NCBI GenBank assembly: GCA_902559985.1
Contig: CACEJY010000002.1
Location: 1 to 64,000 of the forward strand
DNA from: an uncultured SAR116 cluster alpha proteobacterium
GTDB taxonomy: Bacteria > Pseudomonadota > Alphaproteobacteria > Puniceispirillales > Puniceispirillaceae
Direction: 5' to 3'
DNA: 64,000 nucleotides
The notes beneath the pieces were generated by a model. The model saw only the letters and a list, made by a program, of their open reading frames with translations. It was not told where the DNA came from and searched no databases. Positions 1-64,000 of the stretch are shown here, one piece after another. Made by a program: the position numbers and the translations under genes. Each line of letters begins with the position of its first letter. Within the stretch, counting starts at the first letter, position 1.

Positions 1-177
1 CGCTTTATAAGCCAAGAAACGCCGGGTAAGCCATTAAGTGATGAAGCAGTTTGCAAACTGATTTCTAACGAAGGTATCGATCTTGCGCGTCGGACAGTTG
101 CAAAATATCGTGAGATGATGAACATTCCATCTTCGGCACAGCGCCGCATGCAGGCTCGTCTCGCTAGCTTCAGGTAG
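1..177 (+). CDS. rpoN: RNA polymerase sigma-54 factor, C-terminal end (5' truncated by window)
   Basis: Frame 1 reads ...ETPGKPLSDEAVCKLISNEGIDLARRTVAKYREMMNIPSSAQRRMQARLASFR*, containing the RpoN box ARRTVAKYR. Confidence 0.93.
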   Translation, partial: RFISQETPGKPLSDEAVCKLISNEGIDLARRTVAKYREMMNIPSSAQRRMQARLASFR

Positions 178-311
178 TATTTTTGGACAAGATTCTTTGT
201 GATTACAAGTCCGTTTTAGGTTCTTTGCAGCATCGGAGTCAATTCCCGTAATTCATGATTTACGATCATGTTAGATAGAGAGACCTGATTTAAATAACGC
301 ACTGATTTGCG

Positions 312-542
312 TTATTTTGAAGCATTCGCCGCAACCAATGAACGGGTAATCAGGTATTCTTCGCTGCTAAGCGATGTATCATTAATGAATTTTCCCAATG
401 GTATAATATGCTGGCTTTCAGGTTTATCTTCATTATCGAAGTGAACAAACTCAATGCCAAGATCTTTCGTGGCATCAGGTGTTTTTTGCGGAAAGGCTTC
501 CGCGGAATTTAACGAAAATACTTGTTTGGTTTGACGGCTCAT
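312..542 (-). CDS. small hypothetical protein (start probably at MSRQTKQV)
   Basis: ORF track; internal Met gives a more plausible start; no family recognised. Confidence 0.4.
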   Translation of the reverse strand: MSRQTKQVFSLNSAEAFPQKTPDATKDLGIEFVHFDNEDKPESQHIIPLGKFINDTSLSSEEYLITRSLVAANASK

Positions 543-733
543 TTTGACTCTCCTTTGGCGATGCTGACAAGGATTTTTGACAGTAGCTCGGGTTTTCTTA
601 TGTAATGCATTTGGCATGCCACAAGCTGAAAATGATCATCTGAAAAACTTTACATGCAACGCACAAAACGCTTTGTTGAGTCAAAAATCTTTACACAACT
701 GATTGTTTTGGAAAAAGGCCGATAAATAGCAGC

Positions 734-2569
734 TTATTGGTTAAATGAGGATTGTCGTAATTCGCCAGCTACACTGAGCTGCCTTCCAACTGTCATGAAT
801 TTGTTTGGATCAATCGATTTACCATTCACACGGATCTCGTAATGCAGGTGTGCACCAACTGATCTGCCAGTGTTACCCATTTTGCCAACTACATGCCCCT
901 CACTAACATAGTCACCGAGTTTTACTGTTATACGCGCCAAATGAGCATATGTTGTAACAACACCAAATTCGTGTTGCACCCGTACCACCTTGCCAAACGC
1001 CCCTTCAGAACCAGCAAATATAATTCTACCCGGCGCTGTTGTACGCACATTTTCTTGCCAGGTGCCAGCAAGGTCAATGCCATGATGAAAGGTTCTCTTG
1101 CCGGTTTTGGGGTGCTTACGCATGCCATACCCACTAGAAACGTAAAAATACAACATTGGTGGTTTAAATGGAATTTTGCGCAAAGCAGCGCGGTGTTCGG
1201 CAAGCTTGATCATCAGACTTCTAAAGTCTTGATCATTAATTTGGCTATTTGTTTGATTTTTTGACAACGGTGCAGCAGGGAGTTCACCTTGGGGAATGCC
1301 AAGGCTCACGATGGTTGAACGGATGTAATCAATTTCCTGTTTATAAGCCAAAAGCATTTTTTTGATTCGAACGGCTTCACTTACAACAGGCAAAACTGGG
1401 TCACTTTGGGTATCATTTTTACTCGTTAAAAGTCCATCATCGGCGATCGCGCCGGCCATGCTGGCCGTGCTAGCTGTACTGACCAACTCGGGGTGCTTTG
1501 TTATTTCTGCATTTTTCTGGAACCCCTTAGTCTTTTCAGCATCAGTATTTGGTTCGATTGAATCTGGTTTGGCCAAAAAACTTGGTAGAAGTGCAACCGC
1601 ATACTCTCGAGCTCGGTTGGTAAGTCCAGATGTTTTCATATTGTCTTTTTTGGTGGCTTGCGGCAATGCTGGTGAGTTCTGTGCAGTGGTTTCAGCCAAT
1701 ATTTCAGTCGCCAAGTTATTTTTAACTTTGGGCTTAATATCTTCATAGTTCAGAGGTTTTTTGGTGTTTTCCCCGTTTATAGAGTCTGGGCTGGCCTTGG
1801 TATTCGCCAACACAGTTTTTAGAGTTTTAGCGCCACCCAAAGTGGAATGTGTTCCAACCGGGTCTTTTGCTTGTTCTTTTGATGATTGCATGACCGAGGT
1901 TGCTTCAGAGTTTTCTATTTTTTCATTACCCGCAAAGGTAACACGCTTACCACCTTGAATAATCATTGGTAAGTCATTGCTGGCATCGTCATCTATATTT
2001 TTTTCACGTGGTGATGTTTTTGGGATTAAACTACTAGGTATGCTGTTGGTTGATCGCGTAATGGCACTCGATGATTGGGCGTGTTCCCTTTTCGTTTCAA
2101 GGGTTGACTGCCCTAATGAGCTTGAGGGTTGATATTCCTTCCAAGTCATCACATTGCTCGTGACAAGTTCAATGGGCTTTTTGCCAATGCTCGCCTCGGC
2201 TGTCTGAATCGTTTCTTCACGCATTACTTCAATAGCACTGTAACTGGCAATTAAAGTGTAATAAAATATGGCTGCAACGCCAGCCATACAGACAAGTATT
2301 CCGGTTAAAACAAAAGATGGTTTTAAAGTTACTTCAATGGGACCATCGCGAGTAAGAAACAAAAACCGGTTTTCTCGCAAAAACCACAATTTGTCAGTGG
2401 TAATCGTTGGCATGTCAGGCTGGTTGCCAAGGCGCATCCTTGAGGTAAACCGTTGGTGAAATCGGTTGAAGGCAGTGAACTTCGCCAGTCTGGCAAAGAA
2501 TGCTTTGGGTGATTTCTTGCTAGGATAAATCATCCGTCTTTTACCCCAATCTGGTCCAAAGGACTGCAA
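734..2569 (-). CDS. M23 family metallopeptidase, membrane anchored (LytM-type endopeptidase)
   Basis: N-terminal TM segment; C-terminal GYGMRKHPKTGKRTFHHGIDLAG...GRSVGAHLHYEIRVNG with HxxxD and HxH motifs. Confidence 0.92.
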   Translation of the reverse strand: MQSFGPDWGKRRMIYPSKKSPKAFFARLAKFTAFNRFHQRFTSRMRLGNQPDMPTITTDKLWFLRENRFLFLTRDGPIEVTLKPSFVLTGILVCMAGVAAIFYYTLIASYSAIEVMREETIQTAEASIGKKPIELVTSNVMTWKEYQPSSSLGQSTLETKREHAQSSSAITRSTNSIPSSLIPKTSPREKNIDDDASNDLPMIIQGGKRVTFAGNEKIENSEATSVMQSSKEQAKDPVGTHSTLGGAKTLKTVLANTKASPDSINGENTKKPLNYEDIKPKVKNNLATEILAETTAQNSPALPQATKKDNMKTSGLTNRAREYAVALLPSFLAKPDSIEPNTDAEKTKGFQKNAEITKHPELVSTASTASMAGAIADDGLLTSKNDTQSDPVLPVVSEAVRIKKMLLAYKQEIDYIRSTIVSLGIPQGELPAAPLSKNQTNSQINDQDFRSLMIKLAEHRAALRKIPFKPPMLYFYVSSGYGMRKHPKTGKRTFHHGIDLAGTWQENVRTTAPGRIIFAGSEGAFGKVVRVQHEFGVVTTYAHLARITVKLGDYVSEGHVVGKMGNTGRSVGAHLHYEIRVNGKSIDPNKFMTVGRQLSVAGELRQSSFNQ

Positions 2570-2942
2570 CCAGTAGCATATTTGTTATTACTTGAATGCT
2601 TATCATGGCCAACAGCAGCCGGTTTGAGACCTGGTTGCGCACGTTCAGTTGAAAGGCTGGCATCTTTGCGGCGGCGTCAAGCCCTTTGTATGCAGCCGCC
2701 GTTTCATCAGAGATGGATCCACTGGTGGTCGGTGACGTTGGTTCGCGTTGCTGCGGTGCTGCACTGTCTGATCCCTTCATGTTTTTGTTATTTTCAGAGG
2801 TTGGTTGGGCAAAGGAAATGTTAGCGCGGTTGCCGGCAGAGCGCGACGCTGCTACAACGTCTCGGTTCGAGACGATAGCAGCTGAAACCTCATTCCGCAT
2901 TTCCGTTATTCGTCTTCGGATATCTACAACTTCATCAGCCAT
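2541..2942 (-). CDS. hypothetical protein with C-terminal TM segment
   Basis: ORF overlapping the M23 gene start on the same strand; C-terminus LLLAMISIQVITNMLLVAVLWTRLG is TM-like. Confidence 0.6.
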   Translation of the reverse strand: MADEVVDIRRRITEMRNEVSAAIVSNRDVVAASRSAGNRANISFAQPTSENNKNMKGSDSAAPQQREPTSPTTSGSISDETAAAYKGLDAAAKMPAFQLNVRNQVSNRLLLAMISIQVITNMLLVAVLWTRLG

Positions 2943-3146
2943 AATTTACTCTAGTTTTACTGAAACATTTTTAAGAAATGTCGTATATAGTGTTAAACAA
3001 TTTTTAAATAAGCAATTGGCATGCCATCAGCTTTTATGACTACCCTTCAACAAAGTAATGGTAACGCAAATTGTTTGTTTTGATGAGGCAAAAGCTGCAA
3101 ACATGTGGTTGCTGGAAATAAATGATAGCAAAATCAGAGATATAAA

Positions 3147-3503
3147 ATGTTTGGTAGTCATAATCAAAAATCAATGCCACTAGCGGATGGGTCACATATT
3201 TGTGAAGAAGTGCGAATCACCGGGGAAATTTCAGCGTCCAAACCACTTATTTTGTTTGGCCAGGTCGATGGAAATATCGATGCTGTTTCTGTTCATATCA
3301 AATCAACTGCAACAGTAAATGGTGACATAAATGCGCAAAAGGTTATTGTTGATGGTACCGTGTGTGGCATCGTTACAGCTGATAAGGTACGCCTATCAGC
3401 AAGTGCTTTTTTGAATGGTGAGGTGCGAAGTGGGGGGATAGAGATCGATGAGGGGGCAACAATTGAAGCAAAATTCAATAAGGAGAAAGAATTAAATGGA
3501 TAA
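3147..3503 (+). CDS. bactofilin family polymer-forming cytoskeletal protein
   Basis: Beta-helical repeats ILFGQVDGNIDAVSVHIKSTATVNGDINAQKVIVDGTVCGIVTADKVRL. Confidence 0.9.
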   Translation: MFGSHNQKSMPLADGSHICEEVRITGEISASKPLILFGQVDGNIDAVSVHIKSTATVNGDINAQKVIVDGTVCGIVTADKVRLSASAFLNGEVRSGGIEIDEGATIEAKFNKEKELNG

Positions 3504-3972
3504 GCTCGGCAACAAAACTATTATTGGTGCTGGGGCAAAGTTTACTGGAACTATCACCGATGCGCGCACCATAGAAATACATGGCCACGTCAATGCTGAT
3601 TTGACTGCAGATAAGGTAACTATTGGTGAAAAAGGTAGGTTTGATGGTGCCGTGAACGCGAGCCTTGTTGTGGTTTCTGGAGAATATGACGGGGATATGG
3701 AGGCAGGTAGTATTTGGGCCACCGCTACTGCGCGTATTTCTGGCAAGGTTCAATATAATACGCTGCAAATGGATCGCGGCGCTGCACTAAATTGTCATGT
3801 TATCCACAATTGGGTGGGCGATACAAAAAATCAACATGGCAATGTAAATACGGAAGATGAAATAACTGATGTTCCTGATGCGGATGGTTTGGAGGCGGGC
3901 AACCCGGAAAAATCTGTTCCAGTGTCTGGTGAAAGCGAAAAAAAATCCTCTAAAAAGAAAAAAGGTGCGTAG
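3496..3972 (+). CDS. bactofilin family protein (second paralogue)
   Basis: GAGAKFTGTITDARTIEIHGHVNADLTADKVTIGEKGRFDGAVNA repeats; Lys-rich C-terminus; 8 bp overlap with upstream gene. Confidence 0.9.
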   Translation: MDKLGNKTIIGAGAKFTGTITDARTIEIHGHVNADLTADKVTIGEKGRFDGAVNASLVVVSGEYDGDMEAGSIWATATARISGKVQYNTLQMDRGAALNCHVIHNWVGDTKNQHGNVNTEDEITDVPDADGLEAGNPEKSVPVSGESEKKSSKKKKGA

Positions 3973-3974
3973 CC

Positions 3975-4325
3975 GTGGGTGTAAAATCACAGAGCCAAAT
4001 GAATAACCTTCCGGATGATTTGACATACATACTCGTAGGTCTTGTCATGGAAGGAACGCTTGAAGGAGGTGAACACCCCGTAGTGGTGGATGGCGAGTTT
4101 AAGGGGAATATAACCGCCAACGAAATAATTTTGCGCGAAAAAGGCACTATAAACGGAACTTTGAAAGCCAAAATTGTTTCGATCAGTGGTCGCTTCAATG
4201 GTGACTTGACGTGTGAAAATCTAACAGTTACTCAAACTGGCGTGATCGATGGAGATGTTCAGGCAAATGCTTTATCGATTGACCTTGGGGCGGAGATAAA
4301 CGGGTCAATCAGCCGAATGCGCTAG
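3975..4325 (+). CDS. bactofilin family protein (third paralogue)
   Basis: VVDGEFKGNITANEIILREKGTINGTLKAKIVSISGRFNGDLTCENL repeats. Confidence 0.9.
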   Translation: MGVKSQSQMNNLPDDLTYILVGLVMEGTLEGGEHPVVVDGEFKGNITANEIILREKGTINGTLKAKIVSISGRFNGDLTCENLTVTQTGVIDGDVQANALSIDLGAEINGSISRMR

Positions 4326-4502
4326 TTTATTGATGCCGGTTGTATTCCAACTCTGACGGTATGCTGTTTTTTTTGCATAAATGAGAAGTTCAAACAGCTC
4401 GGTTGAGCTCTTAGGTTACCGACGCGTGACGCGTTTTTGGGACTTCTTTATGTCATATGAAGGGCGATTTAACTTGATACTTGGCAGCAGCCTTGCTGTG
4501 CT

Positions 4503-4811
4503 TTAAGCGTCCTCATCGAGCTGGCAGGATAAATCATCACATAATTCAGCGGTCACAATGCATTGATCCAAAAACGCCATAGTCTCTGCACGGCCTTGCA
4601 GTTGAAATAGACGCATCGCCGCATACCGCCCGGCCGCCATCGCTACTGTCAAGGGCATATTTTCGGTCACTGCAACATCTTCCAATGCAACTTCAATAGA
4701 ATCCCTGATTTGCTCAATTTTGCGTGCTTCTTTTCGTGAAAGCATTGTTTTATTATCTATAATTGCCGAGGCCTTTGCGCGATAATTTTTGAATTCGATT
4801 ATTTTGCCCAT
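4503..4811 (-). CDS. hypothetical protein
   Basis: ORF track; adjacent and co-directional with the lipoprotein at 4815-5297. Confidence 0.55.
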   Translation of the reverse strand: MGKIIEFKNYRAKASAIIDNKTMLSRKEARKIEQIRDSIEVALEDVAVTENMPLTVAMAAGRYAAMRLFQLQGRAETMAFLDQCIVTAELCDDLSCQLDEDA

Positions 4812-4814
4812 AAT

Positions 4815-5297
4815 TTACGTCCCTTGCGGAAGTTGAAGCGGACATTTCATCATCCGTGCTTCAATTTGAATTTTTGCAAATACAATATCGTCTGTCTCTT
4901 TTTGTTCCATAGCATAGGGAACCAAAACATTAGTGTTGAGTCGGTAAGCTTCGTTACGCAAAACAACAAGAGCCTCTTCCATTGTGCCTTTGTGGATCAC
5001 TTCTATGATTCCAATGGTACTGCAACCAGCGAGGTTACTGTCCGTGCGATTGCTGAATTGGATTAGATTCGAGCCCTCAATCGGAATGATGGGTGGCCGT
5101 TCAACTGGTTCAGTATCTGCAATATCGCGTTCAATGGTCGCTATCATCTCGGCTTCGCGCATTTTATCCCATTCACTTGCGGGTACAACGACAACAGGCG
5201 TTTTGCCTGCGACGCGATTATCTACGAGAATTTGACACCCAGCGGTTGTCAAGCCAAGAGCAATGATTGCAGCAATGGAGGGAAGATGTTTTAACAC
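4815..5297 (-). CDS. putative lipoprotein, RcsF/DUF4156-like
   Basis: Signal peptide plus lipobox LTTAGC; C-terminal ALVVLRNEAYRLNTNVLVPY region resembles DUF4156. Confidence 0.55.
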   Translation of the reverse strand: MLKHLPSIAAIIALGLTTAGCQILVDNRVAGKTPVVVVPASEWDKMREAEMIATIERDIADTEPVERPPIIPIEGSNLIQFSNRTDSNLAGCSTIGIIEVIHKGTMEEALVVLRNEAYRLNTNVLVPYAMEQKETDDIVFAKIQIEARMMKCPLQLPQGT

Positions 5298-5784
5298 GAG
5301 ACTTAACCACTACTATTGTAAAAATGTCCACCCAAAGCAACGACGTGTAGCGGCAAACATTTATCAGAAATTTAATTTTTTTTCACGATCACTCCTGTGC
5401 CGCCGACCATATTGTGATATTTATGTGTGGTAAAGGCAAAGGTACTGCGTTGAGCGGTTTTCACCATGGGGTTATTGGAGGTAAATAAGGCCGGTTTGTT
5501 GCTATGTTTTTTGATTGTAAGTTAACATGTAATTTTTAAGAACTTGGGTAAGCCAGCGTTTGTTGAAAATCAATTCAACGAAATTAATATTTTTATCATG
5601 AGAATAGTTGAAGATTATTAATTCGTATTTTTGATATGAAATTTCTTTATTTGATAGCGGTTAGTGAAAAACTATCTGAGATCTGCGCTCATTGCTAATT
5701 GACCACCTATTTTTGCTAAGACAATACGTTTTATCGAACAGCAGAACATTGTCCAAGTGTCAAATGAGAAGGTATATATGTAAC

Positions 5785-6273
5785 ATGAAACAGACATCAA
5801 AACTCAATGAACTTGAATTGATTAGCTCGGACCTGACTGCTCGGATATTGACGCTTTGTAACGGTGAGGATGACGAAATCGCCATCATGGCAACGGTGGC
5901 TAGCGAGTTGTATCATGACGTCAAGGGGTTTGATTGGGTTGGATTTTACCGTGTTGTCAGTCCGGATGTATTGAAGATTGGGCCCTACCAGGGTCAGCAT
6001 GGCTGCCTCGTCATTCCATTTGCCCGAGGTGTCTGCGGGGCAGCAGCCCGCGACCAAAAGATCAAGATTATCGACGATGTCGAAAAATTTGATGGACATA
6101 TCGCCTGCTCTGACAGCACTCGGTCAGAACTGGTGGTCCCATGTTTTGGCCCAGATGGGGAATTGCTAGGGGTTCTCGATATTGACTCTAATCAGCCTGC
6201 GTTTTTCACAGAGCAAGACGCTGATAATCTTGACCAATTGATGCGTAAGCTCTTCATGGGCGACCTGAATTAA
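5785..6273 (+). CDS. GAF domain protein, free methionine-(R)-sulfoxide reductase-like (fRMsr)
   Basis: FDWVGFYRV...LVIPFARGVCGAAARDQKIKIIDDVEKFDGHIACSDSTRSELVVPCF...LLGVLDIDS, with the conserved Cys residues of fRMsr. Confidence 0.85.
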   Translation: MKQTSKLNELELISSDLTARILTLCNGEDDEIAIMATVASELYHDVKGFDWVGFYRVVSPDVLKIGPYQGQHGCLVIPFARGVCGAAARDQKIKIIDDVEKFDGHIACSDSTRSELVVPCFGPDGELLGVLDIDSNQPAFFTEQDADNLDQLMRKLFMGDLN

Positions 6274-6353
6274 CCAGATAAGTTCTTTATTTGCTTTGTA
6301 CCTTAAATTCATTAAAGTGACCATAAGTCATTTATAAAGCTGGGCAGGCGAGT

Positions 6354-7001
6354 ATGCGGTATAAAAAACGAGCGCGATCTGAGGCAGCCAAATCAGAGCG
6401 TAAAGATGCCATCATTGCTGCAGCTGAGACTTTGCTTCGGCAATCGGGCTGTGATGCGATAACAATGCAGGCCGTTGCGATGGAAGCTGGCCTTGCCAAA
6501 GGTACTCTCTATTTATACTTCCCCAGCAACGAAATATTGTTTCTTGACGTCTATGGGCGGCTTTTTGACCGGTGGATAGATCGGTTTGCATCACACGTGT
6601 CCGAAGTAACTGGAGTTAACGAATTTTGCCAAGATTTTTGCCGTTACTACTCGGATGATCATTTGTTTCTGCAATTGACGGGAACTGCCTTATCATCAAT
6701 GGAGTCGCAAGTTGACCGAGAGACTTTCATAAACGGGAAACGCGCCATGGCAGGTCGAGTTAAAAAACTAGCCGGAATTGCTTACCTGAGGTTGGGAATG
6801 AATCCGATTTTAGCGCAGAAGTTTATATGGGGATTGTTGACAATTGCTTCTGGTGCAATCCAAATGGCAATTCGACCTTCAGCCGCTAGTAACCATTTGC
6901 CCAAGGATGTAAACGCCTATATCGGTTCTGCCAGTTTCGAGGCTGTATTCTTGAACGCAGCGGTGCCTCTTTGTGCGGGTTTGATGCGAGATAACACATG
7001 A
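6354..7001 (+). CDS. TetR/AcrR family transcriptional regulator
   Basis: N-terminal HTH: DAIIAAAETLLRQSGCDAITMQAVAMEAGLAKGTLYLYFPSNEILFLDVY. Confidence 0.93.
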   Translation: MRYKKRARSEAAKSERKDAIIAAAETLLRQSGCDAITMQAVAMEAGLAKGTLYLYFPSNEILFLDVYGRLFDRWIDRFASHVSEVTGVNEFCQDFCRYYSDDHLFLQLTGTALSSMESQVDRETFINGKRAMAGRVKKLAGIAYLRLGMNPILAQKFIWGLLTIASGAIQMAIRPSAASNHLPKDVNAYIGSASFEAVFLNAAVPLCAGLMRDNT

Positions 7002-7421
7002 CTGAAATTGCATCGATTGAAAAACGTTGACACTTTTTTAATTAAAGGATGCTCTTGCAAAGACAAAAATAGGTAATGACTGAAGATCCCCCCCTTTGAA
7101 CAACTGGAATGATCCGACTGTGATGAATAAAACTCCTTTTATGTCACAAGGCTGGACAACTTTCGTTTGATTATGTTTGTTCAGTAACCACCCATTTTCA
7201 GGACTCAATTGGTGAATTTTGTGACCTGTTTTAGTTGTTTTGATGATGCAGTTTGGATCGACCGTCGCAGTTGCCTATTATTTCGTTATGGTGAGTTATG
7301 GGCAGTGTGCAGTGTACTTTTCAATCGAAGCTTTAATTGTTAATGAAAATGTCGTTATATAAAGGTGAAAATTGTTTTAAAAGTCCGTAAGTCCAACGAT
7401 GTCATTTGTGGGTTATGAACG

Positions 7422-7796
7422 ATGAGAATTGTGGTGCGTACATTTGTTGTGGCGCTGGTCTTTATTTCGGCCTTTGGGACGCAACCAGGGCTTGCTGGTG
7501 GGCGAACCTATCAAGGAAGCGAGTCATCTGCTCACTGTACCCTATGGTCTTCTGATAGGTTGCGCTGGCCCCAAACAATTTTGGGAAGGGAAAAAGCGGA
7601 ATGTCGTCGTCGGGCTGTGGATAGTACTGCTGGAAAAACACAGTGCCGGTTAATAAAGACTTACATTGATAAAGATAGCGGTGAGAGAATATGCATATAC
7701 AAACGCCACGGGACTGGCCTTGAAGAACTGACGCTCAGCATGTCGGCTTTTTTGAATTGCCAAAAAGACTTCATCTGCAAAAGAACCGCAAAATAA
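7422..7796 (+). CDS. hypothetical secreted Cys-containing protein
   Basis: Signal peptide MRIVVRTFVVALVFISAFGTQPGLAGG; six Cys in the mature part. Confidence 0.5.
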   Translation: MRIVVRTFVVALVFISAFGTQPGLAGGRTYQGSESSAHCTLWSSDRLRWPQTILGREKAECRRRAVDSTAGKTQCRLIKTYIDKDSGERICIYKRHGTGLEELTLSMSAFLNCQKDFICKRTAK

Positions 7797-7852
7797 TTTA
7801 AATGATCAATTACCACTTAAGGTATTTTTATTTTGAATAAGAATTATACGAA

Positions 7853-8761
7853 ATGATAAGTCAATATCGGGTTTTTGAAATTATCGAAAAAGGCCAGCCT
7901 GACGATAGGGCGAGCCGTTATTGTGATGTATTTCTTTTTTCATTGATCGTGCTAAATTTAGCCGCCGTTTGCCTGGAAACCATCGACACGCTTTATGCCC
8001 AATATGAATCGGTGTTTACAGTGATCGAAGTTGTCTCAGTGGCAATTTTTTCTCTGGAATATGCGTTACGTATTTGGTCGCGTGCTGCCGCCCCTGATGG
8101 CAAGCATCAAGGGGCATTTTCTAAGCGGATGGCCTATGTTTTCAGTTTTACTGGGATCATTGACCTTTTGGCCATACTGCCTAGCATAATTCCACTTCTT
8201 TTGGGTGGAGTAGATTTGCGGTGGTTGCGTATTTTGCGGCTGATGCGGTTGTTAAAATTTTCCCATTATTCATCAGCATTAGAAGATTTGATTTCGGCTG
8301 TGAGGCATGAAAGCCGATCGTTTATAGCGACATTGTATTTGTTGGTGTTGGCATTACTGATTTCTAGTGCAATGATCTATGTTGCGGAACAACATGCTCA
8401 GCCTGAACATTTTGGCTCGATCCCTCAGGCCATGTGGTGGACCGTTGTAACGCTGACAACCGTTGGCTACGGCGACATCGTGCCAATGACCGTAGCGGGC
8501 AAATTTATTGCCACATTGACTGCGTTTATGGGTGTTTGTGTCGTTGCTCTGCTAACAGGTATTGTGGCTACTGGATTTACCAATCAGGTAGCGATGCGAC
8601 GTAATCAACTGGAAGCTGAAATAACATCGGCGTTAAGTGATGGCAAAATTAGTGGCGATGAGCGGAAGGAAATTGAGGATTTACGCCGGCGACTTAATAT
8701 CTCAGAAGAAGATGCGCTAGCGATAATTAATTATCTTTCTCGAGAAGCAAAAATTAAATAG
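7853..8761 (+). CDS. voltage-gated potassium channel (6TM)
   Basis: S4-like DLRWLRILRLMRLLKF and selectivity filter TLTTVGYGDIVP. Confidence 0.93.
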   Translation: MISQYRVFEIIEKGQPDDRASRYCDVFLFSLIVLNLAAVCLETIDTLYAQYESVFTVIEVVSVAIFSLEYALRIWSRAAAPDGKHQGAFSKRMAYVFSFTGIIDLLAILPSIIPLLLGGVDLRWLRILRLMRLLKFSHYSSALEDLISAVRHESRSFIATLYLLVLALLISSAMIYVAEQHAQPEHFGSIPQAMWWTVVTLTTVGYGDIVPMTVAGKFIATLTAFMGVCVVALLTGIVATGFTNQVAMRRNQLEAEITSALSDGKISGDERKEIEDLRRRLNISEEDALAIINYLSREAKIK

Positions 8762-9001
8762 CTGCGGATATCGACTTCTACATTTTGGTAGGCTGTGCCC
8801 TACTCAGCATGCAACTCCCTTTTGCCGGCGGTAAAAGAAAATTGATGATCATCACGATAACCGCTTGACCTGCTGGCGGAAAAACCAGTAAAACGGCGCT
8901 TCAGCAACGCCCAGTCTGTGTGTCCTGTTAAAATTTATAGTTTAGACAATGTGTTTAGGTGCCCTTTGGGTCAGGTATCATGCGGCGAAATGCCGTTGAA
9001 T

Positions 9002-9078
9002 GGCGGAGTAGCTCAGTTGGTTAGAGCAGCGGAATCATAATCCGCGTGTCGGGGGTTCAAGTCCCTCCTCCGCTACCA
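9002..9078 (+). tRNA. tRNA-Met (anticodon CAT), CCA encoded
   Basis: Cloverleaf: GGCGGAG...CTCCGCT acceptor, D-arm AGCTCAGTTGGTTAGAGC, anticodon stem GCGGA-ATCATAA-TCCGC, T-arm GGGGGTTCAAGTCCCTC, CCA. Confidence 0.96.
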
Positions 9079-9163
9079 TTTCTCAAGTAAAAATTAGCAA
9101 TTACATCAGTGCCTTACGGACAGTCATCACCTCAATGTGATTTCTGTTGATTCTACTGATTCA

Positions 9164-9253
9164 TGCCATTTTGTCAAAGTCTGTGTGACTGAGGTGTGAC
9201 CGGCGTGTGACCAAAGTCGTTCGCGTGGGTCCCATGCTCAAGGGAAAGACACC
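9164..9253. repeat. 90-bp direct repeat copy 1 with three TGTGAC boxes at 11-bp spacing
   Basis: About 9 mismatches to 19856-19945 by eye; TGTGAC at 9184, 9195 and 9206. Confidence 0.9.
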
Positions 9254-9396
9254 CCAGTGGGGGAAGACAAACACCGATTTCACAAAAGGGGACTAAAGGG
9301 TTGGGTTGTTGTTTGTCGTTGTTCGAGATTAAGAAATCAGGAGTCGAGGTAGCTACAGTGGATTTTGCTCTACTTACCACTGCCCCTCACGTCCTT

Positions 9397-9633
9397 TTAT
9401 CTGCTATTCGCAACTAGCAGCTTGTTTCGATACATTCCCGCACATCTATCTCCATCGACTTCACAAATAGCAATCTTTTGAACTTGGTTGGTTTGAGCAA
9501 ACGCTGGTGTGGCCTCAATGATAGGCTTTATGCCAATAGCAAACAATCCAAATGCTCCGATGATGGCTACTGCCATTAACGGCTTTGATAGTCTTACTTC
9601 GTGAATAACTCTCTTTTCCATCTTTAACTCCAA
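9397..9633 (-). CDS. small hypothetical membrane/secreted protein
   Basis: ORF with one hydrophobic segment (PLMAVAIIGAFGLFAIGI). Confidence 0.45.
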   Translation of the reverse strand: MELKMEKRVIHEVRLSKPLMAVAIIGAFGLFAIGIKPIIEATPAFAQTNQVQKIAICEVDGDRCAGMYRNKLLVANSR

Positions 9634-9779
9634 TACTGAGGGCCTTCAGTGACTCTCAGATCGCCAGCATCGGGTGCCTAATATTGATTCAAATAAGACC
9701 CCTCATGCGCAATAAAATTCTGTTGTGAGTGGAGCTGAATTTGATGGAATGATGAAACACGAGAACAAGCATTAACTAT

Positions 9780-9812
9780 GGGCTAGAGGTTTATCTTCTG
9801 GCCCTTTTTTTT
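9780..9812 (+). terminator. rho-independent terminator
   Basis: GGGCTAGA...TCTGGCCC stem followed by T8. Confidence 0.6.
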
Positions 9813-9824
9813 ACACGACAAGAA

Positions 9825-9890
9825 TAGTGCAAGTTTTGCAGCGTTATCAGCAATTTATAACTCTATGATGCACGATCGTTTTTGGGCATA
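9825..9890 (+). repeat. approx. 65-bp intergenic repeat, copy A
   Basis: tagtgcaagttttgcagcgttatcagcaatttataactctatgatgcac; matches 10658-10725. Confidence 0.7.
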
Positions 9891-9955
9891 CATAGGCAAC
9901 AAGTAGAAACCAGAACAAACTGCAGCTTTTGGTGCTGCTCACATAGGAGAGAAAA

Positions 9956-10237
9956 ATGTATGTATCGTTTACCGATTGGGAATTTGACGGAGATGTCGAC
10001 AAAGCAGTTGAAGGCATTAAAGCAAATTGGGCTGAAATGAAAAAATATGGTGCTGTAAATGGCCGTTGCACTGTTACTGGAGAAAATACCCTTAGAACCA
10101 TGACACTCTGGAGCAGCCAAGAATTGATGGAGGCAAACGTTGATACAATTAGAGCCTTAGCAACTTCGGCGTCAGGCATGAAACCAACAGGCGCTATGAA
10201 AGGCCCACTCGCTCTTCAACTAACTGAAAATGACTAA
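9956..10237 (+). CDS. small hypothetical protein, possibly dimeric alpha/beta barrel-like
   Basis: ORF preceded by aggagagaaaa RBS-like sequence; fold guess only. Confidence 0.55.
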   Translation: MYVSFTDWEFDGDVDKAVEGIKANWAEMKKYGAVNGRCTVTGENTLRTMTLWSSQELMEANVDTIRALATSASGMKPTGAMKGPLALQLTEND

Positions 10238-10287
10238 TTCATTGGTTGGGCAATCAGCACAGCCGCACCAGAAAGGAAAGACAACAG

Positions 10288-10572
10288 ATGAGCAAAAAAC
10301 TTAGCATAATTCGTTTCAAACCAAAGCCAGAGCATTACGACCAATTCCTCGCAGATGTAGTTGAAAATGGCAAAGACAGAGAGCCAAATACACACTTTAC
10401 AGTTACCGCTGGCGATGAAGTGATAGCTGTAGTGATAAGGGATGCAGACAGTTTTGAAGAAAGTGCAAAAGACGGTGTGGTTAACTGGTTGGATGAGCGT
10501 CGGCCAATGTTGCAGGAATTTGACGCTGTCAACAGACACACCATCCCACTTTCCGGGGATTTGGTAGAATAA
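10288..10572 (+). CDS. small hypothetical protein, possibly dimeric alpha/beta barrel-like
   Basis: MSKKLSIIRFKPKPEHYDQFLADVVEN...; RBS-like aaaggaaaga upstream; followed by terminator. Confidence 0.55.
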   Translation: MSKKLSIIRFKPKPEHYDQFLADVVENGKDREPNTHFTVTAGDEVIAVVIRDADSFEESAKDGVVNWLDERRPMLQEFDAVNRHTIPLSGDLVE

Positions 10573-10618
10573 GCGGCAGATTAGTTGGATGCTATCAAAG
10601 GCATCTAAAACCACAACA

Positions 10619-10645
10619 GGGCCATCTCAGGGTGGCCCTTTTTTT
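10619..10645 (+). terminator. rho-independent terminator
   Basis: GGGCCA-TCTCAGGG-TGGCCC followed by T7. Confidence 0.8.
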
Positions 10646-10657
10646 AAACCACACACG

Positions 10658-10725
10658 TAGTGCAAGTTTTGCAGCATTATTAGAGATTTATAACCCTATG
10701 ATGCACTACTTTTTTTTGGCACATG
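10658..10725 (+). repeat. approx. 65-bp intergenic repeat, copy B
   Basis: tagtgcaagttttgcagcattattagagatttataaccctatgatgcac; matches 9825-9890. Confidence 0.7.
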
Positions 10726-10793
10726 TAAGTCATAGAAAGTTTTCCTCCCAGTCAATTTTCTTATTCTGAATACCTCCATTTTTTCGACTGCTT

Positions 10794-10825
10794 GGGCCAG
10801 CCACTCCTCGGTTGGCCCTTTTTTT
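10794..10825 (+). terminator. rho-independent terminator
   Basis: GGGCCA...TTGGCCC followed by T7. Confidence 0.75.
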
Positions 10826-10888
10826 CGATATGGTCAGCACCAAACAGCCTGTGTTAGCGTTAACTTTCTAGTGGGGCAGGTGTAAAAT

Positions 10889-11326
10889 ATGGAAATATTT
10901 TGGGGAGTCGTTGGCGTTATTGCATGGGTAGGCTGGTCCTTCACCCGTGACAGGCAATGGCAAAAGCCAATACTATACTGGTTTGTTCTCGTTCAAATAT
11001 GTCTTGTGACAGCCGTTCTTATGGTAAAAAGTTCAAAGGCAAGTGAGCAGCCAAGTGCATTTGTTGATTGTATGGTGAAAAAAACAAAAGACATCTTTCC
11101 AACAATGCCAGACAGCGTATTGCCAAGTTTAAAATTACAGGCGCAAATCACAGAGCGTAACTATGCGGAACTAGCTAAAGCGGTGAACGAAAGCCCAACA
11201 GTCTTAGCTGATTTGGAACTGAAGTTGGAGCAAGGTAAATCACCTAGAAACCCAGAAGCTGTCATGATGAAAGAGTTAACACGTCAGTGCTCAAAGCATA
11301 TAAAGTGGAAAAAGAAAGAAGGTTAG
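10889..11326 (+). CDS. hypothetical membrane protein
   Basis: ORF with two N-terminal hydrophobic segments. Confidence 0.5.
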   Translation: MEIFWGVVGVIAWVGWSFTRDRQWQKPILYWFVLVQICLVTAVLMVKSSKASEQPSAFVDCMVKKTKDIFPTMPDSVLPSLKLQAQITERNYAELAKAVNESPTVLADLELKLEQGKSPRNPEAVMMKELTRQCSKHIKWKKKEG

Positions 11327-11341
11327 TAATAGGAGAATTTC

Positions 11342-11509
11342 ATGGCAGAGACTGAGGCAAAAAAGACAGAAACAACGAAGGTAGCGGCTGAAAAGGGGCG
11401 GCGGGGTCGCCCAAAAGATGCGCAAGACACGGAAAGCCAAGCGAGTTACTACGCCCGTAAGTTCATGGAAGCCCACGTAGCCCAATCTGCTTCGGAAAAG
11501 AGTGAATGA
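11342..11509 (+). CDS. 55-aa basic protein with AT-hook-like GRRGRPK core
   Basis: Read by eye (absent from ORF track): MAETEAKKTETTKVAAEKGRRGRPKDAQDTESQASYYARKFMEAHVAQSASEKSE*; aggagaa RBS just upstream. Confidence 0.6.
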   Translation: MAETEAKKTETTKVAAEKGRRGRPKDAQDTESQASYYARKFMEAHVAQSASEKSE

Positions 11510-11594
11510 CCCGCAAACTCACCCTATTTGCCGTCTGTTCTTTTGAAGTCGCCCTGATACTGTTTATGGTTTCCCATTACGTCTCCTTTGGGTA

Positions 11595-11792
11595 ATGTTG
11601 CGTATGGACTTAGAGTTGTTTTATGCGCTTGCTTCGGCTTCAGTTTTTCTGTTTTGCCTCAGCCTCTTAGGCAAGAAACTAGATAAGATGGTTGCTCAAT
11701 CGAAGATTGCTGGGAAGCAGCGCAAGGTGCTTTGGAACCTCTGCGCCTTTTCACTCATGATCGTATGGTTTGGGATTTTCTGGGAGTTTTAG
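11595..11792 (+). CDS. small hypothetical membrane protein
   Basis: ORF with two hydrophobic segments. Confidence 0.4.
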   Translation: MLRMDLELFYALASASVFLFCLSLLGKKLDKMVAQSKIAGKQRKVLWNLCAFSLMIVWFGIFWEF

Positions 11793-11837
11793 CTTTGGGG
11801 GGCAACCATGTTTAAGTTTGATTTTAAGGATATCATT

Positions 11838-13226
11838 CTAGGAAATATAAATTACTCCACCCATTCCAGCTGCGTGATGCTCCAGCATATGGCAGTGAAA
11901 AAGCCAAGCACCAGGATTGTTTGCAATAAAAACAAGCTCAGCCTTTTCACCAGGCTGCATTAGATAGGTGTCCCGAAGCAAGGCCCTCTTTTTTTCTCCA
12001 AATTCAGAAGAAGCTACCCAAAAATGATGGCCGTGAAGGTGCATTGCATGAGGCCATGCTGTATCATTCCAAGCTTTTATAACAACCACTTCACCGATTT
12101 CAATTTCAGCTAGGCTAAGGCCATAGCCTCCTATATTTCCATTAAACGCCCAAAGCTTTGCCTCTTTCAAGGCAAGGTCACGTAAGCCGCGCTCTTCGCC
12201 TTCGAAGGTGGCCTTAGACAAATTCCCCATCGCACCACCTTGCATATGAACGTCAATTTTTTTTGCGTTCTTAGTATCGGGCCAAGAGTAATATGGCTCA
12301 GTAGATAAAGAGTTTTTAACGCTTGTGAGCTTTGAGGAAATTGGTTCAAAAATAGCTGCATTTAACGCTTTGCTTGAACTTACCTCTAATAGCTCGACTA
12401 ACTGTGAAGCATCTTCAATCAACACGTCCACCCGTTGAGCTGGCCCCAATGTGATTCTATTTGTGTCGAATGACTCGCATGGAGATCCGTCCACGCAAAT
12501 CACCTTCATCATTATTCCCCCCGAGAGTTCAAAATTTAAAATTCTAGCATTCGCTGCGTTTAAAAACCTTAATCTCACTGGACCATTTGAGGATACACGA
12601 ATAGCTGGTTTAAATTTGCCATTAATTGATAGTGCATTACCAAGCCGGCCACCGTGAGACCAATGACCAAGATTGCCAAAGCTGTTCGCGTCAATTTGTT
12701 CATCTGAGTTGAGTAGCCAATCATCTGCCAAGATCACAATATCACTACCAATGTCATTTTCATTTGTGTCGTAATCGTAAACAACAAGTGGGCCGTATAA
12801 ACCTCGTGCCACTTGTTCCCAGGCTTTGTTGTGTGAGTGGTACCAGAAAGTTCCTGCGTCATTTAAAGGGAAGCGATAATGAAATTTTCCACCGGGTTCA
12901 ACCGAAGATTGTGTTAAATCTGGCACACCGTCCATAGAATTAATGTTACGGATGCCATGCCAGTGTATTGTCGTTGGCTGATCAAGGTTGTTAAAAAATT
13001 CTACGTCAAGGATCTCGCCTTTGGTTGCTTGAATCAGCGGCCCCGGATTAGCTTTATTATAAAGCCACAAATCGGTGGCCAATGGGTTTTTGTCAAAGAA
13101 ATGAGGCGTAGGTTCAGCTGCAAGTTGATAGTAGCGCACTCCTTGCTCAGCGATGGCACCTGAAGGCAGTATAGTTAACGTCAGGCCAGCTATACATTGG
13201 TTTAAAAATTCACGGCGTGAACTCAT
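11838..13226 (-). CDS. multicopper oxidase, Tat-exported
   Basis: SSRREFLNQ Tat-like signal; copper motifs HWHGI, HSHNK, HAMHLHGHHF, HCHMLEHHAAGM. Confidence 0.95.
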   Translation of the reverse strand: MSSRREFLNQCIAGLTLTILPSGAIAEQGVRYYQLAAEPTPHFFDKNPLATDLWLYNKANPGPLIQATKGEILDVEFFNNLDQPTTIHWHGIRNINSMDGVPDLTQSSVEPGGKFHYRFPLNDAGTFWYHSHNKAWEQVARGLYGPLVVYDYDTNENDIGSDIVILADDWLLNSDEQIDANSFGNLGHWSHGGRLGNALSINGKFKPAIRVSSNGPVRLRFLNAANARILNFELSGGIMMKVICVDGSPCESFDTNRITLGPAQRVDVLIEDASQLVELLEVSSSKALNAAIFEPISSKLTSVKNSLSTEPYYSWPDTKNAKKIDVHMQGGAMGNLSKATFEGEERGLRDLALKEAKLWAFNGNIGGYGLSLAEIEIGEVVVIKAWNDTAWPHAMHLHGHHFWVASSEFGEKKRALLRDTYLMQPGEKAELVFIANNPGAWLFHCHMLEHHAAGMGGVIYIS

Positions 13227-13328
13227 CTTTACCTCAATAAAATTGTTTATCTAGACTGATTTCTAAATTTGTTTTTGATCTTCATAGTTCGGCAAGGGAT
13301 GCATTTTTTGTCCCTATTTGTTGGTCAA

Positions 13329-13814
13329 CTACGAACCGCCCATTTTCTCTTTCATCGCTCTATTAGACTTGTAATCAGAGTTGATTTTGTCATGGATTTC
13401 TGTGATGTCAGCGGGCCATGTAGACTTGATGTACGATAGCACAGCAACAATTTCATGATCTTTAATAATGCCATCGTAGACCGGCATACTTACTTCATAG
13501 TCTTCACTGATCATTGCTTTAAAACCGTATTTGGTGAGGTTAAAGAGCACCTCATCCGCATGATGCCATGTGTGACCAGATTTATCATGAGGGGGAGCTA
13601 GCCGCATACCATCAACTTTCGTGTTACGCCAGCCATCTTGACCTTCAAGATTTACACCATGACAACTAGCGCATTGCTCCACGTAAACCTTTTTACCCAT
13701 TTTAACATAAACAGCGTCGTTGGGTTTTAACTCCACCGTTTCGGCCGCACTTGTAAATGAAATGGTCGATAATCCAAAAATGATGAAAATGAATAAACGA
13801 CGAAATACACACAT
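13329..13814 (-). CDS. class I cytochrome c
   Basis: Signal peptide; VYVEQCASCHGVNLEGQDGW heme site; distal Met in SMPVYDGII. Confidence 0.9.
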   Translation of the reverse strand: MCVFRRLFIFIIFGLSTISFTSAAETVELKPNDAVYVKMGKKVYVEQCASCHGVNLEGQDGWRNTKVDGMRLAPPHDKSGHTWHHADEVLFNLTKYGFKAMISEDYEVSMPVYDGIIKDHEIVAVLSYIKSTWPADITEIHDKINSDYKSNRAMKEKMGGS

Positions 13815-13818
13815 GCTG

Positions 13819-14268
13819 CTAATCCAATTTGTATGACTGGTGGCAACTTTTGCACGACGATGCTACTGCTTTAAAACCTTCCACGACAGCGGTTTGATCT
13901 CCTGCCTCGGCGGCAGCAATCAACTTTTTTGTTGCTGTCTCATTCTCCATCGCTGCCCTTTTAAATCCAGTAAAATCTTCCCAAATCTTTGGTGATGCTT
14001 CTGACGGCTTTATATTGCTACCTTCTGGAAAATATTCAGGCATTTTTACCGCCCACTCTCGTATCTCATCTGCAAGTTTGGCGATAGAGCCGTAGTCTTC
14101 ACCTCGAATGTGAGACTTGATGGCCTTTAGGTTTTTTTGACTTCTTTTAAACATGTCCATGCGCTCTTTAACTATTCCCGTCGCGCCACTGTGCGCCAAG
14201 GCAGAGCCAAGAACGCCCAGGGTTGCGATGGTTAAGGCAATTGACACGGTGTATCTTGAAAAAGTCAT
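13819..14268 (-). CDS. cytochrome c' / c-556 family protein
   Basis: Signal peptide; four-helix-like body; C-terminal CKSCHQSYK heme site. Confidence 0.9.
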   Translation of the reverse strand: MTFSRYTVSIALTIATLGVLGSALAHSGATGIVKERMDMFKRSQKNLKAIKSHIRGEDYGSIAKLADEIREWAVKMPEYFPEGSNIKPSEASPKIWEDFTGFKRAAMENETATKKLIAAAEAGDQTAVVEGFKAVASSCKSCHQSYKLD

Positions 14269-14352
14269 ACGATTTTCCCTTTAAAGGTTCCCATCTGAAA
14301 TAATGATAAACCCTCCACTTACTAGAGGGTAAAGGTGATTTTCCTCATTTAA

Positions 14353-14538
14353 TCACACCTGAACATAACGAAACAATTGACTAGCCGTCCTATGTCCACT
14401 CACAGCCATCACCTCGTGTATCTTCATGCCATTGTCAAACATCCTTGAGATTGCCTCATGGCGGAGGTCATGGAAGGTAAGCCTCGAAATCTCTGCCACG
14501 CAAAGACCATAATCAGGATGAAATTCAAACAAAATCGT
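14353..14538 (-). pseudogene. tyrosine recombinase (phage-type integrase) C-terminal relic
   Basis: Reverse strand reads TILFEFHPDYGLCVAEISRLTFHDLRHEAISRMFDNGMKIHEVMAVSGHRTASQLFRYVQV*, with the RHxxxxR..GH..(x)..Y catalytic signature; preceded by an in-frame stop. Confidence 0.85.
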
Positions 14539-14581
14539 CTAATAAAAATACAGAATAGAGTTTGAATTCCTCCCTAAACTC

Positions 14582-14608
14582 GGGCCGCCTTTGCGCGGTC
14601 CTTTTTTT
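14582..14608 (+). terminator. putative rho-independent terminator
   Basis: GGGCCGC-CTTTGC-GCGGTCC followed by T7. Confidence 0.5.
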
Positions 14609-14624
14609 GTGGCAATCTTTAAAT

Positions 14625-14951
14625 ATGGAAAAAAATCAAAATTGCCTGGTTTACGTCACAGTAAAAGATGAAGGTGAGGGGCTTTCTATTGCCCAGAGAG
14701 TGGTGGAAAAAAGGCTAGCGGCCTGTGCCAATTTGTATCCCCAGATTCAATCAATATTCAACTACCAAAATCAAATACAAACTCAAGATGAAGCAGTCTT
14801 GATATTGAAAACTACCGCTCAAGCATATGATAAATTGGAGAGCTTCATTATTGAAATACACTCGTATGATGATCCATGTATTTTGAAACTACCAATCGAG
14901 GGCGGTGCGGCTGATTTCATGAGTTGGATAAAAGACACTGTTGCTAGTTAA
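14625..14951 (+). CDS. cutA: CutA1-family divalent cation tolerance protein
   Basis: LVYVTVKDEGEGLSIAQRVVEKRLAACANLYPQIQSIFNYQNQIQTQDEAVLILKTT...IHSYDDPCI. Confidence 0.92.
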   Translation: MEKNQNCLVYVTVKDEGEGLSIAQRVVEKRLAACANLYPQIQSIFNYQNQIQTQDEAVLILKTTAQAYDKLESFIIEIHSYDDPCILKLPIEGGAADFMSWIKDTVAS

Positions 14952-15415
14952 TATCCTGCACTGGGAAGCTTGGCCGTAACCTTATGGTATATTCTAGCAG
15001 CCGTTCACAACATGTGTCGGTTATTTCTTTGTTACTACCATGAGCTCTGTTTGACGTATTTGTCACTCGAAAGACTGACAAATGAGTGACAGTCATGGCC
15101 TTTCTGCACATGCATGAGGCAACACTCAAAAAAATTGTCAAATAGGGACGACAGCTCTTCAGGCAGCGTTGATGAATCTGGCTCAAGTCTGATATTTGTT
15201 TAAATGTAGTGTATCGGTTCGATTTCTTGAGGTCACCTCAGAGGTATACCATCATGACGGCTATAAATTGCCAAAGACTCAGGCGATCGAGCTTAATCTC
15301 ATAAATTTCGAGCGCTGAAGATAGCGGACACATGTTTCACAACAATACGGTATTATATTCACATTAAAATATGTTGTTGACATTTTCTGGTATATGATTA
15401 CTCCGATCAAAGGTA

Positions 15416-15594
15416 ATGACATTTTTGGAAAAAAATAATGATCCCGCTCCAAAAAATACAAAGGTTGGAAGGGTGCCGCCGATGCCCTGGCTAAGACTGC
15501 AGGTCGCCTCATGCAAGGCGAGGTTGGATTTGACGAGTATGACCTGGCTCCCAATGAGTGCTTTGTCCGAAACTATGTCGCCCGCGGCATGTAA
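15416..15594 (+). pseudogene. apparently frameshifted small ORF, function unknown
   Basis: MTFLEKNNDPAPKNTK in one frame continues as GWKGAADALAKTAGRLMQGEVGFDEYDLAPNECFVRNYVARGM* in another, joint near 15464. Confidence 0.3.
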
Positions 15595-15790
15595 CGTTGG
15601 TGCCATCGCCCAAAATAACGGTTGGGGAATGGGGGTTTGTAACACGAGTACCAGTTGCACACACACGGTCGACAGGTTCATTGATTATTAAACAGCAAAT
15701 GGTACCTCTGATACGGCAACCCTAATGTCAAAGGGCTCTGACCGCTTGGACCTGGCGATTAACAGGGATTGAAATTGAGGGTATTGAGAT

Positions 15791-16462
15791 ATGGATAAAC
15801 TTGAGGGTCTGCTGGCATCCCAACAGCTTGCAAGCGAAAGTCTAGGGCCCGTATTTTTAAACTTTCTCCTTTGTTTGATTTTTTCCACCCTCGTCAGCTG
15901 GTTCTACAAAAAAAATGCAATGAGCTTGGGTGGAAAGACCCATGTAGGCTCAATCTTGCCTCTGATTGGGATGACCGTATTTCTGGTAATCACTGTCGTG
16001 AAAGGTTCATTGGCGCTTTCTCTCGGACTCGTCGGCGCACTGTCCATAGTACGGTTCCGTACACCAATTAAAGAGCCTGAAGAATTGGGTTACTTGTTTT
16101 TTGTAATCGCAATCGGGTTGGGTTTTGGCGCAAGTTTAGAAATCATCACCTCTATCTTGACCCTGGCAATCCTTGGTTACCTCCTCATCGCCGGGCGATC
16201 CAAACATTTATCCCAACAATTTGGTGAATACACTTTAGTTGTAAGCATCTGTACGGCTCAATTCAGTGAAGCCTGCAAGATTATCGAGCGCAATACAGAC
16301 GCATCCAAGATCACACGGGTAGAACATGATGGGTTTAGGTCAACTGTCTATTACAATGTCGCGTCCACGTCCGGGATCAACTCTCAGGGCATTATTGGTC
16401 AACTTGTGGATCTAGATAAGGCAGCCAGGCTTGATTTGGTTGAAGCTGGTGTGAACTGGTAG
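15791..16462 (+). CDS. DUF4956 domain membrane protein
   Basis: LGLVGALSIVRFRTPIKEPEELGYLFFVIAIGLGFGA signature. Confidence 0.9.
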   Translation: MDKLEGLLASQQLASESLGPVFLNFLLCLIFSTLVSWFYKKNAMSLGGKTHVGSILPLIGMTVFLVITVVKGSLALSLGLVGALSIVRFRTPIKEPEELGYLFFVIAIGLGFGASLEIITSILTLAILGYLLIAGRSKHLSQQFGEYTLVVSICTAQFSEACKIIERNTDASKITRVEHDGFRSTVYYNVASTSGINSQGIIGQLVDLDKAARLDLVEAGVNW

Positions 16463-16471
16463 GTTATTGAA

Positions 16472-19087
16472 ATGCACGATAAACGGGATATTCGGGTGGA
16501 TAAATTCAGGTTATTCCTCTTCGTGCTGTTGAGCATTGCAACCGCTGCTTGGATAGCCCTGTCAATTGACCTACGTAGAATAGTGGATACTGAAATTCAG
16601 GGAGTCCAACGACATATGACGTCGTTTTCTAGCGCGGTTCAACTATTCGATGATGGTCGTAGCGGTGTTTCAGACAACATTCGTTTCGACGATATTCTGC
16701 CCGGACTGAAGAATTTTTGGCACGTGCTTCTGGCGGGCGATTCCAGAAATTCCGTAAGCAAAGCCATAGAATTAGATATCAAATTCAAAAATTTGCAGAA
16801 GATTTATGCTGACCGGGAAGAAGCCATCCTGAAAACCGTAAATGAAAACCCCACTAAAGTTCCCTGTCGAATAAGCGATGGCGGGGTGACATATAAGTGC
16901 CAAGTTAGGTTAAAGGGGGATCTAAGAGATCACTGGAATGCTGAACCACGACTTAGTTTGCGGATAAAGGTGAAAGGCGGCTATATCCATGGCCTAAAGA
17001 ATTTCTCAATCCAAAAACCTCGCGCTCGGCAGTTCCCGTACGACCAGGTGTTTCACGATCTAAACTCAAAGTTGGGAGGTTTGTCGAGTAATCGGCAACA
17101 GTTCGTCAATTTTAGGTTGAACGGACAGCCGATGGGGATAATGAATGTCGAGCCCACCATAAATTCACAATATCTTGAGAGCCTTAAGATCAAGCGCTTT
17201 GGAATATTCAAAATATCCAATGAGGAAAGTTGGGCGTATCACAAAACTGAGAACAGCTATCCTGGTTTCTTTGTTTCTGATCCAACACTAAATTTCGTTC
17301 AAAGAGGAACATCCAGAGATCTTGAAGGATCTGAAAAGATAAGAGAAATCCACTCAATAATCGCAAATTACCTTTATCTAAAGCCCAGCCAGTTATTTGA
17401 CCGACAAAAAATGGTCGAATCTCTGATTTGGGGGCTGGTGTGGGGCAATCTCCATGCGCATGATCACTCCAATTCGCGTTATACCTGGAATGACTACACT
17501 CAGAAACTTGAACCGATTCTAGCGGATCAAGGACGCTGGAAGTCTTTTGATACCAGCAGTATCTATCAACTACCTTTTGGATATCGGGATTTGATTATCG
17601 ACAAGCCAATTAGTCATTACGAGTTGGAAAACGCTTTACAAAAAATACGCCGCGTCATCAGCTTGCAAGATCCCATTGATCTATCAAATTCATTAAAATC
17701 CGCTTATTTCCAGAATGATAGAAGGTTCAGCCATTCACCAATCAAGGAAAACTTGAGGCTTATCGCCACTCGGCAAAGCTGGGTTCTGAACTTCATCAAC
17801 AATTTAGCTAAAGAGCATCGAAGTTATCATGCTGAAAGCGTGACGCTGTCCAAGGCGAATATAGAAGGAATGAGAGACTTCGTTTACGTCCTTCATCACA
17901 CAGACGGCTTGATTAGGATATTTAATCTTATTGATCAGCCCGTGCGCATTTCCAAGGTAACGCTGAATAAGAAAACCTTGAATGTGGATAGGGAAATACC
18001 GGGCTCAAAACCCAAAAGACTTGCGTCAATCGCGGTGCGGTCGAGTTTCCTTGATTTCCAAGATTTCAAAATAAACGTCCACGCCGAGAAATTTGGAGTC
18101 ACCAAGGTTTCATCAAATAAAAATACAATATTCCCGCTGCACATACTTAATTCAGAGCAAAAAGCAAAAACATTATCATCCCTATGCAGTGCCGAAGGAA
18201 CCGGCGAGAAATGTGTTATTTCGGGCGAGGCAAATCTCAGGGTTTCGCAAGTATTTGATCGCCCGGTAAGAATTGAACCAGGCGCAAAGATCACTCTTGG
18301 AGCGGGCGTTGACTTGATCTTCAAGTCCTCTGTTGAGATGTTGGGTCAACCTGGCAAGGAAATATCGTTAAAAGGCAATGGTTCATCGATCATAATCGTG
18401 AATAAGGGGTTTCAGAAATCCACCATCAATCACGTAAATTTTAGTGGTCTATCTGAGCCGGCGTCTCGTTTACGGCGCTACACGGGAGCAATAAATGGTT
18501 ACGGTGGAGAATTCGGTATCAAGGCCGTGTCCATAAATAATTCTCTTGCGGAAGATCAATTGAACCTGGTTCACGCGAAAATAACCATTGATGAGCTGTC
18601 GATTGATGGTGCCAGATCTGACGGCTTTGACTGCGATTTTTGCACCGGCGAAATATTGTCGGCCGACTTTAAAAACTTAGGCGGCGACGGTCTTGACTTA
18701 TCTGGGTCAGAAATCAGTGTAGATCAGATCAGTTTCAGTAACATCGAGGACAAAGCCATTTCAGTCGGTGAAAACTCAGATGTCACGGTAAAGTTTGCTG
18801 ACGTCGCTCGGTCAGGGACGGGAATAGCAGTGAAGGATGCCAGTCGGGCCACCGTGAAATTACTGCAGGTAAGCGCGATCACCCATGATGCGGTGATGAC
18901 TTATGTCAAGAAACCCTTCTATCTGGGTGCCACCACGGTTGATGTTCAGAAATTTACGGGAAAAGACGAAGTTGGTGGTAATGTTTGCATAAGTCAGACG
19001 GGAACGCATGCCCAAGTATTCGCCTCAAACTGTGTTACTACGGATTTGGACGTAGACAGCCTTTATGCTGGTAGAATGAAGAAATGA
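16472..19087 (+). CDS. CotH kinase family protein with C-terminal beta-helix-like repeats
   Basis: VRLKGDLRDHWN...SLRIKVKGG...GLKNFSIQKPRARQ and NLHAHDHSNSRYTWNDYTQKLEPILADQGR match CotH-type motifs; C-terminal repeats resemble pectate-lyase helix. Confidence 0.82.
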   Translation: MHDKRDIRVDKFRLFLFVLLSIATAAWIALSIDLRRIVDTEIQGVQRHMTSFSSAVQLFDDGRSGVSDNIRFDDILPGLKNFWHVLLAGDSRNSVSKAIELDIKFKNLQKIYADREEAILKTVNENPTKVPCRISDGGVTYKCQVRLKGDLRDHWNAEPRLSLRIKVKGGYIHGLKNFSIQKPRARQFPYDQVFHDLNSKLGGLSSNRQQFVNFRLNGQPMGIMNVEPTINSQYLESLKIKRFGIFKISNEESWAYHKTENSYPGFFVSDPTLNFVQRGTSRDLEGSEKIREIHSIIANYLYLKPSQLFDRQKMVESLIWGLVWGNLHAHDHSNSRYTWNDYTQKLEPILADQGRWKSFDTSSIYQLPFGYRDLIIDKPISHYELENALQKIRRVISLQDPIDLSNSLKSAYFQNDRRFSHSPIKENLRLIATRQSWVLNFINNLAKEHRSYHAESVTLSKANIEGMRDFVYVLHHTDGLIRIFNLIDQPVRISKVTLNKKTLNVDREIPGSKPKRLASIAVRSSFLDFQDFKINVHAEKFGVTKVSSNKNTIFPLHILNSEQKAKTLSSLCSAEGTGEKCVISGEANLRVSQVFDRPVRIEPGAKITLGAGVDLIFKSSVEMLGQPGKEISLKGNGSSIIIVNKGFQKSTINHVNFSGLSEPASRLRRYTGAINGYGGEFGIKAVSINNSLAEDQLNLVHAKITIDELSIDGARSDGFDCDFCTGEILSADFKNLGGDGLDLSGSEISVDQISFSNIEDKAISVGENSDVTVKFADVARSGTGIAVKDASRATVKLLQVSAITHDAVMTYVKKPFYLGATTVDVQKFTGKDEVGGNVCISQTGTHAQVFASNCVTTDLDVDSLYAGRMKK

Positions 19088-19797
19088 ATGAAAGTCTACC
19101 TGGCTCACTTAGGCGAGAAGTGAAGTATAAAATATTCATGAGAGATGGCAGCGCTTTCTACTCTTGGCTTCTGCGATCACCGTTCAAGACAGGATATAAA
19201 CCGCGCTATAATGCTTCGCTGTATTTTGACACTACAGATCTGCAATTTGCTTTCAGTAACATAAGCGGCGAAGCAAATCGGTTAAAAATCAGAGCTAGAT
19301 GGTATTCCGATGTAACCGAAGATCCAATGTTAACATTCGGTGAAAAAGGCCAGAAATTCACCATAGAAATTAAACGTAAATTCAACAATGCAAGTGACAA
19401 GGTTATTCTCGACGAGATTATCTTCGATAGCCGCGACAGTATTGATGTGAGAATTTCACAAATCAAAGAACGTATAAATTGTTCACTGCGAACCAAAAAG
19501 GCATTTCATTCATTGCAGATAAATGACGTGTTATTCGTTTTTTATAAGAGGAGCTACTACGAACATGTTTTGAGCAGAAATATCAGGATGACCGTGGACA
19601 AGGAAATATCCTGTACCCGGAGTGTGGGATCCCTGAAGCCCATGCTGATCTCGAAAGACTATGAAGTTGTCGAATTGAAGTACTTTCACGAGAATTCAGA
19701 AATTATTGAAAATCTGATGAGATCATTTCGACCTCGAATTGTGAGATTTTCAAAATATATCGCTTGTTTGTCCAGTTATGTCCGAATTCCATATTAG
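19084..19797 (+). CDS. VTC-domain (polyphosphate polymerase-like) protein
   Basis: RREVKYKIF...YNASLYFDTTDLQFAFSNISGEANRLKIRARWYSD...FTIEIKRK...YEVVELKY. Confidence 0.87.
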   Translation: MNESLPGSLRREVKYKIFMRDGSAFYSWLLRSPFKTGYKPRYNASLYFDTTDLQFAFSNISGEANRLKIRARWYSDVTEDPMLTFGEKGQKFTIEIKRKFNNASDKVILDEIIFDSRDSIDVRISQIKERINCSLRTKKAFHSLQINDVLFVFYKRSYYEHVLSRNIRMTVDKEISCTRSVGSLKPMLISKDYEVVELKYFHENSEIIENLMRSFRPRIVRFSKYIACLSSYVRIPY

Positions 19798-19855
19798 CAT
19801 ACCACACTATTCTGATGAGGCTTTGCATAAAAAACAATGGCATGGAAGCATTCTC

Positions 19856-19945
19856 TGCCATTTGGTTAAAGTCTGTGTGACTTAGGTGTCACAGGCGTGT
19901 GACCAAAGTTGATCACGTGGGCCCCATGCTCAAGGGAAAGACACC
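19856..19945. repeat. 90-bp direct repeat copy 2
   Basis: About 90% identical by eye to 9164-9253; boxes TGTGAC, TGTcAC, TGTGAC retained at 11-bp spacing. Confidence 0.9.
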
Positions 19946-20041
19946 ACCAACGATAACCTTTTCGACATCGGTAAAGGTAACTCTCCTAGCTCATTTCCCC
20001 AATGCGGTGAGGTTTTTGAAAATCCCGCACTAATTCTTAGG

Positions 20042-21271
20042 TCAAGCGCTCAGTTTTTTACTAGGCACTGCATTTTTAAACGCTGCTAATTCATTTTGTT
20101 TAACCCAACTATATTCGGTGTATATTTTTGGTAAAATGTCACAGATGCGCTCAATTCCATCATAACCTAGACTTGAAGCATCTACAGTTAGATAGCGCAT
20201 ACTATCGTTACCCTGCGGTCCGAGAGGCGCATTGTATTTTTGATAAGTTTTCGACAGCAAATGCTCGTGATTCAAGCCTATTTTTTTTGCGTACGCTATT
20301 AAACGAGCTTTCTCCGACTCAAAAATAAATTGACTCCGAATGCCATTAAGATCGGTGATACAACTCTCGAAAAATTGTTCTGATGTGAGTTTAAAATCAA
20401 GGCCAAGCTTGTCAAACAATACCTTAAAATCATACGCTACGTAGGGCACCGAAAGTTGAGTGTTTTTAAGAGCTTTATCAAATACGGGCATCAAATCTAT
20501 ACATTCTTCGAACTGTGACTTACCGCTTGATTTCAATTGGGTGCCAGTTAATGCAGCAGTGTTTGAGTAACCAGACGCCCCTATGACGGTTAAAGGAAAA
20601 CTATACTTCATATATCCATCTAATAACGTTGCATTTAAAATACCGCTTGCATAGTCTACTGACTCACCAATGAAGTACTCTCCATACTTATCGCGGCCCT
20701 GTCTAATAATCTCGGCGTTTACTAATCCATGATAAACTGAAGGACCAATTGAAGGCCATCGTTTCGCACCTTCCCATGATGATGACCTATGAAGAACATT
20801 GCTTGAATTGTAGTAGTTCAATGTTCCAACGTTGAGTGGCAACTTCAAACGTCCTTTATCAAAGCCGGGAAAGCATGGCCATTTGTAATAAAAAACAGGC
20901 CAGCGGAAAGCTAAAAATTTAAAATTTGAAGTTAAGTGGTCAAATGCATCGAAAGTAATCTGCGTGCAACCATCATCATCCCCAATGAACATCACCCATT
21001 CACCAGAAATTAAATCCAGAGCTCTTTCCCAGTTGTCGGCCATTGACAGACATTTGCTTTCAGACTGAACTAGGGTCACCTTTGTATCAAATGTATCAAA
21101 GCCATTCGCTTTGATTAGTTTTGGAAGCAGTTTTGTGTTAGCAGAATTGTCTAAAACAATAACTTCAATATCTTGTCGTTGTGCCAGCATGATGCTTTTT
21201 ATTGCACTAATACAATAAGTCTGCCGGTTGCGTGATGGGATGACTACAGTATATTTGATCTCTTCGTTCAT
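20042..21271 (-). CDS. family 2 glycosyltransferase
   Basis: YTVVIPSRNRQTYCISAIKSI...WVMFIGDDDG (GT-A nucleotide-binding and DxD). Confidence 0.85.
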   Translation of the reverse strand: MNEEIKYTVVIPSRNRQTYCISAIKSIMLAQRQDIEVIVLDNSANTKLLPKLIKANGFDTFDTKVTLVQSESKCLSMADNWERALDLISGEWVMFIGDDDGCTQITFDAFDHLTSNFKFLAFRWPVFYYKWPCFPGFDKGRLKLPLNVGTLNYYNSSNVLHRSSSWEGAKRWPSIGPSVYHGLVNAEIIRQGRDKYGEYFIGESVDYASGILNATLLDGYMKYSFPLTVIGASGYSNTAALTGTQLKSSGKSQFEECIDLMPVFDKALKNTQLSVPYVAYDFKVLFDKLGLDFKLTSEQFFESCITDLNGIRSQFIFESEKARLIAYAKKIGLNHEHLLSKTYQKYNAPLGPQGNDSMRYLTVDASSLGYDGIERICDILPKIYTEYSWVKQNELAAFKNAVPSKKLSA

Positions 21272-21536
21272 TTCAGTGCGAAGCCTCAATTATAAAACAA
21301 AAAAGACGGCTGTAAGTTAAATTGAGATGGTATTTTGCATTGCGCCCATGAGAAGTGCTTACAGCCAAAAATGCGATAAAGATCACGCAATATCGATGCC
21401 AAAAGCAATAGACACAGAATACGTAATGTTTTTAGCTTTGTTTGAGAGTTCGGTTAACCAAAATGGATTTTTCAACAATTGACTATTTTATCACACCAAT
21501 ATTTGAGTTCGATTTGAATTGGGAATGCTAATTAAG

Positions 21537-22865
21537 ATGAAAAAACACATTGCGATAATTGGTGCTTCTGTTGGAGGGCTTGTCGCTGCAGGCGTATTGA
21601 GGTCAAAAGGATTTGATGTGACCTTGCTTGAAAAAGGTGAGGCAATCGGAGGGCTTTACGGGAAAGTGGAAACTCCCTTTGGCAAACAAGAACTGGGTAT
21701 GCACGTATTATATCTCTCAGAACAACATTACGGATATTTGTCTGCAATCTTTGGTCCCGAATCTCTTCATATTTGGAAAGGATACAAGGTCGACCTGGGT
21801 GGTGCTTTTAATTTTGGAAAGGTTTTTTTAAACAGTATTTATCCAGATTTAAGAAGCCACCCCGATCACAGGAAAATTTTTTCGGAGATAGTAAAGAGTA
21901 ATTCTGATGGTTGTAACTCCGTTAACGCTATGGAGACGGTAACCGCGAGGTTTGGTACCGTTGCGGGAAAACAGGTTTTTGTGCCAATTTTAGAGAAATT
22001 ATGGAAAATAGAAGCTTCTCAATTGAGCGCTGGCGCGATTCATTGCTTTTACGACTTAAGGCGTGCTGTTGTCTGCAATGAACAGCAGGCCGAATCTTTA
22101 AAAAATGATTTATGGTTAGACCGGGTGATAGCTAATCCAGATCAAACCAAACCCTCTGGAGTGGTTTTCAATGGTAGAATGGCTGCACGGTTCAGGAATG
22201 ATTGCGGCGACCTCTTTGAAAAAGTTATGTGTTGGCTTCATCAACAGAACATTAAAATTTGTTTCAATAGTTCAGTTACGATCAAAGCCAACCAATTAAA
22301 CTATAATGATATTCCAATATTCGAACAGTTTGATGCTTGTATCGTTGCCTCACCTCTAGCCGCAATTATCCCTGACTCAAAAGCTTCGATGGATTCACTT
22401 GATTTGAGCATCTACTATTTTAAATTATCAAACAGTATTGTTGATCACTTGCCCGTATACTACGTGCTTTGCCATGATCCCAATACGATGTCTTCACGTA
22501 TTGTTAATTATGATGCGTATAATCTTCACGACTTAACAAAGTGTTCCCGGGTAATCGCTGTTGAAGTTATGCATGAAGTTGGGCATGCTCCATCGAAACA
22601 ACGTATTGAGTCTGAGTTGAAAAGAATTCTGCCATTTGCCTCAGTGGTTGAATCATACAAATTGCCGAACAGTTTGCGGGTTCCGGTGCCCTCTGTGAGG
22701 AACGCAGCATTTCTTGATAAGAACACAAATTTATTAACCTCGAATAGCCCCAAGACGCCCACCTTCTTTACTGGCATGAGAACTGACAAAGGGGTGTTTT
22801 TCTCACATCACACCATAGGATTAGCATATGACTCAGCGATGGAATGTGCAGCAAGATTATCTTGA
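21537..22865 (+). CDS. FAD-dependent amine oxidase/protoporphyrinogen oxidase-like protein
   Basis: HIAIIGASVGGLVAAGVLRSKGFDVTLLEKGEAIGGLYG Rossmann dinucleotide-binding motif. Confidence 0.82.
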   Translation: MKKHIAIIGASVGGLVAAGVLRSKGFDVTLLEKGEAIGGLYGKVETPFGKQELGMHVLYLSEQHYGYLSAIFGPESLHIWKGYKVDLGGAFNFGKVFLNSIYPDLRSHPDHRKIFSEIVKSNSDGCNSVNAMETVTARFGTVAGKQVFVPILEKLWKIEASQLSAGAIHCFYDLRRAVVCNEQQAESLKNDLWLDRVIANPDQTKPSGVVFNGRMAARFRNDCGDLFEKVMCWLHQQNIKICFNSSVTIKANQLNYNDIPIFEQFDACIVASPLAAIIPDSKASMDSLDLSIYYFKLSNSIVDHLPVYYVLCHDPNTMSSRIVNYDAYNLHDLTKCSRVIAVEVMHEVGHAPSKQRIESELKRILPFASVVESYKLPNSLRVPVPSVRNAAFLDKNTNLLTSNSPKTPTFFTGMRTDKGVFFSHHTIGLAYDSAMECAARLS

Positions 22866-23970
22866 AATTACTGAAATGCCTTTTTACTGGAGACTGTCCG
22901 ATACCACAGAACAATCTCGAATACCTGCGCGGATGCCGATTACTGTCACTTGCAGGGAAGAGTATGATTATCTTGAATTTTGTCCAACAGACTCTGACTG
23001 GTGTGCGCTCAATGATGCCTACAGGCAAAACGCAAACATAGGCTTTGTGAATCCTGAGTCAGGGCAAATCGAGACCTACGGTTCAAGCGTCAACCAATTT
23101 TTTCTTGATGTTGTCGTGGCTTACTCTCCTGAAAAAATATATGAGATTGGATGTGGAGCGGGATTTAGTATTGAGTTTTTAAAGGGACACGGTTTTAACG
23201 TGACTGGAATAGACCCCTCTGAATATTCCCTCAAATGGAGCAAAAAGCTTGGATTTGACTTGTTAAACGAATTTTTTGATGAGCAAAGCTTAACTGGCAA
23301 AGCTGATTTTATTTATTGTAATGACGTTTTTGAACATGTGCCAAAAGTGGATCAATTTTCTAAGGCGGTATATGCAGCATTAAAGCACGGTGGTGTTTTT
23401 TGCTTTGCAACAACTAATTCGACTCAGTCAATCCGAGTTGGGGATATTTCAATGCTCGAACATCAACACGTCAATATGTTCACAGAGCGTTCCATTCATC
23501 TTTTACTTTTGAATGCCGGTTTTAGAGATATAAAGGTGATACCAGGTTCATATGGGAATACATTCCATGTTGTTGCATTAAAAAATGAAACAATGAAACA
23601 AACATACGAGAATTCCAAATCGATGGAATGTGAAGGCTTTTTTGAGAAAGCTCATCAGAAACTGATTGCTTTTGGAAGCTTTTACGAAAAGATAGGTAGT
23701 TCTTGTAGTTACTATGTTCCGTTGCGATGTATCCCGTATCTTGCTAGCGTAGGGTGTTTTGGGGAGTGTGATCTATACGACTCTAACTTATCCTGGCGGG
23801 GAAAGTACATTGACGGGTATACTCGACCTATCAAATCTCTTCCTGATCTAAAAAGTGAGGTCAAAAGTAGGTTTTTTATCGGCTCACTAACATTCCATGA
23901 TGAAATCAAGAAATCTCTAAAAACGCAGGGCATTGGGGATGAACGCATATATTCAATATCAAGCATTTAG
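22828..23970 (+). CDS. class I SAM-dependent methyltransferase
   Basis: KIYEIGCGAGFSIEFLKGHGFNVTGIDPSEYS...ADFIYCNDVFEHVP. Confidence 0.85.
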   Translation: MTQRWNVQQDYLEITEMPFYWRLSDTTEQSRIPARMPITVTCREEYDYLEFCPTDSDWCALNDAYRQNANIGFVNPESGQIETYGSSVNQFFLDVVVAYSPEKIYEIGCGAGFSIEFLKGHGFNVTGIDPSEYSLKWSKKLGFDLLNEFFDEQSLTGKADFIYCNDVFEHVPKVDQFSKAVYAALKHGGVFCFATTNSTQSIRVGDISMLEHQHVNMFTERSIHLLLLNAGFRDIKVIPGSYGNTFHVVALKNETMKQTYENSKSMECEGFFEKAHQKLIAFGSFYEKIGSSCSYYVPLRCIPYLASVGCFGECDLYDSNLSWRGKYIDGYTRPIKSLPDLKSEVKSRFFIGSLTFHDEIKKSLKTQGIGDERIYSISSI

Positions 23971-24000
23971 AAAATTTAATGAAAAAAATTTAAAACTAAA

Positions 24001-24705
24001 ATGAAAGTAGTTATCTCTCAATCAATGTACTTTCCTTGGGTTGGGCTTCTAGAGCAAGTGAAGCTGGCTGATGTTTTTATCCACTATGATGATGTGCAAT
24101 ACACGCGAGGCTTTTATAATCGTGTACAAATAAAAACTTCCAATGGAATTAGATGGCTGACTGTACCACTACTCAATTACCATCGCGGACAAAACATCGA
24201 TCAAGTGCTTATTGATAACAAAAAAAACTGGCGTCAGCAGCACCGGGAAATCCTTCGTCAATCTTACTTCTTGGCACCATATCGTGAGGATATGCTCGCT
24301 TTGGTAGATGATGTTTTTTCGAGGGAGTTGCATACCGTTGCAGATGTTTCCCGTGGGTCACTTTTGTCTTTATCAGAATATTTTAACCTGTCTTCCGATA
24401 CTATTTTTAGGGATTCGAAAGAATTGGGTATTTCGGGGGCTCGCAGTCAACGTCTGCTGGATATATGTATTTCATTAAATTGTGATGCCTATGTAACGGG
24501 ACATGGCGCGATAAACTACCTAGATCATAAACTTTTTGAGATGTCTCAAATAAATGTTGAGTACATGAAGTATAAGAGAACCTCATACCCTCAATTGCAT
24601 GGAGAGTTCACACCATATGTCACCGCCCTTGATTTGGTCGCAAACTGTGGTAAGGGGGGCGCGCGAAAGATACATTCCAACTCGGTTAATTGGAAAGAAT
24701 TTTAA
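24001..24705 (+). CDS. WbqC-like family protein
   Basis: ISQSMYFPWVGLLEQVKLADVFIHYDDVQYTRGFYNRVQIKTSNGIRWLTVPL. Confidence 0.9.
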   Translation: MKVVISQSMYFPWVGLLEQVKLADVFIHYDDVQYTRGFYNRVQIKTSNGIRWLTVPLLNYHRGQNIDQVLIDNKKNWRQQHREILRQSYFLAPYREDMLALVDDVFSRELHTVADVSRGSLLSLSEYFNLSSDTIFRDSKELGISGARSQRLLDICISLNCDAYVTGHGAINYLDHKLFEMSQINVEYMKYKRTSYPQLHGEFTPYVTALDLVANCGKGGARKIHSNSVNWKEF

Positions 24706-24706
24706 A

Positions 24707-25483
24707 ATGGACCCTATTGATTTATTCAAGAAAGACGTCAAGGCTAATATTAACGGACTAGCTAAAGACAGAGACTTGCAAGGGTTGTCTAACATTTGGC
24801 TGAGAGAAATTGTTGGTCATAAATACACTTATAATTTTGAATGTATGGGCCGCCCTATTATTCAAGTGCCTCAAGATATGGTTGCCATGCAGGAGTTAAT
24901 TTGGCAAACAAAACCGGACCTCATAATTGAAACTGGAATCGCCCATGGCGGCTCGCTTATTATGAGTGCCTCGATGCTGTCACTTTTGGATTACAGTGAG
25001 GCAATTCAGCAGCGCACCATGTTAGATCCAGCTTCGCCAAAGCGTCGGGTTTTAGGTCTTGACATTGATATTCGTGATCACAATCGATTAGCGATTGAAG
25101 CGCATCCAATGTCAAATCGCATCGACATGATTCAGGGGTCCTCAGTTGCCCCCGATGTTATCAGAAAAGTGCATAAGATTGCCAAACATTATGCTCGTGT
25201 ACTAGTATGTCTTGACTCTAATCACACCCATGATCATGTGCTTGCAGAGCTTGAGGCTTACGCTCCTCTCGTGAGCCGGGGTAGCTATTGCGTTGTGTTT
25301 GATACAATTGTCGAAGACATGCCTACCGAACTGTTCTCCAATCGTCCTTGGGGGCCAGGCAACAGTCCAAAGACCGCTGTTTGGAAATTTTTAGAGACCC
25401 ACCCAGAGTTTGAGGTTGATAAACAGATAGATCACAAGCTGCTGATAAGTGTTGCGCCGAATGGTTATCTCAAAAGGGTTTAA
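24707..25483 (+). CDS. cephalosporin hydroxylase / rhamnosyl O-methyltransferase (CmcI) family
   Basis: YTYNFECMGRPIIQVPQDMVAMQELIWQTKPDLIIETGIAHGGSLIMSASML...VCLDSNHTHDHVLAEL. Confidence 0.9.
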   Translation: MDPIDLFKKDVKANINGLAKDRDLQGLSNIWLREIVGHKYTYNFECMGRPIIQVPQDMVAMQELIWQTKPDLIIETGIAHGGSLIMSASMLSLLDYSEAIQQRTMLDPASPKRRVLGLDIDIRDHNRLAIEAHPMSNRIDMIQGSSVAPDVIRKVHKIAKHYARVLVCLDSNHTHDHVLAELEAYAPLVSRGSYCVVFDTIVEDMPTELFSNRPWGPGNSPKTAVWKFLETHPEFEVDKQIDHKLLISVAPNGYLKRV

Positions 25484-25564
25484 GTGAGGCTTCCAGCATT
25501 GCTTGGGCGATAAGGTTTAGGCCGACTAATCACTTTACTTTGCTGGAGAAAACTAGATTCTAGG

Positions 25565-26677
25565 CTACCTTGCTGGAATTAGACTTTTAAGAACTTTTAC
25601 GACGCGGCTTTGCTCTTCAAGGGTAATTTCGTGGAAACTCGGCAAATTAATAGCTCGCTGTGAAATACTGGTAGCCATGCTATTTGGGTTAGGGCGATCA
25701 AACATTGGCAATTCACTCAGTGGATAAAAAAACACCCTTGCATCAATATTCTCAGCTTTAAAAGCCTCTTGAAGCATCGCTCGGGACACCCCCATATTTT
25801 TTTTAAAGACTACATTTGGCATCCATGCTCCGTTAATTGTACCGGTCAGCTCCGGGTTTAGAGTGATATCAGGTTCATCATTCAGAGCTTTCTTATAAAA
25901 ATTTAGTATTTCACGTTTTCGTTTGGTCAGTTCGTCAATACGATCCATTTGGCCGCAACCAAAGGCCGCCTGCATGTTAGATAATCTATATTTGAATCCT
26001 ATTAAGTCTGGCCAAAACTGCTTTACTTGAGTGGGGTTACGACCATGGTTGTTAAGAATGCAAGCTTTATCAAACAAATCTTTGTTATTGGTTACAAACA
26101 TACCCCCTTCACCTGTAGTTATGGTTTTCGTACCATGAAAGGAGAAGGATCCAAAAGCTCCAATAGATCCTGCTCTTTTACCATGATAAACTGATCCGAT
26201 TGCTTCTGCCGCATCCTCGACGATCGGAACGCCATATTGTTCTCCAATTTCAAGCAAGGTACTCATTTCGCAGAGGTTGCCATAAAGGTGTACCGCGATT
26301 ATCGCCTTCGTACGCGGAGTGATGGCTGCCTTCACCAAGTCTGGGTCAAGACACCATGTATCAGGCAAAATATCCACAAAGACAGGGGACGCACCTAGGT
26401 AAACTATCGGTGCAGCAGTGGCAATCCAGTTGGTGTCAGCAAGTATTACTTCATCGCCAGGCCCAATACCCAGAGCTGCCAAGCCTATATGGATAGAACC
26501 TGTGCAGCTTGATGTAGTCATCGCATATTTAACACCCAAATAATTTTTAAATGCGTTTTCGAACCTATGAATGTAGTCATAACATTTCTTGCCCCATCCA
26601 TTTTCTACAGCATCCCTAACATAACCAAGCTCAATATCTGTTGATGAGGGTTTTACATAAGGAATGTGAGTTTTCAT
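25565..26677 (-). CDS. DegT/DnrJ/EryC1/StrS aminotransferase (PLP)
   Basis: FENAFKNYLGVKYAMTTSSCTGSIHIGLAALGIGPGDEVI...FSFHGTKTITTGEGGM with PLP Lys. Confidence 0.93.
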   Translation of the reverse strand: MKTHIPYVKPSSTDIELGYVRDAVENGWGKKCYDYIHRFENAFKNYLGVKYAMTTSSCTGSIHIGLAALGIGPGDEVILADTNWIATAAPIVYLGASPVFVDILPDTWCLDPDLVKAAITPRTKAIIAVHLYGNLCEMSTLLEIGEQYGVPIVEDAAEAIGSVYHGKRAGSIGAFGSFSFHGTKTITTGEGGMFVTNNKDLFDKACILNNHGRNPTQVKQFWPDLIGFKYRLSNMQAAFGCGQMDRIDELTKRKREILNFYKKALNDEPDITLNPELTGTINGAWMPNVVFKKNMGVSRAMLQEAFKAENIDARVFFYPLSELPMFDRPNPNSMATSISQRAINLPSFHEITLEEQSRVVKVLKSLIPAR

Positions 26678-27897
26678 GATATCAACAATTCTGGTAAAAC
26701 TGTGACAAACTTTGTCCCACTTAATGACAATTCCTGATTTTGCTCTCTTATTTCAGCTGCAATGTTCCAAGGAAGAATTATAATGTAGTCTGGTAGTCGT
26801 TCACTGAGAACAGAGGGGTTCAAAATTGGAATGTGGCTCCCTGGAAGGTATTTTCCCTGCTTGGATGATGAAGCATCACAAACATAAGGCAATAGGTCTG
26901 CAGTTATACCAGCGTAATTTAGTAGAGTGTTACCCTTGGCCGCTGCCCCATAGGCCGCAACGCTTTTCCCGTCATTTTTCAGTGAGGTTAAAAACCCTAC
27001 AAACCGGTCTTTAATTTGTTCAACATCATGTTGAAATTTAAAATATGTGTTTAAATCTTGTAAACCAAATGCATGTTCTTTGTTTATCAAATTAGAAACC
27101 GAGCCTAAGACACTATCGTTATTCTCGATGTGTGACGCGTAAATTCGCAAACTACCCCCGTGAGTGAATAACTCCTCTACGTTCCATATCCTTAGACCGG
27201 AATCACTGAAAATATTATTAACCACATTTAAGGATAAATATGAAAAATGCTCATGGTAAACCGTATCAAACTGTTTTTCAGAAATTAAACGCATTAAATG
27301 CGGGAATTCCAAAGTCACCATTCCGCTCGGTTTCAATGCAGCCTTTAGTCCTCTGGTAAAATCAGTGATATCAGGTACATGAGCAAACACATTATTGGCG
27401 ATTATTAAATCAGCTAATCCATGCGTATGCTCTAAAGTGGATCCAAGCTTCTCAGAAAAGAATTCCTGGAGCACTGATAGCCCTAAACCTTCAGCGGCTC
27501 TAGCTGTGCTTAGGGTTGGTTCTATTCCTAAGCAGGGAATGTTGTCTTGAAAAAAATGTTTTAGCAGACAACCGTCATTGCAACCGATTTCGACCACAAA
27601 ACTATCAGAGTCAAGATTCATTAGATGTTTTACATGCCTATAATATTCTGCCGTATGTTCAACCCAAGTCTTTGATGTGCTTGAAAAATACGCATAGTCA
27701 GCAGTAAAAAGATCCTCAGATCTAGAATATTCACTAGTTTGCACTAACCAGCAATGTTCGCAAACACAAACCTTCAAGGGATAATATCGTTCCGGTTTTC
27801 TTAGATCTCCATGAGTTAAGTATGCGTTAGAATGCGGGGCGAGCCCTAAATCAACAAAACTGTGGGTCAGAGGTTTTTTACAGTTCCTACAATTCAA
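26674..27897 (-). CDS. sugar C-methyltransferase (TylCIII/NovU-type, Zn-binding N-terminus)
   Basis: CRNCKKPLTHSFVDLGLAPHSNAYL...VCVCEHCWLVQ; VVEIGCNDGCLLKHF; C-terminal VAAYGAAAKGNTLLNYAGI. Confidence 0.9.
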   Translation of the reverse strand: MNCRNCKKPLTHSFVDLGLAPHSNAYLTHGDLRKPERYYPLKVCVCEHCWLVQTSEYSRSEDLFTADYAYFSSTSKTWVEHTAEYYRHVKHLMNLDSDSFVVEIGCNDGCLLKHFFQDNIPCLGIEPTLSTARAAEGLGLSVLQEFFSEKLGSTLEHTHGLADLIIANNVFAHVPDITDFTRGLKAALKPSGMVTLEFPHLMRLISEKQFDTVYHEHFSYLSLNVVNNIFSDSGLRIWNVEELFTHGGSLRIYASHIENNDSVLGSVSNLINKEHAFGLQDLNTYFKFQHDVEQIKDRFVGFLTSLKNDGKSVAAYGAAAKGNTLLNYAGITADLLPYVCDASSSKQGKYLPGSHIPILNPSVLSERLPDYIIILPWNIAAEIREQNQELSLSGTKFVTVLPELLIS

Positions 27898-28454
27898 AAA
27901 CTTATTCCCTTAAAATTTTTTGTAATCCATTGTTGATTTTTGTCGCGTTCAGATATTTCGCTGATTTCAATTGGCCATTGCACCTTTAAGGTTGGATCAA
28001 CTGGATTCAACGCACGCTCGTTATCTGAGCGGTAAGCTTTGTTGTGACAGTAAATGATTTCAACATCGTCACCTAAAGACTGAAAACCATGAGCAAACCC
28101 CTCAGGTATAAGTAATGCCTTTAGGTTCTCCTCTGAAAGAATTTCACTATGCCACTGAAGGAAAGTTGGCGAATTTTCTCTTAAATCGATTGCAACGTCC
28201 CAAATTTTGCCCTTGATACAAGTGACAAGTTTCATTTCAGAATGCGGCGCAGTTTGATAATGCATTCCCCTTACCGTGCCACACCGCCTTGTAAATGAGT
28301 GATTGATTTGCTCAATTGGTCCGACCCATCCATGAGCCGATAATTGTGAAACACAGAAAAGCCGGGAGAAAAACCCTCTGTCGTCGAAATGCCGATCCCG
28401 CTTGACAACTGTTAGCCCTGGGAGATTTGTTCGTTGGAAATCAAAACGCGACAT
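27894..28454 (-). CDS. dTDP-4-dehydrorhamnose 3,5-epimerase family protein
   Basis: HFDDRGFFSRLFC...IEQINHSFTRRCGTVRGMHYQTAPHSEMKLVTCIKGKIWDVAIDLR. Confidence 0.92.
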   Translation of the reverse strand: MSRFDFQRTNLPGLTVVKRDRHFDDRGFFSRLFCVSQLSAHGWVGPIEQINHSFTRRCGTVRGMHYQTAPHSEMKLVTCIKGKIWDVAIDLRENSPTFLQWHSEILSEENLKALLIPEGFAHGFQSLGDDVEIIYCHNKAYRSDNERALNPVDPTLKVQWPIEISEISERDKNQQWITKNFKGISF

Positions 28455-29515
28455 TATTCTAACTCAAAAGCCTTAAAGTCATTGAGGCATAATAAACTGG
28501 CATCTTCGTTTGCTAAATAACCAACGTACCACATCAAAGTATGCCGGATAGCGCGGTCAAATGGCCACTTTGGCCTAAAACCAAGAATATCTTGGGCCTT
28601 GGAAATTTGGAGCCTCAGGTAATCCGTTTCCCTGATATTTGCTTTTTCTCGCTCATATTCAACGTCGATATCTGGAATATATAGTTTAGTTGCCTCCACA
28701 ACATCTCTAACACTCTTTATGACATCATCATCTGGTCCAAAATTGTACGGGCCTGCATACTCTGGTTGTCTCCATAATTTTTCTGCTAACATCAAATAGC
28801 CATTTATAGGTTCCAAAACGTGTTGCCATGGTCGCACAGCCTCCGGATTTCTAATCTGCAGTTTTTGACTAGTACTCAAATTACGAATAATATCTGGCAC
28901 CAATCGCGCTCTCGACCAATCACCCCCACCTATTACATTACCGGCTCTGGCGGTCGCTATTGCTACACCCTGTTGTTCAAAAAAACTTTTGCGATAGCTG
29001 GATATAATAATTTCGCTAGCAGCTTTGCTTGCGCTGTATGGATCATGACCTCCTATAGTGTCATTTTCACTGTAACCTGAAGGGGCTCCGACATTTTGAT
29101 AAACTTTGTCTGTTGTCACCATGATAACAACTTTTAAATTGTCCAAATCACGCAGCGACTCAAGTAAATGAACCGAACCCATAATATTTGTAGAATGTGT
29201 GCAAACTGGATCCTCATAACTATCAAGAACCAATGCCTGTGCGGCTTGGTGAATGACTATTTCTGGATCACATTTTCTTACAATTTTGGTAAGTTTACCC
29301 TCATGCCTTATGTCGCAGTAGAAGGTTCTAACTTTACTTTCCATATCCAGCAACTGAAAGAGGCTAGGCGAGGTCCTGGGTGGCAACCCCACACCCGTGA
29401 CATTAGCACCTAGTCTTTTTAAATAGAGAGCCATCCAAGAACCCTTAAAACCAGTATGGCCGGTTAGCAGAACCCTCTTTCCTTGCCAAAATTGTCTCAA
29501 GTTTTCTATATCCAT
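28454..29515 (-). CDS. rfbG: CDP-glucose 4,6-dehydratase
   Basis: FWQGKRVLLTGHTGFKGSWMALYLKRLGANVTGVGLPPRTSPSLFQLL...IIHQAAQALV, adjacent to RfbF. Confidence 0.93.
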   Translation of the reverse strand: MDIENLRQFWQGKRVLLTGHTGFKGSWMALYLKRLGANVTGVGLPPRTSPSLFQLLDMESKVRTFYCDIRHEGKLTKIVRKCDPEIVIHQAAQALVLDSYEDPVCTHSTNIMGSVHLLESLRDLDNLKVVIMVTTDKVYQNVGAPSGYSENDTIGGHDPYSASKAASEIIISSYRKSFFEQQGVAIATARAGNVIGGGDWSRARLVPDIIRNLSTSQKLQIRNPEAVRPWQHVLEPINGYLMLAEKLWRQPEYAGPYNFGPDDDVIKSVRDVVEATKLYIPDIDVEYEREKANIRETDYLRLQISKAQDILGFRPKWPFDRAIRHTLMWYVGYLANEDASLLCLNDFKAFELE

Positions 29516-30279
29516 GATGCCCAGGGAGCTTTTTTATTAACCCAAAGTTCTTCGAGAAAATTTTTGTCTCGTAATGTATCCATTGGCTGCCAGAATCCGT
29601 CATGCTCAAAAATCATTAGCTCTCGTTTTTTAACCAATTGTGACAAAGTGTCACTCTCAAAATTAGTATTATCATTTTCGATCAGCTTTATACATTCTGG
29701 GGACAAAATAAAGAAACCGCCGTTGATGATCCCACCGTCGCCTCTCGGCTTTTCTATGAATCCAGTGGCTAGACTACCATCCCTCTCCAAAGCTCCATAA
29801 CGCCCCGGTGGGCTCACACCTGTAATTGTTGCGAGTTTCTTGTGACTCTTATGGAAAGCAATTGAAGCACCTATATCAACATCACTAAGGCCATCCCCAT
29901 AAGTGAAACAAAAAGCATCTTCGTCCTTTAAAAACTCAGAAACACGTTTCAATCTACCTCCGGTTAAAGTGTGCTCACCAGTGTCAATCACACTTATTTT
30001 CCAAGGCTCCACATTTTCTGCGTGAACCTCCATATTATTTTTCCGCATATCAAAAGTCACATCCGACATGTGAAGGAAATAATTCGCGAAGTATTCCTTT
30101 ATCACGTAACCCCTATAGCCGCAGCAAATCACAAATTCATTAACGCCATGAAAGGAATACATTTTCAGAATATGCCAAATCAACGGTTTACCACCAACCT
30201 CAATCATTGGTTTTGGCTTTAAATGTGTCTCTTCTGAGATACGGGTCCCTAGGCCACCTGCCAGTATCACTGCTTTCAT
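29506..30279 (-). CDS. rfbF: glucose-1-phosphate cytidylyltransferase
   Basis: MKAVILAGGLGTRISEETHLKPKPMIEVGGKPLIWHILKMYSFHGVNEFVICCGYRGYVIKEYF. Confidence 0.95.
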   Translation of the reverse strand: MKAVILAGGLGTRISEETHLKPKPMIEVGGKPLIWHILKMYSFHGVNEFVICCGYRGYVIKEYFANYFLHMSDVTFDMRKNNMEVHAENVEPWKISVIDTGEHTLTGGRLKRVSEFLKDEDAFCFTYGDGLSDVDIGASIAFHKSHKKLATITGVSPPGRYGALERDGSLATGFIEKPRGDGGIINGGFFILSPECIKLIENDNTNFESDTLSQLVKKRELMIFEHDGFWQPMDTLRDKNFLEELWVNKKAPWASWI

Positions 30280-31022
30280 TTTTTCATTACCACCAATATG
30301 CTGAGAAATAGATTATGTTTAAAAACTCTTGAATATCACGCCAAACAAACTCCATCATCAATGCAAGTTGCAATACAATAAAAGCACAGGATGGACTATT
30401 TGTATTATACAGGCTTCCACATTAGGCACAAAATGGCGAATGATTAACAATCAAAAATTAAACACGACGTCAAGAGATACAGCCTGAGAGAGTGAACGTC
30501 AGGTAGCGACCTTTCATTAATTGAGAAATGAGCTTGAACTCCTGCGCCGCGCATTTTTTGGTGGGGATGATTTTCGTTCTAGGCCTCCATCAGGTCAGCC
30601 AATTTTTAGTCCTGAGTTTGTATTTGAGTAAACTGGCCAGTATGCTCTGGTGCCTCTTACTCAATAGCCCAGCTTTCCGCTTCGGCTTTTTGGCAAATGA
30701 TTTGCCAATTGCCTTATTGGGGCAAGGGTTATATATGCGGGAAATAACAAGCAAACTGACATTTCTATTTATTGAAAAGATGGACCAGCCTTTTCCGGTT
30801 GGTTTCCCAAACAGGTAACTTGCCACATCCGAATAGCAAGTAAGCTCTCTATGCAAATACCATGAGGGTGGGTTGGCCCATACGTGTGATTGGGCTTTAA
30901 GAATTTTTGTCTCGTTGCCACATCTGTGCCACAGTAGCAGGCAATAAAGGGACGCAAATTAAGGTATGGCTTTTAGCGGAAATCCTGCGATATTAATTTG
31001 GCGGATTAGCTCAGATTTTTAG

Positions 31023-33245
31023 TTAAAACTTGATTGCTGTTCTCTTGCTCCAGGGAACAGCAAGGCAAAGACCAATGGCCAACCAAAAAATCCGTTGATA
31101 AAAAATTTCGTGTACCAACCCAAAAATTAAGAAAATTGTCATGATCATCAAAAGGCAAGCGTTCTTTGGTTTTTTCAAATCATGCACAAAAGCGGATTTA
31201 TAAAAATTGAAACAGATCGCCGCAAGCAAAGTAAGACCGACTAACCCAAGTTCTGCAAGCACCCAAATTGGGGTGCTATGAATGACTGTGGACTTACCGT
31301 AAAAGTTGGCGCTTGCCGCGAAGAACACACCAAGTCCAGAACCAAATATAGGGTTATCAGTCCACATTTTGATACCACGAACAACTGTATCCCACCTCAA
31401 TGTGTCACTGTGCGCTGCAGAAAAATAAGGTTGTAACGCGGTATTGGAAGTTATGGCTAACTCTTGATTAAACAAAAATTCACTATTAAGTAGCAAAAAT
31501 GAAACAAATGTTAGGATCAAAAAAATCGCTAGGGCATAACCGATACTTCTCAATATTGGTTTTGGTTTTAGTACCCCGGCAAACATAAAGATGGATGAGA
31601 CAAGAAGCCAAGTTATGATACCTGCTCGTGAGCCTGCCAAATAAATACCAAGTACAATAATCCCATGCAAAGCTTCATAAGGCAAGAAATGCTTGAGTAC
31701 CCTATGGCCATGCATTCTCAATTGGTTCGCATTTAAAAATGGCGAAAACACTAAGTAGAGTGCTGAACAAATTAAGAGTTGAAAAGCAAATGCATTTCTA
31801 TTCATAACTAGCCCGCTAAATTGGTTTTCATAGTTCAGGGGTGATGAAATTATTCCCATCAAAAAAAGCGTGTTCGTAAAAAAAGACATAATTATTATTG
31901 TAGAAAGAGACAGGATCATGACTTCAGTGACCCTCACAATTCCAACTTGTCGTAACTGATTGACTATAAAAAAACCGAAGAGTAGGTAAGCTAACAGCAC
32001 TAGCCACCCAAGAGCCCTTCCATAAAATGCCCACTCTGTAAAACCAATAGCCGTGTACCCTTTCAAAAGCCCATAAATCAACACTATCGTGAATAAGGCA
32101 ATATATAGGTTGAGTTTTGGTACGCTCCATTTTGGTAATTTTTTGGCTTTTATCGCAATAGCCACAACTGCCGAAACGTACATCAATACAAATGGGTCAG
32201 CCAAGTTAAAGGAAAAAGCAACCGAGAAGGGCTTAATTTTAACTTGAGCTAGAATCACAACAGACGTCAGCGTAATAAGAAAATAATTTAGGGACTGAAG
32301 CATTCGCTTGTTGTTTTGCGTTAATGCCACTACTGGGCTAGCCAAAGTCTGTGTTGGGTTTTTCAATAAGTAGGGAAGCAGAACGGCAAAAGAAATGTTA
32401 GCGCAAATTCCCACGCTGAGAGAAACAACAAGTGCGCTAGACGCTGGAATGCCGATTTCACCAAGAACTGCAATTGATGTTAATTCCCGGATGCCCCAGC
32501 CGTTTACTGAAAGAGGGAGACTTGACGCAAATACTATAACCGTTGTTGCCGCTAAGAGGTTGAAAAAATCAGTGTTGGGAGCTACTTCAAAAGCTATAAT
32601 AATGAAAGCAACGAACGTCAAAATTTGGGCTGCGCATGAGACTCCTATTATTTTCACAGCCGGTAGAGCTTTTTTGTGGGAAAGCGAAGGCCTGATAGGT
32701 TTCTGTTTCTTTTTTTGAGCGTCAACGAACAATACCGCCGCTACACACAACAAAATAGTATATGTTAACAGAACTAAGTTTGAGCTGTTGGTCCATTCCA
32801 AAACGCTATTCGCACTGAAAATCCAAAATGAACCAGCCAAGCAAAGTGACCCGCCTATCAAAACTGTTAACACCCTCTCGACTATAGTGATTGCTGAAAT
32901 TGTTTCTGGTGAAACATCGCAGTTTCTTAACGAGACCTGCCGACCCATGGATTGACCAAAAAAAGATCCGAGAAATAGAGAGCCTAAAAAGCTTGATAAC
33001 GTAGCTCTCAGTACAATTCCAAATGCTAGTTTTTGTCCAAAAAAGCTGAAAATTTCCTGTAATCTTATGTTCACTAGAAAGATATTTATTAAAAATATCG
33101 CAACCAAAATAAGAAATGTTCTTGGTTCAATCCTCGATAGGGTTCCAATCACCCCTCCCATGTCAACAGAATTGAAGATAAAAACGAGAAGTCCACTCGT
33201 TAAAACTAGGGGAAATAATAATCTTATTTTGTTTGTTAGTAGCAA
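31023..33245 (-). CDS. fusion: N-terminal flippase-like LPG_synthase_TM domain plus C-terminal O-antigen ligase/polymerase (Wzy_C-type)
   Basis: Residues about 1-300 resemble UPF0104/LPG_synthase_TM (SLPLSVNGWGIRE); residues about 320-740 contain MNRNAFAFQL, LAGSRAGIITW, DNPIFGSGLGVF...HSTPIWVLAELGLVGL typical of Wzy/WaaL. Confidence 0.82.
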   Translation of the reverse strand: MLLTNKIRLLFPLVLTSGLLVFIFNSVDMGGVIGTLSRIEPRTFLILVAIFLINIFLVNIRLQEIFSFFGQKLAFGIVLRATLSSFLGSLFLGSFFGQSMGRQVSLRNCDVSPETISAITIVERVLTVLIGGSLCLAGSFWIFSANSVLEWTNSSNLVLLTYTILLCVAAVLFVDAQKKKQKPIRPSLSHKKALPAVKIIGVSCAAQILTFVAFIIIAFEVAPNTDFFNLLAATTVIVFASSLPLSVNGWGIRELTSIAVLGEIGIPASSALVVSLSVGICANISFAVLLPYLLKNPTQTLASPVVALTQNNKRMLQSLNYFLITLTSVVILAQVKIKPFSVAFSFNLADPFVLMYVSAVVAIAIKAKKLPKWSVPKLNLYIALFTIVLIYGLLKGYTAIGFTEWAFYGRALGWLVLLAYLLFGFFIVNQLRQVGIVRVTEVMILSLSTIIIMSFFTNTLFLMGIISSPLNYENQFSGLVMNRNAFAFQLLICSALYLVFSPFLNANQLRMHGHRVLKHFLPYEALHGIIVLGIYLAGSRAGIITWLLVSSIFMFAGVLKPKPILRSIGYALAIFLILTFVSFLLLNSEFLFNQELAITSNTALQPYFSAAHSDTLRWDTVVRGIKMWTDNPIFGSGLGVFFAASANFYGKSTVIHSTPIWVLAELGLVGLTLLAAICFNFYKSAFVHDLKKPKNACLLMIMTIFLIFGLVHEIFYQRIFWLAIGLCLAVPWSKRTAIKF

Positions 33246-33890
33246 AGCGCAAGTCCCGGATAAAAGTAAATCAATTGTTGTTTGAAGTGTTTTGATAGGA
33301 TGCCTTAAAAATCATATTAAGTGACATCAAAGTGTGAAAGAGATCAGAGGTCTTTATGTTCGCAAGAAATCTATGTAAATTGGATAATTACGCAGCGTAT
33401 CATTGTCTAGAAATACCACCATTAAATCATTTAAGGACGGGGTTCGTGTCCTTCTCCAATTAATGCTATATTCTCGCATAACACCCTGTATCACCATCAG
33501 TTATAACCTTTTTTGATTGGTGTTTCCAATATCAATTCTATGGCCTAAACCAGCCCATTACCACTCCACAGGAGCCAGAAATTAACGTCATTAGAGTGTG
33601 GTTTGAGCCTTGCTGTGTGGGTCATTTAAGACGCTGCTCCTACATCAAAATACCATATATCGCTTTTAATACCTGCATACCAAGTCAAAATCGATTAGTT
33701 TATTATGGATTTTACTCTGTTGGTGCACTTTACACTATGACTGAATATGGCTTTTTATAATCGCGTGATAGCACCGTATAATGTAAACAATATTCAACCG
33801 AGCATAACGGTTAATTATTGTTATTATTTTGGTTATTAAAAACAGGAGTTTTTGAACAATGTTGAGTCAAGCAATATTGGTGGTAACTAA

Positions 33891-35369
33891 ATGAATTCTG
33901 ACAACCGATCAACAATGTCAAGATCTGGTTCAAACTGGACTAGTCGTAAATGGGCAATGTTTGATGATGTCGAACAAAATGCGGTTAATCGTGATAGTTG
34001 GATTAAAAAGAATAGCTATTACCATCACCACGATATCAATTTTTTGAATTTTTTGATTGCAAAAAACGCCACTGTTCTTGATGTAGGCTGTGGCAATGGG
34101 TGGTTGATTTCAAAACTGGAAGCAGCCAAAAAAACCGGTGTAGATTTTTCTCCAACGATGATTGACTGCGCTAAGAAAATCTGTCCTGAAGCAAATTTCA
34201 TCCTAGCGGATATTGAATCGCGCTCAATGCTCGGGACCATAGAGGCGCAAGGCCCGTTCGATTACATAATATTGTCTGACACGCTGAACTATCTTGATGA
34301 TATCGAAGTGACGTTGGCGAACATTAACAGCCTGTGTAGCCCGAGTACAAGAATTATCATATCAACTTATAACCAATTATGGGAACCCTTATTGAAGTTA
34401 GGTGAGATTATAGGCCTTAAACAGGTTACGCGGTTTGATTTGAACTGGATTAGCCATGAGGATTTGCAAAGTTTTTGTACGTTAACAGAATTGGAAATAT
34501 TGACTAAAGAGCAGCATCAGTTGATTCCTTTCCACCTATTGGGATTGGGTCATTTGCTCAATAAGTGGCTGGCACCATTGCCTTTAATTCGTAGCCTGTG
34601 CCTTCGAAAATATGTTGTCGCACGACCGGTTCCCCCGCGTAGGCTTGCCAAGCCAACCGTGTCTGTGATCGTGCCTGTACGCAATGAAGCCGGGAATATT
34701 GAGGCTGCTTTAACGCGGTTGAGTAAGTTTCCCGCCGATATGGAATTAATCTATGTCGAAGGCAATAGTTCGGACAATTCATGGGAAGAAATTCAGCGCA
34801 TGCAGAAGGATTACCCGGATGTTGATATCACCGCGTTAAAACAGCCAGGCAAAGGAAAGGGGGATGCGGTACATTATGCTTTCCAGCAGGCAAAAGGCGA
34901 TATTCTAATGATCCTCGACGGTGATTTAACTGTACCCCCCGAGGATATGATCAAGTTTTATAATGTGCTGGCGTCGGGTGTTGGAGAGTTTGTAAATGGA
35001 ACGCGCCTTGTCTATGGCATGGAAAAGAATGCAATGCGCTTTTTAAACTATCATGCAAACCGGACATTTGCGTTGATTTTCTCTTACTTATTGAATCAAC
35101 AGTTCACCGATACTCTTTGCGGTACGAAGGTAATGTTTAGAAGCGATTATGAAAAGATTCTCGCAAACAAATCCTTCTTTGGTGATTTTGATCCTTTTGG
35201 TGATTTCGATTTTATTTTTGGGGCTGTCAAGCTGCATCTAAAGGTTGTTGAAGTGCCGGTTCGTTATCGCGCCCGAACATATGGTTCAACGCAGATTTCA
35301 CGGTTCAGGCATGGTTTCATGCTCTTGAAGATGGTTATTTTTGCATTTAAGAAATTAAAAGCGATCTAG
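33891..35369 (+). CDS. fusion: SAM methyltransferase (N) plus family 2 glycosyltransferase (C)
   Basis: ATVLDVGCGNGWLISKLEAAKKTGVDFSP and TVSVIVPVRNEAGNIEAAL...ILDGDLTVPPEDM. Confidence 0.9.
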   Translation: MNSDNRSTMSRSGSNWTSRKWAMFDDVEQNAVNRDSWIKKNSYYHHHDINFLNFLIAKNATVLDVGCGNGWLISKLEAAKKTGVDFSPTMIDCAKKICPEANFILADIESRSMLGTIEAQGPFDYIILSDTLNYLDDIEVTLANINSLCSPSTRIIISTYNQLWEPLLKLGEIIGLKQVTRFDLNWISHEDLQSFCTLTELEILTKEQHQLIPFHLLGLGHLLNKWLAPLPLIRSLCLRKYVVARPVPPRRLAKPTVSVIVPVRNEAGNIEAALTRLSKFPADMELIYVEGNSSDNSWEEIQRMQKDYPDVDITALKQPGKGKGDAVHYAFQQAKGDILMILDGDLTVPPEDMIKFYNVLASGVGEFVNGTRLVYGMEKNAMRFLNYHANRTFALIFSYLLNQQFTDTLCGTKVMFRSDYEKILANKSFFGDFDPFGDFDFIFGAVKLHLKVVEVPVRYRARTYGSTQISRFRHGFMLLKMVIFAFKKLKAI

Positions 35370-35370
35370 A

Positions 35371-36351
35371 TTGATAGTCACGGACGGTCATTTCAAACGT
35401 TGGTCGATAGCCGCTCTACAGCTGCTCGTCTCTGCGGGCCTTCTTGGTGGGCTATTGTATTACGCCGATCTTGCTGACATGCTGGCAATCGCTGCTGCAA
35501 TTGATCCGTTTATTATCTTTTTATGCGCCTCATTATTGGCCTTGCTTGTGTTGCCGGCATCGATTAGGTGGCGTTGGTTCATCGCTAGGTTTTTAGACAA
35601 TGACAAATCACCACCCACCCTTGGATTAGTTGTTCGTGTAATTACTATAAATGTGGCCTTGAACCAGCTATTGCCATCAACGATTGGCGGCGATTTATAT
35701 CGCGTCTTTGTCGCAAGAACATTAGGCCTTTCACTTTTGAGCAGTATGTTGGCGACCCTTGGTGACCGTTTGTCCGCTTTGATTATTCTGGTACTAGTTT
35801 CGGGGCCAGCTATGCTGATTATTCTTCTATCAGCGGGGGATCTGTTTTGGCCGTCCCAAATGGACGTATTGCTTGGTTTATCGACGCTATTAGGTGTTGG
35901 ATTAGCCGGCTTGTTTTTGTTGCGCAAACATCTTTATGTTATGAAAGCCATAGCGTTCTTTGATATTTCCGCGCTTGGGTGGAAAACATCTGGCGTGATT
36001 AATCAGGTGCTGGTGACTAGCTTACTAATCCAACTCACAACTCTGTCTGTTATGACGGCGATTACGCGAACCATTGGGATTGAAATCAGTTTAAGTGCCA
36101 TTTTTGGTGTTATGGCAGTGTCGCTACTGGTTTCCCGATTGCCAATTTCGGTTGCTGGCTGGGGCGTCCGTGAAGGCGTGTCCGTCAGCCTTTTTGCAAT
36201 TTTCGGAGTGTCTGCTGATTTGGCTTTGGCAACGTCAATTGTTTACGGGTTGACCGAATTATTTGCCGCTGTTCTAGCACTATTATGCACTGCGATTTCT
36301 GCGATGCTATCACATTTTTTGCAAAACAACCATCATCCTGATGCCGATTAA
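35371..36351 (+). CDS. flippase-like LPG_synthase_TM (UPF0104) membrane protein, TTG start
   Basis: NVALNQLLPSTIGGDLYRVFVARTLGLS...SRLPISVAGWGVREGVSVSLF. Confidence 0.9.
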   Translation: MIVTDGHFKRWSIAALQLLVSAGLLGGLLYYADLADMLAIAAAIDPFIIFLCASLLALLVLPASIRWRWFIARFLDNDKSPPTLGLVVRVITINVALNQLLPSTIGGDLYRVFVARTLGLSLLSSMLATLGDRLSALIILVLVSGPAMLIILLSAGDLFWPSQMDVLLGLSTLLGVGLAGLFLLRKHLYVMKAIAFFDISALGWKTSGVINQVLVTSLLIQLTTLSVMTAITRTIGIEISLSAIFGVMAVSLLVSRLPISVAGWGVREGVSVSLFAIFGVSADLALATSIVYGLTELFAAVLALLCTAISAMLSHFLQNNHHPDAD

Positions 36352-37038
36352 CTGCATGAGTGATTTTGGTAAAACGCGTTCTACGGCCAGTAATGACTGT
36401 ATTAACCACAATGGCGCAGACCATTTTTGAAAGCCGCCTGTCAACAGATAGGAGAGGGATCCAAAAAAGGCCTTTGTGGTTATCTTTAAGCCATAATTTG
36501 ATAATTTGACTTCTTCATCGATCAGGCATTGCCGGGAAATCATTGCATTGCCATCCATAGCAGATTTTCCGTCAATAAATGTTGGACCAAATGGTTGCTG
36601 TAGCCTCTGGCAATCTTCATGATGCCAGAATCGGTAGAATAAGTATCCGCAAGGTCCTGCCCATGGCTCGATCAACACGATTTTTCCGCCCGGTTTCAGG
36701 CTTTTGACTGCCGAATTGAAAAACAGCCCCGGATGATTGAAATGGTGTAAAACATCGACGCCAATATAGCGGTCGATGCTGGCATCTTTAAAGGGGAGCT
36801 CGCTCGCATCGGCGCAACAATTCACTGTGGGCCCAATATCAATATCGGTAAAAATTATATTGGGGATATGTTTTTGAAGAAACCCGGGGCCACTGCCAAC
36901 TTCTACAACTGTTTGTCCAGCGCAAATAACGCTTTTGATACGGCTGAAAATTTCCTGCTCATAATAATATCGCAGTTGTGTTTTACTTTGCCAACGTTGT
37001 ATGTGTAGTTCAATCCAGTCAATTTGACTCATGCACAT
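36310..37038 (-). CDS. class I SAM-dependent methyltransferase (start probably MCMSQID/MSQID)
   Basis: TVVEVGSGPGFLQKHIPNIIFTDIDIGPTVNCCADASELPF; longer ORF overlaps divergent gmd start so trimmed. Confidence 0.85.
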   Translation of the reverse strand: MCMSQIDWIELHIQRWQSKTQLRYYYEQEIFSRIKSVICAGQTVVEVGSGPGFLQKHIPNIIFTDIDIGPTVNCCADASELPFKDASIDRYIGVDVLHHFNHPGLFFNSAVKSLKPGGKIVLIEPWAGPCGYLFYRFWHHEDCQRLQQPFGPTFIDGKSAMDGNAMISRQCLIDEEVKLSNYGLKITTKAFFGSLSYLLTGGFQKWSAPLWLIQSLLAVERVLPKSLMQLIGIRMMVVLQKM

Positions 37039-37123
37039 TTCTTTTCTGTGGTTTTGTAGCGCCAGATATAACAGGCTTGATGGATCGTGATTTAACGAAT
37101 TTTTTTTATCGAAGGCAAATGAA

Positions 37124-38182
37124 ATGAAGCAAAAAGTTGCATTAATAACAGGCATCACAGGACAGGATGGTGCCTATCTGGCTGAGCTTTTGCTTGAAAA
37201 GGGGTATATTGTTCACGGCATCAAGCGCCGTTCATCATCCTTTAATACACAGCGAATTGATCACCTCTATCGCGATCCGCATGAGGATAACGTAAATCTT
37301 CAGTTGCATTATGGCGACATGACTGATGCAACAAACCTAATTCATTTGATTCAGAAAACCCAGCCAGATGAGATTTATAACCTAGCTGCGCAAAGCCATG
37401 TGCAGGTTAGTTTTGAAACTCCGGAATATACGGCAAATTCTGATGCGCTTGGAACTTTGCGTATGCTCGAAGGGATTAAGCTGCTTGGTCTGGATCAGAA
37501 AACCAGATTTTACCAAGCATCGACATCTGAATTATATGGCAAGGTTGTTGAAAAACCGCAGTCGGAGACGACGCCCTTTTTGCCTTGTTCACCCTATGCG
37601 GCGGCAAAGCTTTATGCATATTGGATCACTGTCAATTACCGCGAAGCCTATAATATGTATGCCTGTAACGGCATTTTGTTTAACCATGAGAGTCCGGTTC
37701 GCGGCGAGACCTTTGTTACGCGCAAAATTACGCGGGCTGTTGCTTCAATTCATCTGGGCCTCCAGAATGAATTGCACATCGGCAATCTGGATGCGGAAAG
37801 AGATTGGGGCCATGCGCGCGATTATGTGAGAGGCATGTGGCAGATATTACAGCAAGACGCGCCTGAAGATTATGTTCTCGCAACGGGCACCTCTAAAACA
37901 GTACGCCAATTCGTTGAGCTGGCTTTTGCTGAGGTTGGAATCACCCTGGAATGGTCAGGCGCTGGAGTGGAGGAAATCGGGATTTGCAAGGCGTCTGGAA
38001 AGGTGTTGGTCATGGTTGATCCACGTTATTTCAGACCAACCGAGGTGGATAGTTTGCTTGGCGACGCTTCAAAGGCCTTCAGGGATTTTGGCTGGAAAGC
38101 CGAAGTAACTCTTGATGAGCTTGTTACTGAGATGGTTAAGTATGATATTTCAAGTTTAAAGACCAAAATATCAGATATTTGA
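37124..38182 (+). CDS. gmd: GDP-mannose 4,6-dehydratase
   Basis: [46 protein letters not shown]...[23 protein letters not shown]. Confidence 0.97.
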
Positions 38183-38195
38183 TGCAAGGGCTGCG

Positions 38196-39158
38196 GTGAT
38201 GACACAAAGCATTGATTTTGAACTAACCGGAAAAAAAATATTTGTTTGTGGTCATAAGGGTATGGTCGGCAGTGCTATTATGCGGCGGCTGGCAAACGAG
38301 AATTGTACAATCGTGACTGCTGAACGCAGTGAGCTGGATTTACAGGATGACCGCGCTGTAAAGGAGTGGCTTGGTGCAGCAAGGCCCGACGCTGTTATTC
38401 TGGCAGCAGCAAAAGTTGGGGGCATTAATGCAAATGATACAATGCCTGTAAGGTTTTTGCTCGACAATCTCCGCATCCAGAACGCGGTTATAGATGGTGC
38501 GTTCGAACAGGGGGTCAGCAAGCTTTTGTTTCTGGGCTCTAGTTGTATTTATCCGGTACATGCTGAGCAACCAATGGCTGAGGAAAGCTTGCTCACGGGG
38601 GCTTTAGAGGCAACAAACCAATGGTATGCCATTGCCAAAATCACTGGGATAAAATTATGTCAGGCTTTGCGCAAACAATTTGGCGTGAATTTCATCTCGG
38701 CAATGCCAACAAATCTCTATGGTCCGCATGATAATTATCACCCGACCGAAAGCCATGTTGTTGCGGCATTGATTAGACGGTTTCATCAGGCAAAGCTTGA
38801 AAATCATGATGATCTCCTGATCTGGGGCTCGGGCAAGCCACTTCGTGAGTTCCTTTATGTTGATGATTTAGCGGATGGGTTGGTACATCTGCTGAGACAT
38901 TATAATGATGAACAGCCAATTAATATTGGCACGGGCCAAGAAGTATCCATTAAACAGCTTGCCGAAATGCTAAAGGATGTGTCTGGTTGGCAGGGTAATT
39001 TGGTGTTTGATGTTACGAGGCCCGATGGTGCGCCGCGTAAAGTGATGCGGAATGACCGCATTCACGCCCTTGGGTGGCAGCATAAAACTGAATTGCGAAA
39101 TGGGCTTGAAAAAGCCTTTGCCTGGTTTGTTGAAAATCAGCGTGTTGCTAGACTCTAG
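38196..39158 (+). CDS. fcl: GDP-L-fucose synthase
   Basis: KIFVCGHKGMVGSAIMRRL...LLFLGSSCIYPVHAEQPMAEESLLTGALEATNQWYAIAKITGIK. Confidence 0.96.
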   Translation: MMTQSIDFELTGKKIFVCGHKGMVGSAIMRRLANENCTIVTAERSELDLQDDRAVKEWLGAARPDAVILAAAKVGGINANDTMPVRFLLDNLRIQNAVIDGAFEQGVSKLLFLGSSCIYPVHAEQPMAEESLLTGALEATNQWYAIAKITGIKLCQALRKQFGVNFISAMPTNLYGPHDNYHPTESHVVAALIRRFHQAKLENHDDLLIWGSGKPLREFLYVDDLADGLVHLLRHYNDEQPINIGTGQEVSIKQLAEMLKDVSGWQGNLVFDVTRPDGAPRKVMRNDRIHALGWQHKTELRNGLEKAFAWFVENQRVARL

Positions 39159-39374
39159 AAACATTTTTTACCAGTTCAAAGCTGGCATAACGACCGCATC
39201 CTAGTCAAATTATTAAAATAGGCTTCATTAGTCGGCGGCATTTGAGCGAAGCTGCTGGTCCGCTTGTGAGCATAAAATAGGCCGTCGTTAAAAAGCCTAG
39301 AATGGCCAGCATTGGGGTTATGTGTAAATGTACGAAAAGCTCTCGTAATGCCATTCCACGAAATGTTCGGCTGG

Positions 39375-40658
39375 TTAAGGTCGCCAAAGTTCGATGTGTT
39401 TTGGCGTCCCCTCCCGATCAAGCTTCGCTTTGATATCCATAACAAGCGCGGGACGATTTGCCTTGGTTAGGGTGTGCATCAGAGGCCAGGGGTCATTTAT
39501 AAAATCAGCATGCGGCACGGCCAGCACGATAACATCAAATACAGCATCAACCGCTTTGGCATTAAAGCTAAAATTTGGCGTATGATTGCCAAGGTCAGCC
39601 ATCGGGTCTACGACCTCCAAAGAGGGAGAAATGGATTCGAGTTTCTGCGCCAACTCAAAGGCTTTTGAATTGCGTATATCGGTTACATCTTCTTTAAATG
39701 TTATACCCATCAATAATATCCGAGGATTATTGATGCCTTTTTTGTCAAGCCATTGCCGGCACTGATCAATGATGAAGGCCGGATAATTATCATTGGTTTT
39801 ACGGCCTGACAGAATTATCCGCGGGTCTGCGCCAACCTTTTTGGCCTTGCTGGTTAGATAATAGGGGTCAACGCCGATACAATGCCCGCCAACAAGTCCC
39901 GGTTCGAAAACATTGAAATTCCACTTTGTGCCAGCCGCTTTCAAAACATCATGCGTATCTATATCCATTATTTTGAAGATTTTGGATAGTTCATTCACAA
40001 AGCCAATATTCAAATCTCTTTGCGTATTTTCAATAACCTTGGCAGCCTCGGCAACCTTGATCGAAGGGGCCCGATAGATCCCTGCGGTCACAACGCTGGC
40101 ATACGTGTCGGCAATAATTTCCAGCGATTTTGGACATTGCGCAGAGACAATTTTCAAAATGTTTTCAAACCTATGGTTAAGGTCACCGGGGTTTATTCGT
40201 TCAGGTGAATAGCCGACGAAAAAATCTCTTCCGGCGGTTAAGGTTGATGCTGCTTCGAGGATAGGAATGCAATCTTCTTCGGTACAGCCCGGATATACGG
40301 TAGATTCGTAAACAACAATATCGCCAGCGGTAAGCTGTTTGCCTACCGTCTGCGAAGCAGAAATAAGGAATGAAATATCCGGCTCACAATTATCCGTTAC
40401 GGGCGTCGGCACGGTTATGATATGAAAATTGGCATCCCGAATTGCGTTGGGGCTAGATGTGTAGGTTATTTTAGAGTTGGCAAGGCGTTTATTCTCAACC
40501 TCAAAAGTAACATCGATAGATTTATTCAAATCATTGATACGACCCTCATCAACGTCAAACCCAATCACTGAAAACTCTGCTTCAGCAAACCCAATAGCCA
40601 CGGGCAGCCCCACGTAACCCAAACCGGTCACTGAAATTTTTCTCTTGTTTTGTCTCAT
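39375..40658 (-). CDS. nucleotide sugar dehydrogenase (UDP-HexNAc 6-dehydrogenase, TviB/WbpA-like)
   Basis: VTGLGYVGLPVAIGFAEAEFSVIGFDVD...VVYESTVYPGCTEE...FEPGLVGGHCIGVDPYYLT. Confidence 0.93.
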   Translation of the reverse strand: MRQNKRKISVTGLGYVGLPVAIGFAEAEFSVIGFDVDEGRINDLNKSIDVTFEVENKRLANSKITYTSSPNAIRDANFHIITVPTPVTDNCEPDISFLISASQTVGKQLTAGDIVVYESTVYPGCTEEDCIPILEAASTLTAGRDFFVGYSPERINPGDLNHRFENILKIVSAQCPKSLEIIADTYASVVTAGIYRAPSIKVAEAAKVIENTQRDLNIGFVNELSKIFKIMDIDTHDVLKAAGTKWNFNVFEPGLVGGHCIGVDPYYLTSKAKKVGADPRIILSGRKTNDNYPAFIIDQCRQWLDKKGINNPRILLMGITFKEDVTDIRNSKAFELAQKLESISPSLEVVDPMADLGNHTPNFSFNAKAVDAVFDVIVLAVPHADFINDPWPLMHTLTKANRPALVMDIKAKLDREGTPKHIELWRP

Positions 40659-40746
40659 TATGGTACTGTACCTAACTCAGGCCTAAAATCTTAAATAGCA
40701 CGCGCTGTTTTATTGGTAAAACAATCTATCTGCTTATTGGTTCGGT

Positions 40747-41955
40747 ATGAAATTGTTGTTCAAAAACATAATCATTTTGTCAAAAGATGACAGGTCTTTT
40801 TTGGCCCATCGTTTGCCAATGGCGCGTGCGGCGCAATCGGTAAGCAAATCAGTTACAGTCATTTGCCAAAATACCGGAAAAATCAGGGATCTCGAACGTG
40901 CCAATTTTGAGGTGATTGATCTGCCAGCGGGTAAAAAATCCTTTAACATTTTTGCGAATATTTCGGTAACTTTACGTCTTGCAAATATTTACAAAAAGGC
41001 CAAGCCGGGCATCGTTTATCATTCATCGGTGCAGATGAGCTTTATTGGCGCGATGGCTAGCCTATTTATGGGCAATGTTTTGCAGGTTAATTCCATTACT
41101 GGTGTTGGCTATCTTTTTTCTTCAGGTAATTTGAAGGCACGAATACTTCGAAGCGTTTTGACCCCAGTCATGCGGATTTTATGGGTACGAAATAATGCCG
41201 TGATGCTGTTTCAGAATCCGGATGATCGCAGTCTTTTTTGTGCCAAAGGATTGGCAAAAGCAGACGCGCCGTTAATTCGCGGTTCGGGTGTTGATATCGT
41301 GAAATACAGTCCAGTTTTGAAAAGTAAGAAGCCAAAAACGGACGGCAAAAACCAAGCCGATTATGCGAAGGAAGCTTCGGACAAAAAAATTGTCATTGGT
41401 TGTGCCAGCAGGCTGTTAAAAGATAAAGGTCTAGAAGAACTTATTTCGGCCATCAGGATTTTAGAGGGATCGCTTGCTCTTGAATTGCGGATAGCGGGAG
41501 AGGTTTATCAGCACAATCCGTCCAGCTTTTCCTCAAGTGATATTCAAAAATGGTCAGCGATAAAATCGGTTAGTATGCTTGGTAATGTAAAGGACATGGC
41601 CAAATTCTGGCAGGGGTGTGATATTGCAATTCTGCCATCACACCGCGAGGGATTGCCCAAAGCCCTTCTCGAAGCTGCGGCCTGTGGCCTGCCGCTGCTG
41701 GGGGCCAATGTGGCGGGTACTCGGGAGATTATCCTGCATGGGTCTAATGGACTGTTATTCACCAAAGGTGATGATGTCGATATTGCTAACAAGATTAATG
41801 AAATGGCTAGCGATCAGACATTCCGCGAGGCTGCGGGCAAAGCCAGCCGGCGGTTAGTTGAGACTGGCGGATTCTCAGATGCAGATGTGCAAGCATCTTT
41901 TGTTGACTTATTTAAATCCATGGCAGCCCGTGCTGACTTTGCCAATAATAGATAG
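40747..41955 (+). CDS. family 4 glycosyltransferase
   Basis: IGCASRLLKDKGLEELISAIRIL...DIAILPSHREGLPKALLEAAACGLPLLGANVAGTREII. Confidence 0.93.
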   Translation: MKLLFKNIIILSKDDRSFLAHRLPMARAAQSVSKSVTVICQNTGKIRDLERANFEVIDLPAGKKSFNIFANISVTLRLANIYKKAKPGIVYHSSVQMSFIGAMASLFMGNVLQVNSITGVGYLFSSGNLKARILRSVLTPVMRILWVRNNAVMLFQNPDDRSLFCAKGLAKADAPLIRGSGVDIVKYSPVLKSKKPKTDGKNQADYAKEASDKKIVIGCASRLLKDKGLEELISAIRILEGSLALELRIAGEVYQHNPSSFSSSDIQKWSAIKSVSMLGNVKDMAKFWQGCDIAILPSHREGLPKALLEAAACGLPLLGANVAGTREIILHGSNGLLFTKGDDVDIANKINEMASDQTFREAAGKASRRLVETGGFSDADVQASFVDLFKSMAARADFANNR

Positions 41956-42333
41956 ACATTAAAAACCACCCTGTTTCAGGCATTCGGAAACTGTCTCTGT
42001 TCAACGCTCTTTTGTGCAGCTAAGCCCAGTTTGAATTAAGTTAATTACATGATATGAACTCAGGCGTAAGGGTGGCATTTACCTTAATATTGGTGATGGC
42101 CTGAAAGCCATTTATTCAAGGGGCATTTCAAAGCCTCTTTTAGTTGCTGTAAAGGTCTGTTGGGACAGGTTATTTTTGAAGGCCATGAGCAAAATTTTTG
42201 CCCTGACTCTATGCTATCTTCTGCTCTCCCTTGATAATTTTATTGATTGTGCCTTCCAGAGTTATTTGAGTATATTTTTTTGTTGTGGTGTAGTAAGTGC
42301 ATACTGTCGCTCGGATGAAATCAATGATTAGGA

Positions 42334-44223
42334 TCATTGTCTCATGGATTTCCACTGGTGAATGCTTAAAAGTGTCCAAACAAGCTCGGCGGTTTTGTGA
42401 TTTTCTTCGTTAAGTTGTTTGTTCCAGGTTTTTCCCATCCGAGGGTTTATACCCAATTCCTCTAAAAATGTTGGATCAAGGGCCATTTTGGTCCATTCTG
42501 CAAACTCTTTTCGTAGCCACCGTGCTATTGGAATTTCAAACCCTTTTTTGGGACGATTAAAGATATTTGATGGCAAATCATTCTGGAATGCATTTCGAAG
42601 AATGTGTTTGCCTTTACCAAGTTTGATTTTGTTTTTACCGTCAATTGCAAGTGCAGTCTCAACAACCCTGTGATCAAGAAAAGGGCTGCGGACCTCAAGT
42701 CCAAATTCCATGGAAGTCCGATCGACCTTGGTTAGCATATCACTACAAAGAATAATTGTTATATCGCGCGCCAGAACCGCGGTAAGGGAGTCAATTATTT
42801 TTGGAATAGTGACATCTTTTAACAGATTTTCAACGCTGATAAATGAAGCCTTAGCGCCGATGGCTTGCTCTAAACTTGCGTGGTCTAAAATCCTCATCCA
42901 AACAGCGTGTCTTTCATAAGGCCCAAGGCTTGCACCAGACAAGAATTTCTGGGCTACTCTGACACGCTCTCCAAAATAGCTGTTTCTATGTGATGGCAAA
43001 ATAGAAATTAAATACTTGAAAATCTGTTGGACTGCTTTGGGCATGCTTTGCCAATTTTTTGCTAAAAGTTCTCCTTGGTATTTGCGGTATCCACCAAACA
43101 CTTCGTCTGCACCATCACCGGACAAAGCAACTGTTGCCTGTTGGCGCATTGCTGATGCAACCATCATACTCGGTAGGGCAGATGCATCACCAAAAGGTTC
43201 ATCAAGTGCAGTGCAAAATAAACGGTCAATCTGGTCAAGCGCTTCGTTGGGCCGGATAACTGTTTCGTGATGTTCGGTGTCAAGAAACATTGCTGTTTCT
43301 CTTGCACGCTCCCGTTCGTCGAAAAGCCAAGGAGAGCCGTCACCCATATCTAAGCCAACTGTAAAGCTATCGATTTTTCTACTTTGGCGTGCTGCCGACG
43401 CGATGATTGCGCTATCTATTCCCCCAGATAGAAAACATGCGACCGGAACATCAGCGACGAGTCTATTTTCTACTGCTTCAATTACACTGTGTCGAACCAG
43501 TTTGGTTTGTTCAGCGAGGTTTAAATTAGCAACGTTTACAGCAGGCTCAAGGTTGTACCATCGGTGTAAGTTGGTTTCACTTGGGCTAATTTCTAAAATA
43601 TGCCCAGCAGGTATTTTGTTTATGTCTTCCACTGCAGACAAGGGCTCGGGTATGTATTTGAGAGTAAGTAACCAGGCAAGCGCAGTGTCACTTAGTTGCC
43701 CTCTCTCGGTCAAGATTTCAACGGTATCTAAACGCGATCCAAAGGCAATGCCACTTTTCCAATGGCGCCAGAATATTGGTTTTTTACCAAATCGGTCGCG
43801 CGCAAGAGTTAACACTCGATCTTTACTATCCCATATTGCAATCGCAAACATTCCATGCAGGCGGGGAAGCAGATCGACTCCCCACTCTTGCCATCCCGCC
43901 AATATGACCTCGGTATCAGTTTTACTCCAAAATTTATGTCCAAGCCCCATTAATTGATCACGCAAGTCAACAAAGTTGTATATCATTCCATTGAAGCTGA
44001 TGTTGAGATTATTGCGCTGCATTGGTTGGCGTCCTGAAGCATTCAAATCAACCACTGACAGCCGTCTGTGTCCCAACCAGCAGATACCATCATCCCACTC
44101 ACCGCAGTCATCTGGGCCGCGGCGTTCTATGCTAAACAATGCTGAGGCGCTCTTAATGTTGAAGGGTACGGAAGCTTCTTCGCTTAGGCCGTGATAATTG
44201 AGGAGTCCTGCAATACCGCACAT
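42334..44223 (-). CDS. asnB: asparagine synthase (glutamine-hydrolysing)
   Basis: MCGIAGLLNY (N-terminal Cys nucleophile), SFNGMIYNF, ACFLSGGIDSAIIA PP-loop. Confidence 0.95.
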   Translation of the reverse strand: MCGIAGLLNYHGLSEEASVPFNIKSASALFSIERRGPDDCGEWDDGICWLGHRRLSVVDLNASGRQPMQRNNLNISFNGMIYNFVDLRDQLMGLGHKFWSKTDTEVILAGWQEWGVDLLPRLHGMFAIAIWDSKDRVLTLARDRFGKKPIFWRHWKSGIAFGSRLDTVEILTERGQLSDTALAWLLTLKYIPEPLSAVEDINKIPAGHILEISPSETNLHRWYNLEPAVNVANLNLAEQTKLVRHSVIEAVENRLVADVPVACFLSGGIDSAIIASAARQSRKIDSFTVGLDMGDGSPWLFDERERARETAMFLDTEHHETVIRPNEALDQIDRLFCTALDEPFGDASALPSMMVASAMRQQATVALSGDGADEVFGGYRKYQGELLAKNWQSMPKAVQQIFKYLISILPSHRNSYFGERVRVAQKFLSGASLGPYERHAVWMRILDHASLEQAIGAKASFISVENLLKDVTIPKIIDSLTAVLARDITIILCSDMLTKVDRTSMEFGLEVRSPFLDHRVVETALAIDGKNKIKLGKGKHILRNAFQNDLPSNIFNRPKKGFEIPIARWLRKEFAEWTKMALDPTFLEELGINPRMGKTWNKQLNEENHKTAELVWTLLSIHQWKSMRQ

Positions 44224-44912
44224 GAGCCAAACCGTCCCTCTGATTTTTGCTTGTGGTTATAATGTTTTTCCTTTTACGACTGTCAGTGCCCTGATGAGCA
44301 GCTGAATTAGCCCTCCAAGACAGCCAATAAGCCGCAAAAACCTGCCGTGAATTGAGTGATAAACGGTTCAAATAAATATTACTTTATATGTTAACCATAG
44401 CATTTTTAAGAAACGAAGTTAAGCGCTGGATGCATTATGCTTTCTCGGGTGCCACTTAAAGTAGAGATTTATCCTAATCTAGCAGTGACTTCTACGGGAT
44501 GCATTTCTCAATTACTCTGCCGAACTTTTAGGGATCTTTAGGGCCAAAACGTCCTCCAAAGCTGACTTTAACTAATTTGTGAGCTTGTGTGCTCATTTTC
44601 GATTGATTTAATGAGTTACTGAGTAGAATTGATGCATGTTTTCAGATGATGATCTTGGAACAGATTGAGGTATTTGCGGGTTGTTAAAAGTGGTGAAAAC
44701 AAATATTTGTGTTGGTTAAAATCACTACATCTCCGCGCACAGAAAATATGTCATCAGCGTAAGCTACGATACGGAAAGTAAAAGCATTTGTTAGACAGCA
44801 ATTGCAATAATGATTTGTAGAGAGTAGGTTCATTTTTAAATGTAAAGTTTCCTCATATACTCGAAAAAAGTACCGTAAGCTTGCCCCAAACCCTGTTCTT
44901 AAAGTTGGCATA

Positions 44913-45665
44913 ATGATTGTTTTTTTGTTGTTGGGTGTATGTGTCCTTATTCAGTCTGTTTACGGGGTTGGGCTTCTTGTTTTTGGCACCCCTATTTTAC
45001 TTCTGAATGGATTAGAATTCTCGGCAGTTCTTGGTGTGTTGTTGCCATCATCTATTATACTCTCTCTTTTTCAAATTATTGAAACCCGTTCCGTAACGGT
45101 TAAAGAAGCTAAAATGGGTCCGATAGTTGTGTTGGGCATTATTTGTGGATTTCTAATTCTTTCACAAACTAAAGCTCCATCCCAAATGTCACTAGTTATG
45201 GCTATCTCCATGTTTTCAGTGGCAGTTCTCAGATCTATCCCCGGGGTGATAGATAGGATAGGTAAGTGGTTATCATATCACAGGCGTGTTTTCCATTTTA
45301 CCAACGCTGTATTTCATGGCTTTTCTAATCTTGGGGGCACACTTTTGACGATCTATAGTACGTCAGTGTACAAAGAGCAGTTGCTAGCCTTGCGATGTAC
45401 TTCAGTTTTCTACTTAATATACGCCATATCACAAATTGCCGTCCTTTTGGTGTTGGGCGAAGGCGAAGGCCTTTTCAAGGGTTTGTTTTTTTTGCCCGTT
45501 ACTGCGCTGATTTACATTTCTATTGGTCGTAAATCGTTCAAGTTGATAGGGCCCGCACTTTTTTATCGCCTGACCACTCTTTTTTTCTGGTTAGCGGCAT
45601 TCGTTTTTTTTGTAAAAGCAACAATGTTTGAAAAACAAATGAGTAAGTTTTTGGAATGGGTGTAA
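44913..45665 (+). CDS. TSUP family (TauE/SafE-like) membrane permease
   Basis: Polytopic; VYGVGLLVFGTPILLLNGLEFSAVLGVLLPSS pattern. Confidence 0.72.
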   Translation: MIVFLLLGVCVLIQSVYGVGLLVFGTPILLLNGLEFSAVLGVLLPSSIILSLFQIIETRSVTVKEAKMGPIVVLGIICGFLILSQTKAPSQMSLVMAISMFSVAVLRSIPGVIDRIGKWLSYHRRVFHFTNAVFHGFSNLGGTLLTIYSTSVYKEQLLALRCTSVFYLIYAISQIAVLLVLGEGEGLFKGLFFLPVTALIYISIGRKSFKLIGPALFYRLTTLFFWLAAFVFFVKATMFEKQMSKFLEWV

Positions 45666-45670
45666 AAAGC

Positions 45671-46132
45671 ATGATATCTAGACGTGATGGCATATGGTTT
45701 TACGGGCTTTCTGGATCAGGTAAAACTTTCGCTTCAGCCGTTGTTTCAGGTGTTGTGAAGAATGGGTTTATTATTGATGGAGATGAGGTGCGAAGTTTAG
45801 TTAGTATGGATCTTGGTTATGAAATGAAAGACCGAGTGGTTCAGTTGAATCGTGTTTTAGGCATTGCACAACTTGCTAAAAACAACTCTCGTTTTCCAAT
45901 TGTTTCAACGGTTACTATGACGGATGATATTCTGAAGCGTTGCTACTCTCTGAATATAGATGTTGTCCAGATTGTCCGGCCTATCGAAACTCTAAGGAAG
46001 GTTCGTTCATTGTATGATGCCGAAGTAAATGTGGTTGGCAAGCATATCAAGTTGGAAGACTTAGAAACTCCAGTTATCCATAACGAGGGTGGGGGGACTT
46101 TTGAGAAACAAGTTGCAAAATATGTTGAGTAA
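45671..46132 (+). CDS. adenylylsulfate kinase-like protein
   Basis: IWFYGLSGSGKTFASAVV P-loop; IIDGDEVRSLVSMDLGYEMKDRVVQLNRVLGIAQLA. Confidence 0.82.
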   Translation: MISRRDGIWFYGLSGSGKTFASAVVSGVVKNGFIIDGDEVRSLVSMDLGYEMKDRVVQLNRVLGIAQLAKNNSRFPIVSTVTMTDDILKRCYSLNIDVVQIVRPIETLRKVRSLYDAEVNVVGKHIKLEDLETPVIHNEGGGTFEKQVAKYVE

Positions 46133-47096
46133 CGAGCTTAGCTTCTCACTTATTAATGCCGCCAACGTCCTTTCAGGGCTTTTAAGCAAGAACTTTGTTG
46201 GATCAGTTGCGGACTTTGAGCGATTTGATAGTTGTTTGCATGGAATTCCAATTCTCATCCCGGCAGATCCAGAACTCTTTGAATTCGAAAATGAAGATGT
46301 TTTCTCTATTGCCCCTGACAGAATTTTAAAAACTGTCTTTGGATTAAATGACCCTTTTTACATTGGCATGCGGCACGCTTTTAACAGATTCGACTTTCTG
46401 GCAAAGTTTTCAGTCCGGCCTAAATATGCTAGCTTCGTTGACGAAGTCGTCCAACAAAATTGTAATGCAACGAATTTTATCAAATCTTTGCAAAAAAAAT
46501 ATGATAATATTGGTGCGTTCCAAACCCGCAATATTCCTCATCTCGGGCATGAAGCAATTATTCAAAGAATGCTAGATTTTTGTGATCATTTAGTCGTTAA
46601 TCCAGTGCTTGGGCCGAAAAAAAATGGTGATGTAACTGTTGAGTGTCTGAGCTCTGTGTTTAAGAGGTTTGCAGAAAAAAAATATAAAAATTCAATTTCC
46701 TTCAAGCCAATTGTTGCAAACATGTTTTATGCCGGACCTCGAGAAGCGGTTCACCACGCTCTTATTCGCCAGAAAATGGGGTTTCAACATTTCACCGTTG
46801 GCCGAGATCACGCGGGTGCGCAGAAGGCGTATTTGCCTGATGCGGCCGTTCGATTAATCAAGAAGATCTCAAATAATCTGAAAATCAATGTGGTGTGCCA
46901 TGACGGTGCCGTATTTTGTGCCGCTTGCGACGATGTTGTACTAGCGGGGGACTGTAATCACGATCATGCTGAGTACCGGGATATTTCGGGAACTGCTTTT
47001 AGAGCAAGTATTGTTAAGAAAGAGATTTTCTTGCTTGCTGATAAAGAAATGCAAACTCTACTATTCAACAGTAAAATAAAGATTTTTGAAACATGA
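46122..47096 (+). CDS. ATP sulfurylase-like protein
   Basis: FQTRNIPHLGHEAIIQRML (QxRN..HxGH), MFYAGPREAVHHALIRQKMGFQHFTVGRDHAG. Confidence 0.88.
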   Translation: MLSNELSFSLINAANVLSGLLSKNFVGSVADFERFDSCLHGIPILIPADPELFEFENEDVFSIAPDRILKTVFGLNDPFYIGMRHAFNRFDFLAKFSVRPKYASFVDEVVQQNCNATNFIKSLQKKYDNIGAFQTRNIPHLGHEAIIQRMLDFCDHLVVNPVLGPKKNGDVTVECLSSVFKRFAEKKYKNSISFKPIVANMFYAGPREAVHHALIRQKMGFQHFTVGRDHAGAQKAYLPDAAVRLIKKISNNLKINVVCHDGAVFCAACDDVVLAGDCNHDHAEYRDISGTAFRASIVKKEIFLLADKEMQTLLFNSKIKIFET

Positions 47097-48445
47097 TAAA
47101 AATACTGGTTACTATTGGTCCAGCCTCTGAAAACCATTCTGCATTGTCAGGTTTTGCCGGAAAAACAAATCTTTTTAGGCTTAATGGAAGTCACAATACT
47201 CTTGATTGGCACGAGAGAACTGTTGCGAAAATTCGTGAGGTTTGTCCCGATGCTTTCATTCTAATGGATATTCCCGGGGTGAAGCCAAGAACGCTGAACA
47301 CCGAAATTATTAGAATTGAATGCGGTGAAGAGGTGGTTTTTGGCAAAGCCCCTAAAGACGACTCACGTTTGTCCATTGCTTTAACCAAGGAATTGCCGGT
47401 CACGGAGGGCTTTGTTGAGCTGTTCTCAGTTAATGATGGACAATATTTGTTTGATCTCATTGGCTCTGGTGATGGCTATATAATTGGGCGCTCACGTTCT
47501 GGTTTTGACCTCTTACCCAAAAAGGGAATCAATGTTCCAGGGAGTTCTTATGATGAAACAAAGCAGCTAGAAATATATGAGGACTTCATAAAAAAGCTAG
47601 GTGACCTCGATATAGACGCACTTGGTCTTAGTTTTGTGCAAACCGGTGATTTGGTGAATTCGGTTCGTCAGATTGCGCCAAAGATGGTGCTTATATCGAA
47701 GCTTGAAAACTCTGAAGGGCTTCGTAATTGCAAAGAAGTTATTGCAGAGTCTGACGCTATTATGATTGATCGCGGTGACTTGGCTGCAGAAATTGGGCTT
47801 ACACATCTTTATGACGCTGTAGAAATTATTTCTGAAGCGACGAAGTCTCGAGGCAAGCCATTGATAATGGCCACTGAGAATTTGGAGTCAATGATTAACC
47901 GGCAGGTCCCCTCAAAAAGTGAAGTAATGTCTATTGCACATTCGGCAGCGATTGGATCTGATTGTATCATGCTTAGCGAGGAGACCGCTACGGCTGAAAA
48001 TGGACCTGTTATTGTTGATTGGCTTAATCAATTCCTAAGTAGGCCAGATGGTTTAGTGAGGCGAGAGGTCAATCCAACTAGGGGGCAGGAATTTCCAGAA
48101 ATCTGGGATCTTCTTATGCAAATTGGTGAGATGCCAGTAGTTTTAATGACCAAATCTGGCTATGCCCTTTTCGAATATGTTGCGACCAAACCCTATGGTG
48201 ATGTTGTTATTGTGACTAACAACAAAAAGGTTATAAAGATTGCGCAGCTTTTGTCCAACAATCTGGAAGTAATCGTTGCAGAAGTGTCAAGTAATACACC
48301 AATTGAGACAATCTGGGGCGTTATCAAGGAAAACAAAGATAATTTTTTTGCTAAAAGTGAACGCATCGCGGCAATCTATGTCTCAAAATACGTAAGTTCC
48401 GCACGTGCAAATTGCCTAACTATCTTTCACCGCGAAGATTTTTAA
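47093..48445 (+). CDS. pyruvate kinase-like protein (divergent paralogue)
   Basis: ILVTIGPAS...FRLNGSHNT..., LISKLENSEGLRN, AIMIDRGDLAAEIG, PLIMATENLESMI, CIMLSEETATAENGP. Confidence 0.87.
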   Translation: MIKILVTIGPASENHSALSGFAGKTNLFRLNGSHNTLDWHERTVAKIREVCPDAFILMDIPGVKPRTLNTEIIRIECGEEVVFGKAPKDDSRLSIALTKELPVTEGFVELFSVNDGQYLFDLIGSGDGYIIGRSRSGFDLLPKKGINVPGSSYDETKQLEIYEDFIKKLGDLDIDALGLSFVQTGDLVNSVRQIAPKMVLISKLENSEGLRNCKEVIAESDAIMIDRGDLAAEIGLTHLYDAVEIISEATKSRGKPLIMATENLESMINRQVPSKSEVMSIAHSAAIGSDCIMLSEETATAENGPVIVDWLNQFLSRPDGLVRREVNPTRGQEFPEIWDLLMQIGEMPVVLMTKSGYALFEYVATKPYGDVVIVTNNKKVIKIAQLLSNNLEVIVAEVSSNTPIETIWGVIKENKDNFFAKSERIAAIYVSKYVSSARANCLTIFHREDF

Positions 48446-48521
48446 AAAGTCAGGTGTGCAAAAGCAATGGTAGGTATTTGGCTAGATGTTTTGACTTGCA
48501 AATTTGGCATAGGAGGCCTCA

Positions 48522-50336
48522 ATGTTTGCGCGTCTCATCTATGATGTAAGGGGGTATGTAAGTGCCTGTCGAATAGTTGGGATAACTGGACAACAGTTCC
48601 TTGTGATGCTGCTGTTATTGTTTTTTGGCGTGATATTTGAGAGTCTTGGGGTAGTTTTAATATTCCCCATACTAAGCTTTGTTGAATTAAGCGGAGATTT
48701 GAGCGCCGTTGAAGAGAGCTCTTGGATTTGGGGGCCAATTTTCAAACTTTATGATTTGATTGGTGTGGAGGTGGAATTTGTTTCACTGCTCTTAGCTGCG
48801 CTTTTTTCATTTTGTCTCTCAGCAGCATTTGTATATTTGCGAAATATCTATCTGGATAACATTCGCTTTTTGGCATTATCGCAAACAAGGAATAAATATT
48901 TTGGCGCGCTTATAGAGTCAAAATTGGCACTCATCGAGGAAACCTCTCATGGGGAGTTTATCAATGAAATTGTTACAGAATTAGAGCGTAGTTTAAGCTT
49001 TGTATTCAACATTGTTACTACTGTTTTTAGTGGCAGTGTAGTTATTATCTATATCGGCCTAATTATATATTTTTCTGGCCCTGTCGTCATTGTTCTTTTG
49101 CCAACCCTTTTGGCGTCTTTGTTGGTTTCCAGATATGTTAATCGTTTGAGCGTTGATGCTGGAAAAAAGGTAGCTGATTCAAATCGAGACTTTGTGAGCT
49201 TTTTCAAAGAAAGAATGGATGGAACGCGCCTAGTTAAACTATCTGGTACAGGTCAAGTAGAATTTGACAAAATGAAAGGGCTAACGGGTGCCCTCTCGGC
49301 TTCTCTATTTAAGACTCATGAGCTACGTGCCCGACTGAATTTGAAAACGGATATTATTCTGGCTATTAACCTTGTTAGTTTTGTCTATGTAGGCTTTTAC
49401 TACTTGCAATTTGATTTTAGCCAAATGGGCCTGTTTGTCGCTTCCCTCGTTAGATTCATGCCTCGTTTAAGAGATCTTCTCGAATCGGTTCAATCGCTAA
49501 AACTTTTTTATGGTTCGTTAAAAGTAGTTTTGAGGCGGTTTGAACAGGCAGAGCTAATGCGCGAGGTCGCTCATGGTAGGAAGCGGTTTACCAACCTTAG
49601 AGGTGGAATTCAATTTGATAATGTGCACTTTACGTATTGGGCTGCAGATAGGCCTGCCTTGAAAGGAGTTAATCTGTTCATTCCTGCTAACCGAGTTACC
49701 GCGATAGTTGGCCCATCTGGAGCAGGCAAAAGTACTCTTGTTGATCTAATTCCGCGCTTCATTGATGCAACAGATGGCAGTGTTAAATTTGACGGAACGA
49801 TTCATTCCGAGTTTGGATTAAGAGATTTGCGCTCTGGGATTTCTTACTGCCCCCAAGAACCAAAAATTTTTAATTTACCTGTTGCTGATTATATCGGTTA
49901 TGGCAGCAAAAACAAAACTGTGAAAACTATAAAAAATGCTGCACAGAAGTCTGGTGCAGAGGAGTTTATTGATAAATTTCCTGCAAAATATGATCAGTTG
50001 CTTGGAGAAAATTCTGGTAGCATTTCCGGTGGTCAGAAAAGACGGATCGATCTTGCCAGGTGTTTGCACAAGCCATCTAAAATTTTGATTATGGATGAAC
50101 CTACTGGTAATCTTGACGCGATTACAGAGCAATATTTTCAGGCGGTATTGTGCGATATCCAAGCCAAGAGAGAACAAACCGTTGTTTTGATTGGACATCA
50201 GCTCTACCTGAGCCGTTTAGCTGACCAAATAGTTGTCATTGAGGATGGGACTATAACGGCCGTGGGGACGCATGATGAACTCTTGATAACTTCTTCGTGG
50301 TATTCAGAAGCCTACGAAGTACAAATTAAAAACTGA
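48522..50336 (+). CDS. ABC transporter, fused permease/ATPase (MsbA/PglK-like flippase)
   Basis: Six-TM N-terminus; Walker A VGPSGAGKST, signature GSISGGQKRRIDLARCL, Walker B ILIMDEPTG. Confidence 0.93.
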   Translation: MFARLIYDVRGYVSACRIVGITGQQFLVMLLLLFFGVIFESLGVVLIFPILSFVELSGDLSAVEESSWIWGPIFKLYDLIGVEVEFVSLLLAALFSFCLSAAFVYLRNIYLDNIRFLALSQTRNKYFGALIESKLALIEETSHGEFINEIVTELERSLSFVFNIVTTVFSGSVVIIYIGLIIYFSGPVVIVLLPTLLASLLVSRYVNRLSVDAGKKVADSNRDFVSFFKERMDGTRLVKLSGTGQVEFDKMKGLTGALSASLFKTHELRARLNLKTDIILAINLVSFVYVGFYYLQFDFSQMGLFVASLVRFMPRLRDLLESVQSLKLFYGSLKVVLRRFEQAELMREVAHGRKRFTNLRGGIQFDNVHFTYWAADRPALKGVNLFIPANRVTAIVGPSGAGKSTLVDLIPRFIDATDGSVKFDGTIHSEFGLRDLRSGISYCPQEPKIFNLPVADYIGYGSKNKTVKTIKNAAQKSGAEEFIDKFPAKYDQLLGENSGSISGGQKRRIDLARCLHKPSKILIMDEPTGNLDAITEQYFQAVLCDIQAKREQTVVLIGHQLYLSRLADQIVVIEDGTITAVGTHDELLITSSWYSEAYEVQIKN

Positions 50337-50339
50337 TAG

Positions 50340-51361
<1,022 letters not shown>

Positions 51362-51406
51362 CTTTGATCAAGATTACATTTATACCATTGATTTTGGGAT
51401 GTAAAA

Positions 51407-52601
51407 ATGTCGGACTCGAGAACAATATATCATTACGGTGCCCCTTATTTGGAGCAAGATGATATCGACGCAGTGGTTGACGTTCTGAAATCAAAATGGT
51501 TAACGACAGGACCAAAAGTATCTGCATTTGAGGCGAAGCTCAATGAAATTTTAGGCTGTAAATATAGCGTCGCTTGCTCTAATGGTTCGTCCGCGCTTTA
51601 TTTGGCAAGCAAAGCGCTTGATTTTGCTGATGGAGACATCGTTATCGTACCATCAATTACATTCCTCGCCACGGCAAATGCGCCACATATGGCAGGTGCA
51701 AAAGTGGTTTTTGCCGACGTTTGTCCCAAGAAAGGGATTATCACACCAGAGACTTTTGCTGGAGCAATAGATAGAGCTGAAGGGACTGTTCGTGCGGTGT
51801 TTCCGGTCCATCTCAACGGAGTTCCTTGTGCAATGGATTCTATTGCTGACGTCGCTAATCAACACAACATCACTATTGTTGAGGACGCTTGTCATGCAAT
51901 TGGCGGCGGTTATTCTATTGATGGATCAATGGTTGGCAGTTGTGCACATTCATCGATGAGCACCTTTTCTTTTCATCCGGTGAAAAACCTTGCCACAGGT
52001 GAGGGGGGGGGCTGTCACAACAAATGACGAGCTTTTGTCTGAACGGTTGCGGCTCCTGCGTAATCATGGAATGCAGAGAGGCTTGCCCGAAAAAAACAGT
52101 GTTGAGGGTGCTCCAGTTGGGTTCGAAAAACTTTTCTATCATATTGATGAGCCGAGTCTTAATTTTCGTCTGAGTGATATAAGCTGCGCACTAGGTATAA
52201 GTCAGCTTCAAAAATTAAATAGGTTTCTTGACAAACGAGAATTACTCAAAAAACGTTATGAGAGTATCCTAGACACCTATAACCCTTACATAATACCTGT
52301 GAAGTGCAGAGGTCAAGTTTCACCAGCATGGCACTTGTCGCCCGTACAAATCGATTATGTACACTTTGGTACTACTCGGGATAGGGTTATGTCTACTCTT
52401 GCAGAATTGGGCATTTACACGCAGGTGCATTACTATCCTGTTCATAAGCAGCCGTATTACAGGCGTGAATGTAGCAAGACTGAATTGCCGGGCGCTCAGG
52501 CATATTATGCGAAAACCCTGTCGTTGCCACTGCATTACGCGCTGGACATTACGGATGTGGATTACATTTGTGAAAAATTACTTGGGTGCCTAATGAGATG
52601 A
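51407..52601 (+). pseudogene. pseC: UDP-4-amino-4,6-dideoxy-AltNAc aminotransferase, frameshifted at poly-G tract (possibly phase-OFF)
   Basis: YHYGAPYLEQDDIDAVVDVLKSKWLTTGPKV...FSFHPVKNLATGEGG | AVTTNDELLSERLRLLRNHG; frame breaks at G9. Confidence 0.92.
52003..52011 (+). repeat. poly-G tract, G9, inside pseC
   Basis: gtgaGGGGGGGGGctg; eight Gs would restore GEGGAVTTND. Confidence 0.95.
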
Positions 52602-53389
52602 CAAAAACCGTCGCAATCGTTCAGGCTCGCATGGGTTCTTCCCGCCTTCCAAAAAAAATCCTAAAACGTTTGGGGAGTAAGACAATCCTCCAAACAGTTC
52701 TTGAGCGTTTGCAACTTGCAACAAGAGTAGATCAGGTTTGTTGTGCAACCAGTGATTTAGCCGAGGATGACGAAGTCGTAGATGAAGCAAAAAGGCATGG
52801 CTTTTATGTGTTTCGAGGAGAGCATCAAGATGTCCTTAATCGATATGCCACTGCTGCAAAAGAACTCCAGGCACACATCGTTGTGCGTGTAACGTCAGAC
52901 TGTCCAAGTGTTGACCCAAAAATAGTTGATGACCTGCTGGATTTGAGAGAGCGCATGAATGCTGACTATGCTTCGAACAACATGCCACGTTCATGGCCTA
53001 TAGGTATGGATGTTGAAGTTTTTACAAATGCGGCTCTTCAGGAAGCGAACAGTTGCGCCATCAAGGCAGATCATCGCGAACATGTGTCTCCTTGGATGCG
53101 CGTTGCAAAAACCCTTCGACGAACAAATTTAAGTGCAAGGCAAGTTGTATTAAATAATATCAGGCTTACAATTGATTACCTTGATGATTATAAATTTTTC
53201 GAACATCTGATCGCATGCGCCCCTGGAAAAGAACTACCACTATCCTTTGAAGATACGATGAGTATCATTCAATCAAACTCCGTTTTGATGAATTATTTTT
53301 CTTCCACGAAAATAGTAGAAGCAAAATATGATTTTGGGGTTTTGGAAGACGTGAAAATCCATCCTGAAATTGTAAATGATAACCCTTAA
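52598..53389 (+). CDS. SpsF/PseF-like cytidylyltransferase family protein
   Basis: VAIVQARMGSSRLPKKILKRLGSKTILQTVLERL...VVRVTSDCPSVDP; ATGA-type overlap with pseC. Confidence 0.87.
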   Translation: MTKTVAIVQARMGSSRLPKKILKRLGSKTILQTVLERLQLATRVDQVCCATSDLAEDDEVVDEAKRHGFYVFRGEHQDVLNRYATAAKELQAHIVVRVTSDCPSVDPKIVDDLLDLRERMNADYASNNMPRSWPIGMDVEVFTNAALQEANSCAIKADHREHVSPWMRVAKTLRRTNLSARQVVLNNIRLTIDYLDDYKFFEHLIACAPGKELPLSFEDTMSIIQSNSVLMNYFSSTKIVEAKYDFGVLEDVKIHPEIVNDNP

Positions 53390-53416
53390 AACAAAAGTGG
53401 AAGTTTCGGATCAGGC

Positions 53417-54994
53417 ATGACACCCACCCCTAATATAATTCTCTTGATAATCGATACGTTACGCTTTGATAAACTTGGTAGTTCTGGTTACCAACCTGCT
53501 GTCACACCGAACATAGATAGTCTCGTGAATGGAGGCTGCTCGTTTGTCAACAACCATTCAAATGGGTGTGTGACCAGTGTCGCATTTCCATCTATTTTCA
53601 CATCTACTATGCCTTTTGACTATGGTGGTTATGATGATGGTATTATTGACCGCCCAAAATCTTTCCCTGAAGTTTTGCAAACGGCTGGCTATGAAAATTA
53701 TGGACTTATGACTGGACACCCATGCTCTTCCCATTTTGGGTACGACAGAGGCTTTGACCGTTTCTATGACTTAATTGATTTCTATCAATGGTTTCGTGCC
53801 GCATATGTGACTTATCTTGCGGAGCTGATTGAGCAGTATGTTGATAATGATAAGCAGTCAACTAAGATTTTTGAGACGATTGTAGAAAAATATAGAAGAG
53901 TTTTGCTTGATACATTGAAATATATTGACAAGTTGCAAGACCTTCCCGTTCGTTTGCCTAAACCTGAAAAGCGAAACCGTATTAGAACAAAGGTCAACGC
54001 AGAGCTTAGATTGATCGAAAAAACACCGAGTCTAGTGATTGATAAAATGATTTTGCTTGCCGAGGACTATCAAAATTACCTAGGTGTACCAGAGGTCTCA
54101 AAAACGCAATTGATGTATCGAAAATGGAAGAAACGCATTGCCTTGAAACTTCATAAGCGTGTCTTTATTTTATCCGAGCGTCGGGCAGTTGGGGCGAGTT
54201 TTGTTAATGCTCTTTTCACTTCTTTGATGGCAAATAGAAAATCTAAGCCATGCTTTGTAGCTCTTCATTACTTTGATTTGCATGAAGCTAAATTACAAAT
54301 CTCAAAAATTCTTTGTTCATTAAACTTAATTGAAATTTTCAAATTTCTGACTGCGGCCTTCGCTTGTTGGAAGGGTCGTAAGGTAGGGCAGGGTGGACTG
54401 TTATACGATATCGCGCTCAGGCGAATTGACGATGAGGTAGGTAAGTTTCTGAAGATACTAAAAGATAGTGGGATGGCTGAAAACACTGTCATTGTATTGA
54501 CTGGAGATCACGGCACGGAAGCTGGATTCCCAATTCGAAACTTTGGTTCTAATCTGTCTCGTCTTTTTTATAAAGAACACTTGCATGTCCCACTCACCTT
54601 TTATGGCAAAGGCATTGAGCCCACGAAGGATTTGAGGTTGGTCTCACATATAGATCTTGCACCCACAATTTTGGGATTAGCCGATTGTCCCGTCCCAGAG
54701 AGCTTTTGTGGTGTTGACCTCATTAAGAATCAACGGCATGTCAACATGGAAGTATGGAGTGAAAATGCTGGGAAGGGTAGGTGCCTCCTGGACAGCAAGC
54801 GTTTGTTTTTTGGCCGTCGGACAAAAAAGTGGAATGTGATAGGCTACTCTGATAAGTTTGAACCTTCATTAACCGAGTTTTATGATCTTAAGCACGACCC
54901 ATACGAACAGAATAACCTTATTGAGAATGTGCCAGAAGATGTTTATGACGAGAACATAAAAGCATTCAAAAACAGACTTTTAAAGCTACGGTAG
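53417..54994 (+). CDS. alkaline phosphatase/sulfatase superfamily protein lacking the CxPxR formylglycine motif
   Basis: NIILLIIDTLRFDKLGSSGYQPAVTPNIDSL, TGDHGTEAG metal sites; nucleophile region reads NGCVTSVAFPSIFTS. Confidence 0.87.
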   Translation: MTPTPNIILLIIDTLRFDKLGSSGYQPAVTPNIDSLVNGGCSFVNNHSNGCVTSVAFPSIFTSTMPFDYGGYDDGIIDRPKSFPEVLQTAGYENYGLMTGHPCSSHFGYDRGFDRFYDLIDFYQWFRAAYVTYLAELIEQYVDNDKQSTKIFETIVEKYRRVLLDTLKYIDKLQDLPVRLPKPEKRNRIRTKVNAELRLIEKTPSLVIDKMILLAEDYQNYLGVPEVSKTQLMYRKWKKRIALKLHKRVFILSERRAVGASFVNALFTSLMANRKSKPCFVALHYFDLHEAKLQISKILCSLNLIEIFKFLTAAFACWKGRKVGQGGLLYDIALRRIDDEVGKFLKILKDSGMAENTVIVLTGDHGTEAGFPIRNFGSNLSRLFYKEHLHVPLTFYGKGIEPTKDLRLVSHIDLAPTILGLADCPVPESFCGVDLIKNQRHVNMEVWSENAGKGRCLLDSKRLFFGRRTKKWNVIGYSDKFEPSLTEFYDLKHDPYEQNNLIENVPEDVYDENIKAFKNRLLKLR

Positions 54995-55013
54995 ATTCCT
55001 TGGAGAAAAGAAT

Positions 55014-55700
55014 TTGAAAAATAGAGTGGCCAGTAAAGAAGAACTGATCTGGGAATCTTTTCACAATATGCACTACCATTGTGACGGTGGCAGATTTCGT
55101 AAAATCTTTGCCCGTCAAGAACTTGTTAAAAAGATATCAGATTTGCCGGGACATATCATTGACGCAGGTGTGTTTAAGGGCACCAGTACTATACTTTTCG
55201 CTCATCTGCTTGATTTCTATCAACCTAATAGCCGCTCAAAGGTAATTGCGTTTGATATGTTTAGCGAGAGATTTCCAAAAGCTAGAGATACAGAAATTAG
55301 CGCCGTGAACCAACATCAAAAAAATTATGACGCAAGCGCTTATGATCAACTTTTGGATGCAATAGAAACGCAGGGAATTTCTCATCGAGTCGAAATTGTG
55401 AAAGGTGACATCACCAAGACGTTGCCTGCGTATTTAAATGCGGCCCCAGGAGCTCGGATCAGTATGCTTCATTGTGATCTTGACATATATCACCCGACAC
55501 TCGCTACTTTGAAGGAATGCTGGCCCAGAGTGGTGAAAGGGGGTATCGTAGTGTTTGACGAATATGCGGTTGAGGCATGGGAGGAGTCAAACGCAGCAGA
55601 TGAGTTTTTGGCTACTCTTGATATTGCACCTCAGTTAAAAACTATCCCGAATGCCACTTCCCCAACTGCTTTTTTTGTTAAGGAAATCTACGGTGAGTAA
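55014..55700 (+). CDS. TylF/MycF-type methyltransferase, TTG start
   Basis: HIIDAGVFKGTSTILFAHLL...KVIAFDMFSERFPKA...MLHCDLDIYHPTLATLKECWPRVVKGGIVVFDEY. Confidence 0.85.
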   Translation: MKNRVASKEELIWESFHNMHYHCDGGRFRKIFARQELVKKISDLPGHIIDAGVFKGTSTILFAHLLDFYQPNSRSKVIAFDMFSERFPKARDTEISAVNQHQKNYDASAYDQLLDAIETQGISHRVEIVKGDITKTLPAYLNAAPGARISMLHCDLDIYHPTLATLKECWPRVVKGGIVVFDEYAVEAWEESNAADEFLATLDIAPQLKTIPNATSPTAFFVKEIYGE

Positions 55701-55712
55701 ACTGGGAGATAA

Positions 55713-57212
55713 GTGTTGAAATCAGTTAAAGATATTGAAGAAACACGTCGAGAGTACCACAGTGATGGAATGCTCAACAGCGTTCATCATGCGTCCCTTT
55801 TGGTTCCTGAACTGCCAAATTGTAAAACTTCCATTAGCTTCTTAAACCATTTTTTGGTGAAGCGGGGGTATAGACACATCGCATGCCGTGTCACATCTCT
55901 CGATCGTGAGGGCAATCGGTTAGTAACGAGGCTTCATGAAGTCAGAGAACCCAAAGTCTATACAATTGATCTTTCACAGAATATTGAGGCTGATGCTCAT
56001 TCACATATTGTCGAGTTTTTTTCAGCCGAAAATATTTTTATTCCATTTCCTGCGGTGGTAATTAACCATCAAGGGGAAACTTTTTTTAACATGGTTCATG
56101 CATATAACCGAGTGCTTAACGATGTATTCGAAGATGACGCTATCAATGTAAATCTTGTTGCTGAAGCATCGCTCGATGTTGAGATCAACGAGCAGACTGA
56201 TACATTCATACTATTTAATGCAGGCCAACAAGCTGTAAAAGGCACGATTGAAATTGAACTGGCGACACCTAATTTTGTGAAACAGAAAGCGTTACACTTG
56301 AGTGTACCGCGCTTTGGGCACAAGTTGATAAAACTTGGGGATTATACAACGCAAAATGTTGCTGGCGGTGTACTAAAGATCCGTCCACCCAAGCAATTTA
56401 TGTTTTATGGTAGAATGTTCTCTGGAAGATTGACGAATGACGGAAGTTTTTCTGCAAATCATAGTTTCTATGATAGTTCAACTGTGGAAGAGTATTGGGA
56501 CAATGGGAATGCATCATCGCGTCTTTACCCATTTGATGCAGATGCAAAAAATATTGTTCGTATCTATCCAATTATGTCGCCCTCTGAGTTGGAATTTTCA
56601 ATCGAGTATATGGGTTTAGATGGCACGACATTGGGGTGCTCAAGAATTGGACTTTTGAAGAGCCCTTCAAATCAGTTTATAGACATCTGTGTTAATGACA
56701 CTTTGCTAGATGCGGGGTTGAGTATCCAAAATATTGGAGCATTTCATTTGACTGCGCATCCTGTTTCCGGGAATACCCCGACGCGGGTGAACCATCAGCT
56801 TGTCTATTCAAAGGGTGGGCTTGACTGTTCTCTAAATGTCTCTTTAGTTAGTCCAAACCTTTTCAAACCAAAGTCCAAAAAGGGCTTTTCATGGGGGCAG
56901 ATACCTTTATCAAGCCAAATGGATAGTGTTCTTCACATTTTAATGCAGGTGCCTCAGCCAAAACCTGTGGGTGTGACGGTGACGCTATACAGTGGTTCAG
57001 GCGAGGTATGCAAAGAAACAAAAACTCTTGTTGGAGGCCAATGTCTTACATTAAGGTCTCCTGAACTCATTAATATGTTTGGTGCCAGTTTTAACTCTAA
57101 GGTGCCGGGTGACCATTGGTTTACAGTCAATTGTGAGTGTCCTTCTCTGAGTGCATACACTGTTGCCGTCAATCGTTTGAGTGGGCATGCTACGGGTGAG
57201 CATTCATTTTAA
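55713..57212 (+). CDS. hypothetical protein within glycan locus, TTG start
   Basis: Long ORF in operon context; no family recognised. Confidence 0.6.
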   Translation: MLKSVKDIEETRREYHSDGMLNSVHHASLLVPELPNCKTSISFLNHFLVKRGYRHIACRVTSLDREGNRLVTRLHEVREPKVYTIDLSQNIEADAHSHIVEFFSAENIFIPFPAVVINHQGETFFNMVHAYNRVLNDVFEDDAINVNLVAEASLDVEINEQTDTFILFNAGQQAVKGTIEIELATPNFVKQKALHLSVPRFGHKLIKLGDYTTQNVAGGVLKIRPPKQFMFYGRMFSGRLTNDGSFSANHSFYDSSTVEEYWDNGNASSRLYPFDADAKNIVRIYPIMSPSELEFSIEYMGLDGTTLGCSRIGLLKSPSNQFIDICVNDTLLDAGLSIQNIGAFHLTAHPVSGNTPTRVNHQLVYSKGGLDCSLNVSLVSPNLFKPKSKKGFSWGQIPLSSQMDSVLHILMQVPQPKPVGVTVTLYSGSGEVCKETKTLVGGQCLTLRSPELINMFGASFNSKVPGDHWFTVNCECPSLSAYTVAVNRLSGHATGEHSF

Positions 57213-57288
57213 TCTGCCTTAAATGAAAAGTAGCTAATGATCTCAGATATAAAAGGTCTTTGCTCCAAATGAAGGATCGAGTTGTTTT

Positions 57289-59010
57289 ATGCGTGTATTA
57301 TTCCGAGTTGATGCATCACGCAGCATAGGCTTCGGTCATTTGTCTCGCTGCCTAGTTCTTGCTAATGCACTGAGAAAAAGTGGTGATACCTGCGTATTCG
57401 CATGTCAATCTCTCAGTGGCGACGGCATCTCCAAAATTGAAAATGAGGGTTTTGACATAGTGAAATTGTCATCAATGTTGCAATCTGGTAATCATGATTT
57501 TGTCTTTGGTGATAGGCTCTCTTGGCCTTCTGGTGTTTTAGAAAAAGACCGTGTGGCAGTAGCAAAAATTCTCAAGAAAAGGCAATTTGACTGGGTTGTG
57601 ATCGACCATTACGGAATAGATGTAGAATGGCAAAAAATGATTCCTCCGGGTGTGAAAGTAATGGTTTTAGAGGATGCCCCTTTACGAAAACACGTCTGCC
57701 AAATTCTACTTGATCAAAGTCATGGCCGATCTAGGCAAGCTTACGCGGATTTAGTTTCTGATCAGACAAAATGTCTAATAGGTACACAATATGCGTTAAT
57801 CCGAGATGAATTTTTTGTATCCAGAGCGCGCCGTGGTAATATAGTAGCACCAAATAAAATCAGTCGCCTTTTTGTCAATTTTGGTGCTGCGGATCAGTTT
57901 CAAGTCACACCGGGGGTTGTAGCCGCATTGCTTGATAATGAGCACCTGAAAAACACTCAACTAGTCGTAGTTTCAGGAAAGCACTCCAATAGCTTGCCGG
58001 CACTTCAAGAAATGCAGATGAGGTACGGGAAACGCATTCATTTAGTTGTTGAACCTCGAAAAATGGCAGTTTTAATGTGTGGGTGCGATGCGGCGGTAGG
58101 TGCTGGTGGTGTATCTGCAGTCGAAAGATGTGTAATTGGACTACCTTCAATTATTATTCCTCTTGCAGATAATCAACGGCAGATGGCTGAGGGTCTCTGT
58201 GCGCAGGGAGCGGCCATTCTTTGTGAATTGGACTTTCAGAGAGATGTTGGGCCGCAGATTGATCCAGCTATAAATGAGCTTTGCCAAATAGGGAAAATTG
58301 CAAAGTGCCAAAAACAAGCCCTTGAGGTTTGTGATGGTCTTGGTGTGCAAAGAGTCATCAATTTACTTCAGACGAAAAAAATCACAATCTTAATGGAAGT
58401 AAATTCTTGGCTTGAGAGACATGTAAACTCTTTAAGTCGGGAGTTACAAGAGCAAGGGTATATTGTAAATGTGGTAACCGATGAGGCTCAAATTTCAAGC
58501 GGTTGGCTTTGTTTTATTCTGGGTTTCCCGAAAATTGTGAGCAGAAAAACACTGAATTTAAACATCCATAACCTAGTAGTGCACGAGAGTGATCTGCCGA
58601 ATGGCCGGGGCTTTGCGCCAATTGCGTGGCAAATTTTGGAGGGCAGGAGTTCTATTACAATGTGTCTAATAGAAGCCATAAATGCTGTTGATGCAGGGGA
58701 TATCTGGTTACGACACAAGTTAAGGATTGAGGAGCATGATCTCCTTATTGATTGGCGGGAGCGTCAGGGTCTTGAAACTGTAAAGATGTGTCTCAAATTC
58801 GTCGAGAGGTTTTGGGCTCTCTCGAGTAGCCCCCAAAAAGGACAACCTTCTTTTTATCGGCGAAGATCATCACAAGATAGCGAACTTGACACCAGCCGTT
58901 CTCTACACGACCAATTCAATCTTCTCAGAGTTGTTGACAATCATAGATACCCCGCGTTCTTTCATTATAGGGGTAAGAAGTACATATTAGAAATAGAGAA
59001 AGACGGCTAA
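57289..59010 (+). CDS. pseG: fusion: PseG-like UDP-sugar hydrolase (N) plus formyltransferase domain (C)
   Basis: N: LFRVDASRSIGFGHLSRCLVLANALRKSGDTCVFAC...AAVGAGGVSAVERCVIGLPSIIIPLADNQ; C: NLVVHESDLPNGRGFAPIAWQILEGRSSITMCLIEAINAVDAGDIW. Confidence 0.9.
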   Translation: MRVLFRVDASRSIGFGHLSRCLVLANALRKSGDTCVFACQSLSGDGISKIENEGFDIVKLSSMLQSGNHDFVFGDRLSWPSGVLEKDRVAVAKILKKRQFDWVVIDHYGIDVEWQKMIPPGVKVMVLEDAPLRKHVCQILLDQSHGRSRQAYADLVSDQTKCLIGTQYALIRDEFFVSRARRGNIVAPNKISRLFVNFGAADQFQVTPGVVAALLDNEHLKNTQLVVVSGKHSNSLPALQEMQMRYGKRIHLVVEPRKMAVLMCGCDAAVGAGGVSAVERCVIGLPSIIIPLADNQRQMAEGLCAQGAAILCELDFQRDVGPQIDPAINELCQIGKIAKCQKQALEVCDGLGVQRVINLLQTKKITILMEVNSWLERHVNSLSRELQEQGYIVNVVTDEAQISSGWLCFILGFPKIVSRKTLNLNIHNLVVHESDLPNGRGFAPIAWQILEGRSSITMCLIEAINAVDAGDIWLRHKLRIEEHDLLIDWRERQGLETVKMCLKFVERFWALSSSPQKGQPSFYRRRSSQDSELDTSRSLHDQFNLLRVVDNHRYPAFFHYRGKKYILEIEKDG

Positions 59011-59011
59011 A

Positions 59012-59773
59012 ATGACAAATAGCGGAGCAATAAATGCAGTTGCAACTGACGCGCTTGAAACCCGCATTCAATCACAATCTGTCCAAAAAATTGACCTTGC
59101 AAGTTGGATTGGGGATAATCTTAACCTTAACCGAAATGACAAGATTTTAGAGCTTTGTTGTGGAACAGGGGGACAAACAACTATTTTCGCGAGAGAGGTA
59201 GATCAGGGTGTTATCGTTTGCAGTGACATAAATCCTGAGAGTATCGAAATAAATCGGAGTAATGTATCAAGTGATTGTATTCGTTACATTGAGAGTGATT
59301 TAGATGGTTTGCCAGAATTATTGGATGAAAACTTCGATCTGATTTTTTGTGGTTATGGATTTTATTATAGTGAGAACCCGAATGATCTGTTTCATCGGTT
59401 ACTGTCCCATCTCAATGAGGGAGGGAAGTTTGTTTTGGTTGGTCCAATTTTAGGCAACAACAGTGAACTTTATGCGCTTATGGAAGCATTAAATATAGAT
59501 ATCCCAAAGCCAGTCATCGAAAGCAGCGAACATTTTATGATTTCTATGCAGCGAATATTTTTAACCAGCCTTGACGACCTCATGCTTAGGCGCGTTAAGA
59601 ATGAAGTGACATTTGGAAATGCAGAAGCACTCTTGCGTTACTGGAAAAAGACTACTTTTTATGTGCCAGGTTTGGATGCTAAGTTTTTGAAGCTGGCCCC
59701 GCAGTTTTTCAACAAGCGGTTTACTTTGACTAAATCGATTGCTTTTCTTGAGGGGAAAAAGGGGGGAGCATGA
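59012..59773 (+). CDS. class I SAM-dependent methyltransferase
   Basis: DKILELCCGTGGQTTIFAREVDQGVIVCSDINPESI. Confidence 0.85.
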   Translation: MTNSGAINAVATDALETRIQSQSVQKIDLASWIGDNLNLNRNDKILELCCGTGGQTTIFAREVDQGVIVCSDINPESIEINRSNVSSDCIRYIESDLDGLPELLDENFDLIFCGYGFYYSENPNDLFHRLLSHLNEGGKFVLVGPILGNNSELYALMEALNIDIPKPVIESSEHFMISMQRIFLTSLDDLMLRRVKNEVTFGNAEALLRYWKKTTFYVPGLDAKFLKLAPQFFNKRFTLTKSIAFLEGKKGGA

Positions 59774-60471
59774 AACCAATGTGGCCAATGCATGAAAAAA
59801 TTGCTGTAATTGTTGCCCACGCTGATGATGAGGTATTAGGTTGTGGTGGAACGATAGCGAGATTAGCTGATAGAGGATGTTGTATAAATTTACTGGTGCT
59901 TGCCGATGGAGAAACTGCGCGAACAGGCCTTAATCAAAAACAACAAGAAATGTTGATAAAAAAACGAAAAGATGCATGTAGAAATGTGGCATCTTTATTA
60001 GGTATTGAAAATTGTTCTTTCCTTGATTTGCCAGACAACCGACTTGACAGTGTTGATTTGCTGGATGTTACTCAAGCAGTGGAGATGTTTCTTTTCGAGC
60101 ATCGTCCAACGCTGGTTATAACTCAGCATTCCAGTGATCTGAATCTGGATCACGAAGTTACAAATAGGGCTGTTTTGACCGCAGTACGCCCAGTTGGCGG
60201 CCATCAGGTCTGTGAGTTGGTTACATTTGAAACTCCATCTTCGACTGAGTGGGCTTTCTCCGCAACACCAGGCTTCCGCCCAGATTCTTTTGTGGATGTT
60301 TCCACTTCATTTGACCGCAAGGTTGAGAGCTTAAAATACTATGCTGCAGAAATGCGTGAGGCTCCGCATCCACGGTCAATTTCCAGCTTGGAGGCATTAG
60401 GAAAATGGAGAGGATCTCAGTCAGGTTTTTATCTCGCTGAGGCTTTTGAAACGGTATTTAGGTTTATTTAG
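59770..60471 (+). CDS. PIG-L (LmbE-like) deacetylase
   Basis: IAVIVAHADDEVLGCGGTIARLADRG...HSSDLNLDHEVTNRAVLTAVRP. Confidence 0.93.
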   Translation: MKPMWPMHEKIAVIVAHADDEVLGCGGTIARLADRGCCINLLVLADGETARTGLNQKQQEMLIKKRKDACRNVASLLGIENCSFLDLPDNRLDSVDLLDVTQAVEMFLFEHRPTLVITQHSSDLNLDHEVTNRAVLTAVRPVGGHQVCELVTFETPSSTEWAFSATPGFRPDSFVDVSTSFDRKVESLKYYAAEMREAPHPRSISSLEALGKWRGSQSGFYLAEAFETVFRFI

Positions 60472-60479
60472 GAAATGAG

Positions 60480-61529
60480 ATGATTATAAATGGCAGAAAA
60501 GTCGGACCTGACAATCCACCGTATATCGTCGCAGAAATGTCAGCGAACCACAATGGTAGCATTGAAAATGCATTTAGAATTATTGATAAGGCGAAAGCAG
60601 CGGGTGCTCATGCAATAAAGATTCAAACCTATCGACCGGACACAATCACTATCGATTGCAAACATGAAGATTTTATGATCTCAGAGGGTCTTTGGAAAGG
60701 CCGTAGTCTCTATGATCTTTACGATTGGGCGCATACCCCTTGGGATTGGCATGAGCCGCTCTTCCAATATGCGAAGGAAGCGGATATTACCATATTCAGC
60801 ACACCTTTTGATGCGTCTGCAGTTGATCTTCTTGAGGAACTATCGGCACCAGCATACAAAATAGCATCATTTGAGCTCACAGATTTGAATTTAATTGAGT
60901 GCGTTGCTAACACCAAAAAACCAATGATTATGTCAACTGGAATGGCGAATCTTGCAGAAATTTCTGATGCCGTTGAGATTGCCCAAAAGAGCGGCTGCTC
61001 TCAGTTAGCTCTCTTGCATTGTGTAAGTTCATACCCTGCACCTGTAAAGGATTGTAACTTGCGGGTTATTGCCGATTTGGCAGAAAAATTTGGTGTCGTA
61101 GTCGGTCTTTCAGACCATAGTGTGGAAAATGCGGTCGCCATTAGTAGTGTGGCAATGGGAGCGTCAATAATCGAAAAGCACTTCACACTTGACAGACACG
61201 GTGGTGGTCCTGATGACAGTTTTTCTCTTGAACCGATTGATTTACAGATGCTTGTAGAGTCCAGCGCCACCGCATGGGAAGCTTTGGGTGGGGTGTCTTA
61301 CAATCAACAGGAGTCTGAGAAACCAAATTTAAAGTTTCGTAGGTCACTCTATTTTGTTGAGAATTTGAAGGCAGGTGAGGTGATCAGCTCAGCACATGTC
61401 CGGAGTATTCGTCCAGGCTTCGGGCTTGATCCAAAAAACCTTGATAACATTATCGGCTGTGTTGCTGCCCACGATATTGAAGTCGGTACTGCAGTGTCGT
61501 GGGAACATATCATAAAGACAGATTGTTAA
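60480..61529 (+). CDS. pseI: pseudaminic acid synthase (NeuB family, C-terminal SAF domain)
   Basis: PYIVAEMSANHNGSIENAFRIIDKAKAAGAHAIKIQTYRPDTITID...IIEKHFTLDRHGGGPDDSFSLEP...EVGTAVSWEHI. Confidence 0.95.
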   Translation: MIINGRKVGPDNPPYIVAEMSANHNGSIENAFRIIDKAKAAGAHAIKIQTYRPDTITIDCKHEDFMISEGLWKGRSLYDLYDWAHTPWDWHEPLFQYAKEADITIFSTPFDASAVDLLEELSAPAYKIASFELTDLNLIECVANTKKPMIMSTGMANLAEISDAVEIAQKSGCSQLALLHCVSSYPAPVKDCNLRVIADLAEKFGVVVGLSDHSVENAVAISSVAMGASIIEKHFTLDRHGGGPDDSFSLEPIDLQMLVESSATAWEALGGVSYNQQESEKPNLKFRRSLYFVENLKAGEVISSAHVRSIRPGFGLDPKNLDNIIGCVAAHDIEVGTAVSWEHIIKTDC

Positions 61530-61540
61530 TTAATTCTTAA

Positions 61541-63157
61541 ATGAATAGTGATGAACTAAAAAACCTTCTTCCCGAGGGTAGCTTAATCAGTACTCAAAGT
61601 GGTCACGCAGGAGGTGGCTTTTGGCCGTTGTCTAATCAACAACGGTTCCTGCTTTCTAATCATATAACGAATGCCTGCTTGCATTTTTTGGATCAGAGAA
61701 GTGGTTCTGATTTGGGTGATTTGGCTCTTCTTACTTTTGGCAAGTTTATTGGAAAAGCTATACATTGGTGCGAACTAGGTGAGCTGTTACAATTTGAACG
61801 AGCGCATGGGCTTTTCATTGAGGGGCAAAGTGCTGATTTGGTCAATTTACGAAGCATCCTCGCAGGTGAGCCCCCCATATCAACAGTCGCTTCCAAGATT
61901 AACAATGCATTCTACCCACACGGCTTTTTGCTGAGATTGCGGGCATTCTTGCGTGGTTATACATTTTCAAAGGTTTTGGATTTGCCCAGTTATATTTTCA
62001 GAAAGAGCCAATCAGTAGCAATTTCCCATAATGAACTTTTAATTGCTGATGCACGACACAAAGGTCTCAATCACAAGTTTACTCATGCAGAAACACTCCT
62101 TCATATGATCAGGAAATTGCCGGAGGAAAGTGTCAATCCGCAGCTTAGGGTAGAAATTAACGAGGCAGCGAAGGCGTTAAGCGATCAGATTAGCCAATGC
62201 CTTAATGTGGACGGTGACATATGCCGGGCCGTTAAATCAATGTTACGAACTCTGATAACATCCTCGTTGAGGGAGGCATGTTTAGATTGGAACCGTGCGA
62301 AGTCAGCATCGTTTATTCCAAAAAACCTCTTCTGTGCAACATTGGGAAATTATGCTGTTCGCTTGATTTGCATGTCTTCATCAAGACAAGGGGGGCATGT
62401 CACAGCATATGGGCATGGGCATTTTTCTGGATTGGCGGGTCAAATTGAGAGTTTTTTGATGAGCGACGTTTGTATCGCAGATGTCTATGTCGTTGAGACA
62501 CAGCAATGCGCATCGAATTTATCTCAACAGCTCAAAAGAATTCCGTATAAATCTCTTGTGCGGGCGAGTGTAAAGGGGTTTAAGGGGCCGTCTCCAATAC
62601 AGTCTTGGGTTGATCAGTTAGAGACCCGTACGCTAAACACCAAAAGTCCAAAAATTTTGTACCTGCCAACAATTCTCCTTGGTGCCAGACAGCTTTTCCC
62701 ACCTTTGTTACCTGATGCTATTTATCTAGACTGGCAATTTAAGCTCGCACAAGAGATGAGTGATGCTGGTTTTGATTTGACGATTCGGCCCCACCCCGAG
62801 GGTGCATATGAAGGCAAACCACACCCTCTTGGAAATGTCTTTAAAATTGAAAATAGACTTTTTGAGAATTGTTTGTCTGATTATGACATTCTTATTTTTG
62901 ATTATGGGCAAAGTACAACTTTTGCAAAAGCACTTTGTACGAAAATGCCAATGATTTACTTACATCTTGGCACGAGCATTCATAACCCGAAAGTTGATAA
63001 AATGATTGGTGAAAGATGCTTGAGAATTGACGTTGAATTTGACGAAAATAATAACCCAATACTGCCAATATCGATGCCGAGCTTAGCCACTGCTCAAGAG
63101 AATGCGAGCGCAGTCAATATTGCTAAATTCCAAAAAATTTTGATGGGAAAAGATTGA
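61541..63157 (+). CDS. putative glycosyltransferase-like surface carbohydrate biosynthesis protein
   Basis: GT-B-like C-terminus (TIRPHPEG...YDILIFDYGQSTTFAKALCTKMPMIYLH); N-terminus unrecognised. Confidence 0.55.
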   Translation: MNSDELKNLLPEGSLISTQSGHAGGGFWPLSNQQRFLLSNHITNACLHFLDQRSGSDLGDLALLTFGKFIGKAIHWCELGELLQFERAHGLFIEGQSADLVNLRSILAGEPPISTVASKINNAFYPHGFLLRLRAFLRGYTFSKVLDLPSYIFRKSQSVAISHNELLIADARHKGLNHKFTHAETLLHMIRKLPEESVNPQLRVEINEAAKALSDQISQCLNVDGDICRAVKSMLRTLITSSLREACLDWNRAKSASFIPKNLFCATLGNYAVRLICMSSSRQGGHVTAYGHGHFSGLAGQIESFLMSDVCIADVYVVETQQCASNLSQQLKRIPYKSLVRASVKGFKGPSPIQSWVDQLETRTLNTKSPKILYLPTILLGARQLFPPLLPDAIYLDWQFKLAQEMSDAGFDLTIRPHPEGAYEGKPHPLGNVFKIENRLFENCLSDYDILIFDYGQSTTFAKALCTKMPMIYLHLGTSIHNPKVDKMIGERCLRIDVEFDENNNPILPISMPSLATAQENASAVNIAKFQKILMGKD

Positions 63158-63229
63158 GAATGATAGATTTTTAATTTTCTATTTTTTGAGGCTTGTTGCT
63201 ATAAATTCTTGCTAGAACGCCTCGCCCTA

Positions 63230-63460
63230 TCATGTTTGCTTGGAAGTTTTTGGTAACAATTGCTCCCGTCCTATTATAGGATTATTACCGACTTTTATAT
63301 CTGACAAAATTTTAGAATTTGTGCCCACAAACACTCTAACTTCTTGGGTTGCCCGTCTAGGTAAAGTTGCGCGAGGCACTATAGTATAAAAGTTTCCAAT
63401 GCTTTTATCATGCATGATTGTGCAGCCCAAATTCAATTTAATGCATCTTCTAGGGTGCAA
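63230..63460 (-). pseudogene. hexapeptide (left-handed beta-helix) acyltransferase relic, NeuD/PglD-like
   Basis: GCTIMHDKSIGNFYTIVPRATLPRRATQEVRVFVGTNSKILSDIKVGNNPIIGREQLL, truncated and partly scrambled. Confidence 0.5.
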
Positions 63461-63477
63461 TTGGTAAACACAAATGT

Positions 63478-63775
63478 TGAGTATTGCACAATTAAGCCCC
63501 TAGAATTCTCTAGATCATTGTCAGAGTTTTCGACGATTGCTGAAATGAACTCAAAGCCGAGGACACGATAAAATTTATCTAGTTTTTCTTTCTGGTCTGG
63601 ACTATCGAAACCTACATATGGATGTCTTACCGGTTATTGTTTCAGAGTCGCGGGCGTTTCAATGTTAAAAGGCGTTGTGTTGGGTTTTTTTGAGGGGATA
63701 TCTCTACAATCTCCACTACCTTAAAATTTGTTTTACGTGCTAAAAGTTTCAGCTCGTCTGTGGCACAGGCCAACG
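63478..63775 (-). pseudogene. decayed coding fragments, family unrecognised
   Basis: Reverse-strand pieces PVRHPYVGFDSPDQKEKLDKFYRVLGFEFISAIVENSDNDLENSRGLIVQYSTFVFTNCT and ACATDELKLLARKTNFKVVEIVEISPQKNPTQRLLTLKRPRL*, separated by frame breaks. Confidence 0.3.
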
Positions 63776-64000
63776 TATAGGTTTAGCCATCGCGCTTTGT
63801 TAAATCTTTAATAGCAACAAGATTTCAAATTGAGATGTTGAGAATATAGACAGTACAGTATAGATAAAGTCAAAGACGCAATAAAAACTCTCAATAAGAT
63901 GGTCCAATCAGTGTCTTTAATGTGCTGGGGTTGGGGTGCGCAGCAAAGATTATATACTTTCGACTCTAATGAGATAATTTAATTTTGGCCAATGTTGCGA

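Follow-up and report, generated by a model that had tools for sequence, protein, structure and literature searches.

Poly-G frameshifts in pseB and pseC of a partial SAR116-cluster genome are probably homopolymer-length errors of assembly

Introduction

In Campylobacter, runs of eight or more Gs switch genes at the pseudaminic-acid loci (PMC3068675; PMC6321876). Such runs are abundant there, are concentrated in surface-structure loci and have been seen to vary. Long homopolymers are also a known source of artefact: human TCGA samples that had undergone multiple displacement amplification (MDA) carried an excess of homopolymer insertions, in which G and C were inserted twice as often and which mostly broke the reading frame (PMC5467262).

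Here we analyzed a stretch of 64,000 nucleotides (hereafter the window) from the genome of an uncultured SAR116-cluster alphaproteobacterium, in which two adjacent genes of pseudaminic-acid synthesis, pseB and pseC, are each interrupted at a run of Gs. The locus resembles the Campylobacter system in having runs of 8–10 Gs inside genes of a pseudaminic-acid locus; in contrast to it, parE, infB, a PBP1A-type gene and fhs are broken alike in this genome, and no conserved site was seen among distant homologues. It resembles the MDA artefacts in that the insertions are enriched in G/C homopolymers and break frames. Those artefacts, however, were variant calls from human exome reads of samples that were amplified, whereas ours are found in a bacterial draft consensus for which we infer amplification.

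Results

G tracts split pseB and pseC within a pseudaminic-acid cluster

The features of the cluster that lie in the window, all on the forward strand, are as follows.

50355–51361, forward: pseB (UDP-GlcNAc 4,6-dehydratase), in two frames in the assembly, both parts matching TIGR03589
51029–51038, forward: run of ten Gs at the pseB break
51407–52601, forward: pseC (DegT-family aminotransferase), in two frames in the assembly, both parts matching TIGR03588
52003–52011, forward: run of nine Gs at the pseC break, in the GEGG motif directly after the FHPVKN lysine motif
52586–53389, forward: cytidylyltransferase-like gene (KdsB/PseF-type), intact
57289–59010, forward: PseG fused to a formyltransferase-like part, intact (TIGR03590 above cut-off)
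60480–61529, forward: PseI pseudaminic acid synthase, intact (TIGR03586 above cut-off)

The first-pass annotation had described a G9 tract breaking pseC, and we found it at exactly that position, with split halves that match the NCBIfam equivalog model for PseC (TIGR03588). The 5' part (ORF 51407–52027; 206 aa) covers profile positions 3–194 and the 3' part (ORF 51990–52601; 203 aa) positions 192–378. Likewise, the two parts of pseB (ORFs 50355–51068 and 50972–51361) cover positions 2–224 and 216–323 of the PseB equivalog model, TIGR03589. Since each pair of ORFs covers consecutive parts of one profile, each represents a single gene split at its tract. As the annotation had also claimed, both frames close at a tract length of 8 (or 8 ± 3), leaving pseB offset by +2 and pseC by +1. 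Read across the break, PseB scored 476.2 bits against a cut-off of 407.75. PseC, for which the residues at the tract were masked, reached 405.6 bits (cut-off 423.5), TIGR03588 being its best model by a wide margin; these scores indicate that neither gene has decayed further.

These two tracts are the only runs of at least seven Gs in the window, which also holds one C7 (7088–7094). Two runs of at least nine Gs inside 1 kb are mildly unusual (p ~0.04, nine such runs being placed randomly over 1.7 Mb). The annotation had treated them as a pair, but a third tract in the same cluster also breaks an ORF. This G10 (C2:64525–64534; L032:5525–5534) lies 525 bases past the end of the window and interrupts ORF L032:5030–6044, which carries at its N-terminus a GFGHxxRC motif resembling the one in PseG-type proteins and gave no match on family matching. 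Three of the nine longest G runs of the genome thus fall inside 13.5 kb at the glycan cluster (p ~0.016 by simulation, a pattern noticed post hoc); with all 17 runs of G8 or more, the same clustering gave p = 0.11.

The setting of pseB and pseC is a nonulosonic-acid (pseudaminic-acid) cluster, which continues past the end of the window with a second NeuB/PseI-type synthase and an N-acetyl sugar amidotransferase. The PseG gene is a single ORF of 573 aa that combines the hydrolase with a formyltransferase-like C-terminal part. APS-kinase-like and ATP-sulfurylase genes lie upstream of pseBC (45656–47096) and a sulfatase-family gene lies downstream (53417–54994), which suggests sulfate chemistry in the cluster.

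Long G runs break genes of any function

We then considered the whole assembly (1.7 Mb in 93 contigs; 72.7% complete; contamination 0.17). It contains 26 G7, 8 G8, 4 G9 and 5 G10 runs, hence 17 of G8 or more, and each site was called from overlapping open frames, family matches and codon-usage scores. Twelve of the 17 break a gene, four are in frame and one was not callable (12/16 interpretable runs broken).

Broken at a G run: pseB; pseC; the third cluster gene; a fused TRAP permease; a MATE transporter; a GlnQ-type ABC ATPase; formate-tetrahydrofolate ligase (fhs); a PBP1A-family gene; parE (topoisomerase IV); infB (IF-2); an RraA-like gene; an ELM1-like gene
In frame: four G8 sites (L037, L038, L041 and L045)

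The third cluster tract, fhs and the ELM1-like gene were beyond the codon-usage caller and were judged by overlapping ORFs and family matches, and the one site that was not callable is an ABC1-kinase site (L044, G9) close to an ORF start. The pse tracts are not special within the genome, being two among 17 runs of this length, most of which break genes. In fhs (L036, G000:C5:57785–57794), the G10 break is followed after ~130 bases by a second frame change, where only five Gs stand in a row.

Breakage depended sharply on run length, with an onset at G8: none of the callable coding G7 runs was broken (0/19; all 19 in frame), compared with 4/8 at G8 and 8/8 of the callable G9–G10 runs. Once a run was long enough, breaks struck genes of any function. 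A further G7 that had been a candidate break (L207) proved to be an overlap between two adjacent genes. Runs of A9 in the same genome were in frame at all callable sites (6/6), and A7–A10 and T7–T9 runs, over the 166 kb examined, lay mostly within long open frames. Synonymous codon shuffling predicted G10 to be far rarer than G8, and five G10 runs were observed. The onset at G8 also matches real poly-G phase variation in Campylobacter (PMC6321876), which counts against an artefact.

Essential single-copy genes are among those split

ParE is represented in this genome by two halves only (each a 100% match), the other match being a gyrase-type paralogue at 43% identity. The protein is full-length in 12 congeners; in three others it matches from residue 54 (G003), meets a stop near the C-terminus (G014) or is split elsewhere (G010). 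The congeners use mixed codons at the site of the parE tract and lack a long G run there. IF-2, split in this genome, gave a match in eight congeners and is whole in every one of them. It is implausible that all such essential genes are off in one living cell. Short of invoking slippage rescue, the consensus probably has an incorrect length at these sites.

In related genomes, breaks track assembly completeness

Runs of G9 and G10 were gathered from 36 relatives. In partial relatives (59–88% complete, this genome excluded), nine coding runs were broken and three intact, compared with none broken and 16 intact in near-complete relatives (93% or more; 10 of these 16 runs belong to one genome, G043). 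The difference held by run (Fisher p = 3e-5) and by genome, with any break seen in 6/8 partial and 0/5 near-complete genomes (Fisher p = 0.02). Two frame calls had been revised from translations: L116 in G004 is intact, and L163 in G049 has no upstream coding frame. Within one order, then, breakage follows completeness, which we use as a proxy for preparation, and not phylogeny. An in-frame long run is nevertheless also present in three of the partial genomes (G003, G041 and G038), and this counts against an artefact.

G043, a single-contig genome of the same order, has unusually many long runs (16 G9 and 8 G10). Ten of its runs of nine or more were callable and all are in frame, including L127, which had earlier been called broken under a smaller codon model.

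The breaks also had a consistent direction, that of G gain. Over all genomes, 19/21 were +1 (p = 2e-4), and the two exceptions, at the G10 runs of pseB and fhs, are consistent with two added Gs. Such a steady gain of G is expected from slippage during amplification.

Conservation of the pseC tract

No close pseC orthologue was present among 60 relatives (best identity 39%), a scan of named genomes returned distant homologues only (26–30% identity), and a search of viral contigs for the tract gave no match. Distant DegT-family homologues encode the GEGG site with mixed glycine codons and lack a long G run, and there is thus no sign of a maintained tract.

Discussion

We propose that the pseC G9 and the pseB G10 are homopolymer-length errors of the assembly and that both genes are intact in the organism, a reading to which we give a probability of about 0.87. 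It draws on the runs and frame breaks themselves, on the occurrence of such breaks in essential single-copy genes too, on their onset at G8, on the preponderance of +1 shifts and on the way breakage varies with completeness among related genomes. Runs that are in frame in the cell would have gained extra Gs during DNA amplification or sequencing of this partial genome. The template was most likely whole-genome-amplified DNA of a single cell, copied by phi29 polymerase (MDA), as an incomplete genome with so little contamination (0.17) has the look of a single-cell amplified genome. The true tracts would then be in frame, and in the living cell pseB and pseC would be ordinary intact genes of the pseudaminic-acid cluster. 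The first-pass annotation had offered homopolymer error as one option, and it gains strong support from a defect that affects nearly all long G runs, single-copy essential genes included, and that tracks completeness.

Another option raised there was a two-switch control of one glycan. In a fuller form, replication slippage at all three cluster runs, those of pseB and pseC included, would turn glycan synthesis on and off, and whatever cell or population was sequenced would have been off at each of them. The 9–10 G runs inside pseudaminic-acid cluster genes are long enough to slip and lie within the reading frame, three of the nine longest in the genome fall so close together, and the Campylobacter flagellin glycosylation loci are a direct precedent (PMC3068675; PMC6321876). 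Yet the tracts are not concentrated in surface or contingency genes, since parE, infB, the PBP1A-type gene and fhs suffer the same breaks; no conserved tract was seen at the pseC site in distant homologues; and breakage in relatives tracks how complete the assembly is. The mutS gene is intact in this genome, so that there is no visible repair defect to make the runs unstable in vivo, and we rejected loss of mismatch repair as a cause. Because breakage extends beyond surface genes and distant homologues encode GEGG without a long G run, two-switch control is not supported, and we regard phase variation at these loci as unlikely. Genuine, recent pseudogenization of pseB and pseC in this strain seems more improbable still. 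Each gene does have one frame break in the assembly, but their frames are otherwise open with full-length matches, the breaks fall at the longest G runs only, as they do in essential genes, and the pathway genes further downstream are intact.

The third option in the annotation was transcriptional slippage. Out-of-frame essential genes would be accounted for if the frameshifts were real but partly compensated when RNA polymerase or the ribosome slips on the G runs, so that full-length products of pseB, pseC, parE, infB and other genes were made; rescue of homopolymer frameshifts in this way has been described for other bacteria. However, near-complete relatives hold their G9–G10 runs in frame, which indicates that frame breaks are not generally tolerated in this lineage, and rescue requires that many independent frameshifts, nearly all +1, were fixed together. 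Slippage is not needed to explain the data, and we consider this account very improbable. There is similarly little chance that the lineage truly carries over-long G runs genome-wide, parE and infB included, with full-length proteins made through slippage and the nonulosonic-acid cluster under three slippage-prone tracts.

Preferring homopolymer-length error, we conclude that the poly-G frameshifts in pseB and pseC are almost certainly not a biological switch. The case is a warning that runs of G8 or longer in partial, probably single-cell, genomes yield false phase-variation calls and false pseudogenes. Before a contingency locus is called, it costs little to see whether essential single-copy genes of that assembly are also broken at their long G runs, taking G7 and A9 as internal controls.

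Follow-up and report, generated by a model that had tools for sequence, protein, structure and literature searches.

The gene cluster around the fusion gene

The window, the whole stretch of 64,000 nucleotides that was analysed, comes from an alphaproteobacterial metagenome-assembled genome (MAG) of 1.71 Mb in 93 contigs, which is 72.7% complete. It contains a gene cluster of the pseudaminic acid (Pse) type with the following features:

50355..51361, + strand: PseB dehydratase (TIGR03589, 371 bits on the first part; frameshift in the G10 run at 51029-51038)
51407..52601, + strand: PseC aminotransferase (TIGR03588, 230 + 183 bits; frameshift in the G9 run at 52003-52011)
52586..53389, + strand: cytidylyltransferase in the PseF position (CTP_transf_3, 93 bits)
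57289..59010, + strand: pseG-formyltransferase fusion, a single intact ORF of 573 aa
57289..58368, + strand: PseG UDP-sugar hydrolase domain of the fusion (aa 1-360; TIGR03590 match, His17 kept)
58375..59007, + strand: formyltransferase-type domain of the fusion (aa 363-573; Val430-x-His432-x-Ser-Asp435-Leu-Pro motif and Asp468)
59012..59773, + strand: class I methyltransferase of the same operon (Methyltransf_25, 51 bits)
59770..60471, + strand: PIG-L family de-N-acetylase (PF02585, 98.9 bits)
60480..61529, + strand: PseI pseudaminic acid synthase (TIGR03586, 495 bits, cut-off 340)

The cluster runs in the order pseB, pseC, cytidylyltransferase, a sulfatase-like gene, two more genes, the fusion, the methyltransferase, PIG-L and pseI. 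The cytidylyltransferase falls outside the TIGR03584 PseF family (19.3 bits vs a cut-off of 205.7). Inside the glycan island, adenylylsulfate kinase-like, ATP-sulfurylase-like and pyruvate-kinase-like genes follow each other at 45656-48445, the last of which is unexpected in such a setting. Directly after the first, past the window, comes a second nonulosonic acid cluster (L006 on contig C2, 7030-15867), with PseG-like, NeuB-like, probable amidotransferase, cytidylyltransferase, formyltransferase (with a canonical N-x-H) and aminotransferase genes. Runs of G split pseB (G10), pseC (G9) and the PseG-like gene of this second cluster (G10, L006 7525-7534). Phase variation, which these runs resemble in their slipped-strand look, was rejected since other G9-10 runs of the genome also break housekeeping genes, by sequence infB, formate-THF ligase and a penicillin-binding protein. 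Because the same kind of run interrupts the infB-like and formate-THF ligase-like genes, the frameshifts in pseB and pseC are probably homopolymer assembly errors rather than phase variation or decay.

The original prediction had read the gene at 57289..59010 as a PseG-type hydrolase joined to a Formyl_trans_N-like half, and both assignments hold. Residues 1-301 belong to the PseG family with 249.1 bits on TIGR03590 (curated cut-off 153.55), and His17 aligns with the His of Campylobacter jejuni PseG (3HBM); the predicted activity of this domain is hydrolysis of UDP-2,4-diacyl-AltN. Formyl_trans_N (PF00551) scores 24.4 bits for the whole protein, under the gathering score of 26.1, and 28.0 bits, above it, when the C-domain is searched alone. 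An AlphaFold model of aa 363-573 (pLDDT 97.2) shows a complete formyltransferase fold with no sign of a degenerate C-domain, and Foldseek places it among the folate-dependent formyltransferases (top match 1ZGH, E 7e-15, TMq 0.80; ArnA 1YRW, E 2.6e-13). In the full-length model (pLDDT 93.1, pTM 0.83) low confidence is confined to the region near residues 61-80, and a helix (352-360) passes to a strand (364-368) with hardly any linker between the domains.

The FT family and the absence of PseH

Relatives of the C-domain, here termed the FT family, were collected by a scan of GTDB genomes, which gave 222, of which 80 were kept. They are spread over many phyla and adjoin pseG; in 44 of 81 loci the PseG match is followed on its own strand, within 350 bases, by the FT match. 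No NCBIfam model or other curated family covers them, and phages gave weak matches only. In 11 loci, the window included, PseG and FT are encoded in a single frame, in some cases with a GNAT between the two. Since the 11 fused loci need 11 state changes on the FT tree, in which gain and loss are not told apart, the PseG-FT fusion arose independently on several occasions. The window FT belongs to a clade of 29 Pseudomonadota FTs (SH-aLRT 98) in which it is the sole PseG-FT fusion and which holds no counted PseH-bearing locus. The fusion is absent from 120 related genomes; matches of any kind came from no more than 8 of the 121 genomes. The C-domain also has a relative encoded by itself (213 aa, ~40% identical), which lies elsewhere in the assembly beside a GNAT, away from known pse genes (L008 on contig C6, 4649-5290).

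The usual C-terminal partner of PseG in Alphaproteobacteria is the GNAT PseH. Such PseG-PseH fusions resemble the present gene in joining PseG to an N-acyltransferase of the same pathway, but have a GNAT where this gene has a formyltransferase domain. No PseH (TIGR03585) GNAT domain is found within 4.5 kb of the fusion, and hence the earlier remark that no intact PseH/GNAT ORF is in view proved correct for the gene cluster. As to a PseH elsewhere in the genome, the best match in this MAG, at 72.7% completeness, is an orphan GNAT (C30:5284-5739) with 66.8 bits, below the cut-off of 93.1. On a profile of pseG-linked PseH it reaches 65 bits, nearby members scoring mostly 104-173, and its identity to pseG-linked PseH proteins does not exceed 28%; it is an unlikely candidate for the missing enzyme. 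The orphan GNAT sits beside a metallo-beta-lactamase-fold protein, next to glmS (L043, 5269-7062).

For a comparison across loci, a profile built from their pseG-linked GNATs was used on both sets, and a PseH-like GNAT was counted at a profile score of at least 80 and a distance of at most 4.5 kb; a GNAT-FT fusion (L119) was left out, having no pseG in reach. A PseH-like GNAT is present in 12/69 FT-plus pseG loci vs 30/36 FT-minus loci (Fisher p 7e-11, the loci not being phylogenetically independent). Within Alphaproteobacteria alone the counts are 0/13 vs 30/36 (p 1e-7, with the same dependence among loci), one of the 13 (L068) having a weaker GNAT of 68 bits. Furthermore, a complete genome of the same genus (G384) carries pseB-pseC-pseF-pseG-FT-pseI with a stand-alone FT; its PseC scores 572 bits, and its best PseH match genome-wide, partial and ~120 kb away, reaches 20.2 bits. 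Thermopetrobacter sp. TC1 (G395), where PseC scores 547 bits, likewise yields no match to PseH at E 1e-3. It is a cultured carrier of FT, as is Motiliproteus coralliicola, which shows no PseH either.

The exchange of formyl for acetyl has a precedent in PseJ, which formylates the 4-amine of UDP-AltNAc. In another alphaproteobacterium (G320, locus L048), a PseJ orthologue (PDB 6CI2, E 8e-51) is encoded between pseG and pseI, and the locus has no PseH-like gene. This genome was rejected as a second case of fusion because its formyltransferase is a separate protein, and it connects the slot with a protein that was deposited under the name of a formyltransferase of the Pse pathway. PseJ (PDB 6CI2, 6CI4, 6CI5, 6EDK) and the C-domain thus have in common the fold and the slot, namely a pse operon without PseH and a position next to pseG. 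Unlike the C-domain, PseJ is a separate protein with a canonical N-x-H, and the FT family profile scores it at 36.5 bits (E 4e-8), under ArnA (66-68 bits), so that the two are not orthologous by this measure.

PseH is rare beside FT, G384 does without it and the slot is taken by PseJ in G320, which makes N-formylation of the 4-amine the most likely role of the C-domain. On our preferred reading, to which we give a probability of roughly 0.7, the fusion is bifunctional and belongs to a pathway of the pseudaminic acid type, in which the C-domain would take the place of PseH. The case is built on sequence and structure comparison, which shows the two domains, the order of the genes, the lack of a neighbouring PseH at most FT loci and the repeated fusion; we infer the formyl donor, the acceptor, the order of reactions and the product. 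PseB and PseC would convert UDP-GlcNAc to UDP-4-amino-4,6-dideoxy-L-AltNAc, the C-domain would formylate the 4-amine, with N10-formyl-THF as the presumed donor, and the fused PseG domain would then cleave off UDP. PseI would condense the free sugar with phosphoenolpyruvate, so that the formyl group ends on N7. Several points count against this reading. PseH and FT occur together in the 12 loci mentioned above, some of them with PseG-GNAT-FT triple fusions, and FT thus cannot always substitute for PseH; moreover, the MAG is incomplete and holds the orphan PseH-like GNAT.

PIG-L, a second formyltransferase family and the N5 group

The PIG-L gene between the fusion and pseI offers the FT domain another amine, which also weighs against N-formylation of the 4-amine. 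The N-acetyl group at C2, which becomes C5 in the final sugar, may be exchanged for another group after deacetylation, and hence the final product is not necessarily 5-N-acetyl. PIG-L accompanies 44/69 FT-plus loci vs 6/36 FT-minus pseG loci. A second formyltransferase family, FT2, is found exclusively with PIG-L in this sample (33/33 loci), and 17 loci have PIG-L but not FT2. The window has PIG-L and lacks FT2, its usual companion.

PIG-L might therefore strip the C2 N-acetyl group and so free the future N5 for formylation by the FT domain, leaving the 4-amine to be acetylated by a PseH whose gene lies elsewhere. The presence of PIG-L in the operon and the orphan GNAT fit this arrangement, as do loci with PseH, FT and PIG-L and no FT2 (L080, L088, L089, L090, L100). 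However, FT also pairs with pseG where PIG-L is absent (21 loci lacking PseH, FT2 and PIG-L), the formyltransferase bound to PIG-L is FT2, and the orphan GNAT scores poorly against pseG-linked PseH. We thus consider N5-formylation by the fusion unlikely. On the simplest reading, the group on N7 is due to FT and that on N5 to PIG-L acting with FT2 or a different acyl donor.

More broadly, the FT family with its rebuilt active site (Val-x-His and a new Asp) might have taken over from PseH next to pseG in many phyla and been fused to PseG many times, forming a modular code with FT2 and PIG-L in which PseH or FT determines N7, and either nothing or PIG-L with FT2 determines N5. We put this forward tentatively, as an idea with less than even odds. 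If true, Pse5Ac7Ac, Pse5Ac7Fo, Pse5Fo7Ac and Pse5Fo7Fo could be predicted straight from gene content, and such a rule would be testable. The acyl groups of pseudaminic acid shape the recognition of surface polysaccharides and flagella, and their prediction from genes is poor at present: the FT family has no model, and a formyltransferase-like gene on a plasmid of Mariluticola halotolerans (L191, 10156-10863) is annotated 'hypothetical protein'. The same plasmid also bears pseB, pseC, pseF, PIG-L, pseG and a synthase.

Active site and reading frame of the fusion

Catalysis in the formyltransferase superfamily relies on an Asn-x-His motif, with Asn two residues before His, and a downstream Asp. 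In ArnA these residues are N102, H104 and D140. The original prediction had all three retained in the fusion, which is true of His432 and Asp468 only. The site of the catalytic Asn (H-2) is Val430, and the Asn that had been noted is Asn428, four residues before His432. The C-domain thus lacks the Asn-x-His ... Asp signature of Formyl_trans_N. Among 76 aligned FT relatives, Val occupies H-2 in 75, Asn H-4 in 64 and Asp H+3 in 70, and the equivalents of His432 and Asp468 are invariant (76/76), giving V-x-H-x-S-D-L-P where others have N-x-H-x-S-L-L-P. This is not a decaying family, but its catalysis must differ in detail from that of canonical formyltransferases. The absent Asn poses a real mechanistic question, and its replacement in nearly all of the family is a further point against N-formylation.

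Hence, the C-domain might transfer a group other than formyl or act on a later intermediate, a reading with which the altered motif, the extra Asp at H+3 and the position of the family outside all curated ones are consistent. It is quite improbable given that the nearest folds are folate-dependent formyltransferases and that His and Asp are kept without exception. ArnA and the sugar N-formyltransferases VioF, WbkC and FdtF share the fold and the catalytic His and Asp with the C-domain, which differs from them in having Val for Asn, an N-terminal part ~35 residues shorter and another operon. The closest solved fold, 1ZGH from C. thermocellum (deposited as a methionyl-tRNA formyltransferase), and the FT2 family also lack Asn at H-2 and carry Asp at H+3; FT2 differs from FT in its partner, PIG-L instead of pseG.

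That the fused frame is an assembly artefact, with a base missing or extra at the A7 run that is the only run at the junction and two separate genes of unchanged function, is very unlikely: although the assembly probably carries frameshift errors at G9-10 runs and close relatives have separate overlapping genes, long ORFs of the window remain intact across 24 A/T runs of 7-8, the PseG DG motif is separated from the start of FT by a similar distance in the window and in the fusions L075, L084 and L103, and the domains join compactly in the model. In three further genomes, from other phyla, the two domains meet at the same junction, likewise in frame.

The proposal that the fusion N-formylates the 4-amine instead of PseH is therefore largely right, with PseH absence, G384 and the PseJ slot on its side, and the intact Asn-His-Asp triad is the part that did not survive. 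The exchange of formyl for acetyl was already known; new are the fused architecture, its repeated origin, an unnamed FT family whose active site is altered, and the complication by PIG-L. Among the papers searched, none deals with the biosynthesis of Pse5Ac7Fo. Chemically, N7-formyl Pse is known from Pseudoalteromonas distincta, as cited in PMC3210612. Two further loci (L061 and L066) carry an acyl-activating set behind the FT gene; in our own reading this set might supply a 3-hydroxyacyl group.
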